Assembly (NCBI GenBank): GCA_004299305.1
Contig: SCPZ01000040.1
Location: forward strand, 1-48,365
DNA from: Methylobacter sp.
GTDB lineage: Bacteria > Pseudomonadota > Gammaproteobacteria > Methylococcales > Methylomonadaceae
Direction: 5' to 3'
DNA: 48,365 nucleotides
Below are positions 1 through 48,365 of this stretch, in pieces (the first letter of the stretch is position 1; each line of letters begins with the position of its first letter). The notes beneath the pieces are model-generated. The model did not search any database. It had not been told where the DNA came from and worked only from the letters and a program-made list of their open reading frames with translations. The position numbers were made by a program, and so were the translations under genes.

Positions 1-69
1 AAATATACCCAAATGGCGCAGGATTTTTGTTCGTCTGCAACGACTGCATGGATGCAGGAGGTAGAGCAC

Positions 70-92
70 CAACAGTAGGCGCTTTAGGCGAC
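70..92 (-). repeat. Short GTAGGCGC...AGGCGAC module, copy 1
   Basis: This 23-base stretch matches, on one strand or the other, similar modules at 19110-19134, 20925-20948 and 29731-29755. On the minus strand it follows a GTC trinucleotide, as the other copies do. It belongs to the subtype with a TTTA centre and CAACAG end, shared with the copy at 20925. The surrounding 1-213 region holds no convincing gene. Confidence 0.6.
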
Positions 93-111
93 GCATGGAG
101 CAGTTGCCGAG

Positions 112-142
112 GCGTAAAAAATGGGCGCATAGCGAGCTATGC
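112..142 (-). terminator. Possible terminator after the archease operon
   Basis: A perfect 7-bp inverted repeat (GCATAGC / GCTATGC, 2-base loop) lies at 127-142. Read on the minus strand it is followed within five bases by a run of six T. It sits about 70 bases downstream of the archease stop. The stem is short, and the stretch may also be part of a dispersed repeat, so this is only a candidate. Confidence 0.35.
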
Positions 143-213
143 AACCATTTTTGCAACGCAGGAGACGGGCAAAAAGACCAGTCAGTTGGGTATGTTTTTC
201 GCAGGAAATCGCC

Positions 214-651
214 TTAAACATCGACAACACATTGAGCAACCCACAGGCCGTCAACTTGCTGATAGACGCGCAATTCGGTAAAAGTAGCGCCTTTAATTTC
301 GACGGCGGGTTGGTGTTTTTGCCGGTCAACGGCTTCACCAAAGGCGGTCGCCGATAATTCGCCATTAGCAATAATGACTTGGTAACGCTTGAACAATAAA
401 CCGTGTACGGCCATTTCGTAAATCAATTCATTGATCCAGCTTACCAGCAGCAGCTCGCTATCGGGTGCTACACACTGTATGGCGACGGCTAAGGAATCCG
501 AAACCAGGCCGGGATCGGTAACCACGGCGGTCATTGCGATAGCGGCTTGTTCGAACGCTTGCTCAAGCGTGGTGGCAATGCCGCGTATGCCGATGTCCGC
601 TTCGTGTTCGAAATGTTCCCAGCGGGGGGGCGCTATCGATTTGCTGTCCAT
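214..651 (-). CDS. Archease family protein
   Basis: This 145-residue protein has the size and motifs of archease (MTH1598/TM1083 family). The N-terminal HEADIGIRG signature contains the conserved metal-binding acidic residue, a central [15 protein letters not shown] helix follows, and the C-terminal strand ends in VVDV. Archease activates the RNA ligase RtcB by promoting guanylylation and is usually encoded beside rtcB. No rtcB is visible here, although the gene is close to the window edge and rtcB could lie beyond base 1. The ATG at 651 is only 7 bases after the stop of the upstream glutaredoxin-CcdA gene, so the two are probably co-transcribed. The family call is confident; a role in tRNA or RNA repair is inferred from the family. 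Confidence 0.88.
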
Positions 652-658
652 TTTATAG

Positions 659-1864
659 TTATACAGGTTTCAACAATAAATAGGCGCCGATTCCAATCAT
701 CACCAAGCCGCTGATTAATTTGAGCCAGCGGCCTTCTTTTTCCTGAAGCCGTCGTTGACTCAGCGTGATGACACCAACGGCTAAAATAATAAGGTCATCG
801 AACATATAAGCCAGATTGTACAGCAGCAAATAACCGTAATAGCTCATGGTGTCCAGCTGTTTCAAGGTCAGGATTCGCGTGTACAGCGCGGGAAAACCCG
901 AGGTACACATGAATTCGACAATCTGCACCAAAATAGCCAACACTATCGCCCCGATCAGCGCGCCGATAAGATTTTGCGCCTGGAGAATTTTCCGAATCCG
1001 GGCATAAATACCAGGCTTGGCGGCATCTGGAATCGATAATGACACGCCCCGTCCATAAAATAAAAAATCCTTCAGATGAATCATACCGGCCAGCAAGGCA
1101 ATGGCTGCAATGCCGATTTCCGAGAGACGGGAAAGCCCGATCAACAGGAACAGGTTGAGCCAGGCGGCCATGAAAATAAAATAAACCAAGCCTTCAATAG
1201 CGACGAATGTGCCGGCAACGATGAACATCCGCATCCGGTCATTCATCGGCGCGAGCAACGAGATCATCAGTATTAATACCCATAGAGAACAAGGATTGAA
1301 ACCGTCCAAAAGTCCCATTGCCAGCGTGAACAGGGGTAAACCGATCTTATCCAGCGACAGTTTGTGGCCGAGAAAGTCGAGGTTTTGCGTCGAATTATCC
1401 GTCGGGGCCTCGCAGGACAAGGACTCTTTTATTTCGCAACTGCTAGAAGTATCCTGGTTCTTGGGTATTTGGTTTTTAGTAAGTGCGTTACGGATAAGCT
1501 GATCGGTGTTGGTTTCCTTTGAATAACCGATGATTAATTGCCCGCCCAGCCAAAAAGCGGGCACTCTTACGGCGTTTATGCCCTGATTTTTGGCGAGCAG
1601 TTGTAAGCGTTCCAGCGCGGTGGATTCCTGAATGACTTCATGGATAATGATATTCAACGTTGGTTGTTCGCGTTTGAGTGTTTGCAAAAACGTTTCCGCA
1701 TCAGCGCAGTGTGGGCAACCATTGCGCACGAAAATTTCAATGTCGGAAGGTCCTGCAACAGGGGCATTGGTTGGTGTCGGCGAAGAGCCGGTTATTTCGG
1801 CGAATGCGATTGGGCTCAAGGCAAATGTTGATAGCCATAGGAAAACCAAAAACCATTGGGTCAT
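659..1864 (-). CDS. Glutaredoxin-like domain fused to CcdA/DsbD-type membrane domain
   Basis: This is a probable membrane thiol-disulfide protein of 401 residues. A signal peptide ([22 protein letters not shown]) leads to a thioredoxin-fold domain at about residues 40-120 with a CPHC motif (C50, C53). From about residue 170 there is a polytopic membrane domain with one Cys in [10 protein letters not shown] (C192) and one in EFMCTSGFP (C320). This two-cysteine arrangement is expected for CcdA/DsbD electron carriers. It probably moves reducing power across the inner membrane to the exported domain. I chose the ATG at 1864: a TTG extension to 1903 would begin inside a dispersed repeat and would bury the signal peptide. 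The gene is 7 bases upstream of archease. Substrates are unknown; cytochrome c maturation or copper-protein thiols are possible. Confidence 0.85.
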
Positions 1865-1892
1865 AAACAATTTAGCTGTCGTTTTCAAGGGG

Positions 1893-2040
1893 GCTGATTC
1901 CAAAAAATGTTATTTATTTTTACCATGAAGAGCATGAAGGACTTGAAGATATTACTGTATTGACTTCATGCGTGATATTAAGACGATTCATAAAACACTC
2001 AATTCTCTTCCCTTCATTATCTTCATGTCCTTCATGGTAA
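1893..2040 (+). repeat. MITE-like repeat A, copy 1 (121-bp core plus flank)
   Basis: The core at 1920-2040 starts TTACCATGAAG and ends CTTCATGGTAA, so its ends are inverted repeats, extended imperfectly to about 20 bases by 'ATGAAG' and 'CTTCATG' runs. A near-identical copy lies at 19193-19340 in the opposite orientation. The match extends about 27 bases past one end (GGCTGATTCCAAAAAATG). There is no reading frame of note inside. It looks like a non-autonomous palindromic element. Confidence 0.85.
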
Positions 2041-2048
2041 TAAAAAAT

Positions 2049-2213
2049 GTAACTACTCACACCTTATTAAATCGCAAAGCCGACTTTGAATTGTCCAAAG
2101 CCAGCTTTGGACTCCAGAAAGCATGGTCAAAGCTGGCTTTGAACCTTATCGTTCTAAACTGCATGTTTTATGACGCTCGAAATTCGGTGTCTACCAAGGT
2201 GGTGAGTAGTTAC
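2049..2213 (+). repeat. GTAACTACTCA-ended element, copy 1
   Basis: The stretch begins GTAACTACTCAC and ends in its reverse complement GTGAGTAGTTAC, giving 165 bases with matching inverted ends. The interior holds alternating 'CAAAGCCAGCTTTGGAC' and 'CAAAGCTGGCTTTGAAC' palindromes. The same interior occurs inverted at 31643-31766. Together with repeat A it fills the 367-base gap between the CcdA-like gene and proS; nothing else is seen in that gap. Confidence 0.75.
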
Positions 2214-2231
2214 TATTTTTTGTGAGTTACC

Positions 2232-3941
2232 TTAACTCAACTTCGCCTTTAAAAAGTCAATAATATCCGCAAATGGGATTTCCTCGTTCGCCTCAGCCGT
2301 TCTGGCCTTGTATTCGACCGTGCCGGCATCCAGGCCGCGGTCGCCTACCACGATACAATGCGGAATGCCGATCAGTTCCATATCGGAAAACATAAACCCG
2401 GCGCGGACTTTCCTGTCATCGAACAACACGTCGATTCCGGCAGCCAGCAAGTCCTGATACAACTGCTCCGCAGCCACTTTCAGGCGTTCGGATTTGTGCA
2501 TGTTCATCGGGCACAGCGCGACTTGGAACGGCGCAAGGTTAGTCGGCCAGATGATGCCTTTAGCGTCGTGGTTCTGTTCAATCGCGGCGGCGACCACGCG
2601 GGAAATGCCGATGCCGTAACAGCCCATGGTCATGATCTGGTTTTTACCGTCTTCATTGCTGACCCCGGCGTTCATCGCTTCGCTGTATTTGGTGCCCAGC
2701 TGGAAAATATGGCCGACTTCAATGCCGCGAGCCAGCGTGATTGTGCCTTTGCCATCCGGGCTGGGGTCGCCTTCAACGACCATGCGCAGGTCGGCAACAT
2801 GGTCAGGGACCGGCAAATCGCGTTCCCAATTGACGCCTTTATAATGCTTGTCGTCCTGGTTTGCGCCGCAAACAAAATCGGACATCAAGGTTACGCTACG
2901 GTCGGCAATGATCTTGATGTTTAAGCCTATAGGGCCGATAGAACCCGGTTTGCAGTTGCAGGCGCCAAGGACTTGCTCGTCGCTGGCGAATTCAAGCGGG
3001 GAGGCGATGCCGTCGATTTTTATCGCTTTAATATCGTTCAGGTTATGGTCGCCCCTTAACAGCAGCGCAACCAGGGTGTCTTCTTCGCCTTTAACAATCA
3101 GGGTTTTAAGACATTGCGTGGCGGGGATGTTTAAAAATCCGCAAACCTCATCAATACTGTGTTGGTTGGGCGTATCGACCCGCGTCATTGCTTCGGTAGC
3201 CGCACCGCGTGAGCCGGTAGGCGCCACCGCTTCGGCTTTTTCAACGTTAGCGGCGTATTCGCTGTCGGTTGAGAATGCAATCGCATCTTCGCCGGAATCG
3301 GCCAGTACATGAAACTCATGCGATACCGCGCCGCCGATAGAACCGGAGTCGGCGACTACCGCGCGGAATTTCAAGCCCAAGTGATTGAAAATATTGGTAT
3401 AGGCCTGATGCATCGCCTCGTAGGTGTGCTGCAAGGATTCATGATCCAAGTGAAATGAGTAGGCGTCTTTCATGATGAATTCGCGCGAACGCATCACGCC
3501 GAAACGGGGACGGATTTCATCGCGGAATTTGGATTGAATCTGGTAATAAGTGATGGGCAGTTGCTTGTAGCTTTTGATTTCGTTGCGCGCCAGGTCGGTA
3601 ATGATTTCTTCGTGCGTGGGGCCGAGGCAAAAATCGCGGTCATGGCGGTCTTTTAAGCGCGCCAGTTCCGGGCCGTATTGTTCCCAGCGGCCGGTTTCCT
3701 GCCACAGTTCGGCGGGTTGCAGGCCGGGCATCAACACTTCCAGCGCGCCGGTTTTTTCCATTTCTGCGCGGGTGATTTTTTCGACCTTGCGCATGACCCG
3801 CAGTCCCAGGGGCAACCAAGTGTAGAGACCGGCGGCCAGTTTGCGGATCAGCCCGGCGCGGATCATCAGTTGATGGCTGGCTATTTCGGCATCAGCCGGC
3901 GTTTCTTTAACGGTATTGAGCGGGAATTGAGTAGTACGCAT
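2232..3941 (-). CDS. proS: Prolyl-tRNA synthetase
   Basis: This 569-residue class II aminoacyl-tRNA synthetase of the bacterial (long) type charges tRNA-Pro with proline in the cytoplasm. The N-terminal part contains LGPTHEE (about residues 106-112) and motif 2 with [17 protein letters not shown] (139-155). A YbaK-like cis-editing insertion (INS) follows at about 225-390. Motif 3 is [10 protein letters not shown], with a C-terminal anticodon-binding domain at about 470-569. The length is normal for the family. The ATG at 3941 fits the canonical [10 protein letters not shown] start, although no strong ribosome binding site precedes it. The gene is isolated: repeats lie downstream and a divergent sensory operon lies upstream. 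Confidence 0.98.
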
Positions 3942-4126
3942 TATATTTTAAGGAGCTGAACAATGAAAAACGGCTATTTTACAGATTTAATGCCGGTTTA
4001 GTCATTCGTTATCACAATCAATTTAGATTACGGATGTGTTGCTGGGATTTATTCCGGGGAGCTATTTAATAATGGTATGCAAAGCAGTCCAATACTTTGT
4101 ATCATCAAGCTGTACCATCTATTTGC

Positions 4127-4131
4127 AGGAG
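4127..4131 (+). promoter_or_regulatory. Ribosome binding site that fixes the PhnD-like start
   Basis: AGGAG lies 8 bases before the ATG at 4140. The in-frame ATG further upstream at 4077 has no such site and would put a hydrophobic, unrelated 21-residue stretch before the signal peptide. The downstream start is therefore preferred. Confidence 0.7.
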
Positions 4132-4139
4132 TAGACATC

Positions 4140-5057
4140 ATGTTTAACACCTTTCCAAACGCTATGAACAGGTGGGTAATATTTACCATCATACTGCTGA
4201 CCAGCGCTTATGCTAACGCAGAAGAAAGCCTTTACCAGCCCACTTATAGCCCCCAACTTCCCTCAATAACAGAGTACGTGGTCGGCATTCATCCTTTGCA
4301 CAATCCGCAGAAATTGATGGAAGTGTACGGGCCGATTGTGGACTACATGAACAGCAATATCCCGGAAGTCCACTTCAAATTGGAGGCCTCACGTAACTAC
4401 GAGGAATTCGAGAAGAAGCTCTACGCCGGGCGTTTCGCTTTCGCCATGCCCAATCCTTATCAAACGATACAGTCGCTCAAACACGGCTACCGTATCTTCG
4501 GCAAAATGGGCGACGACGATGTGTTCCGCGGCATCATACTGATACGCAAGGATAGCGGTATCCGTGAAGTGACCGACCTCAAGGGTAAGGCAGTGTCCTA
4601 TCCTGCGTTGACAGCAGTGGCGGCGACCATGATGCCGCAATACTACCTGCATACCCACGGCATCAATGTTAATCTTGACATCGAGAACCACTATGTCGGG
4701 TCGCAGGAGTCCTCGATCATGAACGTATTGCGCGGTCGTGTAGCTGCCGGAGCCACGTGGCCGGTGCCTTGGAAGAAATTTTTAGTCGAACACCCCGATA
4801 TGGCGAGCGAGCTGGAAGTGAAATGGGAAACCGAGCCCTTGCTAAACAATGGCTGGGTTGTTCAAAAGGATATTCCCGCGCCTATTGCCGACAAGTTTGC
4901 CCGCTTGCTGTTTAGTTTGCAGGACAGCGAGCAGGGCAAAAAAATGCTGGAGCAGTTGCCGATTTCCCGTTTCGAGCCGGCGACCGATGAAACTTATCGT
5001 CCTGTACGTGATTTTTTGGAAAAATTTTCTAAAACGGTTCGTAAGGTCGACTATTGA
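4140..5057 (+). CDS. PhnD-like periplasmic substrate-binding protein
   Basis: This 305-residue exported protein carries a signal peptide (MNRWVIFTIILLTSAYANA). It resembles the phosphate/phosphite/phosphonate ABC-type binding proteins (PhnD family). Supporting features are the early VVGIHPLHNPQKLMEVYGPIVDYMN block, the KLEASRNYEEFEKKLYAGRFAFAMPNPYQ block and the DLKGKAVSYP block that follows. No ABC permease or ATPase genes are near. Instead the stop codon overlaps the start of a hybrid histidine kinase. It is therefore probably a ligand-binding partner of that kinase's periplasmic domain rather than a transport component. The ligand is unknown; phosphonate-like binding is only a family-level guess. 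Confidence 0.8.
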   Translation: MFNTFPNAMNRWVIFTIILLTSAYANAEESLYQPTYSPQLPSITEYVVGIHPLHNPQKLMEVYGPIVDYMNSNIPEVHFKLEASRNYEEFEKKLYAGRFAFAMPNPYQTIQSLKHGYRIFGKMGDDDVFRGIILIRKDSGIREVTDLKGKAVSYPALTAVAATMMPQYYLHTHGINVNLDIENHYVGSQESSIMNVLRGRVAAGATWPVPWKKFLVEHPDMASELEVKWETEPLLNNGWVVQKDIPAPIADKFARLLFSLQDSEQGKKMLEQLPISRFEPATDETYRPVRDFLEKFSKTVRKVDY

Positions 5058-7687
5058 GCTGGATGATCTCAATGAATACAATCCGACATTTGCTTGGCCG
5101 ACTGAGCCGGATATGGAGTCGGTCCATTCGCAGTCAGTTAGCGTGGTCATTTTCCCTCGTTACCTTAGTTATCATTCTTGGAACGGGTTATCTGCTGTTC
5201 TCGTTCCAGCGGAGTTTTCTTTACACTCAAGGCGTCAGGCACGCACTTGAGCTGGTGCAGTCCGTTTCCTTTAGCAGTGCGTCTTGGGTCCTGGCGGACG
5301 ATTTAGCTGGCTTGCAGGAGGTGCTGCAAGGCGCTTCGGAAGCCACTGACCTCAAATTTGTCGTGGTGCTTTCGCCGCAGGGCGAAGTATTGGCGTCCAC
5401 CAAGCCGGAGTATGTCGGCCAGTTTTTTAGCGATGCGGTTAGCCAAGGTTTGCTGAAATCGCAGCCGGATCGGAAAATTCTGCTGGATGAATCCAACCTG
5501 ATCGATGTTGCGGTGCCGATCAAGGCCGGCAATCGCTTTATCGGCTGGGTGCGGGGCGAATTGACGCGAGACACGGCGAACGCTAATTTGCGTGAGATTG
5601 CCGTTGATATACTCGGCATCGCTGTTGTTTTGGTGTTGGTGATTGGCATCATTGCCAGATGGTTGGCGCGTAGGCTGACCAATGGCTTAGATCGCTTGGT
5701 GGGCGTTGCCGTCGATGCGGAACATGGCAGGACATTCCAGCGTGAGGATATTGGCCGTATCGATGAGATCGGCGTGCTTGCACGGCATTTGTACCAGATG
5801 CTGGATGTGATCGAGGCAGGGAAAAAAGCCCAGTTCGAAAGCGAGGCTCGTTTGCGTAAGTTGGTGAAAATCATGCCGATTCCGCTGGCCTATGTCTCAC
5901 AAGAGGGGGTAATCCAGTACCTTAATGATCGATTTGTACAAGTGTTCGGCTACACGCCGCAGGATATTCCGAGCATTGATAAATGGTGGCAGCTTGCCTA
6001 TCCCAACGCGGCCTATCGCCGCTGGGTCATCACGACCTGGAATGCCGCAGTCCAGGCGGCCGCAGGGTCAGGGCAAGACATTCACCCGATCGAATACAGG
6101 GTGGCTTGTAAAAATGGCGATGTTCGCGTTATGGAAATCTCCGGCGTCACGCTTGGCGATGATTTGTTGGCGACTTTTATCGATCTCACCACTCGAAAAC
6201 AGGCCGAGACTGAACTTAAGCAGTACCGTGATCATCTCGAACAACTGGTTAAAGAACGTACTGCCGCCTTATCGATAGCCAAGGAAGCCGCCGAAGCCGC
6301 CAATATCGCCAAAAGCACCTTTATAGCGACCATGAGTCATGAATTGCGCACCCCGTTAAATGCGGTTTTGGGCTTTTCCGAGTTAATGAGCCGGGATGAA
6401 GCCGCCACTGACGCCCAGAAAGAGACGCTCAGTATTATCAATCGTAGCGGTGCGCATTTGCTCAGGATGATTAACGATGTGCTGGATATTTCCAAAATTG
6501 AAGCCGGTCGCCTTGAATTGGATATTCAGCCTATCGATTTGATCGCGCTGCTACGCGACATTGGCGACATGATAGGCGCTCGCGCGGCGACCAAGCAGTT
6601 AAGTTTTTGCTTGGAAATAGCGCCCGAACTGCCTCAATATGTTAAAGCGGACGGTGGAAAATTGCGGCAGGTTTTGATTAACTTGCTGGGCAATGCGGTC
6701 AAGTTTACTCAGCAAGGCGGAGTCACATTACGCGCCGATACACAGCCATTGCCGATTGCCTCTACGATGCTGAGCATTGAGGTTGCCGATAGCGGAGTGG
6801 GTATACCTACAGATAAACAAGATGAGCTGTTTAAACCGTTCGTGCAATTGATACAGGAAAATTCAAGCGTGAAAGGCACGGGCTTAGGCTTAGCTATTTC
6901 CAAATCGTTGGTAGAGCTGATGGGGGGGCATATCGGCGTCACCAGTTTGTTAGGCGAGGGATCGACGTTTAAGGTCGAGTTGCCGGTATCTATAGCCGAC
7001 GCAGAGGATATTGCGGTTGAGGAAGAGTACCGTCCGGTTAAAAATATTGCCCCTGACCAACCATCCTGGCGCTTATTAATCGTCGATGACAGTTCCGACA
7101 ACCGCTTGCTGCTGGTCTCCTTGCTAACGGAAGTCGGTTTTCAGGTGCGGGAGGCGGAAAACGGCCAGGAAGCCATTAACGCGTTTGAGCAATGGCAACC
7201 GCATTTGATTTGGATGGATATGCGTATGCCGGTGATGGACGGTTATGAAGCCACCGCAAAAATCCGGCAACTGGAAGGCGGTCATGACGTTAAAATCATT
7301 GCCCTGACCGCCAGCGCTTTTATAGAACAGCACACCAGCATCATCAATGCGGGGTGCGATGCGGTGCTGCACAAGCCTTTTCATGCGCCGGAAATTTTTG
7401 CTGTATTGACAAAATACTTGGGCATTAAGTTTATTTATCGGGATAAACCGGCTCCCGTGCCATCGCCTATTATGGAAACAATGGTTGAAATGCTGGCTAA
7501 GCTAGCCCCGGAATTACGGCAGCAACTGCGTGAAGCCGCCCTGAGCCTGGATACCGACGAAACCGATATTATTATCGCCAAAATTCGCTTAATTGCCCCT
7601 GGTGTTGCCGATGGTTTGCAAGAGCTGTCCCAGCAGTATCAATTTGACCGTATTATCCAGATTGCCGAGGCTGCGGATGACTACTAA
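5054..7687 (+). CDS. Hybrid histidine kinase, periplasmic sensor-HAMP-PAS-HisKA-HATPase-REC
   Basis: This membrane sensor kinase has about 877 residues. The order is TM1 (about 30-50), a periplasmic domain of about 130 residues, TM2 (about 183-203), HAMP (203-256), PAS (268-385) and a short coiled coil. These are followed by HisKA with phospho-acceptor H429 ([10 protein letters not shown]), an HATPase domain with NLLGNAVKF and [10 protein letters not shown], and a receiver with D722 ([13 protein letters not shown]). A helical tail of about 65 residues ends the protein. The TTG at 5054 overlaps the upstream stop codon and has AAGG 7 bases before it; ATG codons at 5063 and 5072 are alternatives. 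Coupling to the PhnD-like gene implies the pair detects a periplasmic ligand. The kinase-receiver half is almost the same as in the next gene and in the one at 16673. Confidence 0.93.
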   Translation: MSWMISMNTIRHLLGRLSRIWSRSIRSQLAWSFSLVTLVIILGTGYLLFSFQRSFLYTQGVRHALELVQSVSFSSASWVLADDLAGLQEVLQGASEATDLKFVVVLSPQGEVLASTKPEYVGQFFSDAVSQGLLKSQPDRKILLDESNLIDVAVPIKAGNRFIGWVRGELTRDTANANLREIAVDILGIAVVLVLVIGIIARWLARRLTNGLDRLVGVAVDAEHGRTFQREDIGRIDEIGVLARHLYQMLDVIEAGKKAQFESEARLRKLVKIMPIPLAYVSQEGVIQYLNDRFVQVFGYTPQDIPSIDKWWQLAYPNAAYRRWVITTWNAAVQAAAGSGQDIHPIEYRVACKNGDVRVMEISGVTLGDDLLATFIDLTTRKQAETELKQYRDHLEQLVKERTAALSIAKEAAEAANIAKSTFIATMSHELRTPLNAVLGFSELMSRDEAATDAQKETLSIINRSGAHLLRMINDVLDISKIEAGRLELDIQPIDLIALLRDIGDMIGARAATKQLSFCLEIAPELPQYVKADGGKLRQVLINLLGNAVKFTQQGGVTLRADTQPLPIASTMLSIEVADSGVGIPTDKQDELFKPFVQLIQENSSVKGTGLGLAISKSLVELMGGHIGVTSLLGEGSTFKVELPVSIADAEDIAVEEEYRPVKNIAPDQPSWRLLIVDDSSDNRLLLVSLLTEVGFQVREAENGQEAINAFEQWQPHLIWMDMRMPVMDGYEATAKIRQLEGGHDVKIIALTASAFIEQHTSIINAGCDAVLHKPFHAPEIFAVLTKYLGIKFIYRDKPAPVPSPIMETMVEMLAKLAPELRQQLREAALSLDTDETDIIIAKIRLIAPGVADGLQELSQQYQFDRIIQIAEAADDY

Positions 7688-7714
7688 AACGGAGAAATCC
7701 AAGGGGCGGCGGCA

Positions 7715-9958
7715 ATGCCGACATTGATGAAATTTTTCCGGCTTCCTAGATTTAGTATTCAGCTGCGCAAATACATTTTTATCTTTATAGTGTGGTGCGG
7801 ACTGATTGCCGTATCGCTGCTTTGGAATATCAGTCAAGTCCATGAAAATACGCTGTTGACTGCCGCAGCTGCGGCGCGCGCCAGTTTGAACAAAGACATT
7901 ATCTTTCGCAAATGGGCGACTTCCCACGGTGGTGTTTATGTGCCGCCCACCAAAATTACCCCGCCTAATCCTTATCTTAAACTACCCGAACGCGATGTAG
8001 TCACTACCACGGGCAAAGCGTTGACCTTAATGAACCCGGCCTACATATTACGTGAATTGCAAAGCAACTTCGGCGATGAATACGGCAATCGCAGTCACTT
8101 GACCAGTTTAAAGCCGCTTAATCCCCACAACGCCCCCGATGGCTGGGAAACTAAAGCCTTACAGGGGTTCGAGCGGGGCGGGAAAGAGTTAATGGAAGTG
8201 CAACGGATAGAGGGACAGTCCTATTTGAGATTGATGCAGCCTTTCACCGTTGAGCAAGGCTGCCTGAAATGCCATGCAGATCAAGGCTACAAGGTCGGCG
8301 ATATTCGCGGCGGTATCAGCACGGCTATCTTTTTAAGCAGTTATCTGCAGCAAGAACAAAAACAAGGCACTGAATTAGCCTTGTCCCATAGCCTAATCTG
8401 GCTAATCGGTTTAATCGGGCAAGGTTTGTCTTATCGGCGCGAGTACCGCTTAAATGACAAGCGTAAACAGGCCGAAACGGAACTCAAGCGGCACCGAGAT
8501 CATTTGGAACAACTGGTCGAAGAACGCACGGCAGCCCTATCGATAGCCAAGGATGCTGCCGAGGCCGCCAATATCGCCAAAAGCACTTTTATAGCGACCA
8601 TGAGTCATGAGTTGCGCACGCCGTTAAATGCGATTTTGGGTTTTTCCGAACTGATGAGCCGGGATGTCACTGTGACTGCCGCCCAAAAAGAGACGCTTAG
8701 CATCATCAATCGCAGCGGTGCGCATTTGCTTGGCATGATTAACGATGTGTTGGATATTTCCAAAATTGAGGCCGGTCGTCTTGAACTGGATATTCAGGCT
8801 TTCGATTTGGTCAATCTGCTACAGGACATTGGCGCCATGATTAATGTTCGCGCAGCCGGTAAGCAGTTAAATTTCAGCTTGGAAATAGCCCCGGATATAG
8901 CGCAGTACATTAAGGCGGATAGCGGAAAATTACGGCAGGTGCTGATCAATCTGTTGGGCAATGCGATAAAGTTCACTCAGCAGGGCGAGGTTATATTGCG
9001 CGCCCATACCCAGCCTTTGTCCACTGTCGCTATGATAATGCTGAGCATCGAAATAGCCGATACCGGGCTTGGTATAGCCGAAGACAAACAGGGAGAGTTA
9101 TTCAAGCCTTTCGTGCAATTGGTACAGGAAAGTTCAGACTCGAAAGGCACGGGCTTAGGCTTAGCCATTTCCAAAGCATTAATAGAGCGTATGGGCGGCT
9201 GTATCAGCGTCACCAGTATTTTTGGGCTAGGGTCGACATTTAAGATTGAATTACCGGTCGCTATCGCGAGCATTGATAATATTGCTGTTGAAGAAGAGTG
9301 GCATCCGGTTAAATGCATTGCACCCGGTCAGCCGCCCTGGCGGCTATTAGTCGTCGATGACAATGCCGACAATCGCTTATTACTCGTTACTATCCTGGCG
9401 GAAGTCGGTTTTCAAGTGCGCGAGGCGGAAAACGGCCAACAAGCCATTAGAGCGTTTAAGCAATGGCAACCGCATCTCATCTGGATGGATATGCGAATGC
9501 CGGTGATGGACGGTTATGAGGCCACCGAAAAGATCCGGCAACTGGAAGGCGGTGATGCGGTTAAGATTATCGCCCTGACCGCCAGCGCTTTTAGGGAACA
9601 ACATGGCCGTATCATCAATGTAGGTTGCGATGCGGTGCTGCACAAGCCTTTTCATATCCCGGAAATTTTTGCCGCACTGACAAAACATCTGCCGGTTGAA
9701 TTTGTTTTTTTGGATACGCCTGTTTTACTGTCGCCCCCGATCCGGGAGACCACGGTTGAAATGCTGGCTAAGTTGCCGGCAGCGTTACGGCAACAGCTGC
9801 ACGAGGCCGCTCTTAATCTGGATACCGAAGAAACTGACGCGATTATCGCCAACATTCGAGCACTGGATCCCGAGATTGGAGAGGGTTTGCAGGAGCTGGC
9901 CGGGCAGTATCAATTTGAGCGGATTATTCAGCTTACCGAGGCGGCGGATAGTCACTAA
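7715..9958 (+). CDS. Hybrid histidine kinase with c-heme Tll0287/DUF3365-like sensor domain
   Basis: This 747-residue kinase has one TM near residues 20-40, then an extracytoplasmic domain at about 45-225 ending in GCLKCHADQGYKVGDIRGG. The CLKCH motif (C183, C186, H187) is a covalent heme c attachment site, and the surroundings resemble Tll0287-like (DUF3365) heme sensors. A second TM (about 226-242) leads to a coiled coil, HisKA with H298, HATPase, REC with D592 and the same C-terminal tail as its neighbours. Redox or gas sensing is the likely role, inferred from the heme. A clear AAGGGG ribosome binding site lies 8 bases before the ATG, 27 bases after the previous kinase, so the two are in one operon. 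Confidence 0.93.
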   Translation: MPTLMKFFRLPRFSIQLRKYIFIFIVWCGLIAVSLLWNISQVHENTLLTAAAAARASLNKDIIFRKWATSHGGVYVPPTKITPPNPYLKLPERDVVTTTGKALTLMNPAYILRELQSNFGDEYGNRSHLTSLKPLNPHNAPDGWETKALQGFERGGKELMEVQRIEGQSYLRLMQPFTVEQGCLKCHADQGYKVGDIRGGISTAIFLSSYLQQEQKQGTELALSHSLIWLIGLIGQGLSYRREYRLNDKRKQAETELKRHRDHLEQLVEERTAALSIAKDAAEAANIAKSTFIATMSHELRTPLNAILGFSELMSRDVTVTAAQKETLSIINRSGAHLLGMINDVLDISKIEAGRLELDIQAFDLVNLLQDIGAMINVRAAGKQLNFSLEIAPDIAQYIKADSGKLRQVLINLLGNAIKFTQQGEVILRAHTQPLSTVAMIMLSIEIADTGLGIAEDKQGELFKPFVQLVQESSDSKGTGLGLAISKALIERMGGCISVTSIFGLGSTFKIELPVAIASIDNIAVEEEWHPVKCIAPGQPPWRLLVVDDNADNRLLLVTILAEVGFQVREAENGQQAIRAFKQWQPHLIWMDMRMPVMDGYEATEKIRQLEGGDAVKIIALTASAFREQHGRIINVGCDAVLHKPFHIPEIFAALTKHLPVEFVFLDTPVLLSPPIRETTVEMLAKLPAALRQQLHEAALNLDTEETDAIIANIRALDPEIGEGLQELAGQYQFERIIQLTEAADSH

Positions 9959-10036
9959 ACGATAGTACCGCTACGTTTCCAAGATTTTTAGCGGCGGCGA
10001 AATCTAAAGGGTAGTGACAATGTTAAATTGTTGGGC

Positions 10037-12709
10037 TTATCGGCTGTTTGCGCTATCGAGCGCATCCAAGATGGGCTGATAGTCGAAGCAATCAGCCAAG
10101 CGGGACAAGGTATGTCCCAACTTCTCATCAATTTGGCCAATTTGCTGGATGATGGCCATGGTGTCTTCGGTATCCAGCGTTTCCAGGGCATTTCTTAGGT
10201 CCTGGCGCAATGCGGCGGGCAGTTGCGCCAGTCTGTCGGTGCTAAGTTCGGTAAGGTTCTCGTCCTTGGCTTCGGCTGCATCGGTGTCATAGCGGTATTT
10301 TATGCCCAGATGCTTCGCCATGCAGTCGTAGATCTCGTCGAATCGGTAGGGTTTGCGAACAAAATCATCCATACCGGCATCGAGCATTTCCTGCTGCTGT
10401 TCCTTGAAAGCCGAGGCCGTCAGAGCCACAATCTTGACCGCCTGCCCGCCATTTAACTTTCGGATACGCTGAGTAGCTTCAACCCCATCCATGACCGGCA
10501 TGCGTCTGTCCATCCAGATGAAATGCGGCGACCAGCTTTGGAATAATTCGACGCCTTCTCGCCCATTTTCCGCGATTTTGACCTGGAACCCCACGCTTTC
10601 CAATAGCTTTTGCAGTAACTGCTGGTTCTCCGGCTGATCTTCGACGATCAATATGCGACAGTCGGCTTGACCGGGCTCCAGTCCGGCAACCGGGCCGTGT
10701 TCCGGCAGGCGCGCAAGGATTTCGGACTCAGCCGCCAGTTCAACCGGAAATTCGGCCCGGAACACGGAACCCTTGCCCAGAGTGCTATCGACACTGAGAT
10801 CGCCGCCCATCAATTGCACGAACTGGCGCGAGATGGCCAGCCCCAGGCCGGTGCCTTGATGCGCGCTGGTCTTGCCTGCCTGCACGAACGCATCGAAGAC
10901 TCGCGCCAGATCTGCCGCCGCGATACCGAAGCCGCTGTCTTCGACTTCCAGGATCAACCATTGCACATCGGCTTTCACTCTGACGTCCAGGCGTAGGGTC
11001 ACGCCGCCCTGTTGGGTGAATTTGATGGCATTGCCCAACAGATTGGTAATGATCTGGCGCAGTTTGCCTTCGTCGCCGCGGATTAGCCGCGGGAACTGGG
11101 AGGACTGGTCGAGCAGCAGTTGCAGGCCTTTTTCCTCGGCTCTCACCTGCATCATATCGGTGATGTCGCGTACCAGCGCACTTAGATCGAACGCTGCGAT
11201 TTCCAAGACGATGCGACCGGCCTCGATCTTGGCCATGTCGAGCACATCGTTGATCAGCCTGAGCAGATGCTCGCCGCTACGATTGATGATGGCCAAATAC
11301 TCGCGCTGGCTGTCGGAAATATCCGGCAAGCGCTGCATCAGGCCGGAGAAGCCGAGGATGGCATTAAGCGGGGTACGCAATTCATGGCTCATGTTGGCCA
11401 GAAACTGGCTTTTCGCCCGGTTAGCTTGTTCAGCTCGGAGCTTGGCTTCCGCCAGCTCGGCGGTACGCGCCTTGACCATTTCTTCCAGATGACCGCTGTA
11501 ACGGAGGATCTCCGCTTCCGCGTGCTTGCGTCGACGGTTGCTGCGGATCAGGGTGACAATTAACAGGGATTCCAGCGCGAACGCGACGAGCACGGCGACA
11601 ATATAGACGCGATAGCTTTCCCATAAGCTTTTTTCCCGGTTTAGTATCACACTGCCTTTCGGTAAGCGTTCGTCGGGAATTCCCCAGCGCTTGAGTTGAC
11701 TATCTTCGAAATAATAGCCGTTCAAGGCCTCCCTGAATTCGTCTGGCGTCATTTGTAACGGTTTATCGTTGCCGGCGGCGATAATGCGACCGATCAGATG
11801 GCCTTCCTTATCCGCACTCACCATATAGCCGCCCAGCGAAGCCGGGTTGACAAATGAATCTGCGACGATGAAGACCGGAACCGAGGCTATTTGGGACAAT
11901 TTTGGGGCCACCATAGCCGGGATGCCTTTGTTTCCCAACCTGTCCCTAAAGGTGGAAATATAGAGTATGGCGTTGTCCTTGGGCAGATGTTGAACTTGTT
12001 CGAATAACTCATCAAAGACAATGTCTTCCCAATATTCCAGCTCCACCTTGCCGACGAAGTGGTCGGCAATACTTTTGATGGCTTGAATGCGCGACTGCGG
12101 ATGCTCCGTCCACTTGTCGCCGATGATGACGATACGCCGGGTTTGGGGCAATACGTCGAGTATGGTTTGCAGCGTAATTTTCCAATCCGACGGCAGCGTG
12201 ACGAAGGTTCCCTCGCTGGGGCGGTCGGTCGGCAGGCTTTGCGCGGTAAAATCGAAGTAGTAACGCGGTACGCCGGGAAACAACCGGGGTCTTTCGAGCA
12301 GGAAAATCGCTGCATCCTGCAGTTCGGTAAAGACGGCGTCGAAGGCGACAGAGGCATATTTTTGCGTCATATGCTCGGCGACATGGTCGGCGATGGCAGC
12401 CTTGCCCAGGCGCGCGGCATCCAGCTGTTCCTCGTAGATTTCCGGCCGCTGTTCCATCGGCAGTTGATTCACTTCCTCGAAAATACCCTCGCGCAATTTT
12501 CTGACCCACGGGTATTCACTGGTATAGGAATGGATAATCAGGACTTTGCGTTTGTGGGCGGCCTGGGGAGTCGTCGCGGCTGCAACGGCAGGCTTGCATT
12601 CCGGCTGTGACGGAGGGCAACTGCCTTCCGTTGCCGGAGACTCCGCAAAGCTGGCGGTCAACATCAGGCCGATAGCGAATATTTGCCGTCGATTGCGCTT
12701 GAATAACAC
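10037..12709 (-). CDS. Hybrid histidine kinase with fused periplasmic ABC-binding-type domain
   Basis: This is an 890-residue sensor. A signal peptide or N-terminal anchor is followed by a periplasmic domain at about residues 52-340 that begins [22 protein letters not shown]. That block is typical of the ABC substrate-binding-like modules (PF04392 type) fused to sensor kinases. One TM (about 362-385) leads to HisKA (H442), HATPase ([12 protein letters not shown]), REC (D734 in [13 protein letters not shown]) and the helical tail. The start is GTG at 12709, with GAGAGGG 9 bases upstream. It lies 21 bases downstream of the porin gene in the same direction, so substrate entry and sensing may be coupled. 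It is convergent with the preceding kinase operon. Confidence 0.92.
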
Positions 12710-12730
12710 GATGCCGTCCCTCTCTTTCGA

Positions 12731-14179
12731 CTAAAAATTGAAGCGCGTGGAGAACTGTACCCTGTTCAGGTCGCCGGTCTGTCCGTCCGTCCGTTCACGC
12801 AGGGCGTAAATGTATTCCAGGCCGATGGTAGCTTGCGATATGGGACTCCACAGCAGATTGGCATTTACGGATTGTGCTTGCCGAGTCGTTTCGCCGCCGA
12901 TAAAAACAGGCTGATCGGATGAAACGAAACCATAGGCCAGCGTCGAACGCCAGGTTTTATCCCACCAATGCTGGTAAGCCAGCGTACCGCTGTAGACCTT
13001 GACCAATTGCATCTGGCCGTTGGCATCCAGCACGGCATCCCCGAAGGTATTGAAGGTGGCATAGCGGCCGATGGCATTGCCGTAATTGAGCATGAAGCGC
13101 AGATTATCCATGCCAACGGTATTGATCTTACCTGCCAGACTAAGCGCGCCGCCCCAGGCCTCCTGCTGTTGCACGGTTGCCTGTCTGGTATAACGAATCT
13201 GGCGGCCCATACCGGCCAGGGATAGCGTACCCCAGTCCGGGGTATAGTTGAGACGGGCGACAAAATCGGGATAACGTTCGTCGTTGGGGTTGGTAAAGCC
13301 GTAGGCATCCTTCGCGGTTTCTCCACTCAGAGGATCAGCCCACAACCGGCTTTTCGGCGTTTCCAGCGCCGCCTGAAACTCCATCGGCGTTCCGGCCAAG
13401 GTAAAAGGCTGAGTCCAGCGCACCTGCGGTTGCCGTAGGTACAGCAAGGCGCCGACCGAACCGGCCGAATCCAGAGTATCGGCTATTGCAGCGACATTCA
13501 GGAAAGTCGTCCAGGTCTGACCGGCAAGAAAATTACCGATGGATCCGTAGGCGTGTCGCAGGCGCGGTGTGTAGTTGGAAACTTCCGGCGCTCCCAGCAA
13601 ATCCAGTTCCAGAAAGGTGTTGATATCGCCCCAAGCGCTAGGTGTGAACGACTTCAGCCAAAATCGGCTTTCCTTGGCATGGAAAGTCGCCTTGCTGTGC
13701 TCGCCGAGCCGATTGTTGCCCACCGGAATTTGCGTAACCACCAGATGCTGATCGCCCAGCTTGTCGCCGCCCATGCCTATACTGCTGTAATTGGCATCCA
13801 GCTTGACGTAACCGCCAAAGCCCAGTGAGGTATCGGTACCCGGTATTTTAAAAGTGCCCTTAACATCACCAACGGTCACCGCTGGCGCGGCTTTAGAAAC
13901 AGGAGCCGTGCCGCTCGCTACGGTTGTTGCTTGAGCGGTCGGCGATGAGGGGGCGGCAGGCGCTACGGCAGTTGTCCGGGCTTTTTCCTGTTCGAGTTTC
14001 GCCAATTTCGCTTCCAGTTCGGCGACATGCCGATTCGATTGCTTAACCTGGTTGCCGAGTTCGGTCATTTGGGCGCTCATTGCCTTGACCAGTGCTCGCA
14101 AATCCTCTTCGGCGGAGACGGAAAAAGGCACGGCGATTAACATTAAGTACAACAAAACAGCAATTTTTTTGATAGTCAT
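12731..14179 (-). CDS. DcaP-like outer-membrane porin
   Basis: This exported protein has 482 residues. The signal peptide (MTIKKIAVLLYLMLIAVPFSVSA) is followed by a short coiled coil (about residues 25-65: QMTELGNQVKQSNRHVAELEAKL), an Ala/Pro/Thr-rich linker and a beta-rich C-terminal region. That region starts GTDTSLGFGGYVKLDANY and ends with aromatic RVQFSTRFNF. This layout fits DcaP-family trimeric porins, which take up small, often anionic molecules. The ATG at 14179 has GAGG 9 bases upstream; a TTG at 14194 would overlap the upstream stop and is less likely. It lies between a heme-binding-like lipoprotein and a hybrid kinase, all probably in one transcript. Confidence 0.85.
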   Translation of the reverse strand: MTIKKIAVLLYLMLIAVPFSVSAEEDLRALVKAMSAQMTELGNQVKQSNRHVAELEAKLAKLEQEKARTTAVAPAAPSSPTAQATTVASGTAPVSKAAPAVTVGDVKGTFKIPGTDTSLGFGGYVKLDANYSSIGMGGDKLGDQHLVVTQIPVGNNRLGEHSKATFHAKESRFWLKSFTPSAWGDINTFLELDLLGAPEVSNYTPRLRHAYGSIGNFLAGQTWTTFLNVAAIADTLDSAGSVGALLYLRQPQVRWTQPFTLAGTPMEFQAALETPKSRLWADPLSGETAKDAYGFTNPNDERYPDFVARLNYTPDWGTLSLAGMGRQIRYTRQATVQQQEAWGGALSLAGKINTVGMDNLRFMLNYGNAIGRYATFNTFGDAVLDANGQMQLVKVYSGTLAYQHWWDKTWRSTLAYGFVSSDQPVFIGGETTRQAQSVNANLLWSPISQATIGLEYIYALRERTDGQTGDLNRVQFSTRFNF

Positions 14180-14190
14180 GACGGCAATCC

Positions 14191-14667
14191 TCAATGACCT
14201 AGTTTTCTGAACAAAGCATGGCAGGACGAGCAGGTAGCACTGGTCTGATCCAAGGTTTGCTCAATGCTGTCGATCCGGTTAAGTTTGGCTTGTGCTTTCA
14301 GTGTCCCGGCCTGATCGCGCAATTTGACGGCCAGAGCCCGAAATGCCGTCTGTTCATCAGGCTTCAGGTTTAATGCAGGCAACCTGGACAAAATAACATC
14401 GACAGTCGCGCCTAGTTCGTCCGCCGCATCGGCAATTTTCAGTGCATAGTTGCGACGCTCGCGGTCGATATCCGGTTCAGCCATGAAGCGTTCGAAAATC
14501 AAGCTATTCATCTGATCCATCAACGCCCGCAACCGGGTGTCGCTGACTGCATGGAGGGCCGGCTGGCCAGTGTCGGGCAACCCTGCGAGCGTGGCGGGTT
14601 GCGAGGTCGATGTACAGGCTGAAAGTAACGTCGCTACGATAACAATGGTTAAATTTTGCAGAGTCAT
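14191..14667 (-). CDS. Lipoprotein with C-terminal c-type heme motif
   Basis: This 158-residue lipoprotein has a lipobox (TLLSAC, lipidated C18). The body is helical and charged, and a CSSCH heme c attachment site (C146, C149, H150) lies nine residues from the C-terminus. A single CXXCH at the end of a roughly 130-residue helical domain resembles class II cytochromes (cytochrome c' type), but I cannot assign the family firmly. GGGGAG 6 bases before the ATG at 14667 fixes the start; the TTG at 14703 is ignored. It is the first gene of an operon with the DcaP-like porin and the 890-residue kinase. It could donate or sense electrons or NO at the membrane. Confidence 0.78.
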   Translation of the reverse strand: MTLQNLTIVIVATLLSACTSTSQPATLAGLPDTGQPALHAVSDTRLRALMDQMNSLIFERFMAEPDIDRERRNYALKIADAADELGATVDVILSRLPALNLKPDEQTAFRALAVKLRDQAGTLKAQAKLNRIDSIEQTLDQTSATCSSCHALFRKLGH

Positions 14668-14809
14668 ATTTTTCTCCCCGGAACGGTCGATGTGTTTTGT
14701 CAATAAACCCTAAAAAAACCATTTAAACACATTTTGTGCGTATTTCTTACCTGCCTTAGGTGATTCCCGAGAAAGAAAATCTAAACACTAGAAAAATTCG
14801 TTTAATCTG

Positions 14810-14840
14810 TGTTGAATTGTGGCTAAATAGTTATGATATT
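14810..14840 (+). promoter_or_regulatory. Possible promoter for the DUF4118 kinase
   Basis: TTGAAT, a 17-base spacer and GATATT resemble a sigma-70 promoter about 55 bases before the ATG at 14895. The divergent gap 14668-14894 must also drive the minus-strand lipoprotein operon. The match is weak. Confidence 0.3.
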
Positions 14841-14894
14841 TTATACCCACTGAATTTGGAAATATCTGACAATGCATACGGCTAAGGACGAAAC

Positions 14895-16676
14895 ATGAGA
14901 ATCCCTCCTATCTTGCAGCGTATTTGGTTACATTATATCGTCGCCATCGTCGTGGTAATCGTTGCCGCCGCTTTACGGCACTGGCCTTTGCAGGGGCTGG
15001 ACTTGCGCACTCCATGGATAACCTTTTATCCGGCGGTGATGCTGTCCGGCCTTTACGGCGGGATTTTTCCCGGCGTGTTGACCACGGTAATGTCCCTATT
15101 GGTCATCATCTATTGGTCGCCGACCGGCCTGCCTTTTCTGGATGATTCAGGAGACTGGCTGGGGGCCGCAGTTTTCGCGGTCAACTGCATCCTGATTGCC
15201 GCTATTACCGAAGCGATGCATCGCGCCCGCGCCCGAGCCAATCAGGCCAGAGAACAAGCCGAACTCGCTAATCGCGCCAAGAGTGTGTTTCTGGCCAATA
15301 TGAGCCATGAGTTACGCACCCCTCTGAATGCTATTCTCGGCTTTTCCAGGCTGATGCGTGCCGCCCCCAAGGTTAGTCAGGAACAGGTGGAAAACCTGGA
15401 TATTATCATTCGTAGCGGCGAACATTTACTGAGCTTGATTAATAACGTGCTGGATATTTCCAAGATTGAGGCCGGACGAGTGGAGTTGGAGGAATCAAGT
15501 ACCGATTTATATCACCTGATGCATGAAGTGCAATCCCTGTTAAACGTACGAGCTGTAGAAAAAGGGTTGATTTTCAATATCGTATTACCGCCGAATCTGC
15601 CGCGTTATGTGGTTGTGGATGCTGCCAAGCTGCGGCAGGTGTTGACCAATCTGGTCGGCAATGCGATCAAGTTTACCCAACAAGGCAGCGTCGTGTTCCG
15701 CGCCGAGACCGCCGAGCGGAAAGCGAGACAAAGTCTGAGGTTGCGCTTTGTGGTGGAAGATACCGGGCCCGGCATTAGCGAGGAAAACCGTCGGCGCTTA
15801 TTCACGCCTTTCGTACAATTGGGACAACAAGCGCCGGTAGAGGCCGGAACGGGGCTGGGTTTGGCTATCAGTCGGCAGTTTGTCGAATTAATGCGGGGAA
15901 CGCTCGATGTCAGCTCGATACCGGGTAAGGGATCGGTGTTTTATTTCGAGATCCCGGTCACCTTGTCTAGCGCACCGCAAGACGCTATTCCCGTTGGCCT
16001 GCAACGCGAACAGGTCGTCGGATTGGCGCCGGGGCAACCTTGTTATCGCCTGCTGGTGGCGGAGGATCACGCCGAAAACCGCTTATTACTGCATAAACTA
16101 TTGGAACCCTTGGGTTTCGAATTACGTGATGCGTTAAATGGCCAGGAAGCGCTGGAGCAATTCGAGCAGTGGCATCCCGATTTAATCTGGATGGATATTC
16201 GTATGCCGGTCATGGATGGCTTGGAAGCAACCCGCCGCATCCGCGCCGACACGGCGGGTTCGGAGGTACGCATCGTTGCCTTGACGGCCCATGCACTGGA
16301 AGAAGAGCGGCTCGAAATCCTGAAAGCGGGTTGTGACGATTTCGTGCGCAAGCCCTACCGGGAAAGCGAAATTTTCGATGCATTGAGCAAACATCTGCGA
16401 GTTCGTTTCCGCTATGCGGAACCCGGCAGGCAGACGCTAGTCCAGCCGTCTGCCGAGATGGATATAGCCGACCTGCGTAAGCTGCCGCCAGAGCTGTTGA
16501 GTAAATTGCATAAGGCCGTAGAACTTTTGGATCAAGACAGTTGCATCGCTATTGCCGGGCTTATCAGCGATATTGATTACCCTCTGAGCGCAAAGATACG
16601 GCAATGGGTGAAAGCTATTCAGTATAGGGAACTGCTGGACATTTTGGATCGATTGAGCAAAGAGGAGCAGTCATGA
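14895..16676 (+). CDS. Hybrid histidine kinase with DUF4118 membrane domain
   Basis: This is a 593-residue kinase. Residues 12-105 form a compact multi-helix membrane domain with [23 protein letters not shown], characteristic of DUF4118 (the KdpD-type membrane domain). After a short charged linker come HisKA (H138), HATPase ([16 protein letters not shown]), REC (D434 in [13 protein letters not shown]) and the helical tail (about 530-593). There is no obvious periplasmic ligand domain, so it may sense the membrane or an intramembrane state. The last four bases overlap the start of the next kinase (ATGA). The pair is probably translated together and may form a phosphorelay. Confidence 0.93.
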
Positions 16677-18961
16677 ACGTTGAGTGCAGTGAACTAATAT
16701 CCGCCGACGATATTTTGGTGGTCGATGACGCACCGGAAAATCTCATGTTCTTAAAAGAGGTGCTGACCGAATCCGGGTATCGGGTGCGACTGGCCAGCGA
16801 TGGTGAGCTGGCGTTGCGCTCAGTGCGCGCCAAGCCGCCGGCGCTGATCCTGCTGGACATCAAGATGCCGGTCATGGACGGATTTGAAGTCTGTCGGCGC
16901 TTGAAAGCCAGCGAAGTCACTGAGGCGATTCCGGTTATCTTTGCCAGCGCAATGACTGATCCGGCGGAAAAAGTTAAGGGTTTTGCGCTTGGGGCGGTGG
17001 ATTATGTAACCAAACCGCTGAACGCCCAGGAAATCCTGATGCGCGTATCGATCCATTTACGCTTATTCATGGCGCAACAAGACCTGGAAACCCAGAATCG
17101 GCATCTGCGGGAAGCCGAGCTTCGCTACCGGATAGTGGCCGATTACACTTACGATTGGGAATACTGGATGGCGCCTGACGGCAGTCTGGTTTATGTGTCG
17201 CCATCGTGCGAACGCATCTGCGGCTATAGCGCCGAGCAATTCCTGCAAGATCCGCAATTACTGGTCAACATCACTCACCCTGAAGACCGGGCGCTGGTCG
17301 AGGAACACCTGCATCAGCAGCCATCGTCGGCAGAGCCCCACCAGCAGTGCTTTCGCATCATTACGCGTAGCGGCGAAGAACGTTGGATTGCTCATTTATG
17401 CCAACCTATTTACGACGCTGAAGGGATTTATCACGGTCGCAGGGCAAGCAACCGGGACATCACCGAGCGCAAGAAGGCTGAACAAGAACTTGAACAATAT
17501 CGGCATCACCTGGAAAAACTGGTCGAAGAACGTACTGCGGCCCTATTAATCGCTAAAGAAGCCGCCGAAGCCGCCAATATCGCCAAAAGCACCTTTATAG
17601 CCACCATGAGTCATGAATTGCGCACGCCGTTAAATGCGATTTTGGGCTTTTCCGAGCTCATGAGTCGCGATGAAACGGCTACTAGCGCACAAAAAGAGAC
17701 CTTGGCTATTATCAATCGTAGCGGGACACATTTGCTCAGTATGATTAACGACGTACTGGATATTTCAAAAATTGAGTCCGGACGCCTCGAATTGGATTGT
17801 CGGCCTTTTGATTTGATAAAACTATTGCAAGACCTTGGCGATATGATCGGTGCGCGTGCGGCAAATAAGCAGTTAAGCTTTAGATTGGAAATAGCCTCCG
17901 ATGTGCCGCAGTATATTAAAGCGGATGGCGGGAAATTGCGGCAAGTCCTGATCAACTTATTGGGCAATGCGATAAAGTTTACTAAGCAGGGCGGAGTCAT
18001 TCTGCATGTTCATAGCCAATCCTTGCCTGCCGATGCGATGCTGCTGATTGCCGAAGTTATCGATAGCGGCGTGGGCCTATCCCAAGACCGGCAAGAAGAG
18101 CTCTTTAAACCTTTCGTACAAATAGTGCAGGCCAATGCAGCGGTAAAAGGCACGGGCCTGGGATTAACCATTTCTAAATTATTGGTCGAACTGATGGACG
18201 GTCATATCGGCGTCAGCAGTCTGTTAGGCGGGGGCTCAACATTTAAGATCGAATTGCCGGTGTCCATAGCGACTCTTGACGATATTGCGGTCGAAGAAGA
18301 GTGGCATCCGGTTAAAAGTATTGCACCCGATCAGCCACCGTGGCGCTTATTGGTTGTCGATGATAATCCCGATAATCGTTTATTGCTGGTCGCTATGCTG
18401 ACGGAAATAGGTTTTGAAGTGCGCGAGGCGGAAAACGGCCAGGAAGCTATTAGCGCGTTTGAGCAATGGCAACCGCATTTAATCTGGATGGATATGCGGA
18501 TGCCGGTGATGGACGGTTATGAAGCCGCGCGAAAAATCCGGCAACTGGCGGGCGGCGATGCCGTTAAAATCATTGCCCTGACCGCCAGCGCTTTTTGCGA
18601 ACAATTCGACGACATCATCAATGCTGGTTGCGATGCGGTGTTGCACAAGCCGTTTCATACGCCGGAAATTTTTGCGCTTTTGATAAAGCAGCTGGGCGTT
18701 AAATTTATTTACCGGGATAAGCCTGCTTTGGCGCCATCGCCTGTTTTTGAAACGACAGCGGAAATGTTGATTCAGCTTCCTCTTGTATTACGGCAGCAAC
18801 TGCATGAAGCTGCGCTGAATCTCGATATTGAAGAAACCGACGCTGTTATCGCTCAAATTCGCGCACTGGCTCCCGATGTTGGCGATGGTTTGCAAGAGCT
18901 GGCCGGGCACTATCAATTCGACCGGATTATCCAGCTTACCGAGGCAGCGGACGCTGGGTAA
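16673..18961 (+). CDS. Soluble hybrid histidine kinase REC-PAS-HisKA-HATPase-REC
   Basis: This 762-residue protein has no membrane segment. An N-terminal receiver (D62 in [13 protein letters not shown]) is followed by PAS with its PAC end (about 150-270) and HisKA (H314). HATPase, a second receiver (D607 in [13 protein letters not shown]) and the common tail come after. The N-terminal receiver makes it a likely phospho-target of another kinase, most simply the overlapping DUF4118 kinase. From about residue 280 onward it is nearly the same as the kinases at 5054 and 7715, including the [20 protein letters not shown] block. This indicates duplication of the catalytic half. Confidence 0.93.
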
Positions 18962-19109
18962 TGTCTTGGTTTTAGTGTAACTACTCAGCAGATAGAAAAT
19001 GGAACACGGATGACACGGATTGGACGGATTGGACGGATTTAAACGGATTTTAAAGAGTCGATGGACAGGCCATTCATTGGTTTTATCTGTGTTTATCAGT
19101 CCAATCCGC

Positions 19110-19134
19110 GTCGCCTAGAGGCGCCTACTTTTGG
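19110..19134 (+). repeat. Short GTC-linked module, copy 2
   Basis: GTCGCCTAGAGGCGCCTAC followed by TTTTGG lies inside a 'cacggat' repeat. The equivalent unit at 47083-47172 reads CCGTGTC directly joined to ATCCGTG, so about 23 bases appear to have been added after GTC. Confidence 0.65.
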
Positions 19135-19192
19135 CATCCGTGTTCTATTATCGGGTGCTGATTGCGCACAATGTTTATAACTTGTTTTTTAT

Positions 19193-19340
19193 TACCATGA
19201 AGGACATGAAGATAATGAAGGGAAGAGAAATTGAGTGCTTTATGAATCGTCTTAATATCACGCATGAAGTCAATACAGTAATATCTTCAAGTCCTTCATG
19301 CTCTTCATGGTAAAAATAAATGACATTTTTTGGAATCAGC
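19193..19340 (-). repeat. MITE-like repeat A, copy 2 (inverted)
   Basis: The core at 19193-19313 is the reverse complement of 1920-2040 with only a few differences, and the homology continues to about 19340. The two copies face each other across about 17 kb, including proS and the first sensory cluster. Confidence 0.85.
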
Positions 19341-19370
19341 ACCCCTATTATCTTTCATGCTGAGTAGTTA

Positions 19371-19543
19371 CAGCGTTTTCAAATTCAGTTAATTACTAAA
19401 AGAGCTACGATGCTTATTGAAACCATGGGATGAAGGAGTGCAAGCTTTGCTTGCCAGCGCAGGCGAAGCCTGCACTCCAGCGACTATGATAACGACATAG
19501 TTTTTTAATTGTTAGCAACTAATTTAAATTGAAAACGCTGTAT
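19371..19543 (+). repeat. CAGCGTTTTCAA-ended inverted-repeat element
   Basis: The block begins CAGCGTTTTCAAATTCAG and ends TTAAATTGAAAACGCTG, so its ends are inverted copies. The middle (about 19435-19490) has a long palindrome, GGAGTGCAAGC...GCCTGCACTCC. It abuts the previous composite repeat and occupies most of the gap upstream of the HD-GYP gene. Confidence 0.65.
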
Positions 19544-19647
19544 GTTTTAGTGACGATAAGTTGCTGAGGAACAAGATATAAATAATCGCCTGCTTTAGCC
19601 TGTGGTTGTTTGATTTTTTTAGACAAAAAAAGAGGTTGATTGAAATT

Positions 19648-20718
19648 ATGTTTGAAGCATTACCTTTGGAATATAGCGCCGATATTTTAATTGTCGACGA
19701 TACCTTGGCTAACTTACAGCTATTATCGAGCCTCTTAAAAGAACAAGGTTACAAGGTGCGTCCTGCCAACAGCGGCGCTCTAGCCTTACAAGCGGTTGCT
19801 AAAAAGAAGCCGGACTTAATTCTGCTGGATATTAAAATGCCGGAAATGAATGGTTATGAAGTCTGCGCGGCATTAAAAGACAATCCGGAAACCGAAAATA
19901 TTCCTGTGTTATTTATCAGCGCATTAAATGATGTTGCAGATAAAATCAAAGCCTTTAATGTAGGCGGTCTCGATTACATTAATAAGCCTTTTCAGTTTGA
20001 AGAAGTTAAAGCCCGCGTCGCCACTCATTTGCAATTAAAAGCTTATGAGGATGATATGGGAGTGAGAATAGCGCAGGGCATTCGTAAAATCGAAGACTTG
20101 AATAAGGAGATTATCGATACTCAGCAAGAACTTATTTTCACCATGGGGCAAATTTGTGAAACCCGTTCGCATGAAACGGGACAGCATGTAAAACGTGTCG
20201 CCGAGTATTCGTATTTATTAGCAAAATTGTACGGTTTTGAAGAATTGGAGTTTATGAAACAAGCGGCGTCCATGCACGACATCGGCAAAGTCGCTATTCC
20301 CGATAGTATTTTAAACAAACCGGGTAAGTTGACTGAGGATGAATGGACGGTTATGAGAACACACTGTCATTTGGGTTTTAAAATGCTCTGTGTGTCGAAA
20401 GATACGAAGCAACGCCCGTTATTTAAATTGGCGTCGACGATCGCCTTGGAACATCATGAAAAATGGGATGGCAGCGGCTATCCCTATGGACTTAAAGGCG
20501 AAGAAATCAGTGTTGTTGGGCGTATTACGGCGATTGCCGATGTGTTCGATGCACTGGGGGCAATGCGTTGCTATAAGCCATCGAAGAGTTTGGAAGAGAT
20601 TTTGGTTATTTTTCAACAAGAAAGAGGCAGGCATTTCGACCCGGATATGGTGACGCTGTTTTTTGATCATGTGGATGAGTTTGTCGCTATTCGAGATCAG
20701 TATGCGGAGCAGGAGTAA
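19648..20718 (+). CDS. Response regulator REC-HD-GYP, predicted c-di-GMP phosphodiesterase (copy 1)
   Basis: This is a 356-residue cytoplasmic regulator. The receiver spans residues 10-130, with D61 in [14 protein letters not shown] helical linker leads to an HD-GYP domain with the catalytic H210-D211 pair (HDIGK) and an intact HHEKWDGSGYPYGLKGEEI signature. It should hydrolyse c-di-GMP when its receiver is phosphorylated. I chose the ATG at 19648 because the paralogue at 30506 starts at the matching MF...PLEY residues; upstream codons to 19606 have no counterpart there. It is one of only two receiver proteins in the window with an enzymatic output outside the CheB-CheR operon. It differs from copy 2 at roughly 40 of 356 residues by eye. 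Confidence 0.94.
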   Translation: MFEALPLEYSADILIVDDTLANLQLLSSLLKEQGYKVRPANSGALALQAVAKKKPDLILLDIKMPEMNGYEVCAALKDNPETENIPVLFISALNDVADKIKAFNVGGLDYINKPFQFEEVKARVATHLQLKAYEDDMGVRIAQGIRKIEDLNKEIIDTQQELIFTMGQICETRSHETGQHVKRVAEYSYLLAKLYGFEELEFMKQAASMHDIGKVAIPDSILNKPGKLTEDEWTVMRTHCHLGFKMLCVSKDTKQRPLFKLASTIALEHHEKWDGSGYPYGLKGEEISVVGRITAIADVFDALGAMRCYKPSKSLEEILVIFQQERGRHFDPDMVTLFFDHVDEFVAIRDQYAEQE

Positions 20719-20750
20719 CGGGGTGTTGATTTAAAAAGATGTCATTTATT

Positions 20751-21021
20751 GGCTTCCAACTTAAGCTGGGACAGATAACATCCCTTCAACCTAAAAACCG
20801 CAGTTTATCCACGAAAATCACGAAAGACACTAAATAAAACAATATGTTGTATTGATTTAGTAACGCACCCTTTGGGTAACGGCCTACGGTTTGATAACCT
20901 TTTGAAATTTTTCGTGCTTTTCGTGTCGCCTAAAGCGCCTACTGTTGGTTTTCGTGGACGAAATGATTTTTCTAGGTTCAAGGGATGTTATCTGTAAAAT
21001 CGTCCCGCTTTAAATTAGAAG
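20751..21021 (+). repeat. Palindromic repeat B, copy split by a second element
   Basis: The left half (20751-20787) begins GGCTTCCAACTTAAGCTGGG. The right half (20979-21021) ends in the complementary TTAAATTAGAAG. In intact copies (30204-30286 and 39185-39264) the two halves meet at the loop. Here about 190 bases are inserted at the loop, starting TTCAACCTA and ending TAGGTTCAA. The insert carries CACGAAAATCACGAAAG and its inverted counterpart. Confidence 0.8.
20925..20948 (+). repeat. Short GTC-linked module, copy 3
   Basis: GTCGCCTAAAGCGCCTACTG followed by TTGG lies after CGTGTC within the 'ttttcgtg' repeat that splits palindrome B. It is the same subtype as the copy at 70-92. Confidence 0.6.
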
Positions 21022-21026
21022 TCCAT

Positions 21027-22838
21027 TTATTTTTTTAATGCCATCATTAGCCTATCAAACCTGAAGCTATCGACCCAATCGTTAATGGCTTGCACATGAG
21101 ACGGATAATCCTGCATGTTTTCCGTGATGCTGTGTACCGCCTCCATGTCTAATTGTTCGGCGGCGGCTTTTAGTTTAGCTTGCAAGGCTTCCGGCAATAG
21201 GCTCAAGTCAGGAGCGGGCATATTAGACAGCGGCTGTTGGTTGGCTTCATAGCAATAATCTAGGTGCAATAGCTGCCCCATGATTTGTAATAAGCGCTGT
21301 TCTTCTAAGGGTTTAGATAGTATTTCGTCACAACCGGCCGCCAGCACGCCGCGACGATCATCTTCAAAAACACTACCGGTCAGTGCCGCTATTTTGACTT
21401 TATCGCCACCGTCTAAGGCGCGAATAGCTTGGGCGGCTTGATAACCATTGACGACCGGCATCCGCATATCCAGCCATATAAAATGCGGTTTCCAGGCTTG
21501 AAAAGCCGCAATAGCTTCCTGACCGTTGCTGACCGCCTGCACTTGAAAACCGGCATTTTCTATTAAGCAAGTGATAAGTTGGCGGCTGTCGGCATCGTTT
21601 TCGGCTATTAGCACCCGCACCGGCGGCTGATTGGCCGATAGACTTAGAATCCGCCGAACGGCTTCTTTTGCGGCAGGAGGAGAAACTTCAGGCAAGGGCA
21701 AGCTGAAGCTAAAGGCGCTGCCTCGGCCTAATTGGCTGTCAACGCTGATTTCCCCGCCCATCAGGCGCACAAATTCACGGCTAATAATCAAGCCTAAGCC
21801 GCTGCCTTCGCCTTTGGCAATGCCGGTGTCCGTTTGATAAAAAGCATGAAACAAGCGTTCTTGATTGTCGGCGCTGATGCCCACGCCGGTATCGGTGATG
21901 GTAAAACCAATACGGTTATTAGCGCTTGTACTTAGTTGCAGCACGACTTCGCCGCTATCGGTGAATTTAACCGCATTGCTCAGTAAATTAATCAGGATTT
22001 GACGCAGACGACTGCCGTCGCCATAAACATAATGCGGCAGTTGTCCGTTGTACTCGACCCGAAAAACCAGGTTTTTAGCCGTAGCGCGAATACGCGTCAT
22101 CTCTTCAACTGCGTTTACGGTTTCGATGAGGTCAAAGGTCTCCTCATGTAGCGAGGCTTGACCTGCCTCAATGCGTGAAATTTCCAGCACATCATTAACT
22201 AAGGCCAGTAGATGCCGTCCGGCGCGATTGATGGCGTCGACTTCGGTTTTGTGTTGCGCGCTTAACTGGGGGTCATGGGTTAATAGTTGAGAAAAGCCTA
22301 AAATCGCATTCAAAGGCGTGCGCAGTTCGTGATTCATGTTGGATAAAAATACGCTTTTAGCCCGATTTGCCGTCTCGGCCGCATTTTTTAAACTCACTAA
22401 TTCTTGCTCGTGCGCTTGGAGTAAAGCGATGGCCCGTTCCAGTTCACGTTGGTGGCTGAATACGCGCTGGTACAGTTTGACCCGGTTTAACAATAAATTG
22501 TCATCTATCGGTTTGGTCAGGTAATCAACGGCGCCGATAGTGTAACCACGTTGAATGAATTCTTCGGACTTAAACACTGCGGTGACAAACACGATAGGTA
22601 TATGGCGGGTGTGCTCGGTCATTTGCAGATGCCTGGCGGTTTCAAAGCCGTCCATAATCGGCATCTGCACATCCAGCAGGATCAAGTCTACTTGCCGTTC
22701 GATAGTTTGGATTAGGGCGGCTTCACCGGAGTCTGCTTCGATAATTTCGCAATGGGGTAGATTGTGCAATAGGGCGCGTAAGGTAAAGCGGTTATTGGCA
22801 TTGTCATCGACAACCAATATGACAAATTTTTCAGACAC
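21027..22838 (-). CDS. Soluble hybrid histidine kinase REC-HisKA-HATPase-REC
   Basis: This 604-residue protein lacks membrane segments. It has an N-terminal receiver (D56 in [13 protein letters not shown]), a coiled linker, HisKA with H170 in [10 protein letters not shown] (Asn instead of the usual Ser), HATPase ([12 protein letters not shown]), a second receiver (D457 in [13 protein letters not shown]) and the helical tail. I prefer the GTG at 22838, which overlaps the stop of the CheB-CheR gene and has AGG 8 bases upstream. A TTG at 22892 would extend about 60 bases into that gene. It is the last gene of a four-gene operon and probably receives phosphate from the 1392-residue kinase. Confidence 0.9.
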
Positions 22839-24543
22839 GGTTGATACCTGGTTGCAATTTATAGAGGTGGCTGCCGCTACGGTAAGGGACAAAACCGGCA
22901 GTGCGGGCGGCGCTTTGTACGCCGTCTTGCGGGCCTAACAGTAAAAAGCCGTCGCTATGTAAGGAGTTGGCAAAACAGCGTAACACTTTTTGCTGGGTCG
23001 GTGCATCGAAGTAGATCAGCACATTGCGGCATACGATCAATTCAAACTCATTAAACACCCCATCCTGGGCCAGTGAGTGACAATGAAAAGAGACCCGTTC
23101 GTCTGACTGAACTGCCATTTTGAAAAAATGGCCATAGGATTTTAGATAAGCATCAAATTCGCCGAAGCCACCGGCGGCTAGGTAGTTAAGGCGATTGCTT
23201 GCCAAGTCTTTAATCGGGAACAGCTGCATTTTAGCCAGTTCTAATAAATAGGGATTAATGTCGGTGGCAAAAATACGGCTCTTTTTCAGCAAGCCCAGTT
23301 CGTTCAGGAATATTGCCAATGAATAAGCCTCTTCGCCGGTGGAGCAGCCGGCCGACCAGACTTTAATCAGCGGGAAACTGGCTAAATAGGGGAAAATTTC
23401 TTCCCGTAACAGGCGAAATTGCTCAGGATGGCGAAAAAAACCGCTAACACTGACCGACATCTCTACTATTAAGCGTTGAAAAAATTTAGGATTGCCTAAC
23501 ACCAGACGCTGAAAATCGCAAAAACTGCCGACACCGAAGCTGATCATCATAGCCTTAATACGCCGTTCCAGGCTGTCATGTTGATAACCCAGTAAATCAT
23601 AGCCGTAGTCCGCTTTAATCGCTTTCAGGAAGAGTTGTTGCAGAAAGCCGACCGGTGCGGCTTCGCTACCGCTAATGGCTGCTGCAACAATACTGGCAAT
23701 GGCGGTACAACTGAGAACATGGTCAAAATGACCGGCTTGGCGTGCGAGCCTGGGCAGTACGCCGGCATCCTGGCATTCGCCGCTATTTTCAACGATGACA
23801 CAGGCGCCTGCGGCTTTAAGGGCGGCACAACCGGCAATGCCGTCTTGGCCGTAACCGCAGAGTAAAACAGCTAAGGCCTTATTGCCGTATTCACCCGCTA
23901 TCGATTCAAACAATACATCGATGGAAGGGCGGGCAAATTGAATTTTACGATCACGGGTTAAATAGACCAGTCCATGAGCGACGCGCAGGTGATGCGCAGG
24001 CGGTGCGATGTAAATCGTTCCGCTTTCTACCGGCATCAGGTTCTGCGGCATCACTACCCGATAATGGGTCACGACTTTAAGCAATTTATCCAGCAAATTA
24101 GTTTGATCTTCACGGATATGTTGGGCGATAAAGATGGCCGCCTCGGCCTCCGGCAGGCAACTGACGATATGCAGGATTTTGTCCAAACTTTGAGCAGAAC
24201 CGGCCAAGGCCACGGCTTTGCATTCAGGCAACGGGACTTGCAATGCTTGGTTGGTCACTTTGTTGTAGGGTAAATTCAGGCGGGCTAGGGCATGTGCCAA
24301 TAAATCCCGGTAAACGATTGTTTTAACGGTTAATCCTGTCGCTAACAACTCGGCAATAGCGATAATAATTTCGGAAGGCAACAGCTCTGCATCGTAAAAA
24401 TACAACTCCAACACGTTGTTGTCCGGCGCGCTTGCCGCCTGTTTCAGGATGGCTAACAATTGCGCCCGTTCGCCGGATTGTTCCAGTTGTCCCAGTACCG
24501 TTACTTTTCGCAGCTTATCCGTGTCTTGAAGGGTAATGCTCAT
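22831..24543 (-). CDS. CheB-CheR fusion with an unusual N-terminal domain
   Basis: This 570-residue protein joins a CheB methylesterase to a CheR methyltransferase. The CheB part (about 108-305) keeps the catalytic triad: S116 in AGSAQS, H142 in IAQHI and D234 in GYGQDG. The CheR part (about 310-565) has the SAM-binding [12 protein letters not shown] motif and VCRNVLIYF. Residues 1-100 are not a receiver; [26 protein letters not shown] looks STAS-like, though this is uncertain. Start and stop are coupled: the ATG at 24543 shares a base with the upstream kinase stop (TGATG). No CheA or chemoreceptor is near, so its substrate is open; modification of the adjacent sensor kinase is an idea, not shown. 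Confidence 0.88.
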
Positions 24544-27500
24544 CAATGCCGACCTGCACACCAGAGTGTAGCCTTGTTGACTAAAACATCGTAATCGACC
24601 GGTTTGGCCAAATAATCATCGGCGCCGGTGGCTAAGGCTTTTTCTCGGTCAGCGTTTAAGGCTTTGGCCGTTAGTGCCACGACCGGTATTTTTGCCAGCG
24701 CCGGATTGTTACGTAAGGCGGTAAGGGTTTGATAGCCGTCCATTTCCGGCATCATAATATCCAGGAAGATCATATCAACGGTTTGTTTTTGTAAAAACGC
24801 CAGCGCTTTCTTGCCGTTTAAAGCGCCGCTGACTTGCGCGCCTTCTTTCTCTAAAGCGGCGGTAATCACGAATAAATTCCGCGCATCGTCGTCAACGATC
24901 AAAATATGCCGTCCGTGCAAACGCTTGCCGTCATTATGATCGTTAACCGCAATGGAACTGGGAAGGTCCGGGCTGTGCGAGGCTTTGACCAAAAAACGCT
25001 CAATATTTTCCAGTAAACGCTGCTCCGATTGCGCGGTTTTGATGATAATGCTATCCGAATACTGGTGCATAAGAGATTCGTCTTCATCACTCAAAGACTG
25101 TTGGCCATAAAATACAATGCTCAGGTTCGCGTCGATTTGGCGCAGTCTTTTTGCCGTTTCCAATGCCTGGGTGACGGCCTGGGCGCCTAAATCGATAATG
25201 GCTAAACAGCAGGAATGCCCGGACAGCAGGCTTTCCATATCCGCAGCGGCGTTGGTTTTCAGTACGGCAGCAACTTGGGGACCGACGATATTGCTAACTT
25301 GCTCGGCGCTGATACTGCCGTTTTCGACCACTAAAATCGTTTGCGTGGCGACGGTTTTGCGGATAAAGGCCAGCAATTCGGCTTCCGCGTTACTGATCTG
25401 CTGAACATCGACCGGTTTTTGCAAATAGCCGAGTGAGCCCTCCTGAATTAAGGCGGCATCTTTTTCGCGGGCCGATACCACATAGACTGGAATGTCCTCC
25501 AACTCGGTTTGGGTTTTTAGTTCATGCAGCACCGCAGTGCCGTCTATGTCGGGCAGGCCTAAGTCCAATAAAATACCGTTGGGCCGGTAACGCCGCGCCA
25601 ATGCTAGGCCTTCATTGCCGCTCAGCGCCAGCAGGGTTTTATAACCCAGCTTGCGATTGATTTCTAACAGGGCCTGACAAAACAAAGGGTCATCGTCTAT
25701 CAGTAAAACCACCGAATCTTGCGGGCTCAATTGTTCACGGTCATCTGCTATTGCCGGGGTATCGAGCGGCTTTTCGCTACGTTCGGGCGAAGCTAAACGA
25801 GTGATGGGGGGCATAGGGGAGGGCGGTGTTAGCTGTAGGGTCTCAGGCAACAACAACGAAAACTCACTGCCTTGCCCGACTATGCTGTTTAATTCGATAG
25901 TGCCGCCTAATAATTGGGCAAAGCGCAAGCTGATTGAAAGCCCTAAGCCGGTGCCGCCAAATTGGCGTGAAATGGAGCCGTCCGCTTGCTGAAATGCTTC
26001 AAAAATCACTTTGCGCTTTTCTTCGGCAATGCCGATGCCGGTATCTTTGACACTGATTTTAATCGGCAAGTGCGTATGGCTGCGACGCTCTATGGACATC
26101 GTGATGCTGCCGGTTTTGGTGAATTTGAAGGCATTGGACAATAAATTGCGCAGGATTTGCGATAGCCGATTCATATCGCTGACAAACTCGCCGCGTAGTT
26201 TATCCTGTACCTTAAATTCAAGGTTTTTTTCCTTAGCCGCCTGTTCAAACAGCGCATACAGTTCCGCCAATAAGTCTTTACTGGCTACGGCGCCGACATG
26301 CAGCTCCATCCTGCCCGCTTCAATTTTGGACAAGTCGAGCACGTCGTTAATCAAGCGCAACAGCTCTTGACCGGCATTATGAATAATCTCGGCATGACGG
26401 ACTTCGTTCTCACTGAGGTGTTTTTCGCTGTTGCCGAGCATCATTTTCGACAGCAAAATAATCGAATTTAACGGGGTCCGCAGCTCATGCGACATGTTGG
26501 ACAAAAATTCCGATTTGTACTGGCTCGATAATTCCAACTGTTTAGCACGACTATCAAGCTCCTGTTGCGATTCCACTAAACGGCGGTTTTGCAGCTCCAT
26601 TTGTTGTTGCGTTTCTTCCATTTGGGCGTTGCTTTGGCGCAATTCTTCGGTTTGTTGCTGCAATTGCTGTTGCTGTTCTTCCATTTGCGCATTGGCTTGT
26701 TGTAACTCTTCGGTTTGTATTTGCAATTGTTGTTGCTGTTCCTCCATTTGAGCATTGGTTTCTTGCAAGCGCTTGCTTTGCGCTTGCGATTCAGCGGCCG
26801 AGCGCTCGGCGATGACTAATAATTCTTGAATCCGGCTCTGTTGTTGGCTGGTATACAGGAACGTTGCAACAATATCGGTTGCCGCTTGTAGATAAGCGCG
26901 TTGACCGTCGCTTAAAGGGTCGATAGTCGCTACCTCTATAACGCCGTGTAATTCTCCTTCCCGTAGCAGCGGCCAAGTATAAGTATAATGGGGTGCTTTG
27001 CTGAGGGTGCCTGTGACTATCGGTAAGCTTTGCGTCGCTAATGTGCTTTCCAAATGCAGGGCAATCGGCTTTTTCTCGCGCGCCACCTGTCCTATTGCGC
27101 CCTCGCCGAGCTTTACCGTAGCGCCTAAATGTTCCCGTTCATGGTGCATGTAGCTGCCCAATAGCAGTAGGTTTTGCGTTTTGTCATCCCAGGCATAAAA
27201 CACCCCGCGTCCGGCGGTTAAATAATGTCCTATTTGGGTAATGGCGGTATCGGCCAACGCTTGTGGGCTCATGGCGCTGGTCAGCAACTTGGACAGTTGA
27301 GCCAAGCCCTCATTATGCCAGTTGCGTAACTCTTCGCCGTTGCGGTTAAGGCGCAACATTGCGGTCATATTGTTAATCGCACGGCTTAGCCGGTCTTCAT
27401 CGGAGAGCGGTTCAAGCGTATCGCTAAAATTACCTTCCGCAATTCCATCTACTTGCCGCGTCAAAGAGCGAATATTGCTTACCAGCTGTTCACACGAGCT

Positions 27501-28721
27501 TAGCATTTGATGGATGTCGTCTTCAGCCGGGTAAAATAAGGTTTCGGACTGGGCGGCGCCTAGGCTTAAGCGTTGTAATTGCCGGGTTACAAACTGCAAA
27601 GGCCGGACAATTTGAGCAAGCATATAGCGGTTGGCCGTTATTACCAGTAGCACTATGCCGATAAACAACAGCGTAAAGAAGCTGATAAAGTTATTTAACT
27701 CGGCTAAAGCGGCTTTTTCCCCTGTCACCCCCACCAACAACCAATAACTATCGCGTTTTTCCAGGTCAGGATAAATCGGGCGATAAGCGATAATATCGGT
27801 TTTGGTGTTGATAATTCCAGACCCGTTACGCTGTAACATGTTTGCTAAAACATCAGGGTAATCCTGTTCAAAAGAAGCGCCATGTCCTAATAAATTACCA
27901 AACATTTTGTCGCTATCGGGATGATAGAGAAATTGCCCTTGTTGGTCGATTAAGTAATAAACCCGTGCTTGGTTATTTTTATTGGCGGTACGGATAAATT
28001 CAAAAAACCTGCTTGCTATCATATTGTAAACAATCATGCCGTAGCGCCCTCCATTCTCCGCAATTAGCGGCCTGGCAAAACGCACAATAGGAACGAGCGG
28101 GCGTTCGATAATATCTTGTTCTCTATTAAGATCCATCGGGGAAACATAAACATCGGTATATCTGTTGATTTTTTGCGTTGCTTTGAAATACTCGGATTCC
28201 GATTGATTGCGCAATTCTATTGTTCCCATAATTCGGGTATCAACTTGATTTACGCTATCACGACGTACACCGAGTCGTTCTTGTCCTTGATTATCGAGCC
28301 AACGAATTTTATAAATATAATCATAGGCGCTACTAAAGTTGCGCCAGGTATCGGTGGTGATAGCTTGCCAATAGGCCATTTGCTTTTCATCGCCTATTTC
28401 GTACCAATAAGCATAATGGTGCAGTGCGTAATAATCATTTAAAAAATGTAAATCGTTAGTGCCGACTATCAAATAATCCTGGATTTTAATAGCCACTTCC
28501 GAGGTGGAACTTTCAAGTAAATCGGTGGCGCGGCTACGATAGGCATGGCTTGCATGTTGATAACCGTAAAAACCGATAAGCACTACCGAAAACAACGTAA
28601 CGCCGTACAGCAATAACGATAATTTGCCGCGAAAGCTTAAGTTTTGCCACGAGAATCGCTTTAATTTGAATGCCGGTTTTATCGGCGAGTCTGGGGGATT
28701 TTCTTGTGACAGTGCAGTCAT
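24543..28721 (-). CDS. Large hybrid histidine kinase: dCache-like-HAMP-GAF-HisKA-HATPase-three receivers
   Basis: This is a 1392-residue membrane kinase. TM1 (about 36-52) and TM2 (about 347-366) frame a periplasmic domain of about 290 residues with dCache-like features (RYGMIVYNMIASRFFE, YYLIDQQGQFLYHPD). HAMP segments follow, then a GAF domain (about 480-640). A Gln/Glu-rich coiled coil (650-735) has tandem EELQQANAQMEEQQQQLQ units. HisKA (H745), HATPase (GTGLGLSISLRF), receiver 1 (D1053), a degenerate receiver-like domain starting ILVVENG (acidic pair lost) and receiver 3 (D1321) complete it. Its partners are a periplasmic repeat protein 5 bases upstream and the CheB-CheR fusion immediately downstream. 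The direct tandem repeats in the coiled coil could vary in number. Confidence 0.93.
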   Translation of the reverse strand: MTALSQENPPDSPIKPAFKLKRFSWQNLSFRGKLSLLLYGVTLFSVVLIGFYGYQHASHAYRSRATDLLESSTSEVAIKIQDYLIVGTNDLHFLNDYYALHHYAYWYEIGDEKQMAYWQAITTDTWRNFSSAYDYIYKIRWLDNQGQERLGVRRDSVNQVDTRIMGTIELRNQSESEYFKATQKINRYTDVYVSPMDLNREQDIIERPLVPIVRFARPLIAENGGRYGMIVYNMIASRFFEFIRTANKNNQARVYYLIDQQGQFLYHPDSDKMFGNLLGHGASFEQDYPDVLANMLQRNGSGIINTKTDIIAYRPIYPDLEKRDSYWLLVGVTGEKAALAELNNFISFFTLLFIGIVLLVITANRYMLAQIVRPLQFVTRQLQRLSLGAAQSETLFYPAEDDIHQMLSSCEQLVSNIRSLTRQVDGIAEGNFSDTLEPLSDEDRLSRAINNMTAMLRLNRNGEELRNWHNEGLAQLSKLLTSAMSPQALADTAITQIGHYLTAGRGVFYAWDDKTQNLLLLGSYMHHEREHLGATVKLGEGAIGQVAREKKPIALHLESTLATQSLPIVTGTLSKAPHYTYTWPLLREGELHGVIEVATIDPLSDGQRAYLQAATDIVATFLYTSQQQSRIQELLVIAERSAAESQAQSKRLQETNAQMEEQQQQLQIQTEELQQANAQMEEQQQQLQQQTEELRQSNAQMEETQQQMELQNRRLVESQQELDSRAKQLELSSQYKSEFLSNMSHELRTPLNSIILLSKMMLGNSEKHLSENEVRHAEIIHNAGQELLRLINDVLDLSKIEAGRMELHVGAVASKDLLAELYALFEQAAKEKNLEFKVQDKLRGEFVSDMNRLSQILRNLLSNAFKFTKTGSITMSIERRSHTHLPIKISVKDTGIGIAEEKRKVIFEAFQQADGSISRQFGGTGLGLSISLRFAQLLGGTIELNSIVGQGSEFSLLLPETLQLTPPSPMPPITRLASPERSEKPLDTPAIADDREQLSPQDSVVLLIDDDPLFCQALLEINRKLGYKTLLALSGNEGLALARRYRPNGILLDLGLPDIDGTAVLHELKTQTELEDIPVYVVSAREKDAALIQEGSLGYLQKPVDVQQISNAEAELLAFIRKTVATQTILVVENGSISAEQVSNIVGPQVAAVLKTNAAADMESLLSGHSCCLAIIDLGAQAVTQALETAKRLRQIDANLSIVFYGQQSLSDEDESLMHQYSDSIIIKTAQSEQRLLENIERFLVKASHSPDLPSSIAVNDHNDGKRLHGRHILIVDDDARNLFVITAALEKEGAQVSGALNGKKALAFLQKQTVDMIFLDIMMPEMDGYQTLTALRNNPALAKIPVVALTAKALNADREKALATGADDYLAKPVDYDVLVNKATLWCAGRH

Positions 28722-28726
28722 GGCAA

Positions 28727-29656
28727 CTATTCCTGACGTAGGTTAAGCAGATGGAGTTTATTGGCAATATAGCCCAAAACCTGGGTGACATCCGCAGGTT
28801 TTTTGTCTTCATAATGTTGGGCTACCGGGGTAATGACATGTTTTAACCCAAGTTTTGCTTTGACTGTTTGTAGTTCGGCAAGCAACAAGGCAATGAGATT
28901 AAACACATCTTGCGGCTTGGCATCTTGCCTGGCAGGATAAAACTCATCCAAGTTCACAGGCTCAAGTCCTGCCTGTAACTGTAGTTTTTGAATCTCATGC
29001 AGCACTGTAAATCCCGCATCCAACGAATCGGCAGGGCTAGCGTTTGCCGACTTAGTCGGCGGCAAGGCCGTGTCCATTACCCCTTGCATTTGCAATAACA
29101 TGGAAACATCGTCATTTAAACGCATGGCTTCAGCATAAACATAAGCCGGGGTAATCTGTCCGCCGATTAACACGCTCCAAAGCGCCGAAATTTGATTAAG
29201 TTTATTAAACACATCAACGGGTTGTTTGCCGGTTATTACTGGGGTCGGCGGAGTTGGTATGGTAATATTTAGTGCCTGCTCAACAATTTTTATTTCGTTC
29301 AAAATCCGCAAGCACTGCGCCCAGTTATAAAACGGCGTTAAATTAAGGATCGGTTCAAGAGCAACAGGACGTATCGCAGGCAGTTTTTTTTGCTCGCGAA
29401 ATAAGGTTATTTTGGTCAACACCATATAGGTTTTCGCCCAACTATGTCGCGGTGATAATTCGGTTCTTACCGGCTTCGGCGCCTCGGCAGTTTCGGTTAT
29501 GCCCAGTTGATGCTGGAGTGCCAATGTTTCTTGTTCAATGCGTAAAGCTTGGGCGTAAACATCGGACGGGGTGATTTCTGCCGCATAGCAGTTAATATTG
29601 GCATTAGCGATACAGAGCAACAATGCTAAAGCTAAGAGGGGGATTAGTTTTGACAT
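28727..29656 (-). CDS. Exported helical-repeat protein of unknown function
   Basis: This 309-residue protein has a signal peptide (MSKLIPLLALALLLCIANANINCYAA). The mature part is built from about eight related helical units of 25-45 residues. They typically start with a Pro followed by a D/Y-V-Y/F pattern and run into a helix: TPSDVYAQALRIEQET, TPFYNWAQCLRILNE, QPVDVFNKLNQI, TPAYVYAEAMRLNDD, KPQDVFNLIALL, KPADVTQVLGYI. No catalytic motif is seen and I do not recognise the family. It is encoded 5 bases before a kinase with a large periplasmic domain, so a periplasmic adaptor or ligand-presenting protein for that sensor is the simplest guess. Confidence 0.75.
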   Translation of the reverse strand: MSKLIPLLALALLLCIANANINCYAAEITPSDVYAQALRIEQETLALQHQLGITETAEAPKPVRTELSPRHSWAKTYMVLTKITLFREQKKLPAIRPVALEPILNLTPFYNWAQCLRILNEIKIVEQALNITIPTPPTPVITGKQPVDVFNKLNQISALWSVLIGGQITPAYVYAEAMRLNDDVSMLLQMQGVMDTALPPTKSANASPADSLDAGFTVLHEIQKLQLQAGLEPVNLDEFYPARQDAKPQDVFNLIALLLAELQTVKAKLGLKHVITPVAQHYEDKKPADVTQVLGYIANKLHLLNLRQE

Positions 29657-29693
29657 GGCAATCTCAATGGGTGGTGGTTATCAAATGACATTT

Positions 29694-29875
29694 GTAACTA
29701 TTCAGCACATAGAAAAATGGAACACGGACGCCAAAAGTAGGCGCCTCTAGGCGACATGGATAGGATTAATTTACACGGATTTTCAGTTCGCCCCAGTTTG
29801 TTTGAACTCTTAAATCAGTGTTTATCCGTTTAATCGGTGTCATCCGTGTTCTATTGTGCATACGCTGAATAGTTA
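29694..29875 (+). repeat. GTAACTATTCAGC-ended element with 'cacggat' interior
   Basis: The element begins GTAACTATTCAGC and ends GCTGAATAGTTAC, its reverse complement. It contains a 'cacggat' repeat and a short GTC module (29731-29755). Ends and interior match the composite repeat at 18977-19371, without the repeat A copy. Confidence 0.75.
29731..29755 (-). repeat. Short GTC-linked module, copy 4
   Basis: CCAAAAGTAGGCGCCTCTAG followed by GCGAC is the reverse complement of the copy at 19110-19134. On the minus strand it again follows GTC inside a 'cacggat' repeat. Confidence 0.65.
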
Positions 29876-29935
29876 CTGACATTTTAGCGTTGACCGATTT
29901 TGCGAATTCAAGTCAGGTTAATCCTAAAAAAACAG

Positions 29936-30203
29936 TTAGCCACGAATTTACACAGATAAACGCTGATAAAATGTTTTGTTACCCGAGGTTAGCGCTTCAC
30001 CAAAAGGGTATCGCAAAGAATTGATGTAAGCTGTTGTTCATCCGTCGCTCAACTGCGTTAGCTTTAATTAAACCAGATTGTCCCGGAAATGGCTATTTTT
30101 GAGGATTTATTTGTCCGTAGTAAAGGCAAGATAATCGCTTGTTGAGCTGTGTCGGATTTATCCATGATTTTTTGACGTATGATATTGCCCTGAATAGAAA
30201 AAA
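29936..30203. other. Gene-free gap with a partial 'cacgaat...acagataa' repeat
   Basis: AGCCACGAATTTACACAGATAA at about 29938-29960 resembles the repeat edges at 31603-31640 and 31838-31886. I see no gene, RNA or strong promoter in the rest of this stretch. Confidence 0.45.
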
Positions 30204-30286
30204 CGGCTTCCAACTTAAGCTGGGACAGATAACATCCCTTCAAGGGATGTTATCTGTAAAATCGTCCTGCGTTACATTGGAAGCCG
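30204..30286 (+). repeat. Palindromic repeat B, intact copy
   Basis: This is an 83-base near-perfect palindrome from CGGCTTCCAACTTAAGC to ATTGGAAGCCG. The centre is ACATCCCTTCAAGGGATGT, and the element is flanked by A-runs on both sides. It could fold into a long hairpin. Related copies are at 20751-21021 (split) and 39185-39264. The remaining gap up to 30505 shows nothing further. Confidence 0.85.
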
Positions 30287-30505
30287 AAAAAACGAGACCT
30301 TATGGAGTAAGGCATACTGTTTTTGCAATTCAATATCATTTTGTATTTATCGGTAAATATTGTTGAAAGGTGATGTTGGCGATGGTAATTTGCTAAGGAA
30401 TGGGGGGCAAATAATCATTCGCTGTTAGCTGATGGTTATTTGGTGTAGGGGGAATGAAACGCGGTGTGTTATTTTTTATAGCAAAAAATTAGGTTAATAG
30501 AAATT

Positions 30506-31576
30506 ATGTTTAAATCATTTCCTTTGGAATATACCGCCGATATTTTAATTGTCGACGATACATTAGCTAATTTACAGCTATTATCGTCACTTTTAAAAGA
30601 AGAAGGTTATAAGGTACGTCCTGCTAACAGCGGTGCTCTAGCGTTGCAAGCGGTTGCTAAAAAGAAGCCGGACTTGATTCTGCTGGATATTAAAATGCCT
30701 GAAATGAATGGCTATGAGGTTTGTTCGACATTAAAAAGCAATCCGGAAACCAAGAATATTCCTGTGTTATTCATCAGTGCATTAAATGATGTTGCTGACA
30801 AAATCAAAGCCTTTAATGTGGGCGGTCTCGATTACATTAATAAGCCTTTTCAATTTGAAGAAGTTAAAGCCCGCGTCGCCACTCATTTGCAATTAAAAGC
30901 CTATGAAGATGATATGGAGGCGAGAATAGCGCAGGGCATTCGTGAAATCGAGGCCTTGAATAAGGAGATTATCGATACTCAGCAAGAACTTATTTTCACC
31001 ATGGGGCAAATTTGTGAAACCCGTTCGCATGAAACAGGACAGCATGTGAAACGTGTCGCCGAGTATTCGTATTTATTAGCAAAATTGTACGGCTATGAAG
31101 AACTGGAGTTTATGAAACAAGCGGCGTCCATGCACGACATCGGTAAAGTCGCTATTCCCGATAGTATTTTGAATAAACCGGGCGAGTTGACCGCGGAAGA
31201 ATGGGGGATTATGAAAACCCACAGCCATTTGGGTTTCCAAATGCTCAGTCTGTCGCAAAATACCCCGCAACGTCCGTTATTTAAACTGGCTGCGACTATT
31301 GCCTTGGAACATCATGAAAAATGGGATGGCAGCGGTTATCCCTACGGTCTTAAAGGCGAAGAAATCAGTGTCGCCGGGCGTATTACGGCGATTGCCGATG
31401 TGTTCGATGCATTGGGGGCAATGCGCTGCTATAAGCCATCGAAGAGTTTGGAAGAGATTTTGGCTATTTTTAAACAAGAAAGCGGCAGGCATTTCGACCC
31501 GGCTATGGTGACGCTGTTTTTTGATCATTTGGATGATTTTATCGCTATTCGAAATAAATACGCGACACCTGAATAA
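30506..31576 (+). CDS. Response regulator REC-HD-GYP, predicted c-di-GMP phosphodiesterase (copy 2)
   Basis: This 356-residue paralogue has the same length and architecture as the protein at 19648: receiver D61, HDIGK and HHEKWDGSGYPYGLKGEEI all intact. Differences cluster in the linker and around residues 230-260 and 335-356, which leaves catalysis unaffected and may alter partner choice. Both genes are on the plus strand and bracket the minus-strand kinase/CheB-CheR operon. The similarity begins a little upstream of the ATG, so a segment rather than only the coding region was duplicated. It is probably a c-di-GMP-lowering output for nearby kinases. Confidence 0.94.
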   Translation: MFKSFPLEYTADILIVDDTLANLQLLSSLLKEEGYKVRPANSGALALQAVAKKKPDLILLDIKMPEMNGYEVCSTLKSNPETKNIPVLFISALNDVADKIKAFNVGGLDYINKPFQFEEVKARVATHLQLKAYEDDMEARIAQGIREIEALNKEIIDTQQELIFTMGQICETRSHETGQHVKRVAEYSYLLAKLYGYEELEFMKQAASMHDIGKVAIPDSILNKPGELTAEEWGIMKTHSHLGFQMLSLSQNTPQRPLFKLAATIALEHHEKWDGSGYPYGLKGEEISVAGRITAIADVFDALGAMRCYKPSKSLEEILAIFKQESGRHFDPAMVTLFFDHLDDFIAIRNKYATPE

Positions 31577-31602
31577 GCGATCAATCTGAAAAGAGCAGTT
31601 GA

Positions 31603-31886
31603 GCCACGGATGGACACAGATTTAGACAGATAAACAATGGACGTAACTACTCACTCTATGCTAATGCTGGCTTCTGTCATGTCCAAAGCCAGCTTTGAAC
31701 TCCTATAGCACACCTTTCTGGAGTCCAAAGCTGGCTTTGGACAGTAAAAATCGACTTTGCGGTTACAAAAAGAGGGGAATGGATTACATTAATTCTTTGA
31801 GACACCCATTGGCTTGAAATACTCATATTGCATACCTAATATTTTATCAGTGATTATCAGTGATTATCTGTGTAAATCTGTGGCTA
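31603..31886. repeat. 'cacggat/acagat' repeat split by an inverted GTAACTACTCA element
   Basis: The left edge AGCCACGGATGGACACAGAT (about 31603) and right edge ATCTGTGTAAATCTGTGGCT (about 31865) are inverted counterparts. Between them, 31643-31766 begins GTAACTACTCAC and contains CCAAAGCCAGCTTTG and CCAAAGCTGGCTTTGGAC, an inverted relative of 2049-2213. This gap upstream of the RACo-like gene holds no other recognisable feature. Confidence 0.65.
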
Positions 31887-31907
31887 ACTAATTTTTTTAG
31901 GATCAAG

Positions 31908-33470
31908 ATGTCCATACTCGCCGTTGCTTTAAACAATCGGCACCTCGCCGATATTTCTTTCGTATCGCCCTGCAAGGTATTCACATTATTGGCAATGTAC
32001 GAGCGTACTCGGGTACGTTCGGCATGTCAGGGTAAAGGCACATGCGGTCTGTGTTTGGTGCGTATCGACCAAGGCGCGGTTAGCGAATTGACGCAGTATG
32101 AGCATCAGCGCCTCAATGTGAGGCAAATCGCCCACGGCATTCGTCTCGCCTGTCAAGTGACGGTGTTTGATAACGCTAGTGTTACGCTGGTTAATCCGCT
32201 GGCTATCGAGGCCTTGGATACCCTAACTATTCACCCCCTCATAGCAACGGCTAATAGTCAATATGCTGTGGCAGTTGATTTGGGTTCAACTCAATTACGC
32301 ATCAGTCTTTGGGACTGCGTCCATCAGCACCGTGTTGCCGGGTATTGCGGTTTTAATCCGCAAGCCTATTACGGCACCGACATACTCAATCGCTTGACTG
32401 CCGCTATGACGGATACGGTCACCGGGCTGGCGATGAGTGGCTTGGTGCAGGACACGATAGAACGCGTGGTGACGGAGTGGGTAGAGACTAAAAATGTGCG
32501 CATCACGGAAATTTTGCTGGTCGGTAACACGGCGATGTTGGCATTGTTGGCAAACAAACATGTCGAGCAATTATTACAACCTGCGTATTGGACACAGTCC
32601 GTTGATTGCTCTTTAAGTTTTTCCACATTGCGGCAAACGCAAATTCCCATGGCTGTCGTTCAGCCGGTAGCAGGTTTTATCGGTTCTGACCTATTGGCCG
32701 GTTTATGGGCTGTGCGTCTGACAGACAGTGCAGGCAGTGCGTTGTTTATTGATTTTGGCACTAACACCGAAATAGCCTTATGGCATCAGCACAAGTTATG
32801 GATCACTTCCGTTCCCGGCGGCCCGGCATTTGAAGGTTGCGGGATTAGTTGCGGTGTTGCCGCCGAACAAGGCGCGATTAGTCATGTTACTTATGATGCT
32901 GAAACTGGACAGTTTCAGGGGGAGTTAATCGGTAATGGCGAGATTAAAGGCTTATGCGGCTCGGGTTTATGCGCTGTCATGGCCTGTTTACTGGCATCGG
33001 GACAGTTGAAAAAAAACGGGCGCTTTGCCAAAGCGGTTTCTGAACTGGAAATTGAATTAGTTAATTTACATTATCGTGTTACTGTTAAAAAACAGGATAT
33101 TGATATTTTTCAGCGTGCCAAAGCGGCGACAGGCGCCGGTATTGCTAAACTGCTCAGCATAGCAGGTGCTTCAAGCGACGATTTAACACGGTTGTGTATT
33201 GCGGGGGCTTTTGGGCAGTTTTTAAATATTCAATATGCTCAAGCTCTGGGTTTATTACCGGGTTGCCCAATTGAAAGCGTTGAGTTATGCGGTAATACCG
33301 CGTTAATGGGTTGCGAGCAATTGCTTTCCAGCCCTAATCGTGAGGAACAATTAAATGAATTGAAGCGCTATGTCGAAATCGTTAATTTGTCGCAAGTCGA
33401 CGATTATGAAGATGTCTTTGTCGATAATCTTTATTTGCAGCCGATGTTTGCGCTGGTTTCCAAGCTCTAG
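31908..33470 (+). CDS. RACo-like corrinoid activator: [2Fe-2S] ferredoxin domain plus ASKHA ATPase
   Basis: This 520-residue protein resembles reductive activators of corrinoid enzymes (RACo/RamA-type, DUF4445). The N-terminal ferredoxin domain has C40-x5-C46-x2-C49 and C82, the plant-type [2Fe-2S] pattern. The ASKHA part starts with AVDLGSTQLRISLWD and contains LFIDFGTNTEIALW, PGGPAFEGCGISCG, GEIKGLCGSG and the late IAGAFGQFL block. Such enzymes use ATP to drive reduction of inactive Co(II) corrinoid to Co(I). The ATG at 31908 has AGGA 5 bases upstream; a longer start at 31860 would fall in a repeat. The gene precedes a corrinoid protein and a UroD-family methyltransferase, which supports the role. 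Confidence 0.88.
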   Translation: MSILAVALNNRHLADISFVSPCKVFTLLAMYERTRVRSACQGKGTCGLCLVRIDQGAVSELTQYEHQRLNVRQIAHGIRLACQVTVFDNASVTLVNPLAIEALDTLTIHPLIATANSQYAVAVDLGSTQLRISLWDCVHQHRVAGYCGFNPQAYYGTDILNRLTAAMTDTVTGLAMSGLVQDTIERVVTEWVETKNVRITEILLVGNTAMLALLANKHVEQLLQPAYWTQSVDCSLSFSTLRQTQIPMAVVQPVAGFIGSDLLAGLWAVRLTDSAGSALFIDFGTNTEIALWHQHKLWITSVPGGPAFEGCGISCGVAAEQGAISHVTYDAETGQFQGELIGNGEIKGLCGSGLCAVMACLLASGQLKKNGRFAKAVSELEIELVNLHYRVTVKKQDIDIFQRAKAATGAGIAKLLSIAGASSDDLTRLCIAGAFGQFLNIQYAQALGLLPGCPIESVELCGNTALMGCEQLLSSPNREEQLNELKRYVEIVNLSQVDDYEDVFVDNLYLQPMFALVSKL

Positions 33471-33473
33471 CTC

Positions 33474-33643
33474 TCATTGTTATACACAAGTGTCTGCGAG
33501 ACATCGCCATTCCTTCTCGTTCCCACGCGTTGCGCCGCGAGTCACGGACAACGTCGTGTATACGGGACGCAGCGCGTCCAGCACTGCATTCCCACGTAGC
33601 ACGTGGGAACGAGGTGTACTTGAACACTTGTGTATAACGATGA
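33474..33643 (+). repeat. 170-bp element with 20-bp terminal inverted repeats
   Basis: TCATTGTTATACACAAGTGT at 33474-33493 is matched by its reverse complement at 33624-33643 with one mismatch. Inside are CGTTCCCACGCG and CACGTGGGAACGAG, and just beyond it is a CTTCGCGAGACGGGAAGCTGG / GCTTGGGAACGAG repeat (33650-33716). It lies between the RACo-like and corrinoid genes and might affect their co-expression. Confidence 0.75.
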
Positions 33644-33770
33644 GATCTCCAGCTTCGCGAGACGGGAAGCTGGAGCTTCCAAGACTGCATTCCCAAGCTG
33701 GAGCTTGGGAACGAGCGGAAACTGATTTTTTTAGGTTCAATCCATTCTGTAGCGACTACTTACCTTAACT

Positions 33771-33776
33771 GAGGAG
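33771..33776 (+). promoter_or_regulatory. Strong ribosome binding site of the corrinoid gene
   Basis: GAGGAG ends 6-7 bases before the ATG at 33783. No cobalamin riboswitch is recognisable in the 312-base gap upstream, which is mostly repeats. Confidence 0.6.
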
Positions 33777-33782
33777 TTTACG

Positions 33783-34448
33783 ATGCTGGAAAATGTTATC
33801 GCAGCTTATAGTGAAGCTGTTTTTGATACGGATCGTGATAAAGCATTAGAGGTCATTCACGAAGCTGTCGCTCAAGGTGTTACGCCGGAAGACATTGTTT
33901 TTAAAGTGGTCATTCCTTCGATGGAATCTATGATTAAAGCCATCAGTGAAGATTTTGACGCCAATCTGGCCCAACATTTCATGGCTTCACAAATCGCTTC
34001 TCAAGTCACCGATGAAATGGTGGCGCTGTTTCAAAAAAGCCCGGAAACCATTGGCCGCGTAGTTATTGGCACGTCACACGGCGATATGCATACATTGGGC
34101 AAGCGCATTGTCAGTGGCTGTTTACGTTCCCTGATGATTGATGTGATTGATTTAGGGGTTAATGTCAGTGCCGAGCGTTTTGTCGATGCTGCGCTGGAAC
34201 ATAACGCCGATATTATTGCCATTTCCTCCATGATGGTGCATACCGCTCGTAGTGAATACGCATGCCTTGCGGTGAGGCAATTGCTTAAGGAACGCCAGTT
34301 GGAAGATCGTATTAAAATCATTGTCGGTGGCGCACCTTATACATGGGATACCGAACTCTACAAGGTTGTCCAGGCGGACGCGTGGGCGAGTGATGGTATT
34401 TCAGCAGGCAAAGTCATTAAGGATTTAATTGTGGAGATGCACAAATGA
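33783..34448 (+). CDS. Corrinoid (methylcobalamin-binding) protein, MtaC/MtbC-like
   Basis: This 221-residue cytoplasmic protein has the two-domain layout of methanogen-type corrinoid proteins. An N-terminal helical cap (about 1-88) is followed by a B12-binding Rossmann domain. The base-off ligand signature D101-x-H103-x2-G106 is present in GTSHGDMHTLGKRIV. Two further B12 segments follow: IAISSMMVHT, with Ser contacting the lower ligand, and IIVGGAPYTWDTELY. It should carry a methyl group on cobalt between a donor and the methyltransferase encoded next. Its stop overlaps the next start by four bases. No MtaB, MttB or MtmB-type substrate methyltransferase is adjacent, so the methyl donor is unknown. 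Confidence 0.92.
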   Translation: MLENVIAAYSEAVFDTDRDKALEVIHEAVAQGVTPEDIVFKVVIPSMESMIKAISEDFDANLAQHFMASQIASQVTDEMVALFQKSPETIGRVVIGTSHGDMHTLGKRIVSGCLRSLMIDVIDLGVNVSAERFVDAALEHNADIIAISSMMVHTARSEYACLAVRQLLKERQLEDRIKIIVGGAPYTWDTELYKVVQADAWASDGISAGKVIKDLIVEMHK

Positions 34449-35473
34449 TTACTGGAATGGATAGATTAGTAGCCGCAATAAAGGGCGAAAAGGCGGATCG
34501 TATTCCGGTATTTTGCAATTTATTGGATCAAGGCGCTAAAGAGTTGGGTTTAATGTCCTTGTACGATTATTACCAACGTGGTGAATACGTTGCCGAAGGG
34601 CAATTGAAAATGCGTGAAAAATACGGTTACGATAATGTTTGGAGCTTATTTTATGTGGGCAAGGAAGCGGAATTATTAGGCTGTAAAAAGATTTTATTTT
34701 CGCTTGATGGTCCGCCTAATGTCGAACATTTTGTTATTCAGTCTTATGACGATATTCACAACTTGGAGATTCCTGACGATATTATTCATCACCCCGTTTT
34801 TGCCGAAGAATTAAAATGTTTGCAAATCTTAAAACGTGAAGTCGGCGGGCGTTATCCCATTTGCGGTTATGTTACCGCCAGCATGGCATTACCTGCCCTG
34901 TTAATGGGTATGGATAAATGGTTTGAATTATTATTCATGGGGCCGCCTGACGTGCGTGATGAGTTATTAGCCAAATGTTCGTTATTTTGTCAGCGACATA
35001 TTGCCGCCCTCAGGGAATTGGGTGTCGATGTGATTGTTTATGCCAACCCGTTCGGTTCTACCGATTTTGTGCCGCTGCCATACATCATCAAAACGGGTAT
35101 ACCGTGGATGAAGCAAGATTTAAGCGCAGGCACACAAGGCATTGTCTATTACTGTGGCGGAGCCCGGTTTAATCAAGTCATTGAAGCCATTATTTCGCAA
35201 ATCGGCATCGAGACTTATTATTTAAGTCCTTTAGATGATATTGCTGTAGGTAAGCAAATTGTCAACGGTCGAGGCCTGACCTGCGGTGTTATCAATGACA
35301 TTAAACTCATTGATTGGTCGGAACAGGAAATCAAGCAAGAAGTGAAACGTATGTTAGCGGCGGGTATGGAGGGCGGTAAGTTTCTTTTCGGCACAATTTT
35401 AATGCCGTACAAAATTCCTGAACGAAATATCAGGGCAATGTTAGATGCCGCTTATGAGTTTGGGCAATTTTAA
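34445..35473 (+). CDS. Uroporphyrinogen decarboxylase-family methyltransferase (MtaA/MtbA-like)
   Basis: This is a 342-residue TIM-barrel protein of the URO-D/MtaA superfamily. It begins MTGMDR-like (MITGMDRLVAAIKGEKADRIPVF) and has a GYVTASMALPALLMG block and a C-terminal GGKFLFGT. Members paired with a corrinoid protein usually move methyl groups from cobalt to a thiol or another acceptor. The usual zinc-binding HxC becomes Y235-Y236-C237 in VYYCGGARF; a second Cys, C280 in RGLTCGV, may be another ligand. Its acceptor may therefore differ from coenzyme M, which is not expected in a gammaproteobacterium. Translation is coupled to the corrinoid gene. Confidence 0.88.
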   Translation: MITGMDRLVAAIKGEKADRIPVFCNLLDQGAKELGLMSLYDYYQRGEYVAEGQLKMREKYGYDNVWSLFYVGKEAELLGCKKILFSLDGPPNVEHFVIQSYDDIHNLEIPDDIIHHPVFAEELKCLQILKREVGGRYPICGYVTASMALPALLMGMDKWFELLFMGPPDVRDELLAKCSLFCQRHIAALRELGVDVIVYANPFGSTDFVPLPYIIKTGIPWMKQDLSAGTQGIVYYCGGARFNQVIEAIISQIGIETYYLSPLDDIAVGKQIVNGRGLTCGVINDIKLIDWSEQEIKQEVKRMLAAGMEGGKFLFGTILMPYKIPERNIRAMLDAAYEFGQF

Positions 35474-35501
35474 ATAAACTATTCAAGGTATGTTAATCAT
35501 G

Positions 35502-35652
35502 ACTTATAGAACACGGATGACACAGATCAGCGACCGATTTAAACGGATTTTAAAACGCAGCGCCATGTTGTTATGCGCTTTTAAATCAGTGTTTATTCGT
35601 CTAATCGGCGTCATCCGTGTTCCATATTTCCCTTTATGCTAAATGGTTACAC
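35502..35652 (+). repeat. 'cacggatgacac' repeat
   Basis: GAACACGGATGACACAGAT (about 35509) and CGTCATCCGTGTTCC (about 35608-35622) form an inverted pair around AAACGGATTTTAAAACG. It ends with a GTTAC remnant like the GTAACTAYTCA element ends. The GTG at 35617, an apparent earlier start for the DUF1638 gene, lies in this repeat. Confidence 0.7.
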
Positions 35653-35661
35653 ATACAATCA

Positions 35662-36258
35662 ATGTCACCATCAACACTAAGCTTGGTCGGCTGCGGTATT
35701 TTGCAAAAAGAAGTAGGCTATTTAATTGCAAAAAACCACTGGTCATTGACAACGGATTTTTTGCCGTCTTCGTTGCATATTGATTTCAAACGCTTGGCTT
35801 GTGCTTTACAGGCAGGTTTGTCACGACATTCGAATGAACAAACTATTGTTTTTTACGGCGCTTGCCATCCCAGAATGGATAGTATGCTGCATGAGGCTCA
35901 TACTCTGCGAACGTTGGGACAAAATTGTATTGAAATGCTGCTGGGTGCGGAAGAATTTAATCGAGAGCTGGCTCAAGGTGCGTACTTTTTACTGGATGAT
36001 TGGGCGCACAATTGGGATGCCGTTATCGCTAAAACCTTTGGATCGAATATTGCCGTGATTCGCGATATTTTTCACGATCAGCACCGTTATCTGTTATGCC
36101 TGCGCACACCGCAATCCGGCGATTTTAGCCAAGAAGCTGCGCACATCAGCGCTATGCTGGATTTACCTGTGCAATGGCGCGATGTGACTTTAGATCATCT
36201 CGAAAGCGTCTTGCAAACCGCCATCAAGCGTAAATCGGATAGCCAGCATGTCCGATGA
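35662..36258 (+). CDS. DUF1638-family protein
   Basis: This 198-residue protein resembles DUF1638 proteins. Evidence is the opening [17 protein letters not shown], the [13 protein letters not shown] block with conserved Cys and His, [14 protein letters not shown], and a [11 protein letters not shown] block. These proteins commonly lie next to corrinoid-dependent methyltransferase genes in methylotrophic methanogens and some bacteria, but their function is not known. The start at 35662 is chosen because codons upstream to 35617 derive from a repeat; there is no clear ribosome binding site. It overlaps the downstream kinase by 11 bases, tying the B12 module to the sensor. Confidence 0.75.
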
Positions 36259-38260
36259 GCTAATAACCATTCCCGTTGCTGAATGGAATAAACTCAAACA
36301 ACGCGCTACTAAACTCGCCTTGGATAAATCCTATCAACAACTGGTGATGCAGTTGATGAGTAAGATGAGCGAAGCCTCAGGATTAGACAATGTCATTGAC
36401 GCTATGTTGCGATCTATTGTCGATGTCATCGGCGGGGCTAACCTCATTTTGTATTACAAAATTGATGCGGATATTTTCTATGCAGATGTGTATGGTCTGA
36501 AAAAACACCTGCAACAACTGGATGATGAAGGCGTTATCAGCGCCTTCGCCACTGGTCGAGCCAGCGAATATGAACATGATTTTAGCGATACCCGCATGTT
36601 AACCGCTGCGTTCACTAATGCGTACACCTGGATTTATCCGCTCAAAGTCGGTTCGACCGTAATCGGCGTGTTTAAAATGGAAAGCCTGCATATCGCTATG
36701 CGCGATTTGTATAATCAGTTACCGCTATTTTTTAATTACGCAGCGTTAGTATTAAAAAATGAAATCCTCGGATATACCCGTTTACAGGACATTAATAACT
36801 TATTGCAGCAAGAAATTATTATTCGCAAGCAAACTGAGCAGAAATTAGTAGCGGCAAAAGACGAAGCGGAAGCGGCGAATCGAGCTAAAAGTATATTCTT
36901 GGCTAACATGAGTCATGAATTACGCACGCCCATGAATGCCGTTTTAGGATTTTCGCAGTTAATGCAAAGAGATACTGACCTTAGTCCAGAACAACGTGAA
37001 ACCCTGAACATTATCAACAACAGTGGCAGGCACTTATTGGAACTGATTAACGATGTGTTGGATATGGCGAAAATTGAAGCGGGGCGCGTGGTCATTGAAA
37101 ACGGTAATTTTGATTTAGGCGCGTTAGTTCTTAACACCATAGGGATGATGCACGAGCGCGCTGAAGCTAAGGGTTTGGAATTGTTATTGGATCAATCGTC
37201 CAATTTTCCGCGTTTTGTCAATAGCGATGAAGCGAAATTGCGGCAAATTTTGCTGAACTTGATCGGCAATGCCATTAAATATACGCAAAAAGGCCGTATT
37301 ATTGTGCGTTTAACGGCTAAAGATTTACCCGATATTCGGCGCTGCTCATTAATTTTCGAGATTAAAGATACCGGTATAGGCATTGCCAAGCAGGATTTGC
37401 CGTTCATTTTCGATACCTTTGTACAGGTCGGCAGGGAATCCGATCAACAGGGCAGCGGCTTAGGGTTGAGAATTACCAAGCAATATGCAGAGTTAATGGG
37501 CGGACAAGTTACTGTTACCAGTGAACTGGATAAGGGATCATCTTTTACCTTAACCTTAACCGTTACTAAGGTTGATCAATCAGAAATTATCAATAAATTA
37601 GCTCTTGATGGTAAGCGAGTGCTGGGATTGGCGGCAGGACAGCCGGTCTATCGTGTCTTGATTGTTGAAGATCAACTAGAAAATCGATTGTTGTTAAAAA
37701 AATTGATGGAATTCGTCGGATTTAAAGTATTCGAAGCGGTTAATGGGAAGCAAGGCGTAGAACAGTTTATACACTGGCAACCGCATTTTATTTGGATGGA
37801 TAGGCGCATGCCTATTATGGACGGCATTACGGCCACGCAAAAAATTCGCACATTACCCAATGGCGATAAAGTGAAAATTATTGCGGTTACTGCATCGGTT
37901 TTTACAGAGCAACGGCAAGAGTTTTTAAACGCAGGCGCTGATGATATTGTCGGAAAACCTTATCGAGATGACGAAATTTTTGCGTGCATGACAAAACATT
38001 TAGGGGTACGTTTTATTTACGATGAACCGGTTAATGAGAAAAACGTTACCGGGCAACTGCTTAATGAGCCGCGTTTAAAGCAGCTGCCCGAAGAGCTATT
38101 GTCTGAATTACAGCAAGCCGTAATGAGTTTGGATGTAGAGCAAAGCCTGATGGTGATTGAGAAGATTAGAGCAATTGATGCGCCTTTAGCCGATGTGTTG
38201 GCAGATCGCGTCACGCAATTCGATTTTGAAGCGATTACTAAATTGCTAGACTGGCATTAG
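36248..38260 (+). CDS. Hybrid histidine kinase GAF-HisKA-HATPase-REC in the corrinoid operon
   Basis: This is a soluble 670-residue kinase. A short N-terminal helix is followed by a GAF domain (about 30-170), a coiled linker, HisKA (H223), HATPase ([18 protein letters not shown]), REC (D518 in [13 protein letters not shown]) and the same type of helical tail as the other kinases. The GAF pocket could bind a small molecule or cofactor. Because its start overlaps the DUF1638 gene and the unit begins with corrinoid genes, it probably reports on the methyl-transfer system or its substrate. It lacks a DNA-binding output. The kinase core is more diverged from the 5-19 kb cluster than those kinases are from each other. 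Confidence 0.92.
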
Positions 38261-38335
38261 AGTTAAGTTTTTTAATTACGCTAGCTCAAACTGTATTGCT
38301 CCCAGCGTTTTGCTTAGATTGTTTATTTTAAGGCG

Positions 38336-38372
38336 CGGGACACGCTTGTAAGGCTGGGCCTTAAATGTCCCG
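38336..38372. terminator. Hairpin between convergent kinase and fliS genes
   Basis: CGGGACA...TAAGGC and GCCTTA...TGTCCCG form an interrupted inverted repeat at 38336-38372 around a TGG loop. It could stop transcription from both sides, but there is no T-run on either strand, so it may instead be a repeat. Confidence 0.4.
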
Positions 38373-38427
38373 TGTAGTGGTGAAATAAGCGCCCTGACTT
38401 AAGTGGTAGATCTGCATAGCTTAAAAG

Positions 38428-38820
38428 CTAATGCTTATAGGCGTCAGGCATTGCATCCCAGCCCATTTTAATTTCTATCATCAAACTGGAAACTTCATCC
38501 AAAATGCTCTCATCATTTTGGCTATTGGCGACCAGTAAACGATTTATCATATAGTCATAAAGATTATTTAGATTTTCTGCAATCTCGCCACCTGCCTCCT
38601 TATTTAAAGACCCTTGCAATCCACCCACAATATTAATGGCCCTACCAATATTTTGGCCTTTCATAGCGATTTCATTGCGCTTCATACTTTCTTTTGCAAG
38701 TGCAATCCGTTCTAATGCGCCTTCCATCAACATTTGCACAAGACGATGAGGCGAGGCACCCATTACAGAACTATTAACGCTCACTTGCTGATATTGTTTT
38801 ATGGCTGATACAGCGTTCAT
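38428..38820 (-). CDS. fliS: Flagellar export chaperone FliS
   Basis: This 130-residue helical chaperone binds flagellin C-termini in the cytoplasm and prevents early polymerisation before export. FliS features include MNAVSAIKQYQQVSVNSSVMGASPHRLVQMLMEGALERI near the start and AENLNNLYDYMINRLLVAN later. The ATG at 38820 has TGAGGA 9 bases upstream; an extension to 38868 is not needed. It is the last gene of the flagellar group but is separated from fliT by 468 bases containing a palindromic repeat, so it may use its own promoter. Confidence 0.95.
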   Translation of the reverse strand: MNAVSAIKQYQQVSVNSSVMGASPHRLVQMLMEGALERIALAKESMKRNEIAMKGQNIGRAINIVGGLQGSLNKEAGGEIAENLNNLYDYMINRLLVANSQNDESILDEVSSLMIEIKMGWDAMPDAYKH

Positions 38821-39184
38821 TTGTCTATCCTCATTTATCGTTACGTTGCGTCCCACTGCTTGGAACACCTAACTAGATGTAGCGACAGTTTTAACAAAAA
38901 CTTTACCTTTTTCACAAAAAAACAGTTAATTGTTTTTCGCTTGATAATAGTGGTGTATTGATATTATGTCTTTATAAATCAACGGATTTTGTATATTAAT
39001 AGCTGTGGGGAATGAGCGGTTTTTTCTCCTTTTATAGCCTGAAGGTTACAAGTGTCATCGAGTATATATTTGATAGCAATCATCTTGATCTGTTGATTTA
39101 TCGTGGGGTATTTTCATTGAACACAAGTAGTGAAAATTATGTGATCGCTATATACTTTGGACGGCCACTATTTTTGTTTTTGGC

Positions 39185-39264
39185 TATCGACTTAAGCTGG
39201 TACAGATAACATCCCTTTGAGGGATGTTATCTGTACAGTCGTCCCGGCTTAAATTGGAAGCTTC
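39185..39264 (+). repeat. Palindromic repeat B, copy between fliS and fliT
   Basis: The palindrome is CTTAAGCTGGTACAGATAAC ... GTTATCTGTACAG...CCGGCTTAA, centred on CATCCCTTTGAGGGATG. It matches 30204-30286 with a slightly altered left end. The rest of the gap 38821-39288 shows no convincing gene; a 65-codon plus-strand frame there has no support. Confidence 0.85.
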
Positions 39265-39288
39265 GTTTTTAAAAGCCATCACTCCAAT

Positions 39289-39666
39289 CTATTCTGAATT
39301 ATCAGCCTCTATTCGGTAAGCCTTGTCGCTTTCACGAGCATGCCGTAAATGACGCAATTCCTTTGCGGCCTGATCGCGCTGTTCAATGATCAAATTGGTA
39401 ATGGCTTTGTCAATTAGCTGGATCTCTTTGATCACAGTGGTCAGATATAATTTAGCCGATTCATCAATGGCTTGGCTACTGAAAACCATTTCAAGAATGG
39501 CGCTACGCTGTTGCTCCAGCAGCTCAAAAGCATCCCAATCATCCGCTGTTGCCGTTGTTAACATAGCCTGGGTTAAATCAAGCAACTGATCTGCTTGAGT
39601 CTGTATGTCCAGTATCGACTCGCTTTCATTAATATCCTTTGAGCTAGTACCTTGATTAAAGTCCAT
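39289..39666 (-). CDS. fliT: FliT-like flagellar chaperone
   Basis: This 125-residue, fully helical, acidic protein is encoded 16 bases downstream of fliD. That position, the size and the helical pattern (ILDIQTQADQLLDLTQAMLTTATADDWDAFELLEQQRSAIL, then a C-terminal amphipathic helix) fit FliT. FliT chaperones the cap protein FliD and can act on flagellar regulators. Sequence similarity in this family is weak, so the name rests largely on position. Confidence 0.75.
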   Translation of the reverse strand: MDFNQGTSSKDINESESILDIQTQADQLLDLTQAMLTTATADDWDAFELLEQQRSAILEMVFSSQAIDESAKLYLTTVIKEIQLIDKAITNLIIEQRDQAAKELRHLRHARESDKAYRIEADNSE

Positions 39667-39682
39667 AACGCGGTCTCTTCAA

Positions 39683-41707
39683 TTAATTTGTGGACGTCGT
39701 CGAGCTAAATTGTTTCGCTAGATAGCTACTGGTGGCTTGCATTTGTCCAACTAAGCTATCCATCTTGTTAAAACGGGCAAGCAGGCTTGTTTGGAGTGAA
39801 TCCATTCGTTTAGCAAGCGTTGTACGATCTTTGGTGATTTTAGCTAGACCCGTCTGCAAATCGTTGGTGCGATTAGTGAAAGAGCCTGTGGTTTTATTGA
39901 GTACATTGGACATTACACGATCCAACTTTTCAATTAATCCTCGTGAAAAATCTACCGTACCTTTAGCGCCAATAACATCGTCGCCGATTATGAGCTTTAA
40001 TCCTTGCGCGTCACCGCTCGTTGATGTTAGTTCACGGCCTTTGCCAGTGGCGGCCAGTCCGCCGATAGTGCCGGCGACATCTTGTCCGGTAGTACCCGTA
40101 GCGACGCTTAACCCTAGTGTATTAGTGGTATTGGCATTAATCTCAACCTGAGAAGCTGCGCCATAACTTTTGGATGTGAAAACCATGCGGGTTCCGTCAT
40201 ATGTGACGCCAATAGATACACCCGATGCCTTTATTGCGCTGTCACCGTTGATACGAGACTGCATTTCCGTAGCTAAATCGGCATAGTTGGCATAGGTTTT
40301 TTGGGTTAAGGCGATAGTATCGGATTGAATGCCGTCCACCTTAATGGCGAATGTATCATTTCCTGCGCCTACTGTCAGGGACGTAGGGGCTGCACCTTTT
40401 AGAACACCCTGGGTAGCAATTTGGGTAATGTTGATTGCATATTGACCCGCTTGGGTTGCGCTAGTGCTGGATGTAAAAGAAACATTGGAATTAGAGGGGC
40501 GACCCAACACAGCAAACACTGCTGTTACGCCTGAGCGATTGGAGCTTAGTTGACTGGTTAGTTTAGCGCTGTTCAGAGTCAGTGTGCCGTCTTTTTGGGT
40601 GTTTACGCCAATATCCGATAGCGATTTAATGGAACCGGTCAAACCATTGCCCATGCTGCCTAGTTCCGAGCGCAACTGTGCCATGGCGCTACGTAGTGTC
40701 GCGTCACTCTGTAACACACCGCCTTTTTGCGTGGTTTTATCGTAACTGGTCAGAGGACTTACGGTAGTCACCAATTCATTAAAACTTTTAACGAAGCCTT
40801 CGACGGCCTTGGTAATATCATCGTTATTCTGGCTGACGCCGACAGTGACAATTTTGCCTGGCTGAGCCTGTTGAAGATTAAGCGAGAGTCCTTTTAATGC
40901 CGTGTTAACGGTGTTGGATGAACTTGTTATGTCCAGTCCGTTAATGGCAAGCTTCGCATCTTGAGCCGTTTGGTGTTGCCCCATATTGTGAGCAGTCGCA
41001 TTAAAGGCCATGGCCGAGAGACCTGATGCGTCGGTATTGTTGTTATCGCCGGTATCGGTGACGCTGATCTCCATGCTGTTACTTGCGCCGCTCTCGGTCG
41101 AGTTTAAAACCAAGCGAGACCCACTATTATCCGTGACCACTGATGCTGTTACACCGGCTTTGGCTTTATTAATGGCCTCGCTTAGTCCGGCCAAGGTGTT
41201 ATTGCTGGGGTCAATGTTCAGCGTCAATGCGGCTTTATTGCCGTCTTGAGTAAAACCGTTGGGGACGTTGGTGGGAAGACCGGTTGTAGCGTCGGGAACA
41301 TAACTGGTCGTACCGAATTTAATGGTTAGCGTGCCGGTACCTAAGGCGGCGGTGGCGGACGACACTGGCGAAGTGGACAGCGTTTGGCTTTTGGCTAGCT
41401 GTTTGACTTCCAAGTTGTAAGTGGCAGGGTCGGCGTTACTAAATGTTGAGGCAGTTATGATGCTCGTATCGCTGGAAACGGCGGTGAGCTTCTGGAAAGC
41501 GCTGAGGCTTTTTAGGCCGGAAAGGCTGCCCTGAAAGGTTGACATTGCGCTTTTGAGATTGCCGTAAGCAGAAATCTGAGCTGTTAATTTGGCTTCCTGA
41601 GTGTCCAGTCGTTTGGTGGCGGGAGTCTGTTCCGCTGTAACCAAACTGGACACCAAACTTTTAATATCCAGGCCGGAGCCGAGTCCTGTTGAAGTAATAC
41701 CCGCCAT
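39683..41707 (-). CDS. fliD: Flagellar filament cap protein FliD (HAP2)
   Basis: This 674-residue cap protein sits at the filament tip and guides flagellin polymerisation. The start MAGITSTGLGSGLDIKSLVSSLV is diagnostic. The C-terminal D0/D1 helices end in RFNKMDSLVGQMQATSSYLAKQFSS. The middle is larger than in typical 450-480 residue FliD, with extra Ser/Thr/Gly-rich domains (about residues 400-570) including a YAINITQIATQG flagellin-IN-like segment. GGAGG lies 8 bases before the ATG at 41707. It is 16 bases upstream of the fliT-like gene and 96 bases downstream of flaG. Confidence 0.97.
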   Translation of the reverse strand: MAGITSTGLGSGLDIKSLVSSLVTAEQTPATKRLDTQEAKLTAQISAYGNLKSAMSTFQGSLSGLKSLSAFQKLTAVSSDTSIITASTFSNADPATYNLEVKQLAKSQTLSTSPVSSATAALGTGTLTIKFGTTSYVPDATTGLPTNVPNGFTQDGNKAALTLNIDPSNNTLAGLSEAINKAKAGVTASVVTDNSGSRLVLNSTESGASNSMEISVTDTGDNNNTDASGLSAMAFNATAHNMGQHQTAQDAKLAINGLDITSSSNTVNTALKGLSLNLQQAQPGKIVTVGVSQNNDDITKAVEGFVKSFNELVTTVSPLTSYDKTTQKGGVLQSDATLRSAMAQLRSELGSMGNGLTGSIKSLSDIGVNTQKDGTLTLNSAKLTSQLSSNRSGVTAVFAVLGRPSNSNVSFTSSTSATQAGQYAINITQIATQGVLKGAAPTSLTVGAGNDTFAIKVDGIQSDTIALTQKTYANYADLATEMQSRINGDSAIKASGVSIGVTYDGTRMVFTSKSYGAASQVEINANTTNTLGLSVATGTTGQDVAGTIGGLAATGKGRELTSTSGDAQGLKLIIGDDVIGAKGTVDFSRGLIEKLDRVMSNVLNKTTGSFTNRTNDLQTGLAKITKDRTTLAKRMDSLQTSLLARFNKMDSLVGQMQATSSYLAKQFSSTTSTN

Positions 41708-41803
41708 TGTTCAATCCTCCACAATCTTAATGGTATGGACAAAATACCCGAGCATTAAGAAATGAAATTTGCATTTTTGTCAGTTGTATTTAAGCATCGT
41801 TGC

Positions 41804-42214
41804 TTAAGCCTGAGCTTTAAATAAAATGCCGTTTAAATCATCCAGTCGTTTAGCAAGCTTAAGCACTTCTTCTCCAGGTATCTGGCGTATCAGTTCATTG
41901 GTTTTAGTGTCCCTAATCTGCATAACCATTTTTCCTGAAACTTCATCTACAGTGAATCCCAAAGAATGTTGCGCCATCTGAAAAAAATTATTGATGTCTT
42001 CAACTGCGTTGGAGATTTTTTGCTTGTGTTCCTCCTGACTTTTTGGGTCAGATAATTCGACCGGCATTGTCTCTGTTGTTTCTGCTACTGCTGCTGTTGT
42101 TGTGGTGGCTACAGCACTAACAGATTCGCCCGAGTCTCCGTTTTTTTTAGGCGGCGCTTGTGCTGCCCCTGAGTTTTGAATCGGGTGTACCGAAACCGCT
42201 TTTAAAGTGTCCAT
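41804..42214 (-). CDS. flaG: FlaG family protein
   Basis: This 136-residue protein has a low-complexity, Ala/Thr/Ser-rich N-terminal half and a conserved C-terminal FlaG domain (about 66-132): VEDINNFFQMAQHSLGFTVDEVSGKMVMQIRDTKTNELIRQIPGEEVLKLA. FlaG proteins lie between flagellin and fliD in polar-flagellum clusters and influence filament length by an unclear mechanism. GAGG lies close before the ATG. It follows the fliC terminator, so part of its expression may depend on read-through. Confidence 0.93.
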   Translation of the reverse strand: MDTLKAVSVHPIQNSGAAQAPPKKNGDSGESVSAVATTTTAAVAETTETMPVELSDPKSQEEHKQKISNAVEDINNFFQMAQHSLGFTVDEVSGKMVMQIRDTKTNELIRQIPGEEVLKLAKRLDDLNGILFKAQA

Positions 42215-42237
42215 AAAGCCTCCTTAATAGTAAGGCC

Positions 42238-42267
42238 AAAAAGGGCGGAGGCCATAGGCCACCGCCC
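42238..42267 (-). terminator. Rho-independent terminator of fliC
   Basis: On the minus strand GGGCGGTGGCC-TAT-GGCCTCCGCCC forms a GC-rich hairpin followed directly by TTTTT. It lies 18 bases after the fliC stop. It should end most flagellin transcripts and make flaG-fliD expression lower. Confidence 0.85.
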
Positions 42268-42284
42268 TGTTTTCAGTTGATTAA

Positions 42285-44498
42285 TTAACGTAACAAAGAA
42301 AGTACGCCTTGACTCGATTGGTTCGCTTGTGCCAGCATCGCAGTGCCGGCTTGTTGCAAGATCGAGGTGCGACTTAACTCTGCCGTTTCCGCTGCGAAGT
42401 CGGTATCTTGTATACGGCTACGTGCAGCGGTTAGGTTTTCAGACGTGGTTTGCAGGGACGAAATGGTTGAAGTAAAACGGTTTTGTACCGCACCCAAGGT
42501 TCCTCGGCTACTGTTGACCGAAGCCAATGCATTATCAATAGCTGTTAGTGCCGCAGTAGCTCCTGCTGCCGTGCCTATATTAATCGTATTCAAAGACTGC
42601 CCGGTCTTTCCTGTACCGTAAGAGCCTACTTCCAAACCTAAAGTTGTTGTCACATCGTTGGCCGTGGTGCCTCTTTCAATAGTAAAAGCTTTGCCCGATG
42701 AAAGGGTTATTGATCCGGTTATAGGGCCGCCTGTTTTTGTAACAGGATCGAAGGGAGTAGTATTGGTGTCATCATGTATCCCTGCTTCAGCAGCAGTCAT
42801 GGTGCCGCCAAATGGACCGATATCAATATTTCGCCCGTCTGCAGCTTGCAGCTGTACACCTTTACCTGCCGCAGTATCATGAGTATCAACCGCCGTTACG
42901 CCAGTTTGGCCTGATATGTCGTTAATAGCTTTGACAACTGCAGCCCTGTTGGATGCCGCGTCAGTAGTGGAGGTTATACTGGCGCTCGCAACACCATTAA
43001 TGGTGATGGTTCCGGTTAAGCCGCCTGCATTAGTCTGAGCTACCGTAGAACTGGCTACGGTAGCATTAACCGTTGCGCTAACGCCGGTTTGCCCCGTAAG
43101 CGCATTGATTGCCGCTGCTTTGGAAATAGCGCTTATATTACCGTTAACACTGGAGGCTTTATCAGAACTTGCTAAGGTTTGGCCGATCAGTACGCCGTTG
43201 ATCTTGAAGTCGCCAGCTGCAAAGCCGGTGTTGGCAGGCACCCCTGCATTCTGTAGTGACTTAGTGGAGGCATAAGCTTGTTGAGGTCCGTATGTTCCCG
43301 CTTGTAAACCTGCATTTCCGATGTTACCTGTGCCTTCTTCAGCCTTGATGTCAGCCGAAGAGGATAAAGTGTAAGTGCCCATAAAAACATTGTAGCCCGC
43401 ATCACTATTACTCGTTGCAGTGGCAACGTTGGTTGCACCAGCATTTAACCCGGTAGAGGCCGCAGTCAACGTAGCCGTGCCACCGCCCGCATCAAAACCT
43501 ACGGAGATATTGCGACCATCAATCGCCGATAACTTAACGCCACCCGCATCCGTTTCACTGTCGACAGCCGTTACGCCGGTGCGATCAGAAATGGCATTAA
43601 TAGCGGAAACAACGGCTTTCCGGGTAGCTGAAGTATCGGTCGTAGTGAAAACGGCTGAAGTCTGAACGCCATTGATGTCAATGACACCATCAGTTGCAGC
43701 CGCCGTCATGCTCACACCTTCCACGGTGGTCTCATTAACTGTGGCAGTGACGCCTGTTTGACTAGATACTGCATTAAAGGCGGCAGCCTTGGCAATTGAA
43801 CTGCCTGAATTAGCCGCGAAAGACTTATTATCGGCAGACGCAACTGAGGCGCCGATAGCAATCCCATTAAGAATGACATCACCCGCAGCCAGCGAAGGAA
43901 CCGAGCCGGGTGTTCCTGAGGCTAAAAGCAATCCTGCACCGGTTATTTTGTCGTTTGCACGCGCAGTGAGTGCGGAAGCATCGCCGGTACCCAGCGCTTT
44001 GGTGCTGGCAGCATTCACAGTTACGCTAAGCTGTTGGCCAGCGTTGGCGCCGATTTGGAAGCTCTTAGCTTTAAAACTACCATCCAGCAGTTTAGTGCCG
44101 TTAAACTCAGTTTGAGTGGCAACACGGTCAATTTCACTCAATAACTGTGAAGCTTCTTCTTGAAGCGAGGCCCGGTCTGAAGCGGTATTAGTGGCGTTAG
44201 CAGACTGTACTGCTAACTCACGCAGACGTTGTAAACTGTTGCCAACTTCACCCAACGCCCCTTCAGCTGTTTGTGCTAAGGTAATACCATCATTGGCATT
44301 ACGACTCGCCTGATTTAAACCTTTAATTTGCGAAGTCATACGGTCAGCGATAGCCAAGCCCGCCGCATCGTCTTTCGCGCTATTGATACGCAAACCCGAA
44401 GACAACCGCTGCATGGCCGTCGAATTGGCCATTTGTGATTTATTTAAATTACGTTGTCCGGTCAACGCACTCATATTGGTATTTATAAATTGTGGCAT
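42285..44498 (-). CDS. fliC: Flagellin, large form
   Basis: This is a 737-residue filament subunit. The N-terminal D0/D1 (MPQFINTNMSALTGQRNLNKSQ to about residue 150) and C-terminal D1/D0 (about 650-737, ending QANQSSQGVLSLLR) are canonical. The central region is large. Two related segments at about 204-350 and 427-560 each run from AAGD-x-x-x-NG through TGVxATVN, INGV, a DISxxTGVTAVD-like block and DGRNI. These are flagellin-IN-type modules, probably from a tandem duplication. AGGAG lies before the ATG at 44498. A sigma-28 promoter lies upstream and a terminator follows. Confidence 0.97.
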   Translation of the reverse strand: MPQFINTNMSALTGQRNLNKSQMANSTAMQRLSSGLRINSAKDDAAGLAIADRMTSQIKGLNQASRNANDGITLAQTAEGALGEVGNSLQRLRELAVQSANATNTASDRASLQEEASQLLSEIDRVATQTEFNGTKLLDGSFKAKSFQIGANAGQQLSVTVNAASTKALGTGDASALTARANDKITGAGLLLASGTPGSVPSLAAGDVILNGIAIGASVASADNKSFAANSGSSIAKAAAFNAVSSQTGVTATVNETTVEGVSMTAAATDGVIDINGVQTSAVFTTTDTSATRKAVVSAINAISDRTGVTAVDSETDAGGVKLSAIDGRNISVGFDAGGGTATLTAASTGLNAGATNVATATSNSDAGYNVFMGTYTLSSSADIKAEEGTGNIGNAGLQAGTYGPQQAYASTKSLQNAGVPANTGFAAGDFKINGVLIGQTLASSDKASSVNGNISAISKAAAINALTGQTGVSATVNATVASSTVAQTNAGGLTGTITINGVASASITSTTDAASNRAAVVKAINDISGQTGVTAVDTHDTAAGKGVQLQAADGRNIDIGPFGGTMTAAEAGIHDDTNTTPFDPVTKTGGPITGSITLSSGKAFTIERGTTANDVTTTLGLEVGSYGTGKTGQSLNTINIGTAAGATAALTAIDNALASVNSSRGTLGAVQNRFTSTISSLQTTSENLTAARSRIQDTDFAAETAELSRTSILQQAGTAMLAQANQSSQGVLSLLR

Positions 44499-44571
44499 GA
44501 CGCTTCTCCTGATAAATTTTATTTGGGTTTAGTGTGTAGAGACGTTTTGCATCCCTTGCAACCTAGCTTTG

Positions 44572-44598
44572 CTATCGGCGTAGTTCTAGGAAACTTTA
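44572..44598 (-). promoter_or_regulatory. Sigma-28 (FliA) promoter of fliC
   Basis: On the minus strand TAAAGTTT, then 11 further bases, then GCCGATAG matches the FliA consensus TAAAGTTT-N11-GCCGATAA at 15 of 16 specified bases. The distance to the fliC ATG is about 74 bases. This is the usual late-class control of flagellin. Confidence 0.9.
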
Positions 44599-44685
44599 AT
44601 TCTTTTTACTTGATTAGCCGGTTTTTTATTTTTGCTTCAGCATTGGCTTTTTGTAACCCATAGGAGGTTTAACCCGATATAATTG

Positions 44686-44708
44686 TATAAAATTATGCAA
44701 ATTTTATA
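44686..44708. repeat. AT-rich palindrome between fliC and pyrB
   Basis: TATAAAATT and AATTTTATA flank a 5-base loop. It lies in the 348-base divergent gap 44499-44846, which also holds the sigma-28 promoter and presumably the pyrB promoter. It could be an operator or simply promoter-like DNA. Confidence 0.4.
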
Positions 44709-44846
44709 ACTATTCAACTGGCCTTTTATTTTTGCTGCCGAATAGCTGCAAATTTTTTTGCATTAATCGCAGGGCAACGGATCAAACCGACCCGATTATA
44801 ACCCTTGACTATTTCTCTGGAAACCATTAATGCGGCGATATAAATA

Positions 44847-45812
44847 ATGACTGATAACCTGCAATTAAATGCGGAAGGCAAGCTTAAACATTTTTTGACC
44901 ATTGAAGGGCTCGATAAGAGTTTGTTGACGGAAATTCTCGATACCGCTGAATCTTTCGCCGGTGTGTCCGAGCATCAAGTTAAAAAAGTGCCATTGTTGC
45001 GCGGCAAGACCATCGTCAATCTGTTTTTTGAAAACAGCACCCGTACCCGCACGACCTTTGAGCTGGCTGCTACGCGCCTGTCCGCTGATGTGATCAATAT
45101 GAATATCGCGACCTCGGCAACATCAAAAGGTGAAAGCCTGCTCGATACCATACGCAATCTGGAAGCCATGTTCGTTGATATGTTTGTGGTTCGTCATGCG
45201 CTCAGCGGTGCGGCGCACTTTATCGCCCAACAGACCGCGCCGCATATCAGCGTCATCAACGCCGGCGACGGCCAGCACGCCCATCCGACCCAGGCCATGC
45301 TGGACATGTTTACGATACGCCAGATCAAGCCGGATTTTGCCAGCCTGAGGGTCGCCATTATCGGCGACATCTTGCATTCCAGGGTGGCGCGTTCGGAAAT
45401 CCAGGCCCTAAACACTTTGGGCGCGGCCGAAGTTAGGGTGATTGCGCCCAAAACCCTATTGCCAGCGCATGTAGAAAGCTTAGGCGTGACGGTGTCGCAT
45501 AATTTGACCGAAGGGCTTAAAGATATTGATGTGGTAATGATGTTGCGCTTGCAGAAAGAACGCATGAGCTCGGCGTTACTGCCCAGCGAGAGCGAATATT
45601 TCAAATGTTTCGGGCTCACCGAAGAAAAACTGAAGATTGCCAAACCCGATGCAATAGTCATGCATCCCGGCCCAATCAATCGGGGGGTAGAAATCGATTC
45701 CAAAGTCGCGGACGGTCCGCAATCGGTGATACTCAAGCAAGTCAGCAACGGCATCGCCGTGCGCATGGCGGTCATGGCGATGGCGATGCAAAAGCAGGGA
45801 GTGACAGCATGA
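44847..45812 (+). CDS. pyrB: Aspartate carbamoyltransferase catalytic chain
   Basis: This 321-residue enzyme condenses carbamoyl phosphate and aspartate in pyrimidine synthesis. The carbamoyl-phosphate loop [13 protein letters not shown] (about 60-72), [16 protein letters not shown] (about 137-152), the aspartate-domain [10 protein letters not shown] and [10 protein letters not shown] are all intact. It is followed by an inactive dihydroorotase-like protein whose start overlaps the stop (ATGA). That pairing is typical of bacterial class A or pseudomonad-type ATCase, where the inactive subunit is needed for assembly. No pyrI regulatory chain is seen. Confidence 0.98.
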
Positions 45813-47083
45813 TGTTGCGCATAGATCAGGGAAGAATCATCGACCCTGCAAATAACATAGACCGCATCGGTTCTGTTTATATCGAAGGCGGTAAGATTGT
45901 TTCGGTGACTGAGGAACCGGTTGGTTTTAAACCGGATACCGTTATTGATGCCAGTCATCAAATCGTATGCCCAGGCTTTATCGATTTAAGCGCCCGCTTG
46001 CGGGATATGGGACACAGCCGCAAAGCGACATTTAAAAGCGAAGTGCTTGCCGCCGCTACGGCCGGAGTAACTACTCTGTGCTTACAGCCGGATACCGTAC
46101 CTGTTATTGATACGCCTGCCGTTGTTGAGCTGATCAAAGAACTGGCGGAAAAAGCCGGTTACCCTCAAATCTATGCGGTCGGTGCGCTCACACAAAAACT
46201 GGAAGGTACGGAACTCAGTTCCATGTTGTCACTTAAACAGGCAGGCTGCATAGCAGTCGGTAACGCCAATCAACCGGTGAAAAACCTGTTGATATTAAGA
46301 CGAGCGATGGAATATGCAGCCAGTCATGATTTATTGTTGATGTTCCGATCCAATGACTTTTGGCTGGGTAATAACGGTTGCGCTCATGAAGGTGCAGTTG
46401 CTACCCGCTACGGTTTGCCGAGCATACCTGAAGCCGCCGAAACCATAGCCCTGGCGCAATGCCTGGAATTGGCCGAGCTGACCGGCTGTCGCGTGCATTT
46501 CGGTCAGTTAAGCTGCAAGCGTTCGGTGATTAAAATCCATCAGGCGAAAAAATATGGATTGAAAGTCAGCGCCGATGTCGCGATTCACCAGCTGCATCTG
46601 ACCGAAAACGACATGACGCCTTTTGACAGCGCCTATCATGTATTGCCGCCATTACGTACCGAAGAGGATAAGCGGTATTTAAGAAAAGGCCTGGCCGACA
46701 GTACCCTTAACAGCATTTGTTCCGATCATCAGCCTCATGACCTGGATGCCAAATTAGGGGCGTTCCCGGAGACCGAACCGGGCATGTCCGCCCTGGAAAC
46801 CCTGTTGCCGTTAATGCTTAAATTGGTAACGCAACACGCGATAACGCTGGAACAGGGTATCGCTTGCTTAAGCGCAAATCCGGCGCGGGTGTTGCGCTTG
46901 CAGAGCGGCGCATTAACGCCGGGTTTTTCAGCCGATGTGTGTGTGTTTGACCCGGAACTCGACTGGCAGGTTAATGCGGAAAATTGGAAAAGCCAGGGCG
47001 TTAATACGCCGTTTTGGGGGCAAACCCTGAAAGGGCGGGTGACCCATACCTTGCAGGCCGGTAAAATCATTCACCGGCTCTAA
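45809..47083 (+). CDS. pyrX: Dihydroorotase-like non-catalytic ATCase subunit (PyrC'/PyrX)
   Basis: This 424-residue protein has an amidohydrolase fold. Where active dihydroorotase has a HxH metal site after PGxID, this protein has [14 protein letters not shown], so both metal-binding His are lost. Later His and Lys motifs are also changed, although SDHQPHD remains. This is the known state of the PyrC-like protein of pseudomonads, which stabilises the PyrB dodecamer and has no dihydroorotase activity. I start it at the ATG at 45809, which overlaps the pyrB stop; an in-frame extension to 45605 would lie inside pyrB. An active pyrC should be elsewhere in the genome. Confidence 0.92.
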
Positions 47084-47172
47084 TGGAACACGGATGATAC
47101 AGATGATACGGATTTAAACGAATTTTTTAATCAGTGTTTATCAGTCTAATCCGTGTCATCCGTGTTCCATTT
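47083..47172 (+). repeat. 'cacggat' repeat between pyrX and argB
   Basis: GGAACACGGATGATACAGAT (from about 47085) and CCGTGTCATCCGTGTTCC (about 47151-47169) are inverted edges around GATTTAAACG and CAGTGTTTATCAGTC. It is an undisturbed copy that serves as a reference for the copies at 18998, 29712 and 35509. Confidence 0.75.
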
Positions 47173-47209
47173 TTCAACGTCCCAAATAATTGTCGCATTC
47201 TTTAAATAA

Positions 47210-48112
<903 letters not shown>

Positions 48113-48125
48113 GATGAGTCTTTGT

Positions 48126-48153
48126 GCGTACCTTTCGGCATTCAAAGGTACGC
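48126..48153. terminator. Hairpin after argB
   Basis: GCGTACCTTT and AAAGGTACGC form a perfect 10-bp stem with an 8-base loop, 13 bases after the argB stop. It has no T-run, so it may be a Rho-independent-like stop of low efficiency or a mRNA 3'-end stabiliser. Confidence 0.5.
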
Positions 48154-48286
48154 GCTCGGAGTCTAAAAACTATAGAAGTATGCTACTGCTCATGGGCCAT
48201 AATAGATCTGTATAGCCACTTAAGAACCATAACTATCTACACAGCTTTTTTACATTATAAATACAATGGGTTGCAAGTTGACCTGG

Positions 48287-48365
48287 CTCCCTCTCCTGTT
48301 GGAGAGGGTTGGGGTGAGGAGAATAAAAACAAGCATTTATATCCCCCTCATCCCAACCTTCTCCC
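48287..48365. repeat. Interrupted CCCTCTCC/GGAGAGGG repeat at window end
   Basis: CCCTCTCC-TGTT-GGAGAGGG forms a hairpin, and GGGGTGAGG is answered further on by CCCCTCATCCCAACC. It runs past the window edge. This kind of repeat is widespread in bacterial genomes. Confidence 0.6.

Follow-up and report, generated by a model that had tools for sequence, protein, structure and literature searches.

Five adjacent genes in Methylobacter sp. join a corrinoid activase (RACo), a corrinoid-binding protein, a URO-D-fold methyltransferase and a DUF1638 protein to a hybrid histidine kinase, and comparison of sequences indicates, with a probability of roughly 70%, that this module is a corrinoid methyltransferase used as a sensory input, a reading that includes a redox version of the sensor. 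A B12-dependent sensor had been suggested in a preliminary description of this DNA, and the idea is well supported by a gene order kept across phyla and by the near confinement of the kinase input domain, HKn, to genomes with this URO-D protein. We infer that the module senses methylated compounds; the odds that the signal read is a methyl donor are about even. Slightly better than even are those of a wider proposal, in which the module represents a new class of bacterial sensor found in many phyla, with type I systems (RACo plus HKn) and type II systems (a DUF1638-signalling fusion, without a RACo of its own) feeding kinases or c-di-GMP enzymes.

The locus and its gene products

The window, that is, the whole stretch of 48,365 nucleotides analysed (assembly GCA_004299305.1, contig SCPZ01000040.1), contains the following features.

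30506..31576, + strand: REC + HD-GYP response regulator of the c-di-GMP phosphodiesterase type (Pfam matches)
31577..31907: spacer of 331 nt with inverted repeats, portions of which recur elsewhere in the window
31908..33470, + strand: RACo-type corrinoid activase, 2Fe-2S ferredoxin (C40/C46/C49/C82) and ASKHA ATPase
33471..33782: spacer of 312 nt with inverted repeats, between RACo and the corrinoid gene
33783..34448, + strand: corrinoid-binding protein, MtaC/MttC-like (B12-binding and B12-binding_2)
34083..34100, + strand: D-x-H-x-x-G cobalt-ligand motif (D101-H103-G106) of the corrinoid protein
34445..35473, + strand: URO-D-fold corrinoid methyltransferase, type I (Pfam URO-D)
35147..35155, + strand: Y235-Y236-C237 of the URO-D protein, where MtaA has the zinc motif H-x-C
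35393-35395, + strand: T317 of the URO-D protein, the third zinc-ligand position
35662..36258, + strand: DUF1638 protein (Pfam DUF1638), of a family that in other settings assists B12 reactivation
36248..38260, + strand: hybrid histidine kinase, HKn - HisKA - HATPase - REC (Pfam HisKA, HATPase_c and REC)
36248..36817, + strand: HKn, coiled coil and GAF-like input domain of the kinase

All five parts named in the preliminary description were found over the Pfam cut-off (RACo_C_ter, Raco_middle and Fer2; the B12-binding pair; URO-D; DUF1638; HisKA, HATPase_c and REC). The translations contain the RACo cysteines C40/C46/C49/C82, counted from ATG 31908, and the corrinoid D-x-H-x-x-G, and the overlaps reported for the corrinoid and URO-D genes (4 nt) and for the DUF1638 and kinase genes (11 nt) are real. 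RACo is set off from its neighbours by 331 nt before it and 312 nt between it and the corrinoid gene. The corresponding distances in a close relative (L028) are about 13 and about 27 nt, and there the gene 13 nt upstream of RACo is the REC-HD-GYP gene. The unit probably includes the upstream REC-HD-GYP gene (30506-31576), whose protein is the probable output partner. The DUF1638 open reading frame is listed from GTG 35617; homology in close relatives starts at its residue 10 to 16, and the true start is probably ATG 35662.

The RACo ASKHA domain scores 212.6 bits against a Pfam cut-off of 27 and is the sole PF14574 match in the genome, with the 2Fe-2S cysteines present; the pattern C-x4/5-C-x2-C occurs in 47 of 52 aligned RACo stretches. 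The protein falls under the cut-off of the named NCBIfam models AcsV and RamA, as the corrinoid protein does for every NCBIfam model listed. D-x-H-x-x-G is present in all 98 corrinoid proteins compared. Foldseek matches include a B12-binding MerR-family protein (8jbs) and the photocobilin 8j2w, and this shared B12-binding fold could point to a photoreceptor of the CarH or photocobilin type driving the kinase. The published B12 light signature pairs GxxW with EH (PMC11796333). Type II corrinoid proteins have a W in the cap, but none of the 79 type I and 19 type II proteins contains W-x9-EH. RACo and URO-D are not known to act in B12 photoreceptors. Light sensing was rejected on the absence of the GxxW...EH signature, and we regard such a photoreceptor as very improbable.

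The URO-D protein scores 76.9 bits, far from the 235.4 cut-off of the MtaA/CmuA model TIGR01463. None of 81 type I and 21 type II URO-D proteins has H, C and C at positions 235, 237 and 317, the positions of the zinc ligands H-x-C...C of MtaA. The TIM-barrel fold is seen in an AF2 model of a natural corrinoid-URO-D fusion (L098, URO-D part 58% identical), which aligns with 4ay7 at a TMt of 0.86. Substrate methyltransferases occur in the URO-D family (CmuA, CdmB). Since the family holds such enzymes and the MtaA H-x-C...C site is absent here, the URO-D protein of the window may be the donor enzyme itself, so that the missing part would be a methyl acceptor; the earlier statement that the locus has no substrate methyltransferase is thus doubtful.

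The DUF1638 model is Rossmann-like (pLDDT 94.9), with no convincing relative among solved structures (best E 9e-4, TM 0.31); all of the sequences compared, 31 of type I and 19 of type II, retain C11, C68 and C89. The kinase had been described as GAF-HisKA-REC. HisKA, HATPase and REC hold, and the input region is only GAF-like: the window kinase gives no match to a GAF model at E<=0.01, and GAF models are the commonest match among 24 homologous N-termini (GAF_3 in 12 of them at E<=1). The same kinase has no PocR domain at E<=0.01 and no membrane segment seen by eye, and is read as cytosolic. HKn lacks any conserved Cys or His pointing to a ligand, and it has no solved structural relative below E 0.09; an alignment with HKn rows apparently placed on DUF1638 was left out.

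Distribution of type I and type II systems

The preliminary description made its proposal depend on conservation of the gene order beyond this genome, and the order recurs in 80 loci, the best 80 of 231 fetched with the window URO-D protein. These are mostly MAGs, with phyla taken from record titles, and recurrence under titles of many phyla is more than chance. More distant URO-D relatives than these 80 may be metabolic. A corrinoid gene is present in 79 of the 80 loci, DUF1638 in 67 and RACo in 51 on the same strand and 3 divergently; the 26 loci without RACo include some that end early upstream. Downstream of URO-D, HKn occurs in 71 loci and a kinase without HKn in five, and four contigs end within 1.5 kb. 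Neighbouring genes are also fused, corrinoid with URO-D in six loci and DUF1638-HKn-kinase as one protein in L085. Outputs after HKn are interchangeable (GGDEF-EAL in L104, L107 and L114), open reading frames with c-di-GMP domains occur in 31 of the 80 loci, and a kinase with an ethylene-receptor domain is paired with the system in four loci titled as beta- or gammaproteobacterial. Kinases without HKn, in those five loci and in three genomes of the host's order (G020, G005, G269), mean that HKn is not indispensable. A single-sequence query of viral contigs returned no relative.

Within the host's taxonomic order, HKn was found in 52 of 56 genomes with a type I URO-D protein against 1 of 255 others, scored on at most 10 candidates per genome, and RACo in 56 of 56 against 2 of 255; Fisher tests on this co-occurrence ignore kinship among the genomes and are descriptive. 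In the phylum sample (at most eight candidates per genome), HKn and type I URO-D coincide in 11 of 398 genomes, neither occurring without the other, and lie 593-783 nt apart in all 11. HKn divergence correlates with that of URO-D (r=0.80), as does corrinoid divergence (0.76), both taken without species-tree control.

A paralogous system, type II, is also present in the Methylobacter sp. genome. DUF1638 and the next input region form one open reading frame in 18 of 20 type II loci, 12 of which have the kinase core. RACo was found in 0 of 8 genomes with type II only, three of these being 65-83% complete. Given this and the 26 of 80 loci without RACo, Co(I) chemistry may not extend to both branches.

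These distributions bear on a sensor of redox state or oxygen, the version of the sensor without a methyl donor, in which the kinase would read Co(I) against Co(II), RACo would reset the cobalt and URO-D would mainly dock or insulate. The constant company of RACo and type I in the host's order fits it, as does the lost MtaA zinc site. Mariprofundus, Gallionellaceae, Magnetococcales and groundwater belong to oxic-anoxic interfaces, and several record titles come from them. However, RACo is missing from type II-only genomes, and 40 URO-D columns are invariant across type I and type II, seemingly more than docking alone requires; we consider this version unlikely.

Signalling or methyl metabolism

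In the sensory reading that we prefer, RACo, with DUF1638, would reduce the corrinoid protein to Co(I), and the URO-D protein would move a methyl group between a small molecule and the corrinoid cobalt. The GAF-like domain of HKn would read the corrinoid/URO-D state (methylated, idle or oxidised) and set the kinase, and phosphotransfer would reach output regulators, which here probably include the adjoining REC-HD-GYP c-di-GMP phosphodiesterase. Sequence comparison shows the parts, their order and co-occurrence, the fusions, the exchange of outputs and the lack of the acceptor enzymes looked for; we infer the methyl transfer, the contact of HKn with corrinoid or URO-D, the ligand and which way the signal runs.

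A metabolic corrinoid demethylase, with URO-D as the donor enzyme and the kinase merely controlling its expression, is less likely still than the redox version. It has precedents: the substrate methyltransferase is a URO-D protein in pathways for chloromethane and in those proposed for dichloromethane, a kinase gene accompanies corrinoid and URO-D genes in the mec cassette, and RACo and DUF1638 are maintenance parts of a catalytic cycle. One type I genome (G118, L184) retains RACo-corrinoid-URO-D-DUF1638 without an adjoining kinase, the nearest downstream kinase-like match being about 11 kb off. Against it, MttB and MtaB are absent from the genome, as had been claimed for the locus (the search took in these two enzymes), and no pterin-type methyl acceptor (MTII) besides MetH was found, PF00809 matching only two open reading frames, one of 1233 aa taken as MetH. 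PF02607 finds three B12-cap proteins, this same reading frame, the one in the window and a second, kinase-linked one; with so few proteins of either family, a demethylase with its donor enzyme elsewhere, the other option offered earlier, is unlikely. Nor does a candidate substrate or acceptor enzyme recur nearby, among neighbour clusters present in at least 4 of the 80 loci and labelled by eye: some of the eight are antisense or shadow reading frames of core genes, and the remainder seem to encode regulators, a GGDEF protein, an ATPase and, in 6 loci, a TonB-type receptor. The fusion of DUF1638 to signalling proteins, and the near absence of HKn from genomes that lack the module, though its output varies, likewise speak for signalling.

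Methanol or one-carbon sensing was considered as a general role and rejected. On plasmid pAZKH of Azoarcus KH32C a type II system lies within a methanol-oxidation island, and 14 genes of this island (tblastn, E<=1e-15) match only L106 and L122 among the other loci compared. A XoxF-type (methanol-type) dehydrogenase was found in 4 of 37 other hosts, chosen from the 80 mostly outside methanotrophs. The link to one-carbon compounds is weak, and the island serves as a lead only.

Comparison with known systems

If the sensory reading is true, corrinoid methyltransferases, hitherto described as metabolic enzymes, double as sensors, including in hosts that have no methanol-type dehydrogenase. Many genes now labelled "uroporphyrinogen decarboxylase family" or "cobalamin-dependent protein" would then be signalling genes. 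A likely function would emerge for RACo and DUF1638 where they occur outside methyl metabolism, and HKn would be a testable input domain with known natural partners. Nor would every corrinoid/URO-D cluster then have to be a demethylation pathway.

The mec cassette of anaerobic dichloromethane degraders (PMC9768040) resembles the module in bringing kinase, corrinoid and URO-D-family proteins together, and MecG and MecH are thought to be reactivation proteins. It is set apart, by description, by a PocR domain in MecA, which the window kinase lacks, and by extra MTI proteins and an MTII, read as catabolic; MecA-D might be the same kind of sensor instead of catabolic enzymes. With MtaA/MtbA and CmuA/CdmB the module shares the URO-D fold and a cognate corrinoid protein. 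Its URO-D protein differs in falling far under the MtaA/CmuA model cut-off, in lacking the H-x-C...C ligands of MtaA (102 of 102 sequences) and in being tied to signalling proteins. In Phaeobacter, a RACo/RamA-like and DUF1638 pair of the same families serves B12 methionine synthase (PMC5764234), whereas here they stand in a kinase operon; in type II, DUF1638 is itself part of a signalling protein. CarH and photocobilins use a B12 domain as sensory input, as proposed here (PMC11796333). The module differs from them in lacking the light signature and in having a methyltransferase and an activase. We did not find such a system described in open-access full text. In TorT-TorS, LuxP-LuxQ and HbpS-SenS a separate auxiliary protein presents the signal to the sensor kinase; the auxiliary proposed here would differ in being a corrinoid methyltransferase served by an activase of its own.

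The window locus and its relatives

The window is contig C56 of the 4.49-Mb genome, and the module was delimited there from ORFs and Pfam matches, with domain matches identifying the gene upstream:

30506-31576, upstream of RACo: REC-HD-GYP gene
31908-33470, + strand: RACo-type activase
33783-34448, + strand: corrinoid protein
34445-35473, + strand: URO-D protein
35662-36258 (alternative GTG start 35617), + strand: DUF1638 protein
36248-38260, + strand: hybrid kinase

The five genes from RACo to the kinase thus lie on one strand, as in the preliminary description, and the translations contain the features reported there: for RACo the ferredoxin cysteines (C40/C46/C49/C82), and for the corrinoid protein the D-x-H-x2-G motif, found as D101-x-H103-x-x-G106. 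The URO-D protein is 95% identical to its Methylobacter tundripaludum SV96 counterpart, and on that ground the genome is regarded as Methylobacter-like. Repeat-bearing spacers occupy 31577-31907, 33471-33782 and 35474-35661. The first two, 331 nt between the REC-HD-GYP gene and RACo and 312 nt between RACo and the corrinoid gene, are larger than in a related locus, L028, whose corresponding gaps measure 13 nt and about 27 nt. Segments of the first and third spacers are found again elsewhere in the window, and dispersed repeats may have caused a split in the operon.

Using the URO-D protein as query, matches were found in 18 of 101 genomes, its own included (E<=1e-20), and a 14-row profile found 58 of 311 genomes and 16 of 50 genera of the order Methylococcales (E<=1e-40). 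Scanning species genomes brought up 231 relatives, of which the best 80 loci (L055-L134) were kept. Gene order, which the preliminary description had proposed to follow beyond the host genome, recurs in these best 80 of 231 loci across many phyla, as judged from depositors' record titles, some of them doubtful: Nitrospirae, Chloroflexi, Bacteroidetes, Ignavibacteriales, Verrucomicrobia, Hydrogenedentes, Eisenbacteria, Nitrospinota, Planctomycetota, Holophagaceae, Archangium and many Proteobacteria. The loci L061 (titled Bacteroidales) and L062 (titled Alphaproteobacteria) are almost identical, which points either to a wrong name or wrong binning of at least one of the two MAGs or to a recent move of the locus. 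Within the 80, the corrinoid gene is present in 79, DUF1638 in 67 and same-strand RACo in 51, with a divergent RACo in three more (L084, L088, L093). L068 carries, within the locus of a type I (window-like) system, a second and divergent corrinoid-URO-D-DUF1638 set (17164-19514). Since these 80 loci represent the closest third of the 231 relatives, what follows on sensing concerns the type I branch and its paralogous type II branch, not URO-D proteins at large.

The kinase input domain and its fusions

HKn, the N-terminal part of the window kinase, is about 190 residues long, a short coiled coil followed by a GAF-like domain; GAF models are its most frequent Pfam matches, but weak ones. GG, D and PL are invariant in all 71 aligned sequences, which share no conserved Cys or His. 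HKn is present in 70 of the 80 loci by BLAST and in 71 by HMM, about 5 and 2.6 kb downstream, beyond other signalling genes, in L059 and L071 respectively. Among the nine loci without it, the sequence stops 181-1476 nt downstream in L090, L091, L092 and L108, and L094, L095, L097, L098 and L099 have a PAS-domain kinase. In the last four, the kinase opens with an ethylene-receptor domain (ETR1_N, Pfam, 5e-26 to 5e-30) and lies directly 3' of the fused corrinoid-URO-D and DUF1638 genes.

Across the order, 53 of 311 genomes have HKn: 52 of 56 type I URO-D genomes versus one of 255 others, the genomes G139 and G123, which have type II only, not being counted as type I. The downstream kinase of the type I genomes G020, G005 and G269 is without HKn, and in G118 no kinase adjoins the type I locus, the closest downstream kinase-like match being about 11 kb away. 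The one genome with HKn among the 255 is G263, where HKn and DUF1638 are at a contig edge. In an evenly drawn phylum sample of 398 genomes, the 11 with type I URO-D (E below 1e-150) are also the 11 with HKn, the two genes lying 593 to 783 nt apart; type II alone is present in another six. In the G118 locus without an adjoining kinase (L184), the region upstream of RACo encodes a fusion of a receiver domain with a carbohydrate (glycogen-type) phosphorylase (10130-12988, - strand; Pfam).

HKn is joined to kinase cores, PAS arrays or PAS-GGDEF-EAL; no kinase domain was detected at E<=1e-5 in the HKn-PAS-GGDEF-EAL proteins of L104, L107 and L114. HD-GYP, GGDEF or EAL-like ORFs occur on either strand in 31 of the 80 loci, and the ten neighbouring regulators scanned comprised four REC-GGDEF-EAL, three REC-HD-GYP and three REC-kinase proteins.

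Corrinoid and URO-D proteins form a single ORF in L092, L095, L097, L098, L099 and L113, and DUF1638, HKn and kinase do so in L085. A second, distant system (27-30% identity) lies on contig C88 of the window genome (L043:8027-12960), where corrinoid and URO-D genes precede a single 1081-residue ORF whose N-terminus resembles DUF1638 (Pfam 1.6e-7); an unassigned region that looks GAF-like by eye comes next, then PAS, HisKA, HATPase and REC. DUF1638 and that region share one ORF directly downstream in 18 of the 20 type II loci examined, the C88 query locus among them, and 12 of these 18 ORFs include the kinase core. Of the two exceptions, L167 stops at a contig edge and L182 has separate ORFs. 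Pfam places DUF1638 and the kinase ATPase in a single protein in L043, L168, L173 and L177. Taking both types together, each neighbouring pair from corrinoid protein to kinase is therefore fused somewhere, except URO-D/DUF1638.

Reactivation genes and the URO-D protein

RACo occurs in 58 of the 311 genomes, all 56 with type I and two others: G144 (L221), where the corrinoid protein beside it is a different one (31% identity), and G251, where it is at a contig edge. Each of six type I genomes tested has exactly one RACo, even when it is distant from the locus (G010, G096). It is absent from all eight type II-only genomes, three of them with completeness of 71% (G479), 65% (G483) and 83% (G139). 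On this distribution, reductive activation belongs with type I, and type II would either need none or use another means. In Phaeobacter, DUF1638 and a RamA-like protein are reported to be linked to reactivation of B12 methionine synthase (PMC5764234), a role restated in PMC12478193. Cysteines C11, C68 and C89 of DUF1638 are kept in 31/31 type I and 19/19 type II sequences compared, and the modelled secondary structure puts them at or past beta-strand ends; they may form a putative metal or cluster (Fe-S) site.

A model of the natural corrinoid-URO-D fusion L098 (pLDDT 91.3, pTM 0.71) matches MtaA (4ay7, TMt 0.86) in its URO-D half and MttC (7xcn), among others, in its corrinoid half. At the three positions of the MtaA zinc ligands, type I has Y/C/T (78, 73 and 72 of 81) and type II H/A/D (each 21/21). 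H/C/C occurs in none of the 102 URO-D proteins of both types, which makes MtaA-like thiol methylation unlikely. CdmB (9rui) is among the profile matches of the family, which includes the substrate enzymes CdmB and CmuA. The statement that the module is without a substrate methyltransferase is consequently doubtful, since the URO-D protein may itself be that enzyme.

Proposed sensory input and known systems

An MtaB or MttB partner, said earlier to be missing from the module, was not found in the genome either, in a search that covered MttB, MtaB, cap-type (PF02607) B12 proteins and pterin-binding proteins. Only three PF02607 proteins are present: two are linked to kinases, and the third, a 1233-aa ORF, is taken as MetH. 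This ORF is also one of the two pterin-binding ORFs. Gene neighbours shared by at least four of the 80 loci include no candidate for a substrate or acceptor enzyme. HKn and URO-D distances correlate (r=0.80, 70 loci) about as strongly as those of corrinoid and URO-D proteins (0.76, 79 loci), with label shuffles reaching at most 0.12 and 0.10, respectively, and no control for the species tree. Taken together, these results suggest, as the simplest account, that a corrinoid methyltransferase serves as sensory input.

Plasmid pAZKH of Azoarcus sp. KH32C (L194, record 271288-276437) has a type II system with corrinoid and URO-D identities of 69% and 67%, in which a single protein carries both the DUF1638-like region and the kinase. 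The system sits inside an island for methanol oxidation and CO2 fixation, with formylmethanofuran dehydrogenase genes on one side and a cluster for a PQQ methanol-type dehydrogenase on the other. This methanol link was rejected as a general rule, because island genes are beside only two other loci among those compared (L106, L122) and a similar dehydrogenase is in 4 of 37 other hosts.

Among the matches listed in open-access full text, none described a corrinoid methyltransferase that provides the input to a kinase. The module differs from B12 photoreceptors. The nearest system found, likened to the module by its description, is the mec cassette, in which reactivation genes are reported to accompany a PocR-domain kinase, a corrinoid protein and proteins of the URO-D family, and which is read as catabolic (PMC9768040).
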